Part shown: piece after piece, positions 1-64,000 of the stretch
How positions within the stretch are numbered: the stretch's first letter is position 1
Layout of the letters: each line of letters begins with the position of its first letter
Assembly: GCF_032854445.1 (NCBI RefSeq)
Contig: NC_088300.1
Span: forward strand, 77,491,966-77,555,965
Direction of reading: 5' to 3'
DNA from: Liolophura sinensis
Taxonomy: Eukaryota; Mollusca; Polyplacophora; Chitonida; Chitonidae
Length of the DNA: 64,000 nucleotides
Position numbers and translations under genes: made by a program
Notes under the pieces: model-generated
The model's database searches: none
What the model saw: the letters and a program-made list of their open reading frames with translations, nothing else
What the model was told of the DNA's origin: nothing

Positions 1-301
1 GGCACAGGAGGCGGGGTGCCTCTGACAAACACGCTCTGAGGTCGGCTTGCTGGCTGGGGTACCTGCCTGCTGCACACAGGTTCTATGGTGCTGACTATGT
101 TCCTACGTGGTGTGGGTACAGGTCTTGCCACATCTGTGGACTGATCGACACCGTTCTCGGCTGTGGACGACAGGTTCTGAACACTGTTAAATCTGGGAAC
201 TGCTTTGGGAGCCTCCAAGGAATCTGGAGCAACTCCCTCACCTGCCACATCTGTACTTGTCTTGCTTCTGGGGAGAGGCTTAGGACCAAAGGTGGGCACA
301 C
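1..301 (-). CDS. SYNJ1: Synaptojanin exon 26 (partial, continues beyond window)
   Basis: Acceptor TTGGCAG|GTGTGC. It reads open in the synaptojanin frame to base 1: [41 protein letters not shown]. Low complexity and rich in proline and serine, as in the synaptojanin tail. No stop or donor is seen before the window edge. Confidence 0.75.
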
Positions 302-3300
302 CTGCCAAAATCAACACACAGAAAAGTGTGAACAATACGAAGCTTTGCTCATCAACACTCATCCACCCTGGAAGTTACTGTAAACGGGCCTTGAGAAAAT
401 TCCCTGCATTACTGAAAACTAACGACTTCTTCTTTCTATATATTATTTCTTACATATTCCTTTGGGAACTGGTGCTATAGGTTGTTTGGGAAATGGGTCT
501 AGCTATTATCCACTTGGAATTGTGTTACTGGTAACTAGAGCTGATGAGTGAAATATTCTGTCTCATCAGAGGTCTACCTACCATAATATTGGTGACACTC
601 CCCAGTCTGTTCATGTACTGGCTTTGGCTCAGAGCTTTTGGAGATGACCAGTTGACAAGTGCAAAGTGTTTCACACAGGTATAATCATTCATTTCATGGA
701 GGTAAAATACAGTACTCACAGTGCCTTGTGCACATTTCAATTTAGAGAGTAGGTCAAAGGTCAGTAGTGTGGATTCAAATTTAATCTGGTTGGCAGTGAG
801 CTGTATTGAAATTGTCTGAGTATATTTGGAAAGGAGCATTTTAAGTAAACAATCTTAAAATACCTGAATACATTATTATTCCTTACAATCATACATATTT
901 TTGATAGGCTTCCTACCCAACAGCAGACAGAACAAGTATACCAAATTTGAAGAACAAATATGAAATAGTTTAAGAGAGAAGTTCGTCATTAAGTTCATGA
1001 CTACTAGAATACCCTTTATCTTTACCATAGTCAAAGACTCCCCAGGGAAGGTTAAACAGTTAATCACTACTCTGTAAGAATCTTGACCTAGGGAATGTTG
1101 GCATTAGTCTGAAGTGTTACACACTCTAATGCATCCTGTAAAATACAGGCAATATACATCAGCAGCTACCAGGAGAATGTAGATAATGTACCTGTGAGTG
1201 GGCCAGGCTGTAAAGGCTGTGGGAGGCTGTCATCGCTTGCCTGTCCCATCAACTGCTCAATCAACTTCTGAGCCTCACATATATTCCCTGCATGCCCCTG
1301 GTGAGTCACATTTGTGGGAAGTCCTATAGACAGAATCTAAAACACAAAATATATAATGCTAAGTTCACATCAACTATTTTTTCCCCTAAACAGCTGAAAA
1401 TTCCATTCCACAAAGAAATTCAGATATTAAAAAAATACTGTCTGACAAGCAAGACATAAGATCCCATTAAGTCTACAGATAAATTAATCTCCTAGAGAAA
1501 TGGTTGCATATTTAAATTCATTGCAAGATGTGAATTGTAAGCTCTGGGGATAAAAAACAGCACACATATTCGCTAAAGTTATCTTCCTACCTTTTTCTGT
1601 GGGCTAGTGCCAGCCTTCTTTGGCATATTCTGCGGCCTCATTGGGGGCCTCATTGGGGGGCCAGGCTTAGCTGGGGCAGCTTTACCTGTACATACAACAA
1701 CAAATGTTAATACTAGGCTTCAATGAATAGTAAATCCAAGAAAAATTGGTTATGGTTTACTTTAACGCATGAATACCCTTAATCTTCTGTCCATAAAACT
1801 TTAACACAGCAAATTTAATTTGTCTCATTTTTTGGTATCCATTCTAAATACTACGAGAAACTACACATTGTTGCATATTCATTACAAGAAAGTCCCTATT
1901 CAGAAATCTAAATAGAAATGTGCTTTACAATGTACTGATGAGCACATTTTGTGAGCAACGGGCAGATTTTTAGACAAAAACAAAATTTACCCATAAAGTA
2001 GATGGTGTTATGTATGCAAATTGAGAAATTATGTACATGCAAAGACTGGATCACAACATAGTGTCTTAGTACCCCTTAAAGCCTCACCTGTTGCAGGTCG
2101 GGGGGGCCCACCTGGGGGGCGCTGAGGGGGCGGCGGTTTGGCAGGGGGAGCCGAAGGCCTCTGTGGGGGGTTGCGTGGGCGCTGAATTTGAGACCAGTAT
2201 CAACATCATCAACAACACACATATTAACTTCAGTGCATATGTCATTGTACCAAATTTATCATTAAACCTCTGAGCTTCAGTCTAATCAATATTCTACAAC
2301 AACACACATATTAACTTCAGTGCATATGTCATTTTACCAAATTTATCATTAAACCTCTGAGCTTCAGTCTAATCAATATTCTACAACAACACACATATTA
2401 ACTTCAGTGCATATGTCATTTTACCAAATTTATCATTAAACCTCTGAGCTTCAGTCTAATCAATATTCTACAACAACACACATATTAACTTCAGTGCATG
2501 TCATTGTACCAAATTTATCATTAAACCTCTGAGCTTCAGTCTAATCAATACTCTACAACAACACACATATTAACTTCAGTGCATATGTCATTGTACCAAA
2601 TGTATCATTAAACCTCTGAGCTTCAGTCTAATCAATATTCTACAACAACACACATATTAACTTCAGTGCATATGTCATTTTACCAAATTTATCATTAAAC
2701 CTCTGAGCTTCAGTCTAATCAATATTCTACAACAACACACATATTAACTTCAGTGCATATGTCATTGTACCAAATTTATCATTAAACCTCTGAGCTTCAG
2801 TCTAATCAATATTCTACAACAACACACATATTAACTTCAGTGCATATGTCATTTTACCAAATTTATCATTAAACCTCTGAGCTTCAGTCTAATCAATATT
2901 CTACAACAACACACATATTAACTTCAGTGCATATGTCATTTTACCAAATTTATCATTAAACCTCTGAGCTTCAGTCTAATCAATATTCTACAACAACACA
3001 CATATTAACTTCAGTGCATATGTCATTTTACCAAATTTATCATTAAACCTCTGAGCTTCAGTCTAATCAATATTCTACAACAACACACATATTAACTTCA
3101 GTGCATATGTCATTGTACCAAATTTATCATTAAACCTCTGAGCTTCAGTCTAATCAATATTCTACAACAACACACATATTAACTTCAGTGCATATGTCAT
3201 TTTACCAAATTTATCATTAAACCTCTGAGCTTCAGTCTAATCAATACTCTACAACAACACACATATTAACTTCAGTGCATATGTCATTTTACCAAATGTA

Positions 3301-6300
3301 TCATTAAACCTCTGAGCTTCAGTCTAATCAATATTCTATGCCTACACAAAACACGTTCTTATAAAAGCATCCAGGAACGTGATCTGATGTAAGTGTAGAG
3401 CTACATATATTTGTACTTCACAATGACATTTCTAATCATTTCTATTCACAATAAATTTCTGATTTATTTATTCACTTGATCACATGAAAAAGAATACAGA
3501 TGTATTTCACTGATACAATGGCAGTCAGGTATATTTTTAAAGAAAACCGATAAAACTGAAACAAACAAAAAAAATTACTGCCCTTCACAAGGCTTCCTAC
3601 AAATTCCCTTAACAGCCCTGCCAAACTCATTAGTAAAGTACCTAATGGCTGTGGCAAGAGTGATGTTTGAAGAACGAGAAAGGTTCCAGGAACATCTGAT
3701 TAAGTTATCATTTTGACAAGGGAGCCTGAAATGGATGTCACATACAGACTACTTTACCTCTGGTGAAGGAGAACTTCTCAACCTGGGCTCTATGCTTGGC
3801 ACAATAGGCGTTAGCCCCTGTGGGGTGTCAGTTTTCCTCCTCAAGCTGGGTGATGCTGCTGGCCTTGGGGGTGGGGGTTTACCAGGACGCAGCGGTGGGA
3901 CGTCCCCCACAGGGTTGGTCAAGTCATCCAAAATGACAGGTGTGTTACGACCTGAAAATTAAATCCATCAATACATTCATCACCATCTTCAAATCACTCA
4001 CAATACAGTGCCAGCTCACACTTAACATTATTTGTTAAGATTGCTAAGGCACACTTCAAATGCCTAACATTTGAGTACCACTGTTAAAGGTATACACTCC
4101 TAAAGTTACTCAATAAGATTGAGTAATCATAGCTTGGTTAACTATAGTTCTTTTACCATTTTTTACATACTTAAATGAAACATATACACCAACATTGTGG
4201 TGTCAGGAGATATAAAATACTGCGTGCATTTGTATGCGCACAAACCCCGGATTAATGTAGTTCCAACATTAAATCTACTAACAGACATGCAATACATTTA
4301 ATTTCCCGATTGATAAATTAGACAGTAAAACCTACACATGTCGACACAAATCATTACAAACACATTTTATATTTTATACACTTGTTTTACATAAATGTGT
4401 AAAAACATACTTTCTAAGAAAACAGTGCAAATAATTACTAGCCTAATATTAATGTTTGTTTTTTATATATCACACCTCGGCCCACAAATGTTCCTAAATA
4501 CTAAATGTAGCACAGCATTTCTTAGTGTATGTACAGCCAATATTTGCCACTGTTGTAGAGAGAAGTAGACTATTACCTGAGGAGCTGGGTGAGTCTGAAC
4601 CAGGGAATGTCTTTACACCTGACATGATGAGATCAGCAGCTGTTCTCTCCACTTCTTCATCATCATCACCTGCTACAATTAAGCAAAACAAGAGTAACTC
4701 TGGTATCAAAAGTCATGTTTCCTCAAAAACAGAAACACAGTTATGGTCAAAGATGTTTATTGTCCGAGCAAAAATTTATGCACTTCAGAGTTTACAAGTT
4801 ACAACTGTCTATATGATGTCAGGTGGGCATTTTACAGAGTGAAAAAGCAAAAGTCCTACTCTTTGTTGCATACAGAGGGAAAATTGGAAAATTTTAATAT
4901 ATTGTGTAACTTAGCACTAAGTTTTATACATTTCCTGGCACTACAGCCTACCTTGTCCAAGGTCATACTCCATGGACGGCACACAACAAGCACTACAGTC
5001 TGCCTTGTCCAAGGTCATACTCCATGAACGGCACACAACAAGCACTACACCCTACCTTGTCCAAGGTCATACTCCATGGACGGCACACAACAAGCACTAC
5101 AGCCTGCCTTGTCCAAGGTCATACTCCATGAACGGCACACAACAAGCACTACAGCCTACCTTGTCCAAGGTCATACTCCATGGATGGCACACTGAAGTCA
5201 TCACCCAGGAGACTGTTGGTCACATCATTATACAGCTTGCCAGTGTTCAGGGCACAGAGCTTCATCTCCTTCTCTATCTCACTTTTCCAGTCTGGGGTCT
5301 TCAGCCTCACCTGTACTGATTTACTATTAATCTGTGACATACAGAACAGCACACCTTTGTTATTTATTTGGTTGTTTTGTTTTTTTGGATACACTTGTTA
5401 ATACAAATTAAACAGGAAATAACATGTTATCCTCATTCTGGCTAACATGCTCCAGAAAGAGGCCGTATTTTCTGAATTTCAATGACTTCATGAAGTCCTG
5501 ATAGATATCCTCATAGGTAGAAGTCTTTGTGACATGGGAAAGCCTAACTGGATTCCAGTGCCTGTGAGTAGGTGATGTATTCCTGAGTACAATGTATACT
5601 GCCATCACATAGATACTGACAGCTTAGTGAAGATCATATAGCGTTACATGTGTGTCCTTATATAGGAAATATGTAATGCGTCGAGAAAATAACTCCATGG
5701 CAACATACTTCTATATATTATGATGATATTTTGAATTTCACTTGAACTGTCAGCTGTACATGTGGACAATGATTCAGAAACAAACCTCAAGTCGATTTTG
5801 TTTGACAGCTTGTAGAGCAGCCTTGCCAGATCTGAAGGTAAGCCACATGTCAGTGCCCACAAACCTGTCAACAAGAACACATTGATATAAACCAGTGTTA
5901 CTCTTCCCAGAAATGGTTTTGTTTATTTATCGGCTTGCAGTTTTATATCAGTAATTATTGACAAACAAAGACTGATACATAGGAATACTTCCGCCTAACA
6001 TGTCTCAGAAGCCAATAGATGCATGAAGAAAAGTCTTAAGAGGAGCAATCATGCCCACTTAGCCAGGTGCATACAAGGTGAACTTTCTGTTGGATCAATG
6101 CCTACCTGACAAGAGTTATCTCCCCTATTTCTCCAAATGTGGACACAACCTCATCCACCAGATCATCATCAAAATCCTCCAGGTTTTCTGCCGAGACCAC
6201 AACTGTGCCATCCAGGGGACCATGGTCTCCTATCACTTGCTGATATACCTCGTCTTTTTTGTCATCTTCTACCACTAAGGCATCCACATCAAAGAGTGCC

Positions 6301-9300
6301 ACAACAGGTCTGAAAGGCAAAGGGACAGAAGAAATTCTGTACATGTACTTGTCATGACTCAGTAACAACTACACTTACACCTAGAAAACACAAGCTGTGA
6401 CTAGAAAACTGCAGGTACTATGCATAAATCTTTGATTTTTGGTGACTGCAAAAGATTGTGGCAATTCGCTGAAATCATGGGTAGACATAGTTTTGTTGTG
6501 ACCGTGTCATTGGCTATTTGCTGTGGATCATTTCAGCATATATTACCTGGGCACGTACAGAATGTTCTTAAGTACAGAGATCCAACTGCTGTAACACCTA
6601 TATATAACATACTAGTACAAACTGAAAATATAGAACACCTGCAGCACCACTTCAAACTACAAGCATTATATTTTTGCAACTTTTAAGTGGGCATTCCACC
6701 GGCAGAAGACACCACAAAGAACACGAAGGATATAACTGCAGTGTATGTAGACAACTAATTTTACTAGGGTACAGTTTTGTACACCTTTAACTTGGTTTGT
6801 TTAATATATTTAATGGTTAAGAATTTACACCTTCAGATCACTGTATGCTTAAAGTCATGTTGTAAAGGATCGCTGAATTTCTACATCGCAATCTCCATGT
6901 GAGATTAACTGGTCACAATTGAAAACACAATTAATTACTGGCTTACCTGTGATCTGAAGTCTTGAGTTCAGATCGGTTGTACAAAAGAAGTCTTCCCTGA
7001 TTCCAGGAAGGGTCCTCTTCTGCATCTGTTTAACAGTACAATGACAACAAAAATCTTGTCATCATATTTAACCAGTTGAATGATGATAGGACAAGTCTAC
7101 TTGTATTGAGTGAATGCTATAAATCCCATGAAGCAGCATTTGTCCTAATTTCAACAGAATGGCAATGAGATGATATGATACATATAACCGTGTAAACACA
7201 GCTATACACCCTGTCTGCAGCAAGTTTGTGTTGGGTATGCCATTCAGACAGCTCAATTCAACTGACAAACTAAAACTAACCAGATCTGACAGCTTCCAAA
7301 ACATGATTACCTTCATCATGACAAGTAATATCAGAGTCTATTTCAAGATACCTTGTTTCCGTATCAATGGCCGCCTCCTCCAAAGCACCCTATCAGTCCA
7401 CGCAGGCACACGGCACTTTTCACTGGTATCATAGTCATCACAAAACTGATCATACTTGTAGGTGGGTGCAAAATTTGTCTTCCCCTCATTGAATCCTTGG
7501 AACACCTACAAGTAAGCAGGAGCATCATTTAACAATGAAACACAATTCTTGATCAACAACTGATCACCACAAAGTCAGCTACTTCGTGAACTGGTGTTCT
7601 CCTTAGGTAATTCCAAATTTTGTTAATCCATCAACTGGTGTGTAATATTATATTTTCCAATCCAAACTTTTTTTGGGGGACTAAAATACAAGCATTATTC
7701 CTCTACGGAGTGAGCTCCTATATATTTGTAGCCATCTTATGATGTACATGGTGATGAGAAATCACTCAATGTTCTAAAAGCAAAAAAGGACAATGTTTGT
7801 CATCTGAAGTTTTATCATTTCAGACGTGTGTACATATAGTTCAGAAAACATGAATCATTTACACCAGTATTATCCTGCCCATCTGATTACTACATATATA
7901 AACCTTGAAGCTGATACATACACACAAGCAAACTTACATTGCCCAAGTGCCTCTGGACGTTTAGCTGGTCACAGGCTTGGAGGGCAGACCAGTTCTCACT
8001 GTCTATCAGGGACTTCACTTCCTCATTACTCAGGTCTATCCTGTAGTTGAAGTCCCCCGTCCAGAACACATAGTCATGGGAATGTAAATTACGACCCTGT
8101 GAACATTGGCAAAGAAGAATCTCTCTCAGAGCAAGACACCAGTACATGTACACAAAAATCCAAACATTCTTTACCATCAGAGACATATATTCTGACAAAT
8201 GGATGTTGGCTTACCAAAATACAGGTTTGGAATTTTCTAGACTAACTTTCTGATACAACCTATGGTTGACAACAGTTGATTCACGAAATATTGTGTATAC
8301 TAATATTAAAATTATTCCTACATGAATACCAGTAATATGGCATTTGTTTCCCAAGGTTAAAATGATCCTAGCTTCTCAGGTTTGTTTCAATGTACACAAG
8401 CCGAATAAGGCTGTCACAGCTAGAACTCAAGTTCACTTTTGCATCTGCATGGAAATAAAATATGACATTTGCTAAATACATGTATTTAGATTTCCATTAA
8501 CAAAGTTTAATTTCACAGCTAAATCAGTCTGTGAGCCAAACATGACAGAGTCTGCCTCTAATCACAAAGCTAGGTGTAAGTTACATTTAATCAAGCCAGG
8601 CTTTCAGTCCATGCAGAAAAATACAAACTTCATTCCATTCCCACCTTGAATACAAAAATGCATACTTAAGTAGCAATAAACCAGAATGTGTGAGGATTTC
8701 TGAGAGGGTGGGATTATCTTCTAATTGATCTCCCTCAAGACCCAAAATGTTCATGTTACATGTAGGGTGATGCTGATGCCCTTGTTAGTGCTTGTGCTTC
8801 ATGGTGTATAACCTCATCAAGTGCTTGTGCTTCATGGTGTATAACGTCATCAAGTGCTTGTGCTTCATGGTGTATAACCTCATCAAGTGCTTGTGCTTCA
8901 TGGTGTATAACGTCATCAAGTGCTTGTGCTTCATGGTGTATAACGTCATCAAGTGCTTGTGCTTCATGGTGTATAACCTCATCAAGTGCTTGTGCTTCAT
9001 GGTGTATAACGTCATCAAGTGCTTGTGCTTCATGGTGTATAACCTCATCAAGTGCTTGTGCTTCATGGTGTATAACGTCATCAAGTGCTTGTGCTTCATG
9101 GTGTATAACGTCATCAAGTGCTTGTGCTTCATGGTGTATAACCTCATCAAGTGCTTGTGCTTCATGGTGTATAACGTCATCAAGTGCTTGTGCTTCATGG
9201 TGTATAACCTCATCAAGTGCTTGTGCTTCATGGTGTATAACGTCATCAAGTGCTTGTGCTTCATGGTGTATAACGGCATCAATTGCCTGTCCAGGATATA

Positions 9301-12300
9301 CATGTACATGTAAGGGATGTACATGAATATCATGAAGATGACAAAAATTTTTTTTACTGAAATATTGAAATGTCTAATATGCGACTTTCAGAGACATGTT
9401 TTTTGGAGTATCTATGCTTTTGCACTATGCTAAGGGATGATCATGTATAGTGAGATAATTTCATGCTGAGTTCAGGCTTCTGGGTTTCTATTAACACTTG
9501 TAGAGTACACACATGCCACTTGCCTATTAACCTGACTGAATCTCTACTCCTTACAGTTTACAATATACATGGATGCATAACATTCCCTCTATGTCCAAAT
9601 AACAAGGGTTAAAACTTGATGAATAGAACATGCTTGAGATGCTGACATCTTCATGCTGTAATGTACAAACACCATAGGCAGTCACTCAGCCAGGCTACCC
9701 ACATAGAATGTTACAGCAGGTTACATAGTACAACACTGTTAGTCACTGGGTATGGCAGTTTGTTAATGGGGCTGGACATATCATCATGGGAGGGAAGTTG
9801 GGTCGCAGAGATAGCTGGACTCCCAGGACATTCCCAGATACATGAAAAATGACATTGGCGTTCCATTTTATTGTGTCACAATCTTTTGTGTTGTCTGTAT
9901 AATCTGACTCAACACAGATTATTTCTATTCAGTTGTGACCGTTGAACAATGAGGTACCGTTCAAACTTAACTGGCAAGTTTTAAACGTAGTGATGTTCAT
10001 GCACATGTTCAGTGGATGTTTACACTGTGGATTTTAATAATAGCAATTCTTGTCATTGCTTATGTCCACTGACAAAGCACAGGTGATATTCTCACCTTTC
10101 ATTAAAGGCAACAATAGATAATTACTGAATATCTGGAAATAAATTTCAATTTCAACTGTTTTATTTATTTATTTATTATTTTGGTCTCTGAACTATAAAC
10201 ATGCAATATAAGCTAAACAGATCTGTTGCTGAAAATTAGAAATGTTTACAAAACAAAAACACAGAAACAATAAATTCTTCCTATTGTATTGCAATCACAA
10301 CACACAAGTCACCATGCTATAATATCAGCTAACAAAACAGCAGCCTGTCGGCTGGCAGCAGTCATGTGACAGAGATGGTACATACCATGCACACCTCCTG
10401 TTGGGCAAAAGAAGAATGAAACATTTGGGGATAAAATGGTGAGGTGAGGCCGATGAAAAAACATGTACATCTAATTCGGTCAGATAACTACCAAAGGGTG
10501 GGCAAAGCCTTATGACATACAGTTGTACAGGAATATTATCTTGTCTGCATATATGGTCTCAAATGAGAGGAGCTTTAAAAAATACATTCCGGAAAGACAC
10601 TGTGTTAAGGGGAGGTAAATGATATCAGAATTTACACTGTTCCCTCGCATTTATGCGGATTGATTTACTGCGAAATCAGAATTAATGCAATCGTTTGGTT
10701 TCCACCATTTTTTTTCTTTCTTTTGCTCGAGAGAGCAGTGTAATAACATTGTCAATATAGTGTTTATCTTTAAAATTGGACTGCGCAGCCAGAGAGCAGC
10801 CAGTGGAATGTTGTACCTTTTAATTATATCATATTTCATGTATGTTTTTATTAAAAAAAATCCTGTGTGGTTCATTCATCTGACGGCACATGACTTCACA
10901 AAATGTTATCCCGCTTTATCAATAGCAAATGGAGCAAGGGGGGCACCATATGAACTATTGACCTTGCCGGACTGTATACACTCGGTACAAACCACAAGCA
11001 GAAAATATCACGTCTCAATAACAGGTTCCAAGAGGCAGTGGTAGCCTGCATCTGGATAAGGTTCTGCATGAAAAAGCTCACATAATAGCTATAGCTATAA
11101 TAATGGTTAGTGTTTCTTAGATATCTGAATCTGTATTGTTTCATCATGTTAGGAATCTACATAACAAACTTTGTTCACATTTAAATGTTTTGTTAGGCAC
11201 GGCAAGAACAAATTCTAGAAGTCAAACTTACATTTGGGAAGGTGACCCTCCGGGTGATCTCGGAGTAGTTACTGTTCCGATCGTTAACACCTGACTGTCC
11301 AGCGGCCAGGTGAGCACAGACAAAGACAACCGATGTGCTATGGATCAGGAACCTTATTGCCACGCCCCCTTTATTACCCATAGCCCCGCCTAATCCAGTC
11401 TTCACAATATCCACAGCAACATCTCTGAAAACAGAAATAGAATATGTAAGAAGAAGTACAAAGCACTTACATATAACAAATCTTCAAATGTTTAAATGCA
11501 GATTTCATTTTTACCTATAATGACACAAATTTTCAATCAATTCCTACTAGTCTCTGGTCTCAACCTCCTAATAACCACCCACTCACCTGATGAAGGGGGA
11601 AAGGTATGGTCTCAACACACAGAGAAACACTCCCATCAGCTCAGCTGAGGTCAGTATTGGTGAGCCTTAATAACCACCCACTCACCTGATGAAGAGGGAC
11701 AGGTGTGGTCTGAACACACAGGGAAACACTCCCATCACCTCAGCTGAGGTCAGTATTGGTGAGCCTTAATAACCACCCATTAACCTGATGAAGGGGCACA
11801 GGTGTGGTCTGAACACACAGAGAAACACTCCCATCAGCTCAGCTGAGGTCAGTATTGGTGAGCCTTAATAACCACCCATTAACCTGATGAAGGGGCACAG
11901 GTGTGGTCTGAACACACAGAGAAACACTCCTATCAGCTCAGCTGAGGTCAGTATTAGTGAGCCTTAATAACCACCCATTAACCTGATGAAGGGGCACAGG
12001 TGTGGTCTGAACACACAGAGAAACACTCCCATCAGCTTAGCTGAGGTCAGTATTGGTGAGCCTTAATAACCACCCATTAACCTGATGAAGGGGGCCCGGT
12101 GTGGTCTGAGCACACAGAGGAACATTCCCATCAGCTCAGCTGAGGTCAGTATTGGTGAGCCTCAATCCTCCACTCACCTGATAAAGGGGGCGAGGTGTGG
12201 TCTGAACGCACAGAGGAACACTCCCACCAGCTCAGCTGAGGTCAGTATTGGTGAGCCTCAATCCCCCACTCAGGTGTGATCTGATGAAAACACAGACGAA

Positions 12301-15300
12301 CACTCCCACCCATTAACCTGATGAAGGGGGACAGGTGTGGTCTGAACACACAGAGAAACACTCCCATCAGCTTAGCTGAGGTCAGTATTGGTGAGCCTTA
12401 ATAACCACCCACTCGCCTGATGAAGAGGGCAAGGTGTGGTCTGATGAACACAGAGAGGAACACCTCCACCAGCTCAGCTGAGGGCAGTATTGGTGAGCCT
12501 CAGTTCTCCACTCACCTGATGAAGGGGGCGAGGTGTGGTCTGAACACGCAGAGGAACACCCCCACCAGCTCAGCTGAGGCCAGTATTGGTGAGCCTCAGT
12601 TCGCCACTCACCTGATGAAGAGGGCCAGGTGCAGTCTGATGAACACAGAGAGGAACACCTCCACCAGCTCAGCTGAGGCCCCTATTTGTGAGCCTTAATA
12701 GCCACCCACTCACCTGATGAAGAGGGCGAGGTGTGGTCTGATGAACACAGAGGAACAGCCCTCCGTCCAGCTCAGCTGAGGTCAGTATTGGTGAGCCTCA
12801 ATCCCCCACTCAGGTGTGGTCTGATGAAAACACAGACAAACACTCCCATCAGCCCAGCTGAGGGCAGTATTGGTGAGCCTTAATAACCACCCACTCGCCT
12901 GATGAAGAGGACAAGGTGCAGTCTGATGAACACAGAGAGGAACACCTCCACCAGCTCAGCCGAGGCCCGTATTTGTGAGCCTTAATAACCACCCACTCAC
13001 CTGATGAAGAGGGCCAGGTGTGGTCTGATGAACACAGAGGAACAGCCCTCCGTCCAGCTCAGCTGAGGTCAGTATTGGTGAGCCTCAGTTCTCCACTCAC
13101 CTGATGAAGGGGGCCAGGTGTGGTCTGAACACACAGAGGAACACCCCCACCAGCTCAGCTGAGACCAGTATTGATGAGCCTCAGTTCGCCACTCACCTGA
13201 TGAAGGGGGCCAGGTGTGGTCTGATGAGCACAGATAGGAACACCTCCACCAGCTCAGCTGAGGCCCGTATTTGTGAGTCTTAATAACCACCCACTCACCT
13301 GATGAAGAGGGCCAGGTGTGGTCTGATGAACACAGAGGAACAGCCCTCCCTCCAGCTCAGCTGAGGGCAGTATTGGTGAGCCTCAGTTCTCCACTCACCT
13401 GATGAAGGGGGCCAGGTGTGGTCTGATGAGCACAGATAGGAACACCCCAACAGCTCAGCTGAGGTCAGTATTGGTGAGTCTCAATATTCTACTCACCTGA
13501 TGAAGGGGGCCAGGTGTGGCCTGATGAACACACAGAGAAACACCCCCACCAGTTGAGCTGAGGTCAATATCACATATTTGTGGTCACGTGATATAGTCTT
13601 CTGTACCTCTTTCTGCCATTCCCGTGCATTGGTCGTACTACAAAGACACACACACACAGAGAGCTTCAAAACAGACATCACTGGTCTGTATACAAGCACG
13701 AATACAGATGTTTCGGAGAGTTGATCAATCACAGGAAATTAGGAATAAACACAAAAAAGACATTAATAATAGTTACATCTTTATAACAAAATATACTGTA
13801 TACTAGACTAATTTTAAATTTACTGCCAAGATTCATTGCTTCCCTTTCAATTTACCGATGTACATAGAAGTAGTACAAATTGGTTAAATTTACATGGCCT
13901 TCAGGCAAGTCCAGAGGTTGTCAGAGGTTGATTTGGTGCTCTACCTATCTCCTTTATGACAGGCAATGCACAGTACCACCGGATCCTATCGTATATCCTA
14001 CACCTATGGTGGCTGGACATCATGCAGATGGCCCGGATATCAAATGCTGGCCCTGATCCACACCATACTGTTATCCTGACACGATCATCTGCCCATGGTG
14101 GGACCATCATTCGCCCATGGTGGGACCATCATCTGCCCATGGTGGGACCATCATTCGCCCATGGTGGGACCATCATCCGCCCATGGTGGAACCATCATTC
14201 GCCCATGGTGGAACCATCATCCGCCCATGGTGGGACCATCATCCGCCCATGGTGGGACCATCATCCGCCCATAGTGGGACCATCATCTGCCCATGGTGGG
14301 ACCATCATCCGCCCATGGTGGAACCATCATCCGCCCATGGTGGAACCATCATTCGCCCATGGTGGAACCATCATCCGCCCATGGTGGGACCATCATCCGC
14401 CCATGGTGGGACCATCATACATGGACCGTGCAGCCATGATGGCTGCAGGATATTCAGCTGGGATCCGGCTGTGGTATTGCTTTGTATCACTTTGTATCAC
14501 TTACCTTGCACTGACTATATTGCTGGCATTGAGATCAACAATTTCCTCAAACCCCACAGCAAATATGTCCACTGGTTTGTCAAAATCAGCCCCTTCTGCC
14601 ACAAAACCTTGTAAAATGAACATCAACCAGAATCAGTTGATTAGTTTAACTAGTTAAGAGGAACCTATAAGCCGGAGATTCAGGTTCAATTCCGCATCAT
14701 AACATACTTACGATCGTATATATTGGTACCTAACCAAAGGAGGATTAACCGAACATTGGTTGCCTGGTACACTGCCGCTAGCTAGGGCATCATGTATGGT
14801 ATCTTCAGCTCCGTATTTGAGGAAAGCAACACTATATTAAATATATTTGCCTTGTCACAATCAAACCCATCACCAGAGAAAGGTTACAACTGATGCCAAA
14901 TACCAAACACACACAAAAACAACAACGCATACATCTTTACCAATATGGATGATCTTATCCATCTGGCGTTTTATAACAAATCTGGCCCACTAGGTCTAAT
15001 AGAAGATTTCAATGGGAGACAAAAACAAACTACACTGAACAGACCAAATTACAGCAGAACGCATCATTTTCTTCTGTGAAGATGTCGTGCGTGTGTATTT
15101 CATATATGTTTTATGAGCACACATACACAGAAAATTGTGACGTAATAAAAGAATGAACAAATGAGATTTTGGACTGTCTTGATACAGACAGGAAAGAGTT
15201 GTAGGAGTTCCTCATTAAGAACGTTGATACATATCACACAACAGACTTTCAGACATTTTGTTTTCTACAAGTATTCAACCATTATAATACATTTACAGGG

Positions 15301-18300
15301 AAGATTTGTGAATTTGCAAATCTGGACTAGACACCATCTCATAAGAACTGTTCCAGGTCATACCTGTTTTGCTCTCAAAGCTTATCTTGCCAGCATCTAA
15401 AAGCCAGTCAGACATGGACTGGTGCTTGTAGGCAATGCTACGGAAGTGTTTGCCTCCGTTCACATTCCAGGTGCCCACGCAGATCCTCACTGCCTCAGGT
15501 CTGGTGTACTCCTTGTGCCGCTCTATCATCCTCCACAGGATACTGGCAGGAGCTGGTGACAAAACAGAATCATAACAAAGAAACTTAAATCATTATCTAT
15601 CTGTAGATTTCACAATGTTTACCATAATGTCCTTCTTGTTTTACTCTTGTTGTTACAAGTATTTTCAATATTTTGTGTTAAGACATTGTATCAAATATTC
15701 TGCTCATGATATCAATACGAATGTATTGTGTTAAAGATTTAATGACGGTGAAAAGTCCATATACAGAAAATGACATTTTTATATTTTAACATAGTGGTGA
15801 CTATGAAAAAATACATGAAATGAGATCTAAATTTACGTCACTCATGAAAATAAGACCAAAGCCTGTGAGTGCTTACCATGTAGACTACGTGTGGTTAGCA
15901 GAGCTCGTGCCTTGTCAGCTAATTCCCCTCTCAGTGTGCTGCCGGCCAGTAACATGTCAATGGCCTCCTGCTTACTGCCATCCAGGAAATTGTTCTGAAT
16001 TGTTCTTGTAGCAGAGCGAGTGGCATCAGAGTACTAAAACAAAATTCACCCATGGACTCGATGCCAAAACAAATAAAGTATATTTTCAGAAATAAGGCAT
16101 CAAATGAAGTCAATGTTTGCTGGTTTCCTTGAATTTGGCTAAGTAGTTTTGGATACATGATGTTTACAGTGGCCCAATCATGCATTCTGACCTGAGAAAT
16201 TATGTACACGGTCAATAAAATATTGTAAGACAACATGCATCTTTGATATGCTTCCTACTCAAGAGACAATGAACAAATGAAAACAAATTTACAAAGTTTC
16301 ATTGAGGTATTGAGATTTTCTGATAACGAACATGAGTTTTGAGCATGATAATAATGTTTTGGCCAAAGTTGGATGAAGGTAGAAAGTTTTGTATTTCTGC
16401 TATGTTAACACTGAGTAAGATATGTCTTTTAGCAATCAAACTCAGAGATAATAACCAAGCCAGGTTATGATCTTAATCATGATATTAGCAATACCCTCTA
16501 GTTTCAAAGAGAGATACTAACACTGTCTCACGCAATGTGTCTTCATAAAGCTTTCATGGTCTTTAAAGGAATCCTTACATAAACCTCACCTTTGACCTTC
16601 CACCTCCCAGTGCACCTGTACCAGCGTAAATACGGCTGACATGATCTCCATTCAGGGACCAGATCTGTTTGTAGACTTCCTGGAAACGGGAGATCATCTG
16701 AGGTTTGCTGGCGAGGCCCAAGCTTTCCAGCTGACGACCTAAGATCTGGAACATATCAAACAAGAATGTACATCTTTGACTGCATAACACAGGTGATATA
16801 TAAACAAACATTTAAAAAAATTAATTAGCGGACATCAAGATTTATCACATTGGACGCAAATATTTTTTTCAAATATATTTTAGTATTACTAACTTATTTC
16901 TTTATGTAAAGTAAACTATGGATATAAACAACTAGTAGAGATCACCTCTAAGCCTATCAGAGACTGGACAGCATTGGTTCTGTCCAAGCAATCCAGACAA
17001 TTCGTCCTAATTGTGCCAGTTTGGTTGCTGCAAACACAAACATATGTCCAGTAAGTCTCACTTTAACTTTTGTACATTAAACTTCTTGTTGTAAAATGAA
17101 AATGAAATGAAAACATTCTTAATAAAATAATAAAGAACTTCAGCTGTACAGAAATAAAATGCCTTTAAGTGTAATTGTATGCAATGCTGGTTATAGTCCA
17201 CCCTTTTCTGGATATAATTGTCCTATAATGATAGAGAAAGCTGTATGAACACTACTATAAAATACTTACTTCTGTATGTTTGATCCAGTACAGGAGAAAA
17301 AGCCAAAGCTATCAATATATTTCATCAACTTTTGTTTAAGTTTAAGTAAATTTTTCTGATTGCCACCACGACATTCCGTGTGATAATCAAACACCATATT
17401 GGGAACAGTGAGACTGTGTGCTGAGGCCTTGTGATGATTCTGTAACAGAGAAAAAACACACAAGACACTAGGTCAAAACATTTGAAAACACATCATGTTA
17501 AGCCTACACACACTGGTGGAAATTTAACTAGAATGAAATACACTGTGGAAGTTCCCAAAAAACTTTACTTCTTTACTTTTAACCCAATGGAACAAGACAT
17601 CAGTGTGTTGGTAGGATTACCTGGAATGCCATGCTGAGCATGTGTTCTCCCTCCTTACAGCCCAGCAGGTTGACCAACACCTGCTCCCCATACTGCTGCT
17701 TCACCATGTTCAGGTGACGGTCATAGGCTGGGGCTGAGGCCTCGTACCCTCGTGACATTTTCACCTTGTGTGACCCCACCTGCGGTAAAGTTAACAACTT
17801 TCAACCATCAGGGCACATGTATTGCTTCATGGATTCCATTATCAAGAATTAAAACATGGAAGTTACTTCCCTATCAGCATGGTAATTCAGCATGACAAAT
17901 TTTATATATTAAATATACAAACAAAGTTTGCAATAGGACTTTGTATCTTTGAAACTTTTGACACATGGTATTTCCTCTTCAATTAAAATATAATGCAAAT
18001 ATTAACTGACTTGTATTCCTGGCTGCTCCCAAAACAATGGCACAGAACCCCTGGTTTGGATAAAGGAAGAGATCTGGTCATCCAGGAAAAGTACCTACAA
18101 ATAGGGCAAATATTTATATATACTTATATGATTTATATTTATATAAAAAAATGTAGCATGGATCTAGCTAAGTCTTCTTTTCACCATGGGATAAATATCA
18201 GTATACCAAACTGGAGTACTTTTTCCACCACATCATTTGCAAAAGGATCTCTGTTAAAGCAAAATTCCTCAAAACTGCATCCACTCTGTTTCAAAAATGG

Positions 18301-20870
18301 TTGTTAAAATTAAATTTAGTGTCAGCTTCATTAATTAATCATCAGCTTCATGAAGTTAGGTCAATGTTTGAACAAATTTATTTTCTAAATGACTATTACA
18401 TGTGTATTCAATATCAGATAATTATCTGTATATCATATGTACCTGTTATGTTAACATACTCTAATGTTCTGTTCACATCCTACTATCCTACTCACTTGTT
18501 CTGTTTCTACAAAGTTAGCTACATGGCCATCATCATTGGTTCCTCTAACATTAAACCTGGTACCAGCCCTCTCACAACTGAGCCTGGAAATGAGGCAGGC
18601 CTTGGCTTGTCTGTGCGCAGCATATATTGTTCTGATCTCTATCCCTCCACACATTACCTTCAGTAACCAGGTAGAACAATCCACACCAAACCTTTGTAGA
18701 TGGACATGTAACATTCGATTCCTGAAACAAAACAAATGTTATTATCATTCAGCTGTACCCGTATACGTGATGTGAGGGTAAATCTTTACATATTTTGCCA
18801 GTTACCGTCACGATGAATTGTGCTTTTAAACAAATAAAAATAGGCATGGCATGCAGTGCAATGTTGAATTCTTGCACTCAGGTTAATTATTAAATGAATG
18901 GCCCTTGTTAAACCCAAACTGACTGACAGACTAAATGATTTACAGATAAAGCTACATATATGAAAAAGCCTTTGTAATACTGTACATGTATGGTCTGCAC
19001 GTAACAATACTATCTATTCAAATTTTTAGTGTCACTCATGAGGGATGCATTCTAAGATATACATGAACAAACAGCTAAAACATAGAACAGCAGATGTCAC
19101 ATGACCATGTGTAAAAAGGACGTGTTCAAAGGAAGCCTTTCTAGTTACCAAAAGAATCTGTTGTCAGTGTCATGATCTTGGAGAGCTCTCTGTGCGCACA
19201 GACTCAAATCCCAAGAGACGGATGTAGGTGACCAGGAGAAGTAAAATGTTCCCGAGTTCAGCAGTTTTCTGACCTCCACAATTTTATCATCATCACTGGG
19301 GTGATTTCTCAGGGATATAAACTGTGTGGTCATGATACGGAACACTTCTGACTCTCCTATCCTACCCACAGACAAACAGCCAGTGACAACGACCAGGTAC
19401 TGGATCATCTCATCACCTGTGGAAACATGTATGACAAACCTTAGATGAGAGCCAGAGATAACAAAGCTGCACCAATGACGTGATCCTTAAAACACACTTT
19501 AGAGTAAGACTTGGGGGAAACAATTGTGAATAAATCAATTATTTGCTTCTCTGTAGAGAGGAAATCCCCAACAGAAAGTATGAAGATGAATTTACTAATT
19601 TTTGTAAAACACCTGATAAAAACTACTCAAAACCTAATATTTTACCTGCTGCAAGGCTCATTACTCCTAAACATCCATAGGCATCTACAACTTTCCCATA
19701 CTGTCTTCTAATAGTGTCAGTTTCTGCAGCAGCTGAAAATAATAAATGTAGAAATGGGAAATTATTAATGACACATGTACATGCACAATTAATTTGTAAC
19801 ATACATGCTATTATCATACACTATGAGGTCACAGGTTCAAATCCACCTGTTTGAACTGCCGCACAGCTGCCTGCAGACCGCTCATAGATGCATGAATCTA
19901 CATAAACTGAATTTTCTGACTAGAACTTGCAGCAGATATTGTAATAAGCCTGATGGCATGCCACAGTTCTAGTCAGAAGTCGCTCCATTTAAAAAAAAAT
20001 CTGGAGTTTCCAAACACCGTTGGTGACGTTAAATTACCCTTTTTGTCATTCTCTCCTTGTTTTCTGCCTGGTAAGTTCATTCTGAACAATATTTTGATGA
20101 ACAAAGTCTTTGACACCTATTCTCCATTCACCAATGTTCACACACACCGAAACTCTTAATTCCTTTAAATGGAGACACTTCTAAGTAAAACTGCAGCATG
20201 CCACCAGGTTTATCACAGTATCTGCTGCAAGTTGTAGTCAGAAAATTCGGACTAAAATCAACCAGTTGATGGCAATAATTAGGACTTGCTAATGTGATAG
20301 CAAATTGGGTGTAACTGTGAGTTCATGCTGAATGATACCAGAAATACATTGAAGCTGACCAGCTTTTGTGCAAGTTTATTTCGTGGAGCCAATTAAATGA
20401 TGTCAATTGTCATGCAATCAAATAACTATATATACATGTACATACATTCAAATGTTATATACATAGGCCTACAGATATATGCATAGCAGGCCTAGATATC
20501 GCGAAATAACTACAAAAAGGTTTACCCCATAATGTGCATTCAAGTCAATTTCTACAAAGTACAATTCCAGGTCTCAGTGAGCCACGAATTATAGTAAATT
20601 TAAAAACAACGCGAAATAAATGCTTGTTTTCACTGAGAGCACCGACAGTGACTTGACAGCAGCGGAAACAACAACAGCGACCATTAATCGAAACCATAGA
20701 GTGGATTTACGGCGTTAACATTAAAAAGTCAAGAATCTTACACAGCACAGCCACAGCATTTGATTCGAACATTAAGGTGTCGTCGATATTTCTGTTTCTA
20801 GTAATACACTATACGGTGTGTCTAATTTATGATAGACCCGGTAGGCCTTGCTCATCGTCTGAGAAGCCAT
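1..20870 (-). CDS. SYNJ1: Synaptojanin (SAC / inositol polyphosphate 5-phosphatase), 26 coding exons, C-terminus cut by window edge
   Basis: Synaptojanin dephosphorylates PI(4,5)P2 and related phosphoinositides to free clathrin and adaptors from endocytic vesicles, mainly at synapses. About 1,300 residues can be spliced together. In order they give a SAC domain (about 1-480) with catalytic CLDCLDRT at about 385-392, and a 5-phosphatase domain (about 507-850) with GTWNVNGG (533), WTGDFNYR (727), PAWTDRV (802) and SDHRPV (843). An RRM-like DUF1866 domain follows (about 850-950), then a proline-rich tail that is still open at base 1. All junction phases agree except that exon 1 is one base short. 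The start [17 protein letters not shown] aligns with the vertebrate N-terminus. Whether this is the SYNJ1 or SYNJ2 orthologue cannot be told; one ancestral gene is expected in invertebrates. Minisatellites lie in introns 12, 13, 14, 20 and 22. In the other introns, including 302-1191, 9300-11231 and 15000-15360, I see nothing recognisable apart from a MITE in intron 1. Confidence 0.95.
1192..1336 (-). CDS. SYNJ1: Synaptojanin exon 25 (C-terminal region)
   Basis: Acceptor GTTTTAG|ATTCTG, donor CTCACAG|GTACAT. Encodes [36 protein letters not shown]. The frame is open and the phase agrees on both sides. The sequence itself is not strongly family-diagnostic. Confidence 0.75.
1591..1685 (-). CDS. 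SYNJ1: Synaptojanin exon 24 (proline-rich domain)
   Basis: Acceptor TGTACAG|GTAAAG, donor AAAAAG|GTAGGA. Encodes [32 protein letters not shown], with a short internal MRPP duplication. Confidence 0.8.
2088..2181 (-). CDS. SYNJ1: Synaptojanin exon 23 (proline-rich domain)
   Basis: Acceptor AATTCAG|CGCCCA, donor GCAACAG|GTGAGG. Encodes [20 protein letters not shown] then [11 protein letters not shown]. The stretch is GC-rich and proline-dense. An 87-bp array begins about 20 nt upstream of the acceptor. Confidence 0.85.
2203..3341. repeat. 87-bp minisatellite, about 13 copies, synaptojanin intron 22
   Basis: Near-identical tandem units of about 87 bp. Each contains the core CACACATATTAACTTCAG and GAGCTTCAGTCTAATCAATA. 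One unit has a 2-bp deletion near 2500, and a few single-base variants mark subtypes (CATTGTACC against CATTTTACC). The array ends about 20 nt from the 3' splice site of exon 23. No coding content. Confidence 0.97.
3758..3951 (-). CDS. SYNJ1: Synaptojanin exon 22 (proline-rich domain)
   Basis: Acceptor TTTTCAG|GTCGTA, donor CCAGAG|GTAAAG. Encodes [20 protein letters not shown] and [11 protein letters not shown]. The PxxP motifs with basic residues are the kind that bind SH3 domains of endophilin and amphiphysin in this family. Confidence 0.85.
4577..4669 (-). CDS. SYNJ1: Synaptojanin exon 21 (acidic linker)
   Basis: Acceptor GTAGCAG|GTGATG, donor CCTCAG|GTAATA. Encodes [20 protein letters not shown] then [11 protein letters not shown]. 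Phase matches both neighbours (1 to 1). There is little family conservation here, so support is mainly splice sites and frame. Confidence 0.78.
4931..5158. repeat. 52-bp array made from the exon 20 end and donor, 4 copies plus the parent
   Basis: Units start near 4951, 5003, 5055 and 5107, with the parent at 5159. Each minus-strand unit carries TCCATG(G/A)A...GACCTTGGACAAG followed by a donor-like G(T/C)AGGC. Units alternate between two subtypes, giving a 104-bp dimer. Confidence 0.95.
5160..5331 (-). CDS. SYNJ1: Synaptojanin exon 20 (end of RRM-like domain; parent of 52-bp array)
   Basis: Acceptor GTCACAG|ATTAAT, donor GACAAG|GTAGGC. Encodes [31 protein letters not shown] and ends SMEYDLGQ. 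The last about 30 nt plus the donor are repeated 4 times in the following intron. Confidence 0.9.
5786..5864 (-). CDS. SYNJ1: Synaptojanin exon 19 (RRM-like domain)
   Basis: Acceptor TTGACAG|GTTTGT, weak donor CTTGAG|GTTTGT. Encodes [27 protein letters not shown], matching the MWVTF block of vertebrate synaptojanin. Confidence 0.85.
6106..6309 (-). CDS. SYNJ1: Synaptojanin exon 18 (end of 5-phosphatase, start of RRM-like domain)
   Basis: Acceptor CTTTCAG|ACCTGT, donor CTTGTCAG|GTAGGC. Encodes [20 protein letters not shown] through [13 protein letters not shown] and [10 protein letters not shown], the first RNP-like strand of the DUF1866/RRM region. Confidence 0.94.
6947..7025 (-). CDS. SYNJ1: Synaptojanin exon 17 (5-phosphatase domain)
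   Basis: Acceptor TAAACAG|ATGCAG, donor ATCACAG|GTAAGC. Encodes [19 protein letters not shown], carrying the conserved SDH(R/K)PV that continues into exon 18. Confidence 0.92.
7352..7505 (-). CDS. SYNJ1: Synaptojanin exon 16 (5-phosphatase catalytic motif)
   Basis: Acceptor CTTGTAG|GTGTTC, donor AAACAAG|GTATCT. Encodes [19 protein letters not shown] then [22 protein letters not shown](V/I)L is the diagnostic inositol 5-phosphatase motif. Confidence 0.95.
7938..8096 (-). CDS. SYNJ1: Synaptojanin exon 15 (5-phosphatase catalytic motif)
   Basis: Acceptor TTCACAG|GGTCGT, donor GGCAAT|GTAAGT. Contains [20 protein letters not shown]; the aspartate and asparagine of the (W/F)xGDxNYR motif are present. 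Confidence 0.96.
8788..9285. repeat. 33-bp minisatellite, 15 units in a five-unit higher-order pattern, intron 14
   Basis: Unit CTTGTGCTTCATGGTGTATA followed by AC(C/G)TCATCAAGTG. Because 33 is a multiple of 3, several frames stay open on both strands (for example 8785-9333 minus), but these are repeat artefacts and not genes. The C/G variant order is CGCGG three times. Confidence 0.97.
11232..11424 (-). CDS. SYNJ1: Synaptojanin exon 14 (5-phosphatase domain)
   Basis: Acceptor TTTCAG|AGATGT, donor CCAAAT|GTAAGT. Encodes [28 protein letters not shown] and [18 protein letters not shown], all conserved catalytic-core blocks. Confidence 0.96.
11583..13492. repeat. About 100-bp array made from the exon 13 3' end, donor and intron start, about 18 copies
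   Basis: Each minus-strand unit resembles the last 74 nt of exon 13 (core CTGGTGGGGGTGTT, then CCTTCATCAG), a donor (GTGAGT in most, GTTAAT in about five, GCGAG in two), and about 25 nt of intron. It lies directly downstream of the authentic exon 13. Some units contain small indels or truncations, for example around 12260 and 12820. ORFs on the plus strand here are artefacts. Confidence 0.96.
13497..13637 (-). CDS. SYNJ1: Synaptojanin exon 13 (5-phosphatase; parent of the intron 13 array)
   Basis: Acceptor TTTGTAG|TACGAC, donor TTCATCAG|GTGAGT. Encodes [38 protein letters not shown]. Its last 74 nt plus the donor are repeated about 18 times in the following intron. This copy is the authentic one because only it has the 5' half of the exon and an acceptor in phase with exon 12. 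Confidence 0.95.
14088..14425. repeat. 22-bp minisatellite, about 15 copies, intron 12
   Basis: Unit CGCCCATGGTGGGACCATCA plus TY, with GGGACC/GGAACC variants. Nearly every unit contains CCATGG. It produces plus-strand ORFs of up to 233 aa (13956-14657) that are spurious. It sits just beyond the exon 12 donor. Confidence 0.96.
14505..14607 (-). CDS. SYNJ1: Synaptojanin exon 12 (5-phosphatase domain)
   Basis: Acceptor TTACAAG|GTTTTG, donor GTGCAAG|GTAAGT. Encodes [26 protein letters not shown]; the FEE(I/M)V(D/E)LNA motif holds the metal-binding glutamate. A 22-bp minisatellite starts about 85 nt beyond the donor. Confidence 0.93.
15364..15552 (-). CDS. SYNJ1: Synaptojanin exon 11 (start of 5-phosphatase domain)
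   Basis: Acceptor TCACCAG|CTCCTG, donor AAAACAG|GTATGA. Contains [20 protein letters not shown], the first 5-phosphatase motif, then SDWLLDAGK. Confidence 0.95.
15877..16033 (-). CDS. SYNJ1: Synaptojanin exon 10 (SAC to 5-phosphatase linker)
   Basis: Acceptor TTTTAG|TACTCT, donor CTACATG|GTAAGC. Encodes [31 protein letters not shown] and [15 protein letters not shown], conserved in synaptojanins. Confidence 0.95.
16590..16745 (-). CDS. SYNJ1: Synaptojanin exon 9 (end of SAC domain)
   Basis: Acceptor TTCCAG|ATCTTA, donor TCAAAG|GTGAGG. Encodes [20 protein letters not shown] through [16 protein letters not shown]. Confidence 0.95.
16946..17027 (-). CDS. SYNJ1: Synaptojanin exon 8 (SAC catalytic motif)
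   Basis: Acceptor TTGCAG|CAACCA, donor TTAGAG|GTGATC. Carries the SAC phosphatase CX5R(T/S) signature as [12 protein letters not shown], with the catalytic cysteine at about residue 385. It is too short to appear as a free-standing ORF. Confidence 0.96.
17270..17439 (-). CDS. SYNJ1: Synaptojanin exon 7 (SAC domain)
   Basis: Acceptor TTACAG|AATCAT, donor CAGAA|GTAAGT. Encodes [20 protein letters not shown] through [13 protein letters not shown]. Confidence 0.92.
17621..17779 (-). CDS. SYNJ1: Synaptojanin exon 6 (SAC domain)
   Basis: Acceptor CCGCAG|GTGGGG, donor TTCCAG|GTAATC. Encodes [20 protein letters not shown] through [18 protein letters not shown]. Confidence 0.95.
18011..18094 (-). 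CDS. SYNJ1: Synaptojanin exon 5 (SAC domain)
   Basis: Acceptor TTGTAG|GTACTT, donor ATACAA|GTCAGT. Encodes [20 protein letters not shown] then FWEQPGIQ. Confidence 0.93.
18496..18721 (-). CDS. SYNJ1: Synaptojanin exon 4 (SAC domain)
   Basis: Acceptor TTTCAG|GAATCG, donor GAACAA|GTGAGT. Includes the highly conserved SAC block [20 protein letters not shown] and [11 protein letters not shown]. Confidence 0.97.
19149..19416 (-). CDS. SYNJ1: Synaptojanin exon 3 (SAC domain)
   Basis: Acceptor CCACAG|GTGATG, donor TTTTG|GTAACT. Encodes [20 protein letters not shown] through DTDNRFFW. Confidence 0.95.
19646..19732 (-). CDS. SYNJ1: Synaptojanin exon 2 (SAC domain)
   Basis: Acceptor TTTCAG|CT, donor GCAG|GTAAAA. 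Encodes [19 protein letters not shown] and LGVMSLAAG, matching the SAC region after VAVL. Confidence 0.9.
19909..20250. mobile_element. MITE-like element with about 86-bp terminal inverted repeats, synaptojanin intron 1
   Basis: Left arm 19909-19994 and right arm 20164-20250 are reverse complements at roughly 85% identity, both running from GAATTTTCTGACTA through CTTGCAGCAGATA and GGCATGC to CCATTTAAA. The interior is about 170 bp with no coding. Each arm itself has an inner inverted pair (CTGACTAGAACT / AGTTCTAGTCAG in the left arm). No target-site duplication was identified. Confidence 0.8.
20742..20870 (-). CDS. SYNJ1: Synaptojanin exon 1 (start codon; contains 1-nt frameshift)
   Basis: ATG at 20870. 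It encodes [20 protein letters not shown] and onward, then breaks frame after VLLETE; the next frame reads [16 protein letters not shown], the expected continuation. The exon is 129 nt, but exon 2 requires 3n+1, so one base is missing, probably from the AAA run (minus strand) near 20790. Donor TGT|GTAAGA. Confidence 0.85.
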
Positions 20871-22104
20871 GTTGGATGACCGCTCTCAGCTGACCTTTGA
20901 CATGCCATTTAAGTGCTTGTCACATGACTGTCATACATCGAAAAGCGTCTGCTCGTGGAAACAGGAAGTTGTTAGACCAAATTTGTTGTGTGTGCTTTGG
21001 TCGACCGGCTACAGGTATAAACAGAACAATGGCACCATAATCGAACGTAGCCAATGGTTGTGAAATACTCAAAACCACGGGAAATGTTATAAACGTGAGC
21101 TTGTGCAACCTGTGGTGAAAGCGAAAATGCCGACAAAATGTCATTTACAAAATTTACTCAGATTACAAAACGATTGTGTGTATTTACTACCTCCAAACAT
21201 GGTGGGGTATATTTAACTGTCATATTAGCTGATAGGTAATGTACAGGATGAACCATATAAATTACATGGACGTCACGTATTTCAGATGATGTAGTGCAAT
21301 TAATTTAAGTCTGTTTTCAACAATTTCTGATACTGGTACAGTAATCTGTCAGTATCTAGGCATGTACCTATTGAAGTAGCAAGTCAAATATCAGAAATTT
21401 AATTTAACTGAACTAATGTACATTTAGCCCTTTTATTGTTCATCTTTTACCGAAACATCAAATACAATGTACCAGCACCCATGCGTAAAGACATGTGTAT
21501 TTACATTATATTACCATGAGTCATGGTCTCAGCTGGTCACAATTAATTTTAAATGTGTTGAAGGTTCAAAGTCAAAGCGCAGGTCTCAAAACTGGTTATT
21601 CCACACCCTTTACAGAGATTTACTTGTTTAATTAATGTTATGTCATCAGTGTTAATTGTAGAAAAACGTCAGCGTTAATTTTTAGTTTTTGTCTCTGAGC
21701 CGCACATCAACCTTTTACATGTAAAAGCTCTGATGTCTACTGATATTTTGTTTATTTCCTATGTTGGGTTTTTTCTGCTGATGTAGTGATATTAGAACCA
21801 TATACATGAGCTGATATCATTTTGTTTTCATTCACAGATTTCTTACTTTTTGCCTCACTTGTCAGTGTTCATTGTTAGTTCATCTAGATGGACTCGCTAT
21901 GTTGTTAGTTTATTTCATGTAAAGTGATTACACTTTAGTAAGTGTGAAGAATGAATATAAATGATACCCTCAGATTCTGGTACATATATATTGAATTAAT
22001 ATTTTCTGGTTTAGATTGATATACATGCAGAGCAAAGAGAGGTAAATCTGACTGAATGTTGTGACGGACCTGTATCATTCTTTGGATTGGCCTTTAGTGT
22101 TACA
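20871..22104. promoter_or_regulatory. Shared intergenic region between divergent synaptojanin and CTBS
   Basis: About 1.2 kb separates the two start codons, so both promoters and 5' UTRs must lie here or immediately inside. The part nearest synaptojanin (20640-21060) is the least AT-rich and has several CpGs. I see no convincing TATA box placed for either gene. The function is inferred from position only. Confidence 0.5.
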
Positions 22105-22224
22105 ATGCATGCCTGCATCTGTGGCTGGGTGTTCAGTCTTCTGATGTGTGTTGTTGTCTGCTCTGGTTGCCCCTGTGAAGATCCATCACTTTGTCAACCA
22201 ATCACAGCTATACCTAAGAAAGAG
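22105..22224 (+). CDS. CTBS: CTBS exon 1 (signal peptide)
   Basis: This ATG gives an immediate hydrophobic signal sequence, then CPCEDPSLCQPITAIPKKE. Donor AAAGAG|GTGATA. Confidence 0.85.
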
Positions 22225-25200
22225 GTGATACATTAATAATTATACTATGTACAAAGATTTCTACTGTGGGCATTTTGACTTCTTGAGACATTAAGATTTT
22301 AATTTAGCTCAGTTGAGTTGTGTGCATTTCTCTCTTTTTTTATTTTATTTTTTTTTTATTGTTGGTAACACCTAATATGTAAGATATCATTAGCTGAAAA
22401 ACAATCAAATAAATAAATATATCTGGTGCAATATCAGTATATTATGTATTATAAGAACATTTCTTAGATTTATTTGATAGCAAGATTTGCTTTTAGCATG
22501 TTGTGATGTGAGCTAATTTGGTAGCAGTGTATTGTGGGCATGCTACACACAGAATGAGAGCGCAACTTGTAAAGAAGCAACAAAACAATTCCAGACTGAA
22601 CCCGGGACAGTATTTTTTCTCCTGACTTCCAGGTGTTCGTATTCTCCGTGACAGATTTATCAGATGTCTGGAGTAAATATGATTGGGCTGTGGTGACAAC
22701 TGTTGTTACTGCAGGATATGTGGATGACCAGCTGATGTGCCTGGCGCATAGTAAAGGGGCAAGAATTGTAACCATAGGTAAGGAGCATATCTCAGGTGTG
22801 TGTGAAGAACTATTGGCAGTATGTTACAGCTGGCTCATGTTTTATACTTAAAAGGAAAAGACCTTTAAAAATGGAAGTAGGCAGCCTGAAATAGACCACT
22901 TAAACCCATGCATAAATATACTTTTATTTATTTTTTTAGATTTTTGTGAAAAGAGTTAAAGGTGCTCAAACATTTGAATTCTAAGGTGGGCTTTATGGAC
23001 CATATTATCAGAGTTTGGGAATTATGACATCACAATAAGTTTTTCCAACTCTAATCAGGACATTGAGTGTTGGAATAACTCTTCATACCCATGAGTAAAA
23101 GATTACTGAAAAAATAATGGCCCCAAAAATTCCTTTCTTCTGGTGAACATCAGGAAAAAAAAGGTGATGTGACATCAGAGTTGCTAGATACCGTCAATAT
23201 GGCTCATAAAGCTCACCATGGTAGTCAAATATTTGGATGCCTTTCAATGCTCTTAAACAAAAATCTGAAAAAATAAATGAAAGTATTTTTTGTGTTGTCT
23301 ATACGATGAACCTTACTTCACATTTTGGCTTTCTTTTACTTTAATTATCAGAATGGTGAACTTCAGATGTGGATATTTAAGTTTCTTCAAGGCATTATCC
23401 ACAGATTAAATCCTGATTCATTTAATAATTTAAACTGGGAAATTATCGACAAATTTATGACAGCAGTACATTATGCTTATGTAAACTTTGTAGTACAGAA
23501 TATTCCTGATCACGTCATCAACTATGTTACCTTGCAGTGATTCAAATCATCAAATAACTGTGTTCACACTGGGCTGTATTTCTTATTTCAGTAAACTTCA
23601 GCCCAACAAAGGAACTGGCAAACAGTACCCTAAGGGACAAGTGGGTGGCAAAGCAAGTGACCTTAGTTCAGAAGCATTTCCTCGATGGTGTCAATTTTGA
23701 TTTTGAAGATGAAATCCCTAGGGACAAGCCAGATTACAGAGATGGATATACTTCACTGGTGGCAGAAACGAGGAAAGCTCTTAAAGCTCTAAACCCATAC
23801 ACACAGGTGAAATTACAGATTAATTTCAACTCTTCAGGATATGTCTAAACTGCTGTATATCTCAAGCTTTTTTGTATATGGAAAAGGCTGATTTAGGGTG
23901 ATATGTACCTGTGTATGTAAGTATATGAAAGTTTTGTTGTATAAATCTGTGGATTAATTAATTTTATTCCATAAATGTTGGATTGTTCAGGTAACCGTGG
24001 ATGTAGCCTGGTCTCCGGCCCACATTGACTCACGATACTATGATTACCGTGGCCTGGCACTGGCCTCAGATTTTCTCTTTGTGATGTCATATGATGAGAG
24101 AAGCCAGATCTTTGGAGCGTGTGTTGCTGCTGCTAATTCTGGCTATACTACCACGCTTTCAGGTAAAGACAAAAACTTTTACAACTATTGCCAGGAATTT
24201 AAGCGAATCCAAGTGTACATCTGAATCAAAAGTTATTAAAAGTATTGTCATTGTCTTTTCTTTAAAGGTGAACTGTAAAGGGCTTTGTTCAAAAACTGAA
24301 TGTTATCAGAGTAAATACATGGTGACGATTGTACGACATATTTCTGTCATTTTGTATGTCAGTTAGAGTACAGGCACAATTTGTGGCTTATGTTTCAGAT
24401 ATTCATATTTTTCCTGAGAGATCTAGGCAGAGAATCATATAAAAATAATTCCTATATCCTTTAATCTTCCATGTATAATGTATCAGATTCATCATTATCA
24501 ATACCTGACTTCAGTATTATGGTTGAAGTCTTAAGCATTCATCTATATTTCTGTGTGCAGATAATTTTAGTATGAATCAAAAACTTTTTGTGGTATGTTA
24601 CCCTAATTCTTCGACCTTTTTAACTGTCTCTGCAAGTAATATTTTGAAACATTCTGAGAGAACTATGGGGTGTAGAGCATCATTTTCACAATAATTACAT
24701 GCGTAAATTTCACTGAAAAAAGGCTTTGGTGGTTGAAAAGATAGAAGATTTACAGTAATTGTAATTTGTGGTCTGAAATCTATTTCAACAGGCTTGATGT
24801 TATATTTGGATGTACTAAAAGTAGGTGCCTCAAAGTTGGTGCTGGGAGTTCCATGGTACGGGTACGACTATCCTTGTACCAAGCTTTATTCGGTAAGGAG
24901 TATGTCTTAATCATTTTTGATCATTCACACACTTTTTTGGTACACTTTCAAATAATTTGGTATAAAAACCCCAAAATATCACATGTGTAATATTAACATG
25001 AACTGATAGGAGCACTCCAGCTTTCCTTTTTTTAAATAGTTTTAAACCTGACGTTGGACTGGGAAATTGCACATTCTCTCGCTCTGTTTGTGAGACCTCA
25101 ATCATATTTAGTGGTCAACAATGCCCATGGTGTCATTTGCACAGTCTTATGATCATAGAAGACCACCTTTCTTCTATCAGTATGTGTGCATATCTGTATG

Positions 25201-27376
25201 TCACGTGTGAAATTTCATTCAGTAAATGTCCAAAGGTTGGTGGAATATGGCCTACCCTGGACACTTAGATTTTCTCCACCTGTTAAACTGCATGATTGTA
25301 CAAGTGAAAATGAATCCACATCATACGAGTGAAAATGATTCTTAAGTATGCCATTAAACAAATTAAATAAATAAATAAATAGAGTTCAGGAAATGAACCA
25401 CGAATGAACACAAAAAAAGTACCAGCAGAACAAGAATATCATGAAATGTACTCCGTACTGTCGTATCGTCATTTAGTTTGCCACCAGTGTATACAATGAG
25501 CATATTATGTGATATGTTTAGATAATGAAGTTTTGGTGGTTTTCTGTTGGTAGAACAACACTTGTGAAATTCCACATTACCCATTTAGAGGTGTAAATTG
25601 CAGTGATGCTGCGGGTCGGCAATACAACTACAACATTGTTATTGAAACGTTGAAGAACTCAACTACAGGAAGGCTTTGGGATGAAAATTCAAAGTCACCT
25701 TATTTCAACTTTAAGGTATTCTATTCCTCGCTGTTTGTTAAGGCTGGGTATGTTATTCTGAAAAATGTTTTGAGTATAATTAGATTACAGCTGGAGCTGT
25801 GATTCATAGCATGGTATCAAACTTGGACACTCACACTCATGGACACTAACTTGACCATCAAAACGGTCTATGTTATGTCTGTGTATGTCAAGTTTTTATA
25901 CCTGAAAGGTTCTTCTGAAGATCTGTTTCAGTTTTTACAAACTAACAAAACCCAGGTTGGGTCATACCATAGACTTAAAAAATACTTGTTGCTGTCTACC
26001 TTGGTGCTCAGCATTGAGAGGATAGAGCAAGGAAACAGGACTGGTTGATGTGGTGTCAGTATAGTGTGGCTGGTTGATCTGGTGTCAGTATAATGTGGCT
26101 GGATGGTGTCTTTGGCCTGATACTTCAGTGGACATGGACCTGCCCTGCCACAAGAAGACAAGATGTATGTACACACACCTAAAGACTCCTTGTCGTCATA
26201 TGACTGAGAAATTGTTAATGATGCAAAATCCCAAGCGTACAATCAAACTGACAAAGTTTTCAAAATCATGAAGTCTTTACTCTATTCTCGATCAACTATC
26301 ACATTCACATGAATATGTTTTCGTTGTCACCCAAACTGGATAGAAGGAGCTGATTGTAGTTAGAGGGCACCAACAAGATGGTGGGTTCAATCCGGGCCTA
26401 GGGCAGGGAATATGGAGATCACCCACTCTCCTTGTTCAAGGGTATTAATGACCACAAGCAATCAGTGGAGCTGCTGCTGCTGCAGCTATCTGCACTGTCT
26501 TGCGCTGACCACTTATCTACAATCAGTATTGTATTCTTACATCAATACATGCGTCACACTTGGGAAAGTTGGTCAGGTACGTACCAAATGACGGTAGTTT
26601 TACACTGTGCACTGGAGTTGCCACCACCCATAAACTGACCAGATCTTTATTGTAGAAGAAAGAAAATGAAGTATGGAGCTTAACACACTCTGAGAAAGCA
26701 ACCCATGGTCATAGCTAACTGCACAGATCCACGACTGCAGACAAAGGGATACTACTCTGCCGTTATGTTGTATCTGGCACGGTGAAAAAATGTTTCAGAA
26801 ATTTCTGTACCTGGATCCAGATCAGTACTAAAAATGGATCTATGCCCATCCATAATTATTTCTGTAAAGTTGCTGACAGAAAGACAGACAAGCAAAAGTC
26901 AAAACCGCAAAAACATAACTTTTTTGGTTATGTAAGTAAACTGGAAAGCAGTTATCATAGCCTTAAACCTGCTGTGTTTCTAAATCATACTTCATCAGTT
27001 GGTGTATTATTCTTTACATAACCTTGATGAAATGGAAATTGTATTTGAAAAAAGTTAGACCTTCAAGCTTCACATGCACCATCAAACATTTAATCCGTTT
27101 AAAAATCTACAAATTCTGTTTGTACCTTGCCTGTGATCTAGTACAGACTCACTGAAGGACTGAACTGATTTGCTTTCACAGAGCACAACAGATGACCAGA
27201 TGCACCAGATGTGGTATGATGATCCAGAGAGTTTGACCATCAAGTATAAACTGGTGACCACGCTGAACCTGAGAGGAGCGGGTATGTGGCAGGCTGATGC
27301 TCTGGACTACTCAAATACAACTCAAGCAGCAGAACAACGCAAACAAATGTGGAAGGCGATCTCCACCATCCTGTAA
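22105..27376 (+). CDS. CTBS: Di-N-acetylchitobiase (lysosomal GH18), complete in 7 exons, 369 aa
   Basis: Chitobiase cleaves the reducing-end GlcNAc of the di-N-acetylchitobiose core during lysosomal breakdown of Asn-linked glycoproteins. The seven exons join in phase to 1,110 nt including the stop; the human protein is 385 aa. A signal peptide is visible (MHACICGWVFSLLMCVVVCS), followed by CPCEDPSLCQPI as in vertebrate CTBS. The GH18 catalytic motif is DGVNFDFE (120-127) with the acid/base Glu at 127. FVMSYDERSQI, LGVPWYGYDYPC, FRGVNCSDAAGRQ and LRGAGMWQADALDYS are also conserved. It lies head-to-head with synaptojanin. Introns hold a dispersed repeat (22880-23345 and 24598-24760) and a SINE (26340-26660). 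Confidence 0.95.
22633..22777 (+). CDS. CTBS: CTBS exon 2
   Basis: Acceptor TTCCAG|GTGTTC, donor CATAG|GTAAGG. Encodes VFVFSVTDLSDVWSKYDWAV and MCLAHSKGARIVTI, the first GH18 barrel strands. Confidence 0.95.
22880..23345 (+). repeat. Dispersed repeat family, copy 1 (CTBS intron 2)
   Basis: About 450 bp aligns in the same orientation with 53200-53635. Shared blocks include TTCTGGTGAACATCAG, CATCAGAGTTGCTAGATA, CATGAGTAAAAGATT and GATGAACCTTACTTCA. No ORF. Probably an interspersed element of unknown class. Confidence 0.8.
23592..23806 (+). CDS. CTBS: CTBS exon 3 (GH18 catalytic motif)
   Basis: Acceptor ATTTCAG|TAAACT, donor ACACAG|GTGAAA. Encodes QKHFLDGVNFDFEDEIP, containing the catalytic Glu, then YRDGYTSLVAETRKALKAL. 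Confidence 0.96.
23991..24162 (+). CDS. CTBS: CTBS exon 4
   Basis: Acceptor GTTCAG|GTAACC, donor TTTCAG|GTAAAG. Encodes VTVDVAWSPAHIDSRYYDYR and ASDFLFVMSYDERSQIFGAC. Confidence 0.96.
24598..24760 (-). repeat. Dispersed repeat family, inverted partial copy (CTBS intron 4)
   Basis: The reverse complement matches 53645-53880, sharing TACTGTAAATCTT, CTTTTCAACCAC, TTTTTTCAGTG and GAAGAATTAGGGTA with internal gaps. It therefore appears to belong to the same composite element as the other two copies. Confidence 0.7.
24792..24892 (+). CDS. CTBS: CTBS exon 5
   Basis: Acceptor TCAACAG|GCTTGA, donor TATTCG|GTAAGG. In the phase set by exon 4 it reads GLMLYLDVLKVGASKLVLGV then PWYGYDYPCTKLYS; LVLGVPWYGYDY is diagnostic for CTBS. 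Confidence 0.9.
25554..25715 (+). CDS. CTBS: CTBS exon 6
   Basis: Acceptor TTGGTAG|AACAAC, donor TTTAAG|GTATTC. Encodes NNTCEIPHYPFRGVNCSDAA GRQYNYN and ends SPYFNFK. A second AG at about 25588 would remove NNTCEIPHYPF, so the upstream acceptor fits the family better. Confidence 0.88.
26047..26104 (+). repeat. 29-bp direct duplication
   Basis: GTTGATSTGGTGTCAGTATA followed by RTGTGGCTG occurs twice in tandem. Non-coding. Confidence 0.7.
26340..26660 (+). mobile_element. tRNA-derived SINE-like element (CTBS intron 6)
   Basis: A B-box-like GGTTCAATCC occurs near 26387, and a downstream body contains CCACCACCCATAAACTGACC, resembling molluscan SINE central regions. The boundaries are approximate. 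Confidence 0.5.
27182..27376 (+). CDS. CTBS: CTBS exon 7 (C-terminus and stop)
   Basis: Acceptor TTCACAG|AGCACA. Encodes HQMWYDDPESLTIKYKL and LNLRGAGMWQADALDYSNTT, ending MWKAISTIL then TAA. Confidence 0.95.
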   Translation, partial: STTDDQMHQMWYDDPESLTIKYKLVTTLNLRGAGMWQADALDYSNTTQAAEQRKQMWKAISTIL

Positions 27377-27875
27377 CGTTTTTTTGAAAGTCCAGTGTCA
27401 TGCAAGAATTTAAATCCTAATTTCCATAATAGCCTATGAAAAGAACTTACCTCTTCTAATTTCTTGTTTTTGCATTATTACATCTAAATGCTTTTTGTAG
27501 TGTAAAATATTTTGTTTTGTAAGCATATTTTTTTTAATTATGATATGGAGATATTATTTGTTTTAACATCCATATTTATGATAAATGTAAATCTACACAT
27601 CAACCAACAGTGTTGTGATGTTGTTTTTCCTCGCTAGCCACGAACCTGATTGCAATCATATACCAGCAAGTGATTGAGCATGGCATTACCAATCATCCAA
27701 GCAGATAGTTCTTCCCAATAGCGTACATTGCAAGGTAAAAACAGAGATGTTTCTCTTGGATATTTCCTGCTTTTCTGGAAGAGTATATACCTTTGAATGC
27801 TTGACTTTTATTTGAGACACTCTATTTAATCCAACTAATGTCGTACTCAAGAATTTTTAACTTCACTGGATATAT
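27377..27875. other. CTBS 3' flank
   Basis: AT-rich sequence after the CTBS stop, presumably including its 3' UTR. I see no canonical AATAAA close to the stop and nothing else recognisable. Confidence 0.4.
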
Positions 27876-27879
27876 AATG

Positions 27880-28000
27880 ATGGTCAGGTTTACACCTGAA
27901 CACTGCAGTGCCTGGAGTAAACCACCAGCCTTCTCTAGGTCCCCGACTTAAACCACAGCCAAAGCAGCAACAGCTGGATTTGAACATGCAACCTCCTGTT
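27880..28000 (-). mobile_element. SINE-like fragment
   Basis: On the minus strand it begins with a B-box-like GTTCAAATCC, then AGTCGGGGACCTAG and GTGTAAACCTGACC. It abuts the 46-bp array, so the array may have arisen from its end. Confidence 0.45.
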
Positions 28001-28003
28001 GCC

Positions 28004-28648
28004 AAGGAGCTGATAGTTGCAGCAACCCAGTGAGGCACTCGCCAATGCCACGGAGCTGATAGTTGCAGCGACCCAGTGAGGCACTCACCAATGCCAAGGA
28101 GCTGATAGTTGCAACGACCCAGCGAGGCACTCACCAATGCCAAGAAGCTGATAGTTGCAGCGACCCAGTGAGGCACTCACCAATGCCAAGGAGCTGATAG
28201 TTGCAGTGACCCAGTGAGGCACTCACCAGTGTCAAGGAGCTGACAGTTGCAACGACCCAGCGAAGCACTCATGAATGCCAAGGTGCTGATAGTTGCAGCA
28301 ACCCAGTGAGGCACTCACCAATGCCAAGGAGCTGATAGTTGCAGTGACCCAGTGAGGCACTCACCAATGCCAAGGAGCTGATAGTTGCAGCCAGCCAATG
28401 AGACACTCACCAATGCCAAGGAGCTGATAGTTGCAGCAAGCCAATGAGACACTCACCAATGCCAAGGAGCTGATAGTTGCTGCAAGCCAATGAGACACTC
28501 ACCAATGCCAAGGAGCTGATAGTTGCAGTGACTCAGTGAGGCACTCACCAATGCCGAGGAGCTGATAGCTGCAGCAAGCCAGTGAGACACTCACCAATGC
28601 CAAGGAGCTGATAGTTGCAGCAAGCCAATGAGACACTCACCAATGTTA
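28004..28648. repeat. 46-bp minisatellite, about 14 copies, downstream of CTBS
   Basis: Unit AATGCCAAGGAGCTGATAGT then TGCAGCGACCCAGTGAGGCACTCACC in full. Left-hand units carry GACCCAGTGAGGC and several right-hand ones carry AAGCCAATGAGAC, a clustered subtype. Confidence 0.95.
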
Positions 28649-28659
28649 AAGAGTTGTGT

Positions 28660-29095
28660 CATGGATTACGTGGACATGATGGTAGACACTTGGCAGTCCT
28701 ATTGGTACATGGCATATCTTATTGGAACAGTTCACTGTCTACACCAGATTAATCAGAAAAAGATACACTATGTATCCATTAGATCCACTGATTAACTTCC
28801 CCATGGTGAAGAATACAGGTCACTCTGAGAAAGGACTTAAGCTGCACCGTTGGCAATATTTTGATCTTTATTTTGTCATCATCAAGATTATTGTTAGCCT
28901 GCGTACACTAGTACGTGTTCCACTTTTCAATGGTAATGTTGTACAAGATGCTGACATGTTCACCATAGCTTCTACAAGAATGTCACTTCCCGGTTGGAAG
29001 AAACCACTTAAAAGGGTGAATGCCAAGATGATTTGCTGGAAAGTAATCATCTGGTGATTATCACTTGTTTTGCTTATTTCATGCTGGATTTCATG
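28660..29095. other. Intergenic stretch, nothing recognised
   Basis: A 111-aa plus-strand ORF (28722-29057) is open, but I recognise no family, and it has no splice or context support. I leave it as non-coding. Confidence 0.3.
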
Positions 29096-29100
29096 CAGGG

Positions 29101-29793
29101 GCTAGTTTCATAAAGCACACTTAGTTGAGTAAGCAATTAACTACCATTACACACTTGCTCTGCGGGTCATTCATCCTAGGTGCCCACTGGTTTACTAGCG
29201 GATCATAGGTGTTTAAGTGACGTATTAATTTTTCAGATTTGATTTAAAAATTGGCTGTTGCACTCACTGGAATTTGAAATTGGATGGCTATGTCCGTAGT
29301 CCAGCTCTGTACCATGTGAGCTATTGGGTATTTCTCATGTGCTACTGTTAGTATAAGCACTAGAAAGCTGGTCCTGTTACACCCATCTAGGCAGGCAGGT
29401 TAGGCTATCATCATACCATCGCAGGCCTACTATCTTTTCTTGTTACTGACACTTTTCCACAACAACAAATAAAATAATTTATTTAAAGCAGTACATAATA
29501 TATTGCTGAGGATCAAACTCTGCTGGTAAAGTTTATGTGGTAAACCCATGCAGTTTGTCACTGTATCATGTGTAATGGATAACATCTTAGGAGCTTCATT
29601 TAAGATCACATCAATATCACCAGTAGTGAAAGGGCTTTGCGACATCTGTGACACAAGACGGCCCCGGCTGGTTGATTGTCTAGCTTGAACATCTCAACCT
29701 CAAGTGGTAACTGTAACTGACAACGTATGTTATAGAAATATAGTGCACTCAGCCATGGGCTACTTAAAACTAAGTAAACTTCACGAAACCAGC
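29101..29793. mobile_element. Non-autonomous DNA transposon candidate with about 35-bp terminal inverted repeats
   Basis: The left end GCTAGTTTCATAAAGCACAC matches the reverse complement of the right end (GCTGGTTTCGTGAAGTTTAC), and similarity continues as TTAGTTGAGTAAG / TTAGTTTTAAGTAG. The interior of about 620 bp has only short ORFs of no recognised kind. The age is suggested by about 75-80% arm identity. No clear target-site duplication. Confidence 0.6.
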
Positions 29794-29799
29794 AGCACG

Positions 29800-32700
29800 A
29801 AATTTATTGTGCTGCCCCAGAATGAGGGAAATTCCACACCAAAGACGCCAGGCAAAATGTTCCACCCACTCTGATTATACTGATACCAGGTCTACCATTG
29901 TTTTGGGCTTTCATGTACTTTGCGCTGAGTGCCAAGTCAGGGAGAGTACCAAGACTGATGATATTATATAGAAGGTCTTTATAATATGAATGACCCAACA
30001 CAGGATGAACTTGGGTCTCTCATCTGCAAAGGCAGACATCCCATCCATGACAGTTTCCAACAGGTCCAGCAAGATGTGAATTGCCTGTTTTATTTTTCTC
30101 CTTTCCAGATAATCAACAGTCAAACTAATGTACATGAAATAATCCCATTTATTTAAACTTAACACCGCCGACTTTTCAATGTTACGAGTGCATTACCACA
30201 ACAATGCAAGAATATGTCCTTCAGATCAACATTAAAGAGAAAAAGTATTATTGTATAAGATTTGCACTGATGCCAAAAACTGTTACACTGGAAATACACA
30301 ATTGATTGGAGATGACATATCAGTAAAGGTGGATACTAATATGATTGGCATTCAGTCGGACGGCCATGATGAACAGATCTAATCAAACAATCCAAATCGC
30401 TGCTGGTATTTTCAATCATACAGTGATCAAAACATCATACAAGTAACATATGATAAATCCTAACCAATCTGTTAACATGGTGCATCAGACAGAAACATAT
30501 GTAAACATGTGGCAAAACAGATTTGTTCTGTATGATGCGCACACTTGCAGACTTCTTCACACACTAATGTGCAATACTTTACCAGTATATACTGATGTGT
30601 GTTTCTTGGTGTACAGAACGTCAAAAGGCTAGGATACTGGCCAAGGGTTTCAATCTGCGAGTGTTAAGTAGACAATGGATACTGGTACACTAATACAGTA
30701 ATATCTGATCAAAACCGACATCTTGGAGCAATGATCATCAATCAATCTGCACCGAAACTAGGAGTTTTCAAAATGTACTTTTTGCTTTAAAAACTTAAAT
30801 CAAAGCTAATTGCATGATTGTTAATGGTATCTCTGAATTATACAATCATTTCAGCTCTGTAAAAAAAAGTTTTTTAAGATATTGACGAAAAAAGCTTCTA
30901 AATAGAGAACTGATCATAACTTTTCAGCTAAACAGATGAGCGGTTTCAATGTTTGTATTTATCAGGCATTCAAATTGAAAAAAATTTTCTAAAGCTCTAT
31001 ACGTGTACATCAGCATTTAGAGTTGCATGTTCTGCATGTCATCTTTACAAATAGTCTGCATTCTCAGTTTTTTTTTACAATGAGACAAATTAAATACACC
31101 TGGGTATAAAACACTATCATTTAATACATTTACAACATAGACCAGATAACAAAATACAGCAAAATCAATTGTAGCCCTTACCATTACTATTTCGCACCTA
31201 CTATTACTGTATATCCTCCAGCACAAGAACACACTAATTACTTTTATTTTTTGGCCTTTCTGTTCAATCTTATTTACATCAAAAATCAAGAACAAACCTC
31301 CAAAGACTAGTCAAATATTGAGAAATAAAATACACACTTTTGCCTAACAAATATATTTGCCAATTTAAGTATTACATCAAATGATCAAATACCTCAGTGG
31401 TCTAGCTCAATCCACAAACAATGACTTCCCTGTATCCATTCTAATGGCTGGAAATGTTTCTAATCAGTCTGTTGTATGGGGTAACACACGGGAGTTTAGC
31501 AGAAGCTCCTGCTGAAATCCCCACTTGAACCGAAGTTTGTCCAGCAAACCTTTGCACTTTACTCTGACTGCCTAGCATTACTTTAACTTTAACAAGAGCA
31601 CAAGCCTTACTCCACACTAGCCAAAAGAACATTAACCTTGTACACTTCCATATATCTATGCACCGTGTCAACTTGATAGACAATGTACCCCACCTACATA
31701 CATGCCCCGCCGGAATCTGGAAAACTCTAATGCAAGATAGCAAGCAGCACCCCACCTCCCCACGAAAAAGCATTGCTGGGAAATCACATATTTCTTATCA
31801 GATATAACTCAGTTGTTATTTCACTTCTTCAATCTACATCGCAGTAATCTACACTGACCATTCCAAAGAACTGCTATTACGTGCTACCATGAGACCAAGT
31901 CTGTAACCCAATGCTATGTAGCTAAGGTATACAAGAGTGATACAGATATCTGTACATACTTTTGGTAATGAGAGTAAGCTGTGCTTCTTATACAATACTA
32001 AAGGCAACTTTCAACTGCTATTCGTTAGCAAAACAAAATAATACCATGTGACTCGTGTTTTATCATTCCACACAAAGACAGAATCCTGGGCATTTACCAC
32101 AGCCGGGTTTTGCAAACTGAGACACAGTAACTTTTAATACTAATTCCCACTTGCAGCTGCACAATTCAAATCCAGATAACTGTGCAATGTGCTTTGTTAA
32201 AAAAAAATTAACATCACTGGCTGTTTTCCAGTGCTACTAAAAATTCACACACAAATACGAGTATATATTACTCTGTAATATGCAGTTTTCTAGTTACGCC
32301 ATTACGACAACAGAATGACGTCTCCGTGCAAAAAGACGTCGCCACTATACAGCACAGTAGGGCTACTTGCCTATCCTTTAACATGGCAGTGATCGTGTTT
32401 AGATCAAAGAACATCATGTTTTGTGCAATATTGGGGGGAACGCTAATTCACCCCTTCAGACAACACAATTCAGAAGATCAGTGTAATCCTTTCAATTACT
32501 TCTCTATATTCTATATACCACCCCATGATAAAATTACCAGATTGGCCCTACCGTGCCGTAAAGTGACAACGTCATGTCATAAAGGGACATCACTCTGTAG
32601 TCATAACGTCATATCTCGAAACAAGCGTATTAAACCCAGTGCATGCTCAAATTATTTATATGTTATATTCCACTGTATATGGACATAGTTTTTTGTGAGT

Positions 32701-33660
32701 ATCAGAAACTGGAGCCCATACTCCACACTGGTTGAAACACTGATTACATAACCAGCGTCATTCATAGATTCCAACATGTTTATGCCAAACCTTGGTAAAA
32801 CAAGTCTTTAAAAACTATTTTCAAGCCATAAGATACTGACAGCAGTCTTCAACATTGATCACAGTGCCTCTTGTCAAATGTGAACACAAACTTTGTGCGC
32901 TGAGCACATTTTTGTAAGTGTTCTTGTTTCAACAACAGCATGTCCTGGAGAATTTTAGGGGTTAGAGAAAATTCATTTGAAAAACAGTACCTGGCTCATA
33001 GACAACATGATAATACTAAAGAGGAAGAAAACGTAACACAAATGGTGTTGAAAAACGACTACAGCTGTAAATCAAACAGTGACAAAAGTAGCTGAACAGA
33101 ACTTCTACCATATCATCTGCAGATTATTATTTGACCATTATCACCAATTAAAAGATGACTAAGATATTTTCTAAGAATATACCACAGTAACAAGCCCATG
33201 CTCTCCACCTTTTAAGCATATCATGAACATTTTTTTGTTTTAGAGAATATTATTGTAGTTTACATATAATGAACCTCTGACATACTGGTATGTATACGAT
33301 AACAATGGCCTCAGAATTAGCATTCTTCCATTTGTCAAAATCTAGATGTTCATATCTATCTGAGTCAACCCCAACAAACTTGTGTCCCTTGGCAACATAC
33401 CCAAAACCCAGTCAGACCAAATTAGTTCTACAACAGATAATCTTCCACAGTTTCAAAAACAAAATGTCAGAGCAGAAAGTTAATTAGACATAAAACATAT
33501 ATAACAATTGGTCAGTTATATACATGCAGACAGATGGTACATGACAGAAACCATTTCTATAATTACACAGCTTTACAAGCACGTTCTCAGTCAAAGCAAC
33601 ATCTCCAATTCTGCTGACACCTCCACAATAGTCCAAAATTTAGGATTCTCTTTCTCAACA
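29800..33660. other. LC3 3' flank / intergenic, nothing recognised
   Basis: AT-rich sequence with only short ORFs on both strands. It may include a long LC3 3' UTR reaching a minus-strand AATAAA at 31243-31248. I see no RNA gene or repeat array here. Confidence 0.35.
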
Positions 33661-33671
33661 TGGAAAAAAAG

Positions 33672-36073
<2,402 letters not shown>

Positions 36074-36799
36074 TATGTTCTGTAAACTGTAAGAAAGCTA
36101 CTACAATGTGTCAAACGTGACGGATTTCTCCTCCTTTTGCCCGGAAGTAGCCGCCAGATGGCGCTTGTTTATTTTGGTTATTCTTGTTAGTGGGTTATAC
36201 CATTTTAATATCAGTAATTCTGAATAAAGGAAGGCAAAATATACATTTAAAGTATTAACCACGGGAAGAAAAACATATTTTGATAGTACTGAAAAAAGCC
36301 TCAAGCGGATTCATTACTGCTTAAATGTATATCAGATCTGATACTACTCTTTGCAACTATTTAAGGGGAGTGAGTAAAGGAAAGAGAACAGCATTTTTGA
36401 CAGTCAATCCACCATGTGATGGGGATGGGCAAACCCAAGCAGTCTTGTGACAAATATTTATCTCTACTACGTAAAGCTATCAAAAGGCTGAAATACAGGG
36501 ATTTCCTACCCGCTATAGCCATTCAGTTAAGACCAGTTAACAGCTAGAAAACATATACCGATAGAAAAGCTGGAAAAAAGGAGGGATGGTCGGGAATTGC
36601 AGTTGTGTACCGGTATATACACTTCCAGAGATGCATAGGCTTACCAAAATGACTAGAATACTCAACTTTTTGCCTGGATCAGAATGATAATGTGTAGCCA
36701 GTATTATTGCGGTTAGGGCTGTCAGAATATGACATAAAGCTGTATATCAAAACACATAACAGAACAAAAATATATAGCTATAATTTTGTAGAAAACGGA

Positions 36800-37475
36800 T
36801 AAAGTTATCCTTTAACCGTCTGGGTGAAGCTGTGCAAGTTATGTTTCAATTCAGTATGATCAACCATTCAGTACTATCATCAACTGTTGTAGAAAAAAAA
36901 TGCTGGAAAACTGTCCGAGTCCAAACACAAAAAACAGCCACATAAATTTTGTCAGACATGGACAAAAAATGTCTTAATCTCAGTCCTGATGACTATGTTC
37001 ACTTTTTTTTTATGTTTGGACTTGGGTACTAGCTAGTCCAGTCATTAAAACCACGAACAGTCAGATCTGATGTGTAACTTGCCATGGTGAAACCATGTAA
37101 CAAGTTTGAATTCAATATGATGTACTTTTTGAAAAAAATACAAGAAAAGTGATTTATGACAGGCTGACAGATTAACTGACTGTCACTTGAGGTATAAATT
37201 AACCTATATCCGTGATTCCGGTAGCTATAAAGGTGACTAATGAAACGGCTTGCCATGAGCAACAGATCGATAGGATTGGAACTGTTTCATTTGAAAGATT
37301 TTGTACAGCTAAAGTGTTACTATGCGAAGCCATAAAATGATACAGATGTGCATAATTTAATAGAGAAAAACTATCAAAATGGTTTGCCATAAGCAACATA
37401 CCTACTGGAAATGTTTCATTCGAAAGATTTTGTGCCACAACTTGGAATGTCACTGTGTAACACTGTGGCATTAGC
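36800..37475 (-). repeat. Low-copy repeat family related to 45838-46245
   Basis: Minus-strand text such as TTTCACCATGGCAAGTTACA near 37080-37105 matches the plus-strand array at 45.9-46.2 kb. Two further related units lie at about 37240-37340 and 37375-37470, sharing GTTTCATT(T/C)GAAAGATTTTG. Confidence 0.6.
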
Positions 37476-37864
37476 AAAACAAAATTCTTTGAGAGAATAA
37501 GTGAAACACAAGGTGAATCGTTTTCATATTTTTGAATAATTTCTTATGCGCATGGCCAAATAATTAGAGAGAAAAAAAACATTAAACAGCAGTGGAAAAA
37601 AATCTTTCATAATTGTTTCCAAGAATCTGACAATCGGCCTCTACGCTTTGAATCTGTGTGGATGTGTTACCGAAGAAAGGCAGATATACAGGTCAAAGAT
37701 GAGTCAAGGCTCAATCCTCCCGCCAAATATTCTCCTGAATGAGTCAACCAATGAAATGTGTACATTTGGTCAGCTGATTAGAAATATGACCAGCTCAAAA
37801 TGGAGGTCATCTTGTTGGCTAGGTGGAAGGCGATGGCTTTTCCCAGCTGAGCTTTATCATCGGA

Positions 37865-37889
37865 ATGCCCCGGAAGAACAAAAGTCAAG
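37865..37889 (+). CDS. Candidate first coding exon, MPRKNKSQ, strong donor
   Basis: ATG at 37865 in fair context (GGAATGC), eight codons and one extra base, then CAAG|GTAAGT. A short basic start ending in a phase-1 donor is typical of genes whose first exon encodes only an N-terminal peptide. Several metazoan C2H2 zinc-finger factors (SALL, FOG, BCL11, teashirt) begin with an RRKQ-type NuRD-binding peptide on such an exon, and this one is only loosely similar. No downstream exon was confidently found in the remaining 26 kb, so the gene is unidentified and the call is tentative. Confidence 0.3.
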
Positions 37890-38640
37890 GTAAGTGTCAT
37901 CATTGAAACATCTATCTTCTGAACCACTTGTAATTTTGTTGACAGTTTTGCATGTAAGTTTAACACAATATGCACAGCTGAACTGGTTAACGGGAAAGGG
38001 CGAGGAAGTGACGTTTCGTTTGAAGGTGGCCGGTAAAGACTTAAGGTTACCTATGATTCTTCGCGGATTTTAAAAATAAATCGAACAAGTTTTTATGTGG
38101 GAGTGTATTTGTGTTTGCTACTAATGCCAGGATCTGAGCTTAAGACTGCTGTTTGGACTTGTCAACATGGGAAAGTCGGTAAAGACTCACAGAAACAGAA
38201 CACTTCACTACTACATAGGCTATAAGTACTTGCAACAGTGATGTACATAAATCTACCCACAGTATGTGTGCTATATGCATTTATATTTTCAGTGCGTTTT
38301 CAGACAGCAAGTACTTTAAATGATGATAATGTTGTTACATTTTTGTCCATGACATAAATAATGCATATAATCAAGAAATAAAAATGTCATTCCGTTGACT
38401 TGTATTCATAGTATTGGAACGAGCGTTTATTTATTATTGACCCTGAATATTTATTTTATATGCAAGATTTTCCCAGCACAGCTGCTATTGAATGTAAAGT
38501 TGCAAGCCAAATTTAAATCAGAATAACAGTTGTGCAGTGCTAATGAGCTTGTAGTGAGAAAGTTTGTGCATCAACCCCAGCATATGAAAACAATGTAGTC
38601 ATATGTACAACATCTACAGTATAGTCATTTGTACAACATA

Positions 38641-38867
38641 GTTAAGTATCTCACCAATGTGGTCTCTGCGGGTTCAAGTCCAGCTCTTGCTGGCTTCCTC
38701 TCCAGCCGTATATGGGAAGGTCTGGCACCAACTTGCGGACGGTTGTGGGTTTTTTGCGGGCTTTGCCCAGTTTCCTCCCACCATAATGCTGGCCACCATC
38801 AGTCATATAAGTGAAATATTCTTGAGCACGGCGTAAAATACCAGTCAAATACAATAAATAAATATTA
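38641..38867 (+). mobile_element. tRNA-derived SINE with conserved central domain (RUDI/Meta-SINE-like), nearly complete
   Basis: A tRNA-like head with B box GGTTCAAGTCC is followed by TTTCCTCCCACCATAATGCT, ATAAGTGAAATATTCTTGAG and GGCGTAAAATACCAGTCAAA, with an AATAAATAAATA tail. This body matches the SINE type I know as widespread and conserved in molluscs. Confidence 0.8.
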
Positions 38868-39770
38868 ACTTCTGCTAATAGTCTGGATGCCAGCTGTCCA
38901 TATATTTCCAGTCCATTATACCTGGGGAAAAGAAAAACTTCATGTTACTGCGTCATCCATTTGAAAACCTGATGTACATGTAGTTACCCGCCCATGTCAA
39001 ATATTTCAAGGCAGTAAGCATAACCGTTGGCTTTGAGCATCACCGAGAAATCTAAAGCCCACGTGGCCAAGGAAATAACCAATCAACGTTGTGCTTTCGA
39101 TAAATTGTGACAGGAAAGGATAAAGAACACAAGTTTCTGCAAACTTCAGGCCATAGAGACATATTTGATGGTTAATTTTTGTACCAAACATCGTGACCGT
39201 TTTTCATGGTAGATGCATCAGGTTTTTAAATGGAGTGGCTCTGACGTTTGCTGGGACCATCCTTAGCCACGCAAAAAATTTTTGCAATCTCGGACTAGCA
39301 CATGGCCTGCCTACCTCAGCCATTGCTGTGCTCTCCCATGCCACGCCAGTCGGCTATTATAAAGTCATGTTTTAGTAGGCCCCGTCCTTTTCCTACGCAT
39401 GTAGAAATCATGCAGCTGATTTGTTCCATTCTTGTGTTGATATGTGCCAAAATCATGCAACCAGTTTGTACCTTTCAGAAGTCCATTCTCCTCAAGTAAA
39501 TGTAACCTTTCAACTTTAAAAACTTTTAACCTTAAAGTTTGTAGTTTTCATGGCACCTTGTGATGGTAATCCACCAGGCTCAAGGGCTCGTATAATAGTT
39601 TCTTTTTCTATATGATGAAAATATATGTTGGATCACTCAGAACAGATATAGCATTTGTTTTTTTTTTGGTTTTTTTTTTTTTTCTAAATGCGGCTGGATG
39701 TCCCTAAACATTCTGATTCTCAAATAAGCTTTAACACTGAAACGTTAACTTAGTAAGTATGTACAGTAGA

Positions 39771-40245
39771 TTCTGTAAACCGACCGTACTCTGGACCGAA
39801 CAAAAATGTCTGTTTAGACAAGATGTCGGTGAATTAAAGATGGGCAAGTAGCATACAACAACAACATGTGCATTGTACATACATATTCGTTAAATTAAAC
39901 TTGTTAAGAGCACAGGGATGCATAGCAACAAGCTGTGGAGAGAAGCTGATCTGTACTTTACTTTAGTACATACGCATAATTACTTTACAAAAAAATTGAT
40001 CCAAGGTAGATTGTTGCTTTTTCATGCACTGATGGACTGTCATCTCTTCAGTGAAGGAGGTCTTGATTTGGATGTGATCCAACAATCGCAGGTCTTCTGG
40101 TGCAAAGAAAGTCCTCAGCATTGGTAAATTTACATTCAAATGTTTCGTAAGTTTGGATAAGTTGAACTTTATCACTCAAATTCATTTCCACATGATGACG
40201 CTTTGCTGGTCTACTGGCCATGGTCGGACATTGTAAGGGCAATAG
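39771..40245 (-). pseudogene. Tigger/pogo-type transposase remnant (internal deletion, frameshifted)
   Basis: The minus strand reads KRHHVEMNLSDKVQLIQTYE near 40150-40210, the start of a CENP-B/pogo helix-turn-helix. In a shifted frame it then reads MTVHQCMKKQQSTLDQFF, like the C-terminus of such transposases. The central DDE catalytic region is absent. At 39771 a sequence TA|CAGTAGATTCTGTAAACC looks like a Tigger-type terminal repeat next to a TA target. I could not find the matching right end. The element is inactive and is only described here. Confidence 0.6.
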
Positions 40246-40990
40246 CAGTTTGAGAAATTTTTATTCAGTCTCTGAGCTACTCGGTGTCAGACTCATCTTT
40301 CACTCACAGAGTGACTAAACTCTGATACTCCTGTACAGTATCAAGACAGGAGAATTTAAACATTTTTTCCGTCAACATTCGGTAGTCTCAGCCGAATTAC
40401 GTCATAGAAGTCCAACCTTTACGAGCTGTCAGAGCTTCACCATTTAATTCAGTGTTAAGAAAGCAACAAAAGTGACCACAAGCATATCAAAGTTCTCCAC
40501 AAAATGGTTTGCTGTTCTTGTGAAAATATATTGTTGAATGACCCTTGAGTTAGTTTTTTCAAGTTTTCAGACAATTTGACCTTCAGGGAAGCGTGGAAAT
40601 GCAGACAGAAGGGTTTTCTACCCACCAAACATAGCTGTATCAGCTCTCACCATTTTCCATCAGAAAGCTACGAGTGGAATATAGATGAACTCAAAAGATT
40701 TGGCCATTATGGACGCCTCAGTCAACTAAAACCTGAAGTATACCCACCATAGTCACCATATTGTATTATATTGTACAAGATTATAGACCGTAATAGGCAT
40801 AGCTTATTCTGAACGGCAACAATAACATATACGGGCAGATGTCATCGCATACGCGTATGAATTAAAAATCACTTGAAGAATAGATTGATATTTATTTGAA
40901 GCAGACAGACGGAGAGAATAGTAGCCTACATATTAAATCTGCTGATGTAGGCATACAGTGCTACACAGGATTGATCTAAAGCTTAATTAC

Positions 40991-41169
40991 CAGTCTGTGT
41001 TGCCTGTGCAGTTGGAAATCCCTGGGCAAAGATCAAATTGAACGTCTGAAAACCCGAAATCTAAGGTCTGGCCAGAGATGTTCGGGTCATAAATCGGAAC
41101 TTCAAGGTCATCTACTATGGTTTCAAAGTGATAGGGCAGTATATTTGCTTCTGTGTAGCTAGAATCCAT
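40991..41169 (-). CDS. Candidate first coding exon of an unidentified minus-strand gene
   Basis: The ATG is in strong Kozak context (GAGATGG). It encodes 59 codons, MDSSYTEANILPYHFETIVD, then DLEVPIYDPNISGQTLDFGF and ending GNTD, acidic and not low-complexity, before a possible donor ACTG|GTAATT. If unspliced, the stop follows the next codon (TGG TAA). A perfect CRE lies about 72 bp upstream. I recognise no family; an acidic N-terminus of a transcription factor is one guess. No partner exon was found. Confidence 0.3.
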
Positions 41170-41240
41170 CTCAAAAATGACATCATTTTGATAGCAATTC
41201 CCAAGTTACATAGGCCAGCTAGACTTGCGTTGGCCATCTA

Positions 41241-41248
41241 TGACGTCA
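41241..41248. promoter_or_regulatory. Perfect CRE palindrome TGACGTCA
   Basis: A full CREB/ATF consensus about 72 bp upstream of the candidate ATG at 41169. A related TGATGTCA lies between it and the ATG. A single 8-bp match can occur by chance in 64 kb, so the position is what makes it notable. Confidence 0.4.
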
Positions 41249-41869
41249 CTTGCTGAGCTTTATGGGGAGGCTGACTGGCTGGGGTAGTAAATCTATTGTT
41301 TTTGGTGGATTTAAAGTCATAATTCTGTTTCTCAGAGGCCATCCTGGTAACATACTGTTTAAACAGTTATAATCTTTATAATTAGGACAGGTAGCTAAAT
41401 CTTGACATTAATCCTTTAATTGGTTTTCTCAACACACAACATTTTCATCAGAAAAATGTGCTAAACCTATTGAATCACATTTAAATACATTTTCTGTAAC
41501 AAGACAAGTGCTGACACTCCTGGTTTAAGACAGGAAGTTTTTAATGCCAAATTATTGTAATGTGCTGTGGTCAAATAAATGATGGGGGAAAAAATGTGAA
41601 GAATTAGTCTCCAGGTAGAAAGTAGCCCATGTGTTTCATGCAGTCTAAGACTTACGTGCATGAGATTTATGTTATGGAAGGGAAACAACTCTGTATTTCT
41701 TTTTCACCTAATTTGGAGTCCTTGGCTGGTTAACCATTGTTGTAAGAAGTCTCCCTGCATATTAGAAAATTGTTCTTTATTTTAGGTTTTCACTTGATAT
41801 GTTTAATTTTAGCTAGCCTGTATGAATTAAGGGGAGGTAAGGAGGGGAGTGTGAAGTGTCGGTGTTGGT

Positions 41870-42740
41870 GTCTGGTTAAGCTTTTTTTTTTAGCTCCTGT
41901 ATAATGTGCTGTCATAAATAGATTGAAGGTTAAGCTTTTTCTTTTAACTCCTGTACATGTATAATGGGTTTACATTCATTCAGTCAAGGTTAAACTTTTT
42001 TGTGTAGCTCTCTAGTCTATGGTATGGTGTGTAAATGCGCATACTTAGGTGGAAGGTTGAACTTTTTTTTTAGCTCTTGTATATTGGATTGAAGGTGTTT
42101 TTTTTTTCTTTTGCTCTCTAGTCTAAGGTATGTTGTGTGAATGCACATTCTCAGATGACAGGTTAAGCTTTTGTTTTAGCTCTTGTATATTAGGCAGTCA
42201 TACATGGATTGAAGGTTAGGCTTTTTTTTTGTGTGTGTATTTTTGTGTTTTTTTTGGTATGTTGTGTAAATGCACATTCTCAGATGACACGTTAAGGTTT
42301 TACTCTTGCCATATGATTAACGTGCTTTTCCAGCCTCGACTAAATCCATATGTATATTGTGATAATCATGGATTTTAAGGTCTGTAAAAGCCAACTCTTA
42401 AAAAGGAAGAGTTTGGGATGTACTAGAGGGCCACATCATGCCTACATATGTGGCTGTTGTCTGCCAAACTGTGTCTGGAGTGCCATGTCCTGTATAGGTA
42501 CTGGGCAGAGCTAAGTGCGATTACGTATGTAATCTGTTCAAATGGTGACATAAAGGAGGCCTCGATGGTTAACTATGAAATACTCAAATGACAAGGGCTG
42601 TTGACAGAAAATTTAGATATCTTATTTAACTTTATGTGTAGCTCTTTCATTTAAGGTATAGGTTGTATAAATGTGTTGTTTTCTTTTAAGCTTTTTATTA
42701 GCTCCTGTATAGTGACAATCCTGTGGATCTCTAGTGTTTT
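41870..42740. repeat. Diverged repeats with GGTTAAGCTTTTT / TAGCTCYTGTATA cores
   Basis: At least six irregularly spaced degenerate units share GAAGGTTAAGCTTTTT, TTTTAGCTCTTGTATA and GGTATGTTGTGTAAATGCAC. T-rich and non-coding. The unit length varies, so it is an old array. Confidence 0.65.
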
Positions 42741-43533
42741 TTTTTATGTTTTGTGTTTACCTATAAAGGGCCAACTGATGGAAGGTTGAAGTGTTTTATT
42801 TGTTTTAGTTTTATACGCTTCGTGAATGTATTTTTATTGATTTTAATTGATAGACTTTCAGTTCAGAAATTTACCAGTTTATATAAACTTCAATTTGTTT
42901 TCTGTAGTAGACAGGTTCTCTAGAAATGAAGTCTCCATGCAGGGCAACAGTGTCTTGTATACAGAGTTTCTCTGACTTTATTGCTTATGAGATTTATTGA
43001 CTTTGCCAGAATTACCATGTTTGTAATCAAGAAAAGTGTCATGTAAGGCTACAATTTTTATGCACATGCCTACCATCATGTAGGAGAACAAAAAGGGTAT
43101 TGGGTTGATCTGGCGATTTTACCGTTTTCCTGTTTTGTGGACACACATTCAGATTGGCTTCATTCTGTTCTCCTGTAAACATAGATTTGTACAAGCCTTT
43201 CTTGTAGGGCTGTAGTTTCTTATGCAATCTCTTATCTAGATAAGCTTTTTGTCTCTCTAGCTACATGTACTTTACCAGATGGGTGGAGTGTAAGAATTTA
43301 CCTTGGTGTATCCCATTTTTTCTAGTATACACCGTATCTGTAAAAAGCTTTCCACATCTATATTGGTGCAAAGAGCCTATTACACTTGTTGATGCATGTG
43401 CCTTCCTATAATGTGACGGAATGTTTAAACCATCCAGGCAGACTGTGACAATTGTCAGCTGAGTATTTGGTCAGCCAATCAGAGGTAGCTATTTGTAAGC
43501 ATTGTACCTGATTCGTGTTCAGATAGCTCTCGG

Positions 43534-43576
43534 GCTAAGGGTGGCCAACGTATCGGTATATAGTAGCCACCCTTAG
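43534..43576. other. Perfect 11-bp inverted repeat around a TATA-like sequence
   Basis: CTAAGGGTGGC and GCCACCCTTAG enclose a loop of about 20 nt with GGTATATAG. A CCAAT box (AGCCAATCAG) sits about 60-80 bp upstream. Confidence 0.6.
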
Positions 43577-43847
43577 ACAGAGGTTTTGGGCTAGTATTTG
43601 CTAGTTGGTTTACATAAGGACTGAGACAAAGTAAGCTACAAGACAAGGATTCAGTACCTAATAATTAATACTGCCTGGCCTTTATTTTTTATTAGAAACT
43701 AGTTATCTTAGATGTCTGGCTGTCTTTAGAGGCATCTAAAATTCACTCCAGCTTTTGCTTTCTGTGAGACATATTACAATCTTCAGGATTCTGATAGTTT
43801 AAGATTATGTTTTTTTTCTTAATGTTTTGTTTGATCTGAATGAGCTG

Positions 43848-43878
43848 TGCCTGCTGATATGTGCAAATCAGCAGGCAC
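43848..43878. other. Perfect 12-bp hairpin
   Basis: GTGCCTGCTGAT, a short loop ATGTGCA(A), then ATCAGCAGGCAC. It is too short for a microRNA precursor. Function unknown. Confidence 0.6.
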
Positions 43879-44394
43879 GTGTACCAGTTTTGTTGCTGTT
43901 GGGTAAGCTTTGTGTACAATGTAGGCGTCTGAGTGTAACTCTGAGGGGTTCCTGGCCTGACCTCTACCATAACCCCTTCTCCTCTGTATTTATAAATAGT
44001 CCAGCATGCTCACTGCATAGCCAGGACACCTGGATCTGCACACATGGGAACATAACTGACCTGGTTTATCCTGTGTGAGTAGGCCAAACCAAAAGATGCC
44101 TTCATATCTTGTTAAGGATTGGCTTCTTAGGAAGTTTATTTTTTCTGTATCAGAACCTTTCTTTAAGTTCATGTTCTGAAATTAAAATTATTGATCTTAA
44201 AGTGTTGGGTACTCACCAAGATGTAGATGTGTGGTTTTGGTATTTTTTCTGTGTTTTTTTTTTTTTTCCATGCAGGTATTACGCACCAAAACAGAATCTA
44301 CATGTGCACAGCTATTCGATGAAGAAGTATCAGCACTTCTTGATAGGAATCATGCAATTCTTGTAATTACATGCTGTTTATTTATTGTTTAAGT

Positions 44395-44520
44395 GATCAA
44401 ATCCAGCTCCTCGCAGCTTTCAGAAAAGGTGACTTGGAGGGTTGTGTACCTGGCGAAGCGGGGTGGTTTTCTGTTAACTCTGCCAGATTTCTCCCACCTT
44501 AAGCTGTGTTCAAAGTCTTG
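44395..44520 (+). mobile_element. Degenerate SINE fragment
   Basis: Contains CAAATCCAGCTC, GGGTTGTGTACCTGG and ATTTCTCCCACCTTAAGCTG, a decayed match to the 38641 element body. Confidence 0.45.
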
Positions 44521-45084
44521 TTGCACCAGACATTGCTGAAAATGTATTTGGGGTAGAGATCAGAATAAATAGCTGTTTCCAGAATTTGCTGAGTATATCT
44601 GTACACTTGTTGACATACTGTAAGCAAACATATCTGTTTTCAGCTAAATCTGAAAAATACAAAAGGCTGGGGATACAAATTATAGCTTTGACATGGCCTA
44701 TGATGTGTCTTGCATGACCTTCTGTTTCACTTGTTTGATAACACATCCCTATTTAATGTGCATAAATACACCTGCCTTCAAATTTAATTATAAGTTCTGG
44801 GCTAGGTTAGGTTTTCATCCATATACAAGGATATGTTTCTTTGAAGCGTTGAAACTTTGAAAAGATCTTCTGTTTACAGAAACCGTTCTTTTCCAGAAAA
44901 ACAATTTGTTTCAGGCGAAGAATTGTGGAACCATAATGTAAAATGTTTTTCATCCAGTTTGTATTCCATTTGCATTCAGATTAAATATGTGCTTGTGAAC
45001 AAACATTGTATAGAAATTTCAACCGTTTTACCTTGATACATGTTTTTGTTCAATGTGGACAAACTTGCCCACCAAAGGGCGACA

Positions 45085-45215
45085 GGTTTTAGATTTCTAT
45101 TGATTTTATTTGATTGGACCTTTAGGCTGTACTCAGTCAAAAATATTTCACATCTACAGCGACCAGGATTATGGTGGGAGAAAACTGGGCCCAGGTCTGA
45201 GAATGCTCTAGGCAA
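45085..45215 (-). mobile_element. RUDI/Meta-SINE-like fragment
   Basis: The minus strand reads TTTTCTCCCACCATAATCCT, GTGAAATATTTTTGACTGAG and GGTCCAATCAAATAAA, matching the body and tail of the 38641 element. Confidence 0.7.
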
Positions 45216-45837
45216 TTGATATGTGCCAGGTGAAGGTCAGAGTTCAACCTTCAACCTTGTTTCAGAAATTGATGCATTTCATGGTGGAATTTGGAGGTAT
45301 TAATGTGTAACTGTATGTAATTAATGACAATCTACCATTAAACTGTGTGGAGTGGAAGCATACATAATTTACTTTCGAGTTTTTTAAGAACATTGCAATG
45401 TTCATTTACCATAGTCGTATGTAGTATCCTAGAAAGATTAAATTATTGATTTATTGTTGCTGGGCTGTACAGAGCAAGTTCTACTAGACTCTCAGTTGCG
45501 CAGAAACCTTTGACAAAACAGGTCAGACCGCTTAAAATGTCTGGTTCATTTGAACCTAGTCTGAAAGAAAAGTTGTGGAAGATAAAAATTAAAATTACCC
45601 CACATTTGATGTTACCAGTTGATGGACTTGTTTGCTAACTGACCTTTTGCTTGGTTTTTACTGATCTTTACACTAATAAATGCACAATCATAGGCACAGT
45701 AATGTTCCTGGGATTTTAAGTTTTGTTTTGTTACATTTATCCCCACCCCATGTCAGTCTCAAGCAATCCAAGATACACATGTAGGCTTTCACCCTACCTG
45801 TGAGTCAATCACACCAGTCTTCCTGATTTTTTTTCTT

Positions 45838-46245
45838 CAGAATGGCTCATTGTATTGAATTGAAAGTAAATGGCTTCACCATGACAAGTTACATATCAAG
45901 TTTTAGTTTTGGATCCCAAGGTCTGATTTTGTTCCAAATTTGGACCTTGTTGGTAGTTTTCTGACTTTTTACAGTTTGTCATACTGAATTGAAACCTGGC
46001 TTCTTCACAATAAGTTACAGGTAAAGTTTGAGTTTTGGACCCTTGCATCTAATTTGGAACTTAACAGTTTCTAGAACTTTTTTGAAAACGGTTCGTCATA
46101 TTGAAATTTGGTGCATTGCTTCACCATGGCAAGTTATACATGAAGTGTGGGTGGGATCCGTACATCCAATTTTTTTACAAAATTATGGCTGTTTTTGGAC
46201 AGTTTTTCAGGAGGTTTTTTTGGTAATGGTTCATTATGGTTTTTT
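45838..46245 (+). repeat. About 125-bp repeat, 3 diverged copies
   Basis: The units share CATATTGAATTGAAA-like starts, GCTTCACCATGRCAAGTTA, AGTTTTGGATCC and CAAATTTGGACC. Members of the same family lie inverted near 37 kb. Confidence 0.7.
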
Positions 46246-49200
46246 GTTCTGTTGTTGAGTTCACATAGATAATATTCTATTGGCTCAAACTTGTAGAGGA
46301 CACGTGTTGCTTTTGCAATTCATACAGAACACTTGTTTTTGTCATTTTTTACGTGAATCCTGCAGTCTAGTCCAAATCCTGCAGAAAATCTAGTCCAAGT
46401 TCAGGGCCATAAGGCAGTTGCTCCAGGTTTAATGCATATAAAAGTAAGCAGACTTCAGGCATTCAGTGTTTGTTATTGTGAACTTGTAGTCTGGTTAACC
46501 AGTTGTAGTCTGGTTTGGTAGCGATTGTAAGTATATTTACCTGTTTTGATATGGATAGATGTACAGTACCTGAGTTATGACAAGTTATCAGTTTCTATTG
46601 TTGGCTTCTGCATGTTTGTATAAAGTTGATCTAGAAACTTGAGCATTGTAATCAGGTACCCTTATTCATCAACCTTTGTGCATATGAAAGGGCAACTTTT
46701 AATGCAATTTATGCACATTTTGTATTACACTTTGGAGACAAAACTACATTGGTTTGATTGCCTTATCTCAGAGCTAAAAAGTATAATTTTATCAGTTTAC
46801 ACAGAATAATGCCTTCAGAATATGCTTTTGTGGTTGTGTTTGTCAGTTCCCTGTTGGAGGCCAGCTTCCAGGATGTCATAGAGTTGTGAATGGGGCCAAT
46901 AGCTTCCTGCAGCCTCAGCCTGAATGTACTTGGGACTGATGTTGTCAGTCCCTGTGTAGTGCTCTTATCCTGCTTCCTCACAAATAAACATCCTGATCTA
47001 AAGTAAAACCGGAAATATTGTGGTCTACCCTAAACTTCTTGCTCTATCTACTTGCGTGTGTATATATATGTAGGTTATCATCAATATTGCAAAACAAGGA
47101 AACACATGAATACCGTCGTTTTGACCTAACTTCTAAGGGAAAAATTATTAGAATTTGTACTCCTCTCCCTTAGCAGCAGATGTTATTGATTGATAGGAGA
47201 CCTTGTATGCACATAATGGATAAAAGCCAGTGAGACAAACTGATTTTGTGCTGTGACTGTTCAGGTGAATGTACCTTAACACACATAATGCTGACATCTG
47301 CACATGTTACATCCTACTTTATCTCATGAGTCACTAGATAAAATGTATTGTAAATCTTTGTGTGTGATTCACATAGTAAAGTAAGTTTTTAGTCTACATA
47401 TACTAGTAACTTGAAACAAGAAGCACAAACTGAAAGGGTTCATTTTTGTTGCACTGTGATCTATAGCTTCCAGGCACATTGTTTTGGTTGTCAAGTGTCT
47501 GTTTTCCTACTAATAGTCCACATGTACAGTGTGTCATATCCCAGTAACTACTGAGAGTACTTGTGCTCCCTGGTTATAACACTGGTTATCTGGTTAAAGA
47601 TAGGTGTGACCAGGCTGCAGGCACAATAAAGCAGTGTAAGCACGTGGTGCTCAGAAGATTCACTGCAAGATTGTTTATCATCTTCTATCCCTCCTTCATT
47701 TTGTCTTTATGATTGTGTGAAGTAAGGAGTTAAAAATGTCGATATTGCTTGAAGGATAACTGTTTTGATGGTTGGGGATAATTCAGGATACACTAAATGT
47801 ACGTGTACATGTATTGATTAACATCTGAAAAATTTGAAAGTTGACCAGGTGTTTAATAAAGAAATGAATCGAAAGTGTCCCTCCATAGATCACTATGCCT
47901 AAGGTGCATTCACCTGTTTCAGGGGAGGGAAGGCTTAGCAGCAACCGGTTATTTGTAGCAGGGGAGACAACTTTTTTGAATCGGACAATGATTACTGAGC
48001 AGTTTGCTGGTTTCTTATTATTTAGGCAAATGAAAAGAATTCTTCTTGGTATATGTTCATTTAGGAGAGTTGCATTCTTGTCTATATGACGTTTAATAAT
48101 TTTCCTGTTGGAACTTAGCACTGGAACTTAACACATTTTCCAAGGTCAGTTATATGTGTGTTTCTGCTGTGTATATGCACTATATTTTGCATAGGTAATT
48201 AATTATGTCACTTTTATGGCATGTGAAAACATATGTTGTGAAGTAAAGCTACATGTATTTACCTTTATATGCACATGTAGTCCTCTCCAAAAGCATGTTC
48301 TATGTTGACAAGAATGTAAGGCTTATCAGATAAGTCAAACATTCAACTATCTCATCACACTTTGTTACAGTTGAACTTCATTGGCATATACCATGTACAT
48401 TGGCACTAAGCTGTATTTGATATTATTTTTGATATACAGTATGTGAGCGTGGAAGTCAGTCAATGTATATGTTATACATTTAGTTTTATGTTCTAGGCAC
48501 ATGGTATTCATAGATCTACCTGAAAACTATAGTGATAATTGTTCATGTCATTAAAAATTGAGTGAAGTAGTAGAAGGTGTATAGAACTGGTATTATTACA
48601 TCATTTAGGTGACGATGTTTGAAGAATTGTTCTAATGGTCACGTAAATTGTTGTTAAAAAAAAAAAAATCAGTCAGAACAAATTGTTGATTTCCACTACA
48701 TTTTGAGTTTGTCTGATCACTTATGTTTTTACTGGTGCTGCCAGTTTGCTCTTAAAAATCCAATCTCAGCTGCATGTATTTTTTGTCTACTTTTATAACC
48801 AGGGATTCATACACATTGGTTTTAGACCTCAGTATTTTGTGGTAAAATTCAGTTCAGAACTGATTACTGGGGTAAAAAAAAACTCAGTACTGTGTTTTTC
48901 TGGTACAAATACTACAAGGTTTTTATGAAAACCGAATTGCATTCGAATCATAGAAGTGTAGCGTTTGACTTCAATTGTCAATGGCTGGACCCATGACAAG
49001 CCGAAGTAGTCAGCCGTAATTTTCACGACGAAGATGGCAAATAAGGCCTAATAGTGCCCACGAGCTGAGTAAGTGTTCCTCTCCTCACCTACAGTGTTCA
49101 AAGACAGACTGCCATCACAGAAGATTCGAGATTAAGCATCCTTGTAACATGTAATGCTAATACCATAACCATCTAGAAAATGGCAAAGTTGGCTTCAGCA

Positions 49201-50177
49201 ACTTTTTGGTCAGTCCGGCAGAATCAGGTCATTCTAGCTGCCTCATTAAACCTGCCTCATTAAATATGCATGTTGACCTGCCTAACTCCATGGAAGCACA
49301 AAGCCTCATCCAGTGCAGTGCGGTGGTGTTGTGTATTTACGGATTCTTTGTTTCAAAAAAATCACAGCTTACAGTGCAAAATACTCTGTATAAGAGTAAA
49401 AAGCAGTAACAATAGAGAGCAGGCAGCTGTTTGAATTAATTACTGCATCTATGCGCCATAAACTTACTATTTGTGATTGAAATTAGTTCAGTGATGGACG
49501 GGTGTATATCTCTCTGGGCCAACTAGTCATTGTGTCAAAGTGAAACTGATTCATGTATATCTTAAATTTTGTAGTAACAAGCTCAAAACATCAAACCCTA
49601 TGTCATCAAAAGATCCCCAAGAGTGCCCCCTTTTCAAGTTGGCATTAAACAATAATGTTCTTCCCTTGTTTGTGGCCCCCACGTGAGCCCCTTGTTTTGG
49701 TGCCAGAAAGGTACTGTTTGGGATTATTAAGCAAAAAGGTTAGTCAGGTGTAGGGATAATTTTTGTCTGGTCAAAAGTGTGTCCGGATCATGTAATTGGC
49801 ATGAATTCCTGAGCTGGCAGTGACAGTCCCTATAATGCCAAGGAAACCTTGGTGAATAAGAAATGTATCTATTTACTGATAGATTGTTGCCATGTGAAAA
49901 CAATGCTAGAGGCACTTGAAAGAGCAGACCAATGTATTTTCCAAATCCATACAGGGAAGTTCATATACAAAGACAAGAGTTATATTTCACCCTAAAACTT
50001 CATGCAACACAACATGATCTTGGCTCCCCTCTTCCTGAAGTATTAAGTGTTTTATAGGCAAAGTAAGTTAGGCCAAAGCTATTCAGTGATCTGAGGTGAG
50101 GCTCCCTTGGGTGCATACAACATTTCCAAGTGTACAGTTTGCCTGTATGGAGGAATTTCTAGTGCTTCATTGTTCAA

Positions 50178-50500
50178 TGTAACCAACAACTGAACATGGA
50201 AGGTTTATAACTGTTTTCTTATAATTATACATGTATCTCTGATCAGGATAAGCCCAGTCTTTGTTTTTGCATATCTTGTTTATTTTTGATGACATATGCA
50301 GGGTTTGTAATTGTTTCATTGTGTACCTGTAGTCTGAGCAGGATAAGCCTCGTCTCTGTGTTTTGTACCTGTTTATTTTTTATATAATGTTTTTTAGTTC
50401 CTTTTGTCCCTTTAATATAACAACCAACAACTGAACATGCATCACCATGGTTTATATCTGTTTTATTACACAAAATGTATCTCTGATGAGGATCTGATTT
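50178..50500 (+). repeat. Imperfect direct duplication of about 240-bp spacing
   Basis: CCAACAACTGAACATG followed by GGTTTATAWCTGTTTT and TATCTCTGATSAGGAT occurs at about 50180 and 50420. A related CAGGATAAGCC block lies between them. Non-coding. Confidence 0.6.
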
Positions 50501-50582
50501 CTGATATTTGTAAACATGTATGTGTGTACCAACAATAAAATCACGATCAGAAATGGACCTCAAATGAAATTAATCTTTCACT

Positions 50583-50644
50583 ATATATATATATATATAT
50601 ATTCACTTAATATACATGTTTATATATATATATATATATATATA
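50583..50644. repeat. Two (TA)n microsatellites
   Basis: Pure TA runs at about 50583-50602 and 50624-50644, separated by TTCACTTAATATACATGT. Confidence 0.95.
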
Positions 50645-51677
50645 ACACTTCATATATACTTTCACTTTCACAAAATTATCAGGCGCTAAAGTGGAATTAA
50701 ACTCAATACAAGATTAAAGTCGGCATTTAAAATACAAGTAAACTCGATCTAACCTGAAAAAAAACCCTCAGTTTTGAGTTTCCAGTTGTAAAGATTTGGA
50801 TTTCTATGAATCCCTGATAAAGTTAACTGCAAAGACTGGCAGTGATTTAAGTGACTTAAGCAGAGAAATTTTAGTGGACAGGTAAGGCCAGTAAAAACAG
50901 AAAATATATTCCATCAAATCCTCAGAGTTTGGAAGTTATAAGAAGGCGGTTACTTCATTAACATTCCGAACAGGTCTGCATCAAAGAAGTGCTCTTATTT
51001 TACTTCATCTAATTCTCTGCCAGGTACAGCTGGCTACTTTTGCAGGATAACCTTATCCTCAAAATGATAATGAATGCGCTTATTAGGTGCTGACATAATT
51101 GAAGATGTACAGTTTAGAGAATAAAACCAGAGGAACGACAACAAATTGATAGCTGGCAAATGGTCGGGCATACGTAACTGGTGAAATATGGCTGCTTGTC
51201 AATTTAACTTTATTTTAACTGTTCATGTAAATGCATAAATAGCAGCAATTTACACGCCCCTAGCACCTTGGCTTAAGCAGAATTAGGTAATAATAATAAT
51301 AATAAAAAAAATGCAGTGATGTCAATTGTAATTTAGTCACTGGTGTAAATTTACTCAAAATGCTCAAAATGACAAAAACTAATCACCTTTTGGGGGCTTG
51401 TGCACACACTTTGTCTGTCTGTCTGAAATTTAGGCTATAACCGTGTCCAGGTGATATACATGTAGGCGTACATGTATTCAGAACGCCAGGGTGAAACCTC
51501 ATCAAATCTGACTTGGAGCTTAATTACAGTGAAAAATCACCCACCGTTTTTAAAATTGTCTCCTCTAATCATCATGCTCAATACCATGTATTTTAACATA
51601 AATCGTAAGTAGAGGAGACGTAAGTTTTGGTTGCAAAATCTTTCAAGTTTTATAAACATATTGATTTTACACACTGG

Positions 51678-51885
51678 GGGTCCTCCATGGCTGAGGGGGT
51701 TAGCATGCCCGGAAAAGGGGGGGGGGGGGGCATTGACTTTCCCACTCAGGCTGTACATGGGAAGGTCTGCCAGTAACCTGCAGATGGTTGTGGGTTTCCT
51801 CCCATTATAATGCTGGTCACCTTCAATTATGTGCATTATTCTTGAGTACTGCCTAAAACACCAATCAAATAAGTAAAGAAATAAA
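51678..51885 (+). mobile_element. RUDI/Meta-SINE-like element with poly-G interruption
   Basis: The tRNA-like head TCCTCCATGGCTGAGGGGGT is followed by a run of about 14 G, then TGTGGGTTTCCTCCCATTAT, ATTATTCTTGAGTACTGCC and ACACCAATCAAATAAG. Same family as 38641. Confidence 0.75.
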
Positions 51886-52907
51886 TTTAATTGTCAGGTG
51901 TCCATACATTGCAATTAAATTGCCTGATAAGATCATGGACATTTGTGTATATCAAACACACATTGGTTTACACATACATGTGTCAAGTTATAGCAGATGA
52001 TTTGCAATACAGGTCTTCAGACATCCTTTTGACACAGCGGTGTTGTTGTTGTCTGATGATCAGCTTCTGTCACTCCATGACTTCACAAAAAGATATGTCA
52101 TCAGACATGTACATATCCTCATCAAGGGGGAGACATTCCAGTCTGGTTACGCATCCCTGCTTACTGCCATACACCCCTACTCTATGACCAGATGTATCTT
52201 CAGGCTGTGTGAAAAGTATGCTGGAGGTGCACTAAATATACTTAGTTTCCTCTTAAGAGCAGGTTAAGCAGGTGTTTATTAAAAGGGGCCTTGAATATGT
52301 AGTCTTTTGTGCAGAGGGCTTGTCCCTCTCGCCTTGGGGGGCCTCAAACTTTTGTTTAATATCAAGCTAAGCAACTTTGAACTCACTTGGTGTTTCTCCT
52401 GACAAAACTTTTCTCTGTGTGTTCGCACTGTCAGCCAGACTTGCTGTAACACCTATCATGCAGGGAAGGATAACTTTATACCTGGATTAATTAGGACATC
52501 TTTTTAATAAACATACAAGCTTAATGGCCTCCCCGCCTCATCTCTGATCCGTTCAACAAGTTTAAGGTGAAAAAGTGCAGTTCTAAGTTGTGAGGGGATA
52601 ATCTTGTGTGATATTTATATGACAATAACTTAAAGTTTTTGGTACTGTTTTCGTGCGTGTATAATGAAATGTACTTCGGTTTACACAAGCTAAGAATAGA
52701 TCTGTGAATTACCTCCCTTGTCTCACTGCAGCACATTATGGCCTAGTGCAAGACAACTTTTTGTTGTATGAAATTGTGAGAAGTGAGACAAGTCCTCTAT
52801 TTTCTAGGCAAGACGATGCAGAAAAACCATGTGTGATTGTGAGTCACAGAAATGTAGAAGAAATCTTTAGTAATGTTGATCCTTTTCAGTTAAGGTAGAA
52901 TGTACCC

Positions 52908-53180
52908 ACCTAACAAAGTTTGCTAAAGCTGTCTGTTGTATTTCATTTTCTAGTGTCAGTTTCTTTATTATCTATGATCAGCCAAAAACAATTTATATAT
53001 ATATACCTAACAAAGTTTGCTAAAGCTGTCTGTTGTATTTCATTTTCTAGTGTCAGTTTCTATATTTCCTATGATCAGCCAAAAACAATTTATATATATA
53101 TACCTAACAAAGTTTGCTAAAGCTGTCTGTTGTATTTCATTTTCTAGTGTCAGTTTCTATATTTCCTATGATCAGCAAAA
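52908..53180 (+). repeat. 97-bp tandem repeat, about 2.8 copies
   Basis: Units begin TACCTAACAAAGTTTGCTAA near 52908, 53005 and 53102, with GATCAGCCAAAAACAATTTA at the end. It generates overlapping spurious ORFs. Confidence 0.95.
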
Positions 53181-53199
53181 AAATTTTTTTTTAAAAAGG

Positions 53200-53880
53200 A
53201 AAACAACTCACCATATAGGCCACTTTAAACTATGCATAAATATACTTTTATTTAATTTTTAAAATTGTATAGAGTTAAGGGCGTTCAAACATTTGAATTT
53301 TAAGGTGGGCTTTGTGGACCACGCTATCACAGTAAGTTTTTATAACTCAAATCACGACACTGAATATTGAAATAACTTCTTTTGCCCATGAGTAAAAGAT
53401 TCCCTAAAATTCCTTCCTTCTGGTGAACATCAGGTAAAAAGGTTATGTGACATCAGAGTTGCTAGATAAGATCAGTAGGGCTCATAAAACAGACCTTACT
53501 ATTCAAATATTTGAATGCCTTTTGAACACTCTTCAAAAAATCTGAAAAAATAAACAAAAGTATTTTTACACAGTTTTCAGTTGTCTGTATGATGAACCTT
53601 ACTTCATATTTTAGCTTTCGTTTACTTTAAACAGCCACGTACATGTATACTGTAAATCTTTGATCTTTTCAACCACTAAACACTTTTTTCAGTGGAATTT
53701 AAGCATACAGTTATTAGCCAATTGATGCTAAAATGATTCGTTTGTGTCACTAAAGATGTAGGCTTCATAAAACTGTGCAAATTAGCTCTCTTCATCCCAT
53801 AGCTCTCTCAGAACATTAAAAAATACTGGTTGCGGAGGTGGTTGAAAAGGGTGAAGAATTAGGGTATGCAGAGCATAAAA
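53200..53880 (+). repeat. Dispersed repeat family, longest copy
   Basis: Contains the block shared with 22880-23345 followed by the block shared with 24598-24760, so the full element is at least about 680 bp. Non-coding and AT-rich. It directly follows the 97-bp triplication. Confidence 0.75.
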
Positions 53881-56800
53881 CTTCTTTTGATAGAAGTTAT
53901 TTTCTCTCTGTCTCTCAGTGTTAATTTATTTACAGTGGATAGCTATTTCATTAGCTGGAATAATAAGAAAAGAGCGGGAAAAAAATTCAATATTGACCTA
54001 CCATATTTTTTCTGATAATATCTGCTCACTTCCAACAGAGAACCTTTTAAGTTTGGCCCTTTTTTGTACATCAGTTGGGTGCATTGCTGTTTAAAGAATT
54101 CAGTCACAAAGTTTTGAGTTCAAATCTGTGTTGTCATTTTTTGATTTTTCTCAAACCTTTCAGTATGAAAGTATGAGTAAAGGCTGATATTATCCATAAT
54201 TCCAATTTTAATCTTTTAAGAACGTTTTGGGAAGCTGTATGTTCATTTACAGTCTACATATATGTTGTAAGTTCCATAAATGCAAACACATGTAATTTAC
54301 ATACATATACAGTGTAATATGTAAATTCTTCAAAAAATTTCAAAATTCGTAATTCAGTAAATCACCAGCAATTATCTGTCAAGCCATAATTTTTTTATTC
54401 ATTGGTTAAGGGTATTTGAACTATGAGATGCTACATCTTGAGGATGATTGATGTCCTTATTCAGTGCAGTGTCAATCATGTACTGCTCAGATATACATGT
54501 ATGTAGCACTGCAAAGTGGACTTCAAAGTAACTTCACAGGCCATGGAAGTTGGGTATTATGTCATTAGATCCTTTAAGGTGAATCAAGTAGCAATGTACT
54601 ATAGTTTGAAGTTTAGTTGAGGGGTGCAGCTATTAATTGTTTGGTGCAGGAATTGTTTACACAATAGGCAGGCCAGGGAGTCAATTCTGTTGTTCCATCT
54701 CCCTCAATGGACTCCCTCAGACCAGCATTCATTGGCTTTTCTGGGTTGCCATTTTTAACTTTTGAGGGAGGAAACTGAACTAACACTGAAGCCTTTTGCT
54801 GACTCTCTACACACAACACACACAGGCCACTTTCACTGGCCTCTCTCACTGGCCCCTTTCTAGCTGTCTCTGTGTGCCCCTACATGTATGTCTTTGTATT
54901 GAACTGACTGGTAAGCTGGTTCCTCCCTGGCTCACTAGTTCTGACACAGGCTGGCTGACTGGCTGCTGCTGTCCCTTCTCAGCTTCTGACCCAGGTCTGC
55001 TTCAAGACGCTGCTAGCTGTGAATTCAGGCCTGTCACTGTTGGCCTACCACTGCCTTACAGAGGGTTGGATATGGAGAATCTGGTTACTGGTATAATCCT
55101 GTGAGGAGGCCACTACTTGGGCCACAACTAGGAAATGGGGACTCTGAGAAAGGTAAGGCCCACAGGCCAGGGCTTTCCCTGTCATCCTGTTAACTTGGCG
55201 CTCACTCCTGCTCCACAGCCAGCTTACAAAAGGGATTATTGGCACAGCCAACGGATAACAAGGGGGAGTTGAGAAAGACTCCAATAATGCTGATCATGTG
55301 TTCTGTCTTGTTAACCTCTTTATGTGGCTGGCGTATAGTGAGCGGCCTGTATGCTCGCTCTGTGTCTGGACTCCTAGATTTGGCTTCCTCTCTCTATTTG
55401 GGTAGGAGGTGAGGGCTTCCCCATACCTAATTCTGTCATTCAGCTTGATAAGACTTCATGTGTGGGCTTTATTGATTTACGCTGTCTGCAGAATGGCACC
55501 AAACTTTGCTACTTTGTCTGCCACTGTGCTGATTGCGCCTTACTAATTGTCAAAAGAAATTTGGAGGTGTTTGAGCTAGCACCTTGTTTTTGGCTTGTTT
55601 GCCATGTTTTCTTTGTTGGGAACATCTGAATATGCTTGCCCTGTGAAGTAATGATATGATTTGAGGCTGTCAAGGAAATCCTCCAGCTTGTGGAAATCTT
55701 ATAATTAGATTTACTGTGTTGAAGACAGGACCATTCCCTTCATCATAGAACTATATGGACATGTATTAGGTGGTAAGTGAAATGGAGTACATGCATGTGC
55801 ATCCCCTTAGAGGCCATGCATTGGTTAACTTTGTGGCCTGGGATCACATTTTGTGTTTTTGACTTTTAAGTAGCTCATGATTTATATTTTGCACATTGGT
55901 GGTTTTAAGTGTAAGTGATAAAATTGATTCAATTTATGTGTAAAGTTCTTATATAAACTAGTAGATACGTAAGTGTGCATGTAACTCTTTTTTACTGTAC
56001 AGTAAATACTCTGCTTAAATGAGATAACACACCATTAAAATGTGTATGAAATGAAGTTTGTGTAATGATTCAACTTTAGTTTGAAAAACATCAGTTACAG
56101 ATTAAGATTAAAAGTCAATTCCTAGAAATGTTAAGTGCTTAGCACATGTTTCTTTATGACTTGAAAACTTGTTTTTGATTGCCTGTCTCATTTTGGATTT
56201 TTTAAATTAAAGAAAGGGATGAAGGATGTAGCACCTGTTCATTGTTGGGCTATAAGAAGATAGTCTGCCCCTGTGAACTGGTGAGGAAGGCAGAGGTCAT
56301 GCCAGGGGCTCAGTGTTGATCTGAGCAAGTACTAGTGTCAGGCTGATGGTTCTAGCAGCTGTCTAACCAGGCTGTTTGTCTAACAGGGGGTCATCAGGTT
56401 TACTGTTTGATATATTTAGCAGACCTATCATAGTCACCAGGAACAAACATAGCTGCTGGCCACTCCTATCAGCTTGTGCACACCTCTAGAAGCATGTGTT
56501 CAGATGCTCTCAGTTACTTTATTCTCAATCAGTCTTTTGATTTGCAAGGGGTCCTTTTGGAGGCACAGCCATCTTGGAGGCTCATTTGGTGAAACACGTC
56601 TCCTGTCATGCAGTATTTATACTGAACATCATTACACTGTATTCACCCAACTGCCTGGTGCTTTTGTGTATAAAAAGTGTTTTGGTTATGGTACTTTAAT
56701 ACAGTGTATGAGTTGTGAGTTTAACTTTTAAATACTGTCTTGCCTATGTTTCTTTGTGGTTTGATTTTGTGGAAAGATGAATGTTTGATAAGTTGTACAA

Positions 56801-59800
56801 GTGTGAACTCTGTATACGGCTGTGGTCATTGCTCCAAATTTTATAATTATATTGTCTATGGTTAAAAAAAAGGTATATTTTGGTACAGCTTAGTAAATAT
56901 GTTCCGTGGCCTGCTTACGGTACTTGGTTAAATTGGCCGACTAACAGACCTTAGACAGCTACAGAAATTTTGTGAAAAAGGCCCCTGTACATGGACTTGC
57001 ATCTTAAATGACGATCCAGAAACCTGAGGTGCAGATCTATTTAATACGTGTACTTTTACATGTTTTATAAATCTGAATTATAAAATGCACAAGATGACTT
57101 TCTTTTTTCTGGGATTCTGAGAAAGTTTGCAGATTGCCACATTTGTCCTACAATTAAGGGACATCATGTCCTGCAAAGTTGACTTTGATCATGTAGTTAA
57201 GACCAGCTAGTTATCGATATTACCCTATTTCTTCTAAAATTTGAGACACTTTTTCTGCTCATTTTAGCCAATGTAGATGTAATTTTAGCAGGAATATTGA
57301 GTTTCTTGTTTCTCCCATGGTAGACCATCTAATGAACAACATACTCATGTCTTCACTTTTCCAAAAGTTTGGTAAAGAAATGTAATACTCTACTTTCAAC
57401 ACTACTAATAACTGTCCCAAATTTTAGAACAACCAGGGTACTAAGCTGATATTGTTGGGCACAAAAATTCCAGTGGTCAGGCTAATAATGGTAGTGTTGA
57501 CTAATAAAATAGAAACCTTTGAAGTCTTCAGTATTCATTGGTTGAATTCCTTTGCTATTTCTCCTCCTGCTGGCTTCGTTCATGTCTAGCAATATCAGTT
57601 GTAATGGATAAGTTTTGTCGACTGAAGAAGGGACCATGTGGTGGCTTCCCTCTGAATTATAAATAAGAAAGACTAAAAGGTGAGTTTGCAGCTGGAGAAC
57701 TCTCAATGACTGTAATAGAGGCCTTTGTGTGGGGACATTACTTTATACCCAACATTGTTGTCAAATAGACCTTTGATTCAGTCAGAATAGAGCACCGGAA
57801 AGTGCCCCTCAAGGTTTGTGAAGGAGAAATAACTGCTCTTTGTAAATACTAGTGTAGCAGGTGCTGACATCTTGTGTGTGAAGCTCCAGGCTGTCCCTGA
57901 GAATGAAGGACCCTCTCCATTCCAGAGCACCAAGTTGTATTTTACTCAAGGTGTAGAGTATTGAAGGTATGCAGACTCCCAGGGATTAGATATGCGTTAA
58001 GTGCCTCAAATTTGTAATATTGGCTGGGTCAGTGTCAAGTGAATATATCCACATAAGAACACAACTAACTCTGCTAATCCTCTTAACACAGAGACTATAA
58101 ATCTAGTGGATATCATGAGTGAAACAGGTAGTGGTATACTTCTTTTGAAGGCATTCTTTATGTGTGGGCACTTCAAAACACAAGCAAATAAACATTAGAG
58201 AGTTGATTCTTCAAATCATGAAGTCCTCATTCATGCTGTATGGGTATCATTTTATTTTGAAATTATATATGTACATGTAGAGAAACAAATATGCCTCAAC
58301 ACAAACTGGAGTTCCAATGTCATTGTTTTCACATATACATATAAATCACATGTCCCTTTGCAGGACCAGATATTTTACAATATATGGCTTGCTTTTTCAC
58401 ACTTTGAAAACAGACTGAGTGAGAAGCCCCTGATCCTGATCCCACATAATACTCCAGTCAAGAAAGACTATTCATTAGTAGTGGATAGTAAATATGAATA
58501 CATATATGTACAAGAAATGTTAAGCGCATATAGGTTTGTGTGTGAACAAGGTGTTTTTGTTGGTACAAATAGCCAAAAAAAATGTTGTCCTCATTTTGTT
58601 TGATGCACATGTAATTACCTGTATCTGTAAGTAATGTAACAGACAATGCAGGTAGATATATGTGTGGAGTGTTATCAGCGGCAGGCTACGTGCTGGTATC
58701 TCTCAACTGCTCAGTCTGCATAAAGCGCGATAGGATCCTCTTGCTATTTATAGAGCTGTTCAAGACAGTTGTTCTTTTTTTTTCCCAGCGAGGTCTTTAG
58801 CGATTGTAGAGTATTATGTTGATGTTACTAATGTGTTTCCTACGAGCATGCTGTTGAGATATGTGCAGCACATGCAAAGCTTATGCACAGGTATCATACT
58901 GTCTATGGGGGGATTCAAGTGCACCTAGCGTATACCGTCATCAACTTCAGTGGTTACATGTAGCTTCATCTTGGGGGAATATATATTCTCATTTAAACGA
59001 CTTACACACGATTTCATGTGTACAAGTGTTGTTCTGTGCTGTTGAATCAATGCAAATCCAATCTTCTTTTCATAAGCTCAATTTCATGTTTTTAAGTTCA
59101 TAAGTTAATGAAATTCTCAGTAGGAGTTAAATAAAAAGACAAGAAATAACATAACCTTAGTTCATTTAGAAGGGGGGTGGGGATTTTTTTGCTTTATTTT
59201 CCATTAAGGACATGTACATGTACCTTACATTTTTGCATGTTTATTTGGTGCATTCATATAAGTGGCATGCCCATTGTTGAGGAGGAAAATTCCAGAGTGA
59301 AGCCTTTATGTATTTGTACCTGAATATGTAATTTGGGAAAAAACTAAGCTGATTCATAAAATGTGTCTGACATTAGCCTATTCATCACATTGGAGGTTCA
59401 GTCTTATACCTACATCCACGATACCATATGACCACATATATCAGACCTTGCTGGATTTAGTTGACTAGCATTATTTACATATATATACTAACAAAAAGCG
59501 ATAGAAGTTACATCAAAGCAGCTATGTGACGTTACAGGCTAAACATTTTATTTACCAATGCGCCGCAGAGTTCTGTCAAGCTATCCCTGTGCAGTTATCA
59601 TTTCTGTTAGAGCATTTTGTAACAGTAGTGGTTTCGGGTCAGTCAGTATTCGCACATAATTATGTTTGAGCCACCATTTAACCATTGGCAATGCACCTAA
59701 CAACAGATTTGTCCTAGATCACGATGATGTGCAGTGTGGTTATTTCTCTTTCAGTTCAGTAGGGTCAGATACTTGTATACCCCGTGTACTAGGTGTTCAG

Positions 59801-60408
59801 AATCCCCACATAACCAGCTATTCACTCACCCACAGGCTGTTCCTGTTTACAGAGCCCACCTCCCCTCACAGTATCTGTGTTCCGTTGTCTGTGGCAGAGA
59901 TAAACAAGAATACAGTAAATAAGAGGCAACTGCTTTGATGTCCAGGAGTGTCTTGGATAGATGATGTTTACGTTGTGGATTACTGACAGTTCTGCATCTT
60001 CCTCTGCTCTTTTTCTTTCTCCCTCCCCTGGCCCCACCTTCTCTACTTTCCCATTTAAAGCACCCCCTGAGAGCAACAAAATCTCATTGGAATAATCTCA
60101 TATTGGACCTTTATATACTGCAGAAATATAAAATCATGATAACTTCATAGAAAATAAAGAGTCCAGGAAAGTTTTGAAGTGATTGTGGCTTAATGCCACA
60201 TTAGTAGTATTTCAACCACATTAGTAATATTTCAACCACGTTAATAGTATTTCAGCCACATTGTTGCCATTCAAACAGACTGAAGAGAAAATAAAACAGT
60301 AGTGAATTCCTACTTTCTGATGCTATAAACATTGTCAGAGAAAAGAGACTAAGAATGCAAATGTACAAGAACATGTATGTGCTTATAGAGGGAGTAGAGG
60401 TGGACATA

Positions 60409-60477
60409 CATGTAGCCTGTGTAGCCTGTAGCCTGTGTAGCCTGTGGCCTGTGTAGCCTGTGTAGCCTGTAGCCTGC
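60409..60477 (+). repeat. Short tandem array of GTAGCCTGT units
   Basis: About seven 9-11 bp units of TGTAGCCTG(TG). Non-coding. Confidence 0.85.
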
Positions 60478-60509
60478 CCATCAGCAAGTTGATGCTGATG
60501 TTGAGAATT

Positions 60510-60612
60510 TTCTTAATCTTAGAAAGATGTTTTCCAGCATTATGGTGTAAGTAAACCCGGCACAGCCTGGGGGAAACCCTTTGCCATCCACAGGTTGCTG
60601 ACAGATTTTAGG
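60510..60612 (-). mobile_element. SINE fragment, same family
   Basis: The minus strand reads GGGTTTCCCCCAGGCTGTGC and ACACCATAATGCTGG, the central block of the SINE family, truncated on both sides. Confidence 0.55.
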
Positions 60613-63600
60613 GGGTAGGATATAAAAGTTTCAACACCAAAAAGCAATATCTCATGACTTATTTACATATAAAATGCTTTTTCTTGGAAGAAATGCTAAG
60701 GCAATAATTTGCTGCTGTAAACAGAACTTTATTATATGTATAGTACATGTAGCAAGGTTTTTTGGTTTCTTTCCGGATTATTGGCAGTAACAGGTATCTG
60801 TAGTGGTCTAATGCTAGACTGGTATTATGTCTCAATATGTCTTCAGTCCTAAGGCCCCTGATGTGAACCTTGTGAGATGATGCAGATATTAGTGAGACAT
60901 TCTGCTTGTGATTTATGTCAAATGATATCAACAGGGTCGTCAGGCAGCACCCAGCAAACCCCTACACTGTATTTGTTCACTCCTGTGCAGCAGTTGGCTA
61001 ATTGGAGAACTAGAACAGGTAAAGGCAAGTATTGGCCTAGGAACACCTGGTTGATTGCCTTGTATTTATTTATCAGGTGGAGGAGGCGGCCAGCTTTATG
61101 ATTATCCCCTTGCCTGTTGCTATGATGCTAGACAGCCATGACAGAGTGGTTTCACCTGACAATGTCGAGCTATTGCTGGTAAAGGTGACAGACATAAAAA
61201 AAAATATGTAGTGAAAGGAAACTGTCTTTCACTTTGTCACCTGGAAGCCTGCAGGTGTTATGTACATGTATGCTGTTCCCACTGTGTTCAGTGCTTTGAA
61301 GCAGTTTTGTCTGGAGGCCTTGTGCTGGGATTCTTGTTTACACCTGATAGTTGCCATCACAGGTATTGTCATCAGAGCTAATAATGACTTCAGTCGCCAT
61401 GGTATACCTGTAATGGTTAATAGGTCTGTGGTTCAACAGTATTCTTGTTAATAGTTACATGTAATCAGCACGCTAAGAGATGAGTATTAGGGAGTGATAA
61501 TCTGTAGACCTACATTGTCACCTGTGCAGGCTTATCCCTGTGTATGACAAGGAGAACAAAGTACAAAGGGTGTGACCCAGATTGTTCTGAACCCCCTTCC
61601 TCCCTGTACCTGTGGACACTGGCTATTGCACCCATTGACCCTGTAATTACAAGGCAGTCACCTTCACCTGTAGTGTAGTGGTGAAGTCATCATGTTTACT
61701 GATTGCCTTTGAAGTGTTGTTCACAGTCTGGGTTAATCCACAAAGGTACAGGTAATAACATCTCAGCTAACCTGGCCTGTTTTAGCAGGGACCAGTTCTC
61801 ATTATCACCCTTATCTCTGAACACAATACAGGCTGAGTACATCACAGACCTGGGAGGAATAATATATACCTGCAGTTACAGCTACAACGTCCATCATCTG
61901 CTGGAAAGTTTTGGTTGACCTTATATCTTGCACTGCCAGTCCATTGTCAACTTGTACAGGTTTGTAAAGTACATGTAGATGTATTTGTAGTACTAGAGCA
62001 GTGTATTCTAGATTTGTATTTACACGTACATGTAGGTACATGTACTTTATACTGTGGAAGAAACTGTTTATGCATTATTTCAACTGACTTTCTATCATGG
62101 TAATATGATGGATGGTGAGTTTGTGGTAACGCGAGATTAGTTCTTGAGTTGTGAAACTGAGAAGTGGGACCTTGCCTATTAAAGCATGCAGTAGCTTATG
62201 TACGTTATTTCATGCCAGACTAATATTTTTTAGGTAACACAAAGTATCAGCCTTTGAGAGCGGTAGAAATATTGAGATCTTAAGTGAAGTTGATGTATTT
62301 CAGCTAAAGAGTTTGTCGTTCATTGGATTTATTTCGAGCCATAATTTTAAAATTAACCGCTGATGGATTAAAGAATACATAACGTTTATCTTAGGCTTTT
62401 ATTAAAATTGATCTTAAAGCTAGATCTTTAACTGGCTTATACTGCTTTACCTCTGAAACTTGCCATTACATATTTTTTGAGATCCCACCTGCAGTGTATA
62501 CACAGTTTTATTTATACTCCTAAAAATGCACCTTTTAAACGACAGAGTGGCATCAAGGGAAGTAATTCTGTGCGGCAGTATTGTGATCCTGATATGAAAT
62601 GTACCGGTAAACACTGTTTAGTTTGATATACCTACTGTTAAATGTAAATCCTACAGACAGATGTTGTGAAATCTTTGAGATCTAGTTTGCTTCATTTCAT
62701 ACCATTAGCTCTTTACTGATGAGGTTTGTCAGGTACATGTATCTCATAAACTAGGCCAAAGTAGGCAATATACTGTTCTTGTAGATGAAGTATTTTGGGC
62801 ATTGTGCAAAATAGCAACCAATTAAATCAGTAAATCTGCCTTTTAAATTTGAAATACATAAAACTGTTAGTTAGTTTTTAATTAGTTAATAAGCTGTAAC
62901 ATGTAGGGTATGGAAACATAACATCGATGATAGAAAAGGAAAATAAGTAAGTCTTACTTACTTCTTGATGTTCCATACCACTGTGTACATTCTGTTGAAT
63001 TGGCTGATAATTAATAAATGTTTGTCATTAATGTTCAGACTAAATGTAAACTTACAGATAATGCCTTTGAGTGTAATTTTCCAACACACATTATGCAGTG
63101 CTACTGTTTGTCAAACTGGGTAGTTGACATCAGGTACATGCACATATTGCTCAAAGTAGTGTAGTTATTTCATATCTGTTTAGTTCTGTTCTTTCGGTCT
63201 ACAAAGTACCAGCATGTTGAAGTCAGTGTATGAATATATGTACATACATGCTATGTCTGCTCTGGCAGCCTTTCCTCTGTGTTTGCATCATTCATTTAAT
63301 GTACGTAATGTACATACATGTATGTATGATAGACAGTCTTAAACTGGGTAAGATTGGCTTGCAGTGCATCTAAACTGAACCGTGTAGGCTGAAGATGGAA
63401 GAGATTATGGAATGCTTTTCACCTTTTCATCACGTTAAGGATGTTAGTTAACTAAACACACATGTAGTTATGCAAGTCAGTTCGGGTTAGAGAGCGTTTC
63501 AGGGATGAAGAGGGCCAAAATGCTCCTCAGTGAGTGTACTACTTGACCATTGAACACCCTGGGTGCCTGAAGTACTATTTATTACTGCTGTTCTGCAATG

Positions 63601-64000
63601 TGGTGAAGGATTGGTACGCCAGGATTGAAGCAGTGGAGCCTGATATGTTGACTGTGCGTGATGGTAGTGTAGGAGCTGTCTAGTGCATTAGGGTGTGGAG
63701 AAATGCCTGGATTACACATGCAGGTATTGATGTTTTCTACTGCAAAGTGACAGTTTGTTTGAGATTTATTAGCCAGGTCTGTAGATCTTGTTGATTTATA
63801 CATGTTGTGCATGTAGAAATTGCTAAATCAGGAAGATATCCATTGCGAGTAAAGCCTGGTTCTTTTAAAACTTAAACACATCAACACCCGTACTGTAGAT
63901 TTCCTGCCCTGACATAGCCTTACTCCTACCACACTATGTGAATATTGCCACTTTCTGTCTCAGGCTAACCAGTGTCTCCTTTTTGGTGACAGGACCTGCA

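Follow-up and report, generated by a model that had tools for sequence, protein, structure and literature searches.

Exon 13 of the synaptojanin gene in the chiton Liolophura sinensis ends in a long minisatellite (array 1) whose units each carry the last part of the coding exon, its 5′ splice site and the start of the intron, and we confirmed this array as a real structure in the window, the 64 kb stretch of DNA that was analysed. Near copies exist among the array units but none exists for the exon unit, and arrays of the same build lie after exon 20 of the same gene and beside myosin and kinesin exons. The array is very probably a neutral minisatellite at an exon edge, of the type called a mirage in amphioxus, with the exon-adjacent site still being spliced.

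The joined translation of exons 12–14 (145 aa) matched the solved Synaptojanin-1 over residues 9–144 with no gap (phmmer E 5e-58), from which we infer that the outermost unit of the array is the working exon boundary and would be the one used in RNA. The donor of this exon ranked second among the 25 synaptojanin donors by matrix score (11.5) and strongest by U1 duplex energy (−13.8). The original prediction had this donor at 13497, whereas it starts at 13496; its start of exon 14 was correct. Coordinates of these features are given in Table 1; window 11232-14607, which includes exons 13 and 14, corresponds to C6:77503197-77506572.

Table 1. Features of the synaptojanin arrays and adjoining exons, in window coordinates.
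Feature	Position	Strand	Remarks
Exon 13, synaptojanin, 5-phosphatase domain	13637-13497	minus	final ~72 nt recur as the exon portion of each repeat unit
Exon 13 own donor, CAG/GTGAGT	13491..13499	minus	first intron base 13496
Exon 14, splice partner of exon 13	11424..11232	minus	from protein match and site calls
Array 1	~13568 (inside exon 13) to ~11569	minus	exon unit and 19 units of ~99 nt
Array 1 unit without donor	12787..12868	minus	unit starting 12868; donor lost by deletion
Array 1 fused 140-nt unit	12247..12386	minus	unit starting 12386; one CAG/GTTAAT donor and an extra donor-less piece
Five CAG/GTTAAT donors of array 1	11781..12320	minus	first intron base 12317, 12081, 11982, 11883, 11784
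Exon 20, synaptojanin, DUF1866 end	5160..5331	minus	ends GGACAAG/GTAGGC
Array 2	4938-5192	minus	52-nt unit, 4.9 copies (TRF); overlooked in the original prediction

By our segmentation each unit of array 1 consists of about 72 nt of exon, rather than the 74 nt originally proposed, and about 27 nt of intron. Beyond the exon there are 19 such units, where about 18 had been predicted; 18 is the number that keep a donor (11 CAG/GTGAGT, five CAG/GTTAAT and two CAG/GCGAGT). Counting the exon's own donor, CAGGTGAGT occurs 12 times, CAGGTTAAT five times and CAGGCGAGT twice, in agreement with the original prediction; beyond these 12, CAGGTGAGT occurs on neither strand of the window. The prediction had also been right about the gene, the exon, the copied donors with their variants, and the units that stay readable. 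Donor-to-donor spacing is 96–102 nt, with exceptions of 185 and 140 nt, and a CAG/GTGAGT donor at 12177 sits among the five CAG/GTTAAT donors. Compared with the exon unit, the 19 units have identities of 0.78–0.88, and the exon 13 donor segment aligned to its own intron with a score of 77, a value reached by none of 100 shuffles (mean 19.0). When array 1 DNA was compared with the genome, which represents one haplotype, the single match was the array itself.

The array shows higher-order copying, in which several units were duplicated as one block. Similarity between units was highest at a lag of three (mean 0.900, compared with 0.845–0.871 for the other lags from one to seven). The exon unit had the lowest best match of all units (0.875, against 0.899–0.990 for the 19 array units) and also the lowest mean identity, by a slight margin (0.827, against 0.829–0.879). 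Array 1 thus displays concerted evolution within the array from which the edge copy, the exon, is excluded, the gap in mean identity being slight. In the frame of the exon, 14 of the 19 units are open with no stop up to the donor. Of 23 columns at each codon position, 11 varied among units at position 1, 13 at position 2 and 11 at position 3, and differences from the exon were found at 42/430 second codon positions, 74/432 first positions and 77/432 third positions. The open frames and the low second-position change weigh against the neutral reading, but could be explained by shared copying and by constraint on the exon itself, two effects that these counts do not separate.

Array 1 had been described as the most unusual structure in the window, a claim to be softened, as array 2 has the same build. 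Its unit comprises about 28 nt of the end of exon 20, the donor and about 24 nt of intron, giving five donor sites including that of exon 20 itself (three GT and two GC). Synaptojanin carries arrays at 2/25 donors and 0/25 acceptors (that of exon 11 being approximate), which is not an unbiased rate as both cases stem from the finding itself. Donor-straddling arrays make up two of the five intron arrays of the gene where founding units placed at random would give 0.78 (P of at least two, 0.16), and so a count of two is unremarkable under chance placement. Further arrays in the window (2210-3338, 8787-9290, 14084-14418 and 28000-28645) were not shown to span an exon edge, and Pfam scans gave no match on the plus strand at 34-64 kb or on the minus strand at 34.3-44.3 kb.

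Our sample of other genes comprised two families, myosin and kinesin, with 69 exon matches tested (41 and 28, respectively), leaving out 13 without a callable donor and seven without a callable acceptor. At a copy test threshold of 40, boundary-spanning arrays were present at 3/56 testable donors and 2/62 testable acceptors. Together with synaptojanin, loci L015 and L017 supply the donor cases, and L018 and L043 the acceptor cases; mirage-type arrays thus strike both 5′ and 3′ boundaries. The acceptor array of L018 reaches up to about 43 copies by TRF, with an N gap. A donor-over-acceptor bias was not significant (5/81 versus 2/87 with synaptojanin included, P 0.26). Scanning the window and 17 loci for strong donors with a downstream and without an upstream copy yielded 27 rows, five of which are tied to exons (window 13496 and 5159; L015 7556; L017 6716 and 9226); no exon is tied to the remaining 22, and many arrays with donors are therefore simply arrays. 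In L037, visual inspection pointed to a likely donor mirage, but its score of 35 was below threshold, and a mirage-like array at L008 3508 had no confirmed exon; both were left uncounted. In L025 and L035, arrays lie near a donor and do not cross it.

A preference of arrays for exon boundaries found no support. The same copy test was positive at 5/118 boundaries; in the stretches separating myosin exons, which may contain unrecognised exons, it was positive at 127/476 positions (Fisher P 5e-9), in genomic windows at 218/2376 positions (P 0.069) and inside exons at 1/373 positions (P 0.004). These P values are descriptive, since neighbouring positions of an array are correlated. In 12 genomic windows, 12,072 of 120,000 bases lay within TRF arrays. 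Such arrays would occur because minisatellites abound in this genome and are tolerated as far as the edges of coding exons, though rarely within them. Of the outcomes named in the original prediction, neutral expansion fits best, given the spread of variable columns over codon positions and boundary arrays that are no commoner than tandem repeats elsewhere.

Exon definition is an established principle of splicing. The founding event of array 1 would have been a tandem duplication across the boundary of exon 13 and intron 13 (some 72 nt from the exon plus 27 nt from the intron), after which copies would have been added on the intron side by unequal exchange or slippage, several units at times being copied together, so that the intron would have lengthened from roughly 140 nt to its present 2072 nt. 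By exon definition the splicing machinery would pair the acceptor of the exon with the exon-adjacent donor and produce normal mRNA, leaving the array copies buried in the intron and free to drift; arrays at exon edges would be tolerated because the exon-adjacent site is presumably still used. Read past its first donor, exon 13 meets a stop one base on (AG/G TGA), and use of a downstream donor directly from exon 13 would therefore truncate the protein. In the five donor cases checked, stops follow at +1, +8, +15, +49 and +32 nt past the first donor, which suggests that normal splicing is undisturbed.

An alternative that we regard as unlikely is that the extra U1 sites compete with, or help to recruit, U1 at exon 13, so that the proportion of full-length to truncated, decaying transcripts would depend on copy number. 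Eleven array copies share all nine bases of the true donor, a score that is not reached by any of the 1008 other GTs in 23 further introns of this gene, and local folding gives the true donor a lower accessibility (0.20) than any of the other 24. Tandem repeats at exon-intron boundaries reportedly changed splicing in human duplicated genes (PMC2812944), and a C. elegans intronic minisatellite is described as enriched close to multiple alternative splicing (PMC4039745). Against this, the array donors have not been kept intact, given the GTTAAT and GC variants and the unit without a donor, boundary arrays show no excess, and amphioxus mirages reportedly leave regular splicing alone. A hairpin that might sequester the donor (GGTGAGT with ACTCACC 17 nt downstream) was set aside because exact 7-nt complements of this type occur at 2.3% of window positions and the GTTAAT and GC units have no matching change in the partner.

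Very unlikely, in our judgement, are units acting as cassette micro-exons (TTCAG, 24 nt, GTGAGT, with an in-frame peptide) or as recursive (ratchet) points absent from the mRNA. The 24-nt piece is of phase 2 at both sides and in frame, as determined by hand, most units are open, and acceptor scores average 4.2 for CATCAG/GT (15 cases) and 5.8 for TTCAG/AC (eight cases), where real acceptors of the gene score 1.8–13.9; CTCAG, originally proposed as a weak acceptor, proved poor (mean −0.6 in 17 cases, home-made matrix). However, the variable columns among units lack a codon pattern, and the mirage-donor exon ends are not specially acceptor-like, which speaks against ratchet splicing: those of synaptojanin score 3.9 and −2.7 as acceptors (third and fourteenth among the 17 exon ends that finish in AG) and those of L017 score 4.1 and −0.8. 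An assembler misjoin of one unit is less probable still. The reading frame of exon 1 is broken by a single base, which indicates that small assembly errors (or a polymorphism) may exist, and assembly coverage is given as 14X (PMC11068029), but units differ from one another by up to 23% with higher-order structure, the 2 kb array is short beside HiFi reads reported to average 8,347 bp (PMC11068029), and the same build recurs in other genes. The Liolophura sinensis genome was published under the name L. japonica; RNA from digestive gland, foot, gill, gonad and heart was reportedly sequenced as well (PMC11068029).

The neutral, mirage-type reading places the chiton arrays in a known class. Boundary-spanning minisatellites termed mirages, a name credited by PMC3087553 to Canestro 2002, are described in amphioxus Adh3, the globins BflGb6 and BflGb9 and PGBD5 (PMC3087553, PMC3902484). 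As those accounts have it, minisatellite-like copies cross the 5′ or 3′ exon-intron boundary, many copies keep splice signals, and the edge copy is distinct from the homogenised units. The chiton arrays likewise consist of tandem units each with an exon edge and adjoining intron, and splice signals persist in many, not all, units. They differ in host, a mollusc rather than a cephalochordate, and in copy number, the gap-containing L018 array far exceeding the 6 and 3 units given for two BflGb6 haplotypes. We found no report of mirage-type arrays in molluscs in the open-licence literature searched. The human IFI6 (6-16) minisatellite, the subject of a 1995 paper in Nucleic Acids Res, reportedly has short units with multiple donors in use; judging by that paper's title it resembles the chiton array in having repeated donors in a transcript, whereas the chiton array donors are predicted from sequence. 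Internal tandem repeats at exon edges in human segmental duplications, for which novel introns and alternative splicing are reported (PMC2812944), are described as transcript-supported and variable between paralogs, whereas the chiton arrays are known from the genome.

The arrays are of a known kind and not a one-off; what makes them interesting is that the host is a mollusc and that several genes carry them. Array 1 appears to be a harmless side effect of a genome full of repeats. Boundary arrays can mislead gene prediction, and it is plausible that array 1 would act as such an annotation trap, a doubtful predicted exon of mirage origin described in amphioxus PGBD5 being a precedent. They also show a route by which introns lengthen, and may be raw material for intron gain, as reportedly proposed for amphioxus. 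A bolder view, which we think decidedly improbable, is that exon-boundary minisatellites occur at a few per cent of chiton splice sites and form thousands of ladders, some acting in RNA as U1 kinetic decoys, in-frame micro-exons or ratchet points, with copy-number-dependent splicing of synaptojanin. If the sampled rate of boundary arrays held genome-wide, which is an extrapolation, this genome would supply a great many natural tests of how splice sites are chosen, such as an exon followed by a dozen strong donors or one preceded by about 40 near-identical acceptors (L018), of which apparently only the exon-adjacent site gives the conserved protein. These would test exon definition against intron-proximal-donor or first-AG-wins models without engineered genes.

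A synaptojanin gene lies on the minus strand of the window. A human SYNJ1 probe, together with Pfam, placed its exons from the Sac domain (near 20.9 kb) to the 5-phosphatase and then DUF1866, and a proline-rich tail was read by eye towards position 1. The joined translation of exons 12–14 is 145 residues long, and residues 9–144 align without gaps to solved Synaptojanin-1. Exon 1 (20743–20870) contains a one-base frame break, either an assembly error or a polymorphism, across which the SYNJ1 match needs two reading frames. ATG8-family exons lie upstream of the gene on the minus strand (33675–34243).

Intron 13 is 2072 bp long, and a tandem array accounts for approximately 93% of it. The original prediction of about 18 units of about 100 bp copying the end of exon 13 and its 5′ splice site describes a real minisatellite, which by alignment comprises the exon unit and 19 further units, each starting with a recurring ACTGACCTCAGCTGAGCTG whose exonic version lies at 13568. 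The predicted donor mixture was also borne out, with 18 of the 19 units retaining a donor (11 CAG|GTGAGT, 5 CAG|GTTAAT and 2 CAG|GCGAGT), and 14 of 19 units can be read in the frame of the exon as far as the donor. A deletion has removed the donor of one unit, and another is a fused unit that includes an additional piece lacking a donor. The exon 13 donor segment scored 77 against its own intron, a value reached by none of 100 shuffles, and all 12 occurrences of CAGGTGAGT on both strands of the 64 kb fall within this array. Units are 0.78–0.88 identical to the exon unit and 0.77 to 0.99 identical to each other. Copying seems to have involved blocks of several units, because similarity peaks at a lag of three units (0.900 versus 0.845–0.871 at other lags) and near copies recur (U2/U5/U8 and U4/U10). 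The best match of the exon unit is the lowest in the array (0.875 versus 0.899–0.990), which is what one would expect if coding constraint holds this edge of the array, and its mean identity is barely the lowest (0.827, next 0.829).

Coordinates of synaptojanin features and of boundary-spanning arrays
Feature	Location	Position	Strand	Remarks
Syja_N, Exo_endo_phos2, DUF1866 (Pfam)	window, synaptojanin gene		minus	
Exon 13	window, synaptojanin gene	13637-13497	minus	
Exon 14 start	window, synaptojanin gene	11424	minus	
52-nt array at exon 20 donor	window, synaptojanin gene	4938-5192	minus	five donor sites, one of them that of exon 20 itself; GT and GC alternate
Acceptor-side array	L018, myosin gene	1645-3005		32-nt unit, about 43 copies (TRF)
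Acceptor-side array	L043, kinesin gene	1-309		period 64, 4.8 copies within the stretch examined

The exon 13 observation is thus confirmed, and it extends to a second synaptojanin array and to other genes. Exon 20 ends CCATCCATGGAGTATGACCTTGGACAAG|GTAGGC, and this junction is repeated with a 52-nt period; its donor segment scored 96 against its own intron (reached by 0/100 shuffles). In the same shuffle test the remaining 23 synaptojanin donors gave z ≤ 1.5 and the 25 acceptors tested z ≤ 2.7 against their own introns. Two further arrays were noted in the window: 13 units of 87 nt, 98% alike, most with an acceptor-like TTGTTGTAG, that end about 30 nt before the acceptor of a proline-rich exon (2210–3338), and a 46-nt unit present in 14 copies, most of which contain GGTGAGTG (28000–28645). 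Sequence adjoining the latter resembles, by eye, a tRNA-type SINE box.

Exons of other genes were sampled from the assembly of 609,464,459 bases in 632 contigs. The myosin-head sample took 21 of 81 whole-genome exon hits, lying in four exon-rich 10-kb stretches out of ten initially selected, and the first 20 other hits by E-value; the kinesin sample, from 132 hits, took the first 20 stop-free hits and 8 of the next 20. A boundary was scored positive if the segment crossing it had a copy in the adjoining intron no more than about 255 nt away. Three of 56 testable donors (L015 7556, L017 6716 and L017 9226) and two of 62 testable acceptors (L018 3001 and one in L043) were positive. Most L018 units carry TTTGTAG|GTTTGAG and the array reaches the start of the myosin exon; it is probably longer than its tabulated extent, since an N gap lies just before it and its 32-nt unit recurs at 1182–1444. 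The L043 unit combines the end of the intron with about 30 nt of kinesin exon sequence. Separately, an 89-nt unit occurs 27 times after a stretch resembling an exon in one of the preselected genomic windows (L008:3467–5845), and many of these copies have a donor of the CATCAG|GTAAGA type.

The same copy test was positive at 127 of 476 positions between myosin exons, 125/479 inside synaptojanin introns, 218/2376 in 12 genomic windows and 1/373 in exon interiors, compared with 5/118 sampled boundaries overall. Exon boundaries therefore lie in arrays less often than intron interiors, about equally or less often than random genomic sequence (P 0.069, descriptive) and more often than exon interiors (P 0.004, descriptive). 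If founding units were placed at random, 0.78 donor-straddling arrays would be expected among the five intron arrays of the synaptojanin gene, against two observed (P 0.16). In the simplest account, the genome would be rich in minisatellite births, and a repeat unit may overlap an exon edge provided that the edge-most copy remains in use. TRF arrays occupy 12,072 of 120,000 bases (~10%) of genomic windows L003–L014, whereas in the published repeat table (PMC11068029) the category "other" (simple repeat, microsatellite, RNA) makes up 0.08% and the unclassified category 14.04%, so the arrays may lie within the unclassified share.

When the first donor is skipped, the first stop follows at +1 in intron 13, +8 in intron 20, +15 and +49 in L017 and +32 nt in L015; array donors spliced directly from the exon would therefore truncate the protein. 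On paper, units of the intron 13 array could serve as a 24-nt in-frame micro-exon or in ratchet splicing; array acceptor scores are moderate and those at boundary-array donors are nothing special. Among these units, variable columns are distributed across all three codon positions (11, 13 and 11 of 23), a pattern that favours drift. The units differ from the exon less at second positions (42/430) than at first (74/432) or third (77/432), a deficit that constraint on the exon could also explain. Judged from sequence, neutrality of the intron 13 array is most likely.

The assembly was published as Liolophura japonica from HiFi reads averaging 8,347 bp at 14X (PMC11068029), a later correction giving the species as L. 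sinensis; the mean read exceeds the length of the intron 13 array. The chiton arrays are of the same kind as the amphioxus "mirages", minisatellite-like duplications of 5′ or 3′ exon-intron boundaries in which many copies have splice signals and splicing is apparently normal (PMC3087553, PMC3902484). Among cases with transcript changes, the nearest are the repeats at exon boundaries of duplicated human genes (PMC2812944). The portions consulted of papers on earthworm, amphioxus huntingtin and C. elegans describe no boundary-spanning array of the chiton type, and our searches of an open-licence library found no report of boundary arrays in molluscs. The finding worth following is the spread of mirages across a chiton genome.
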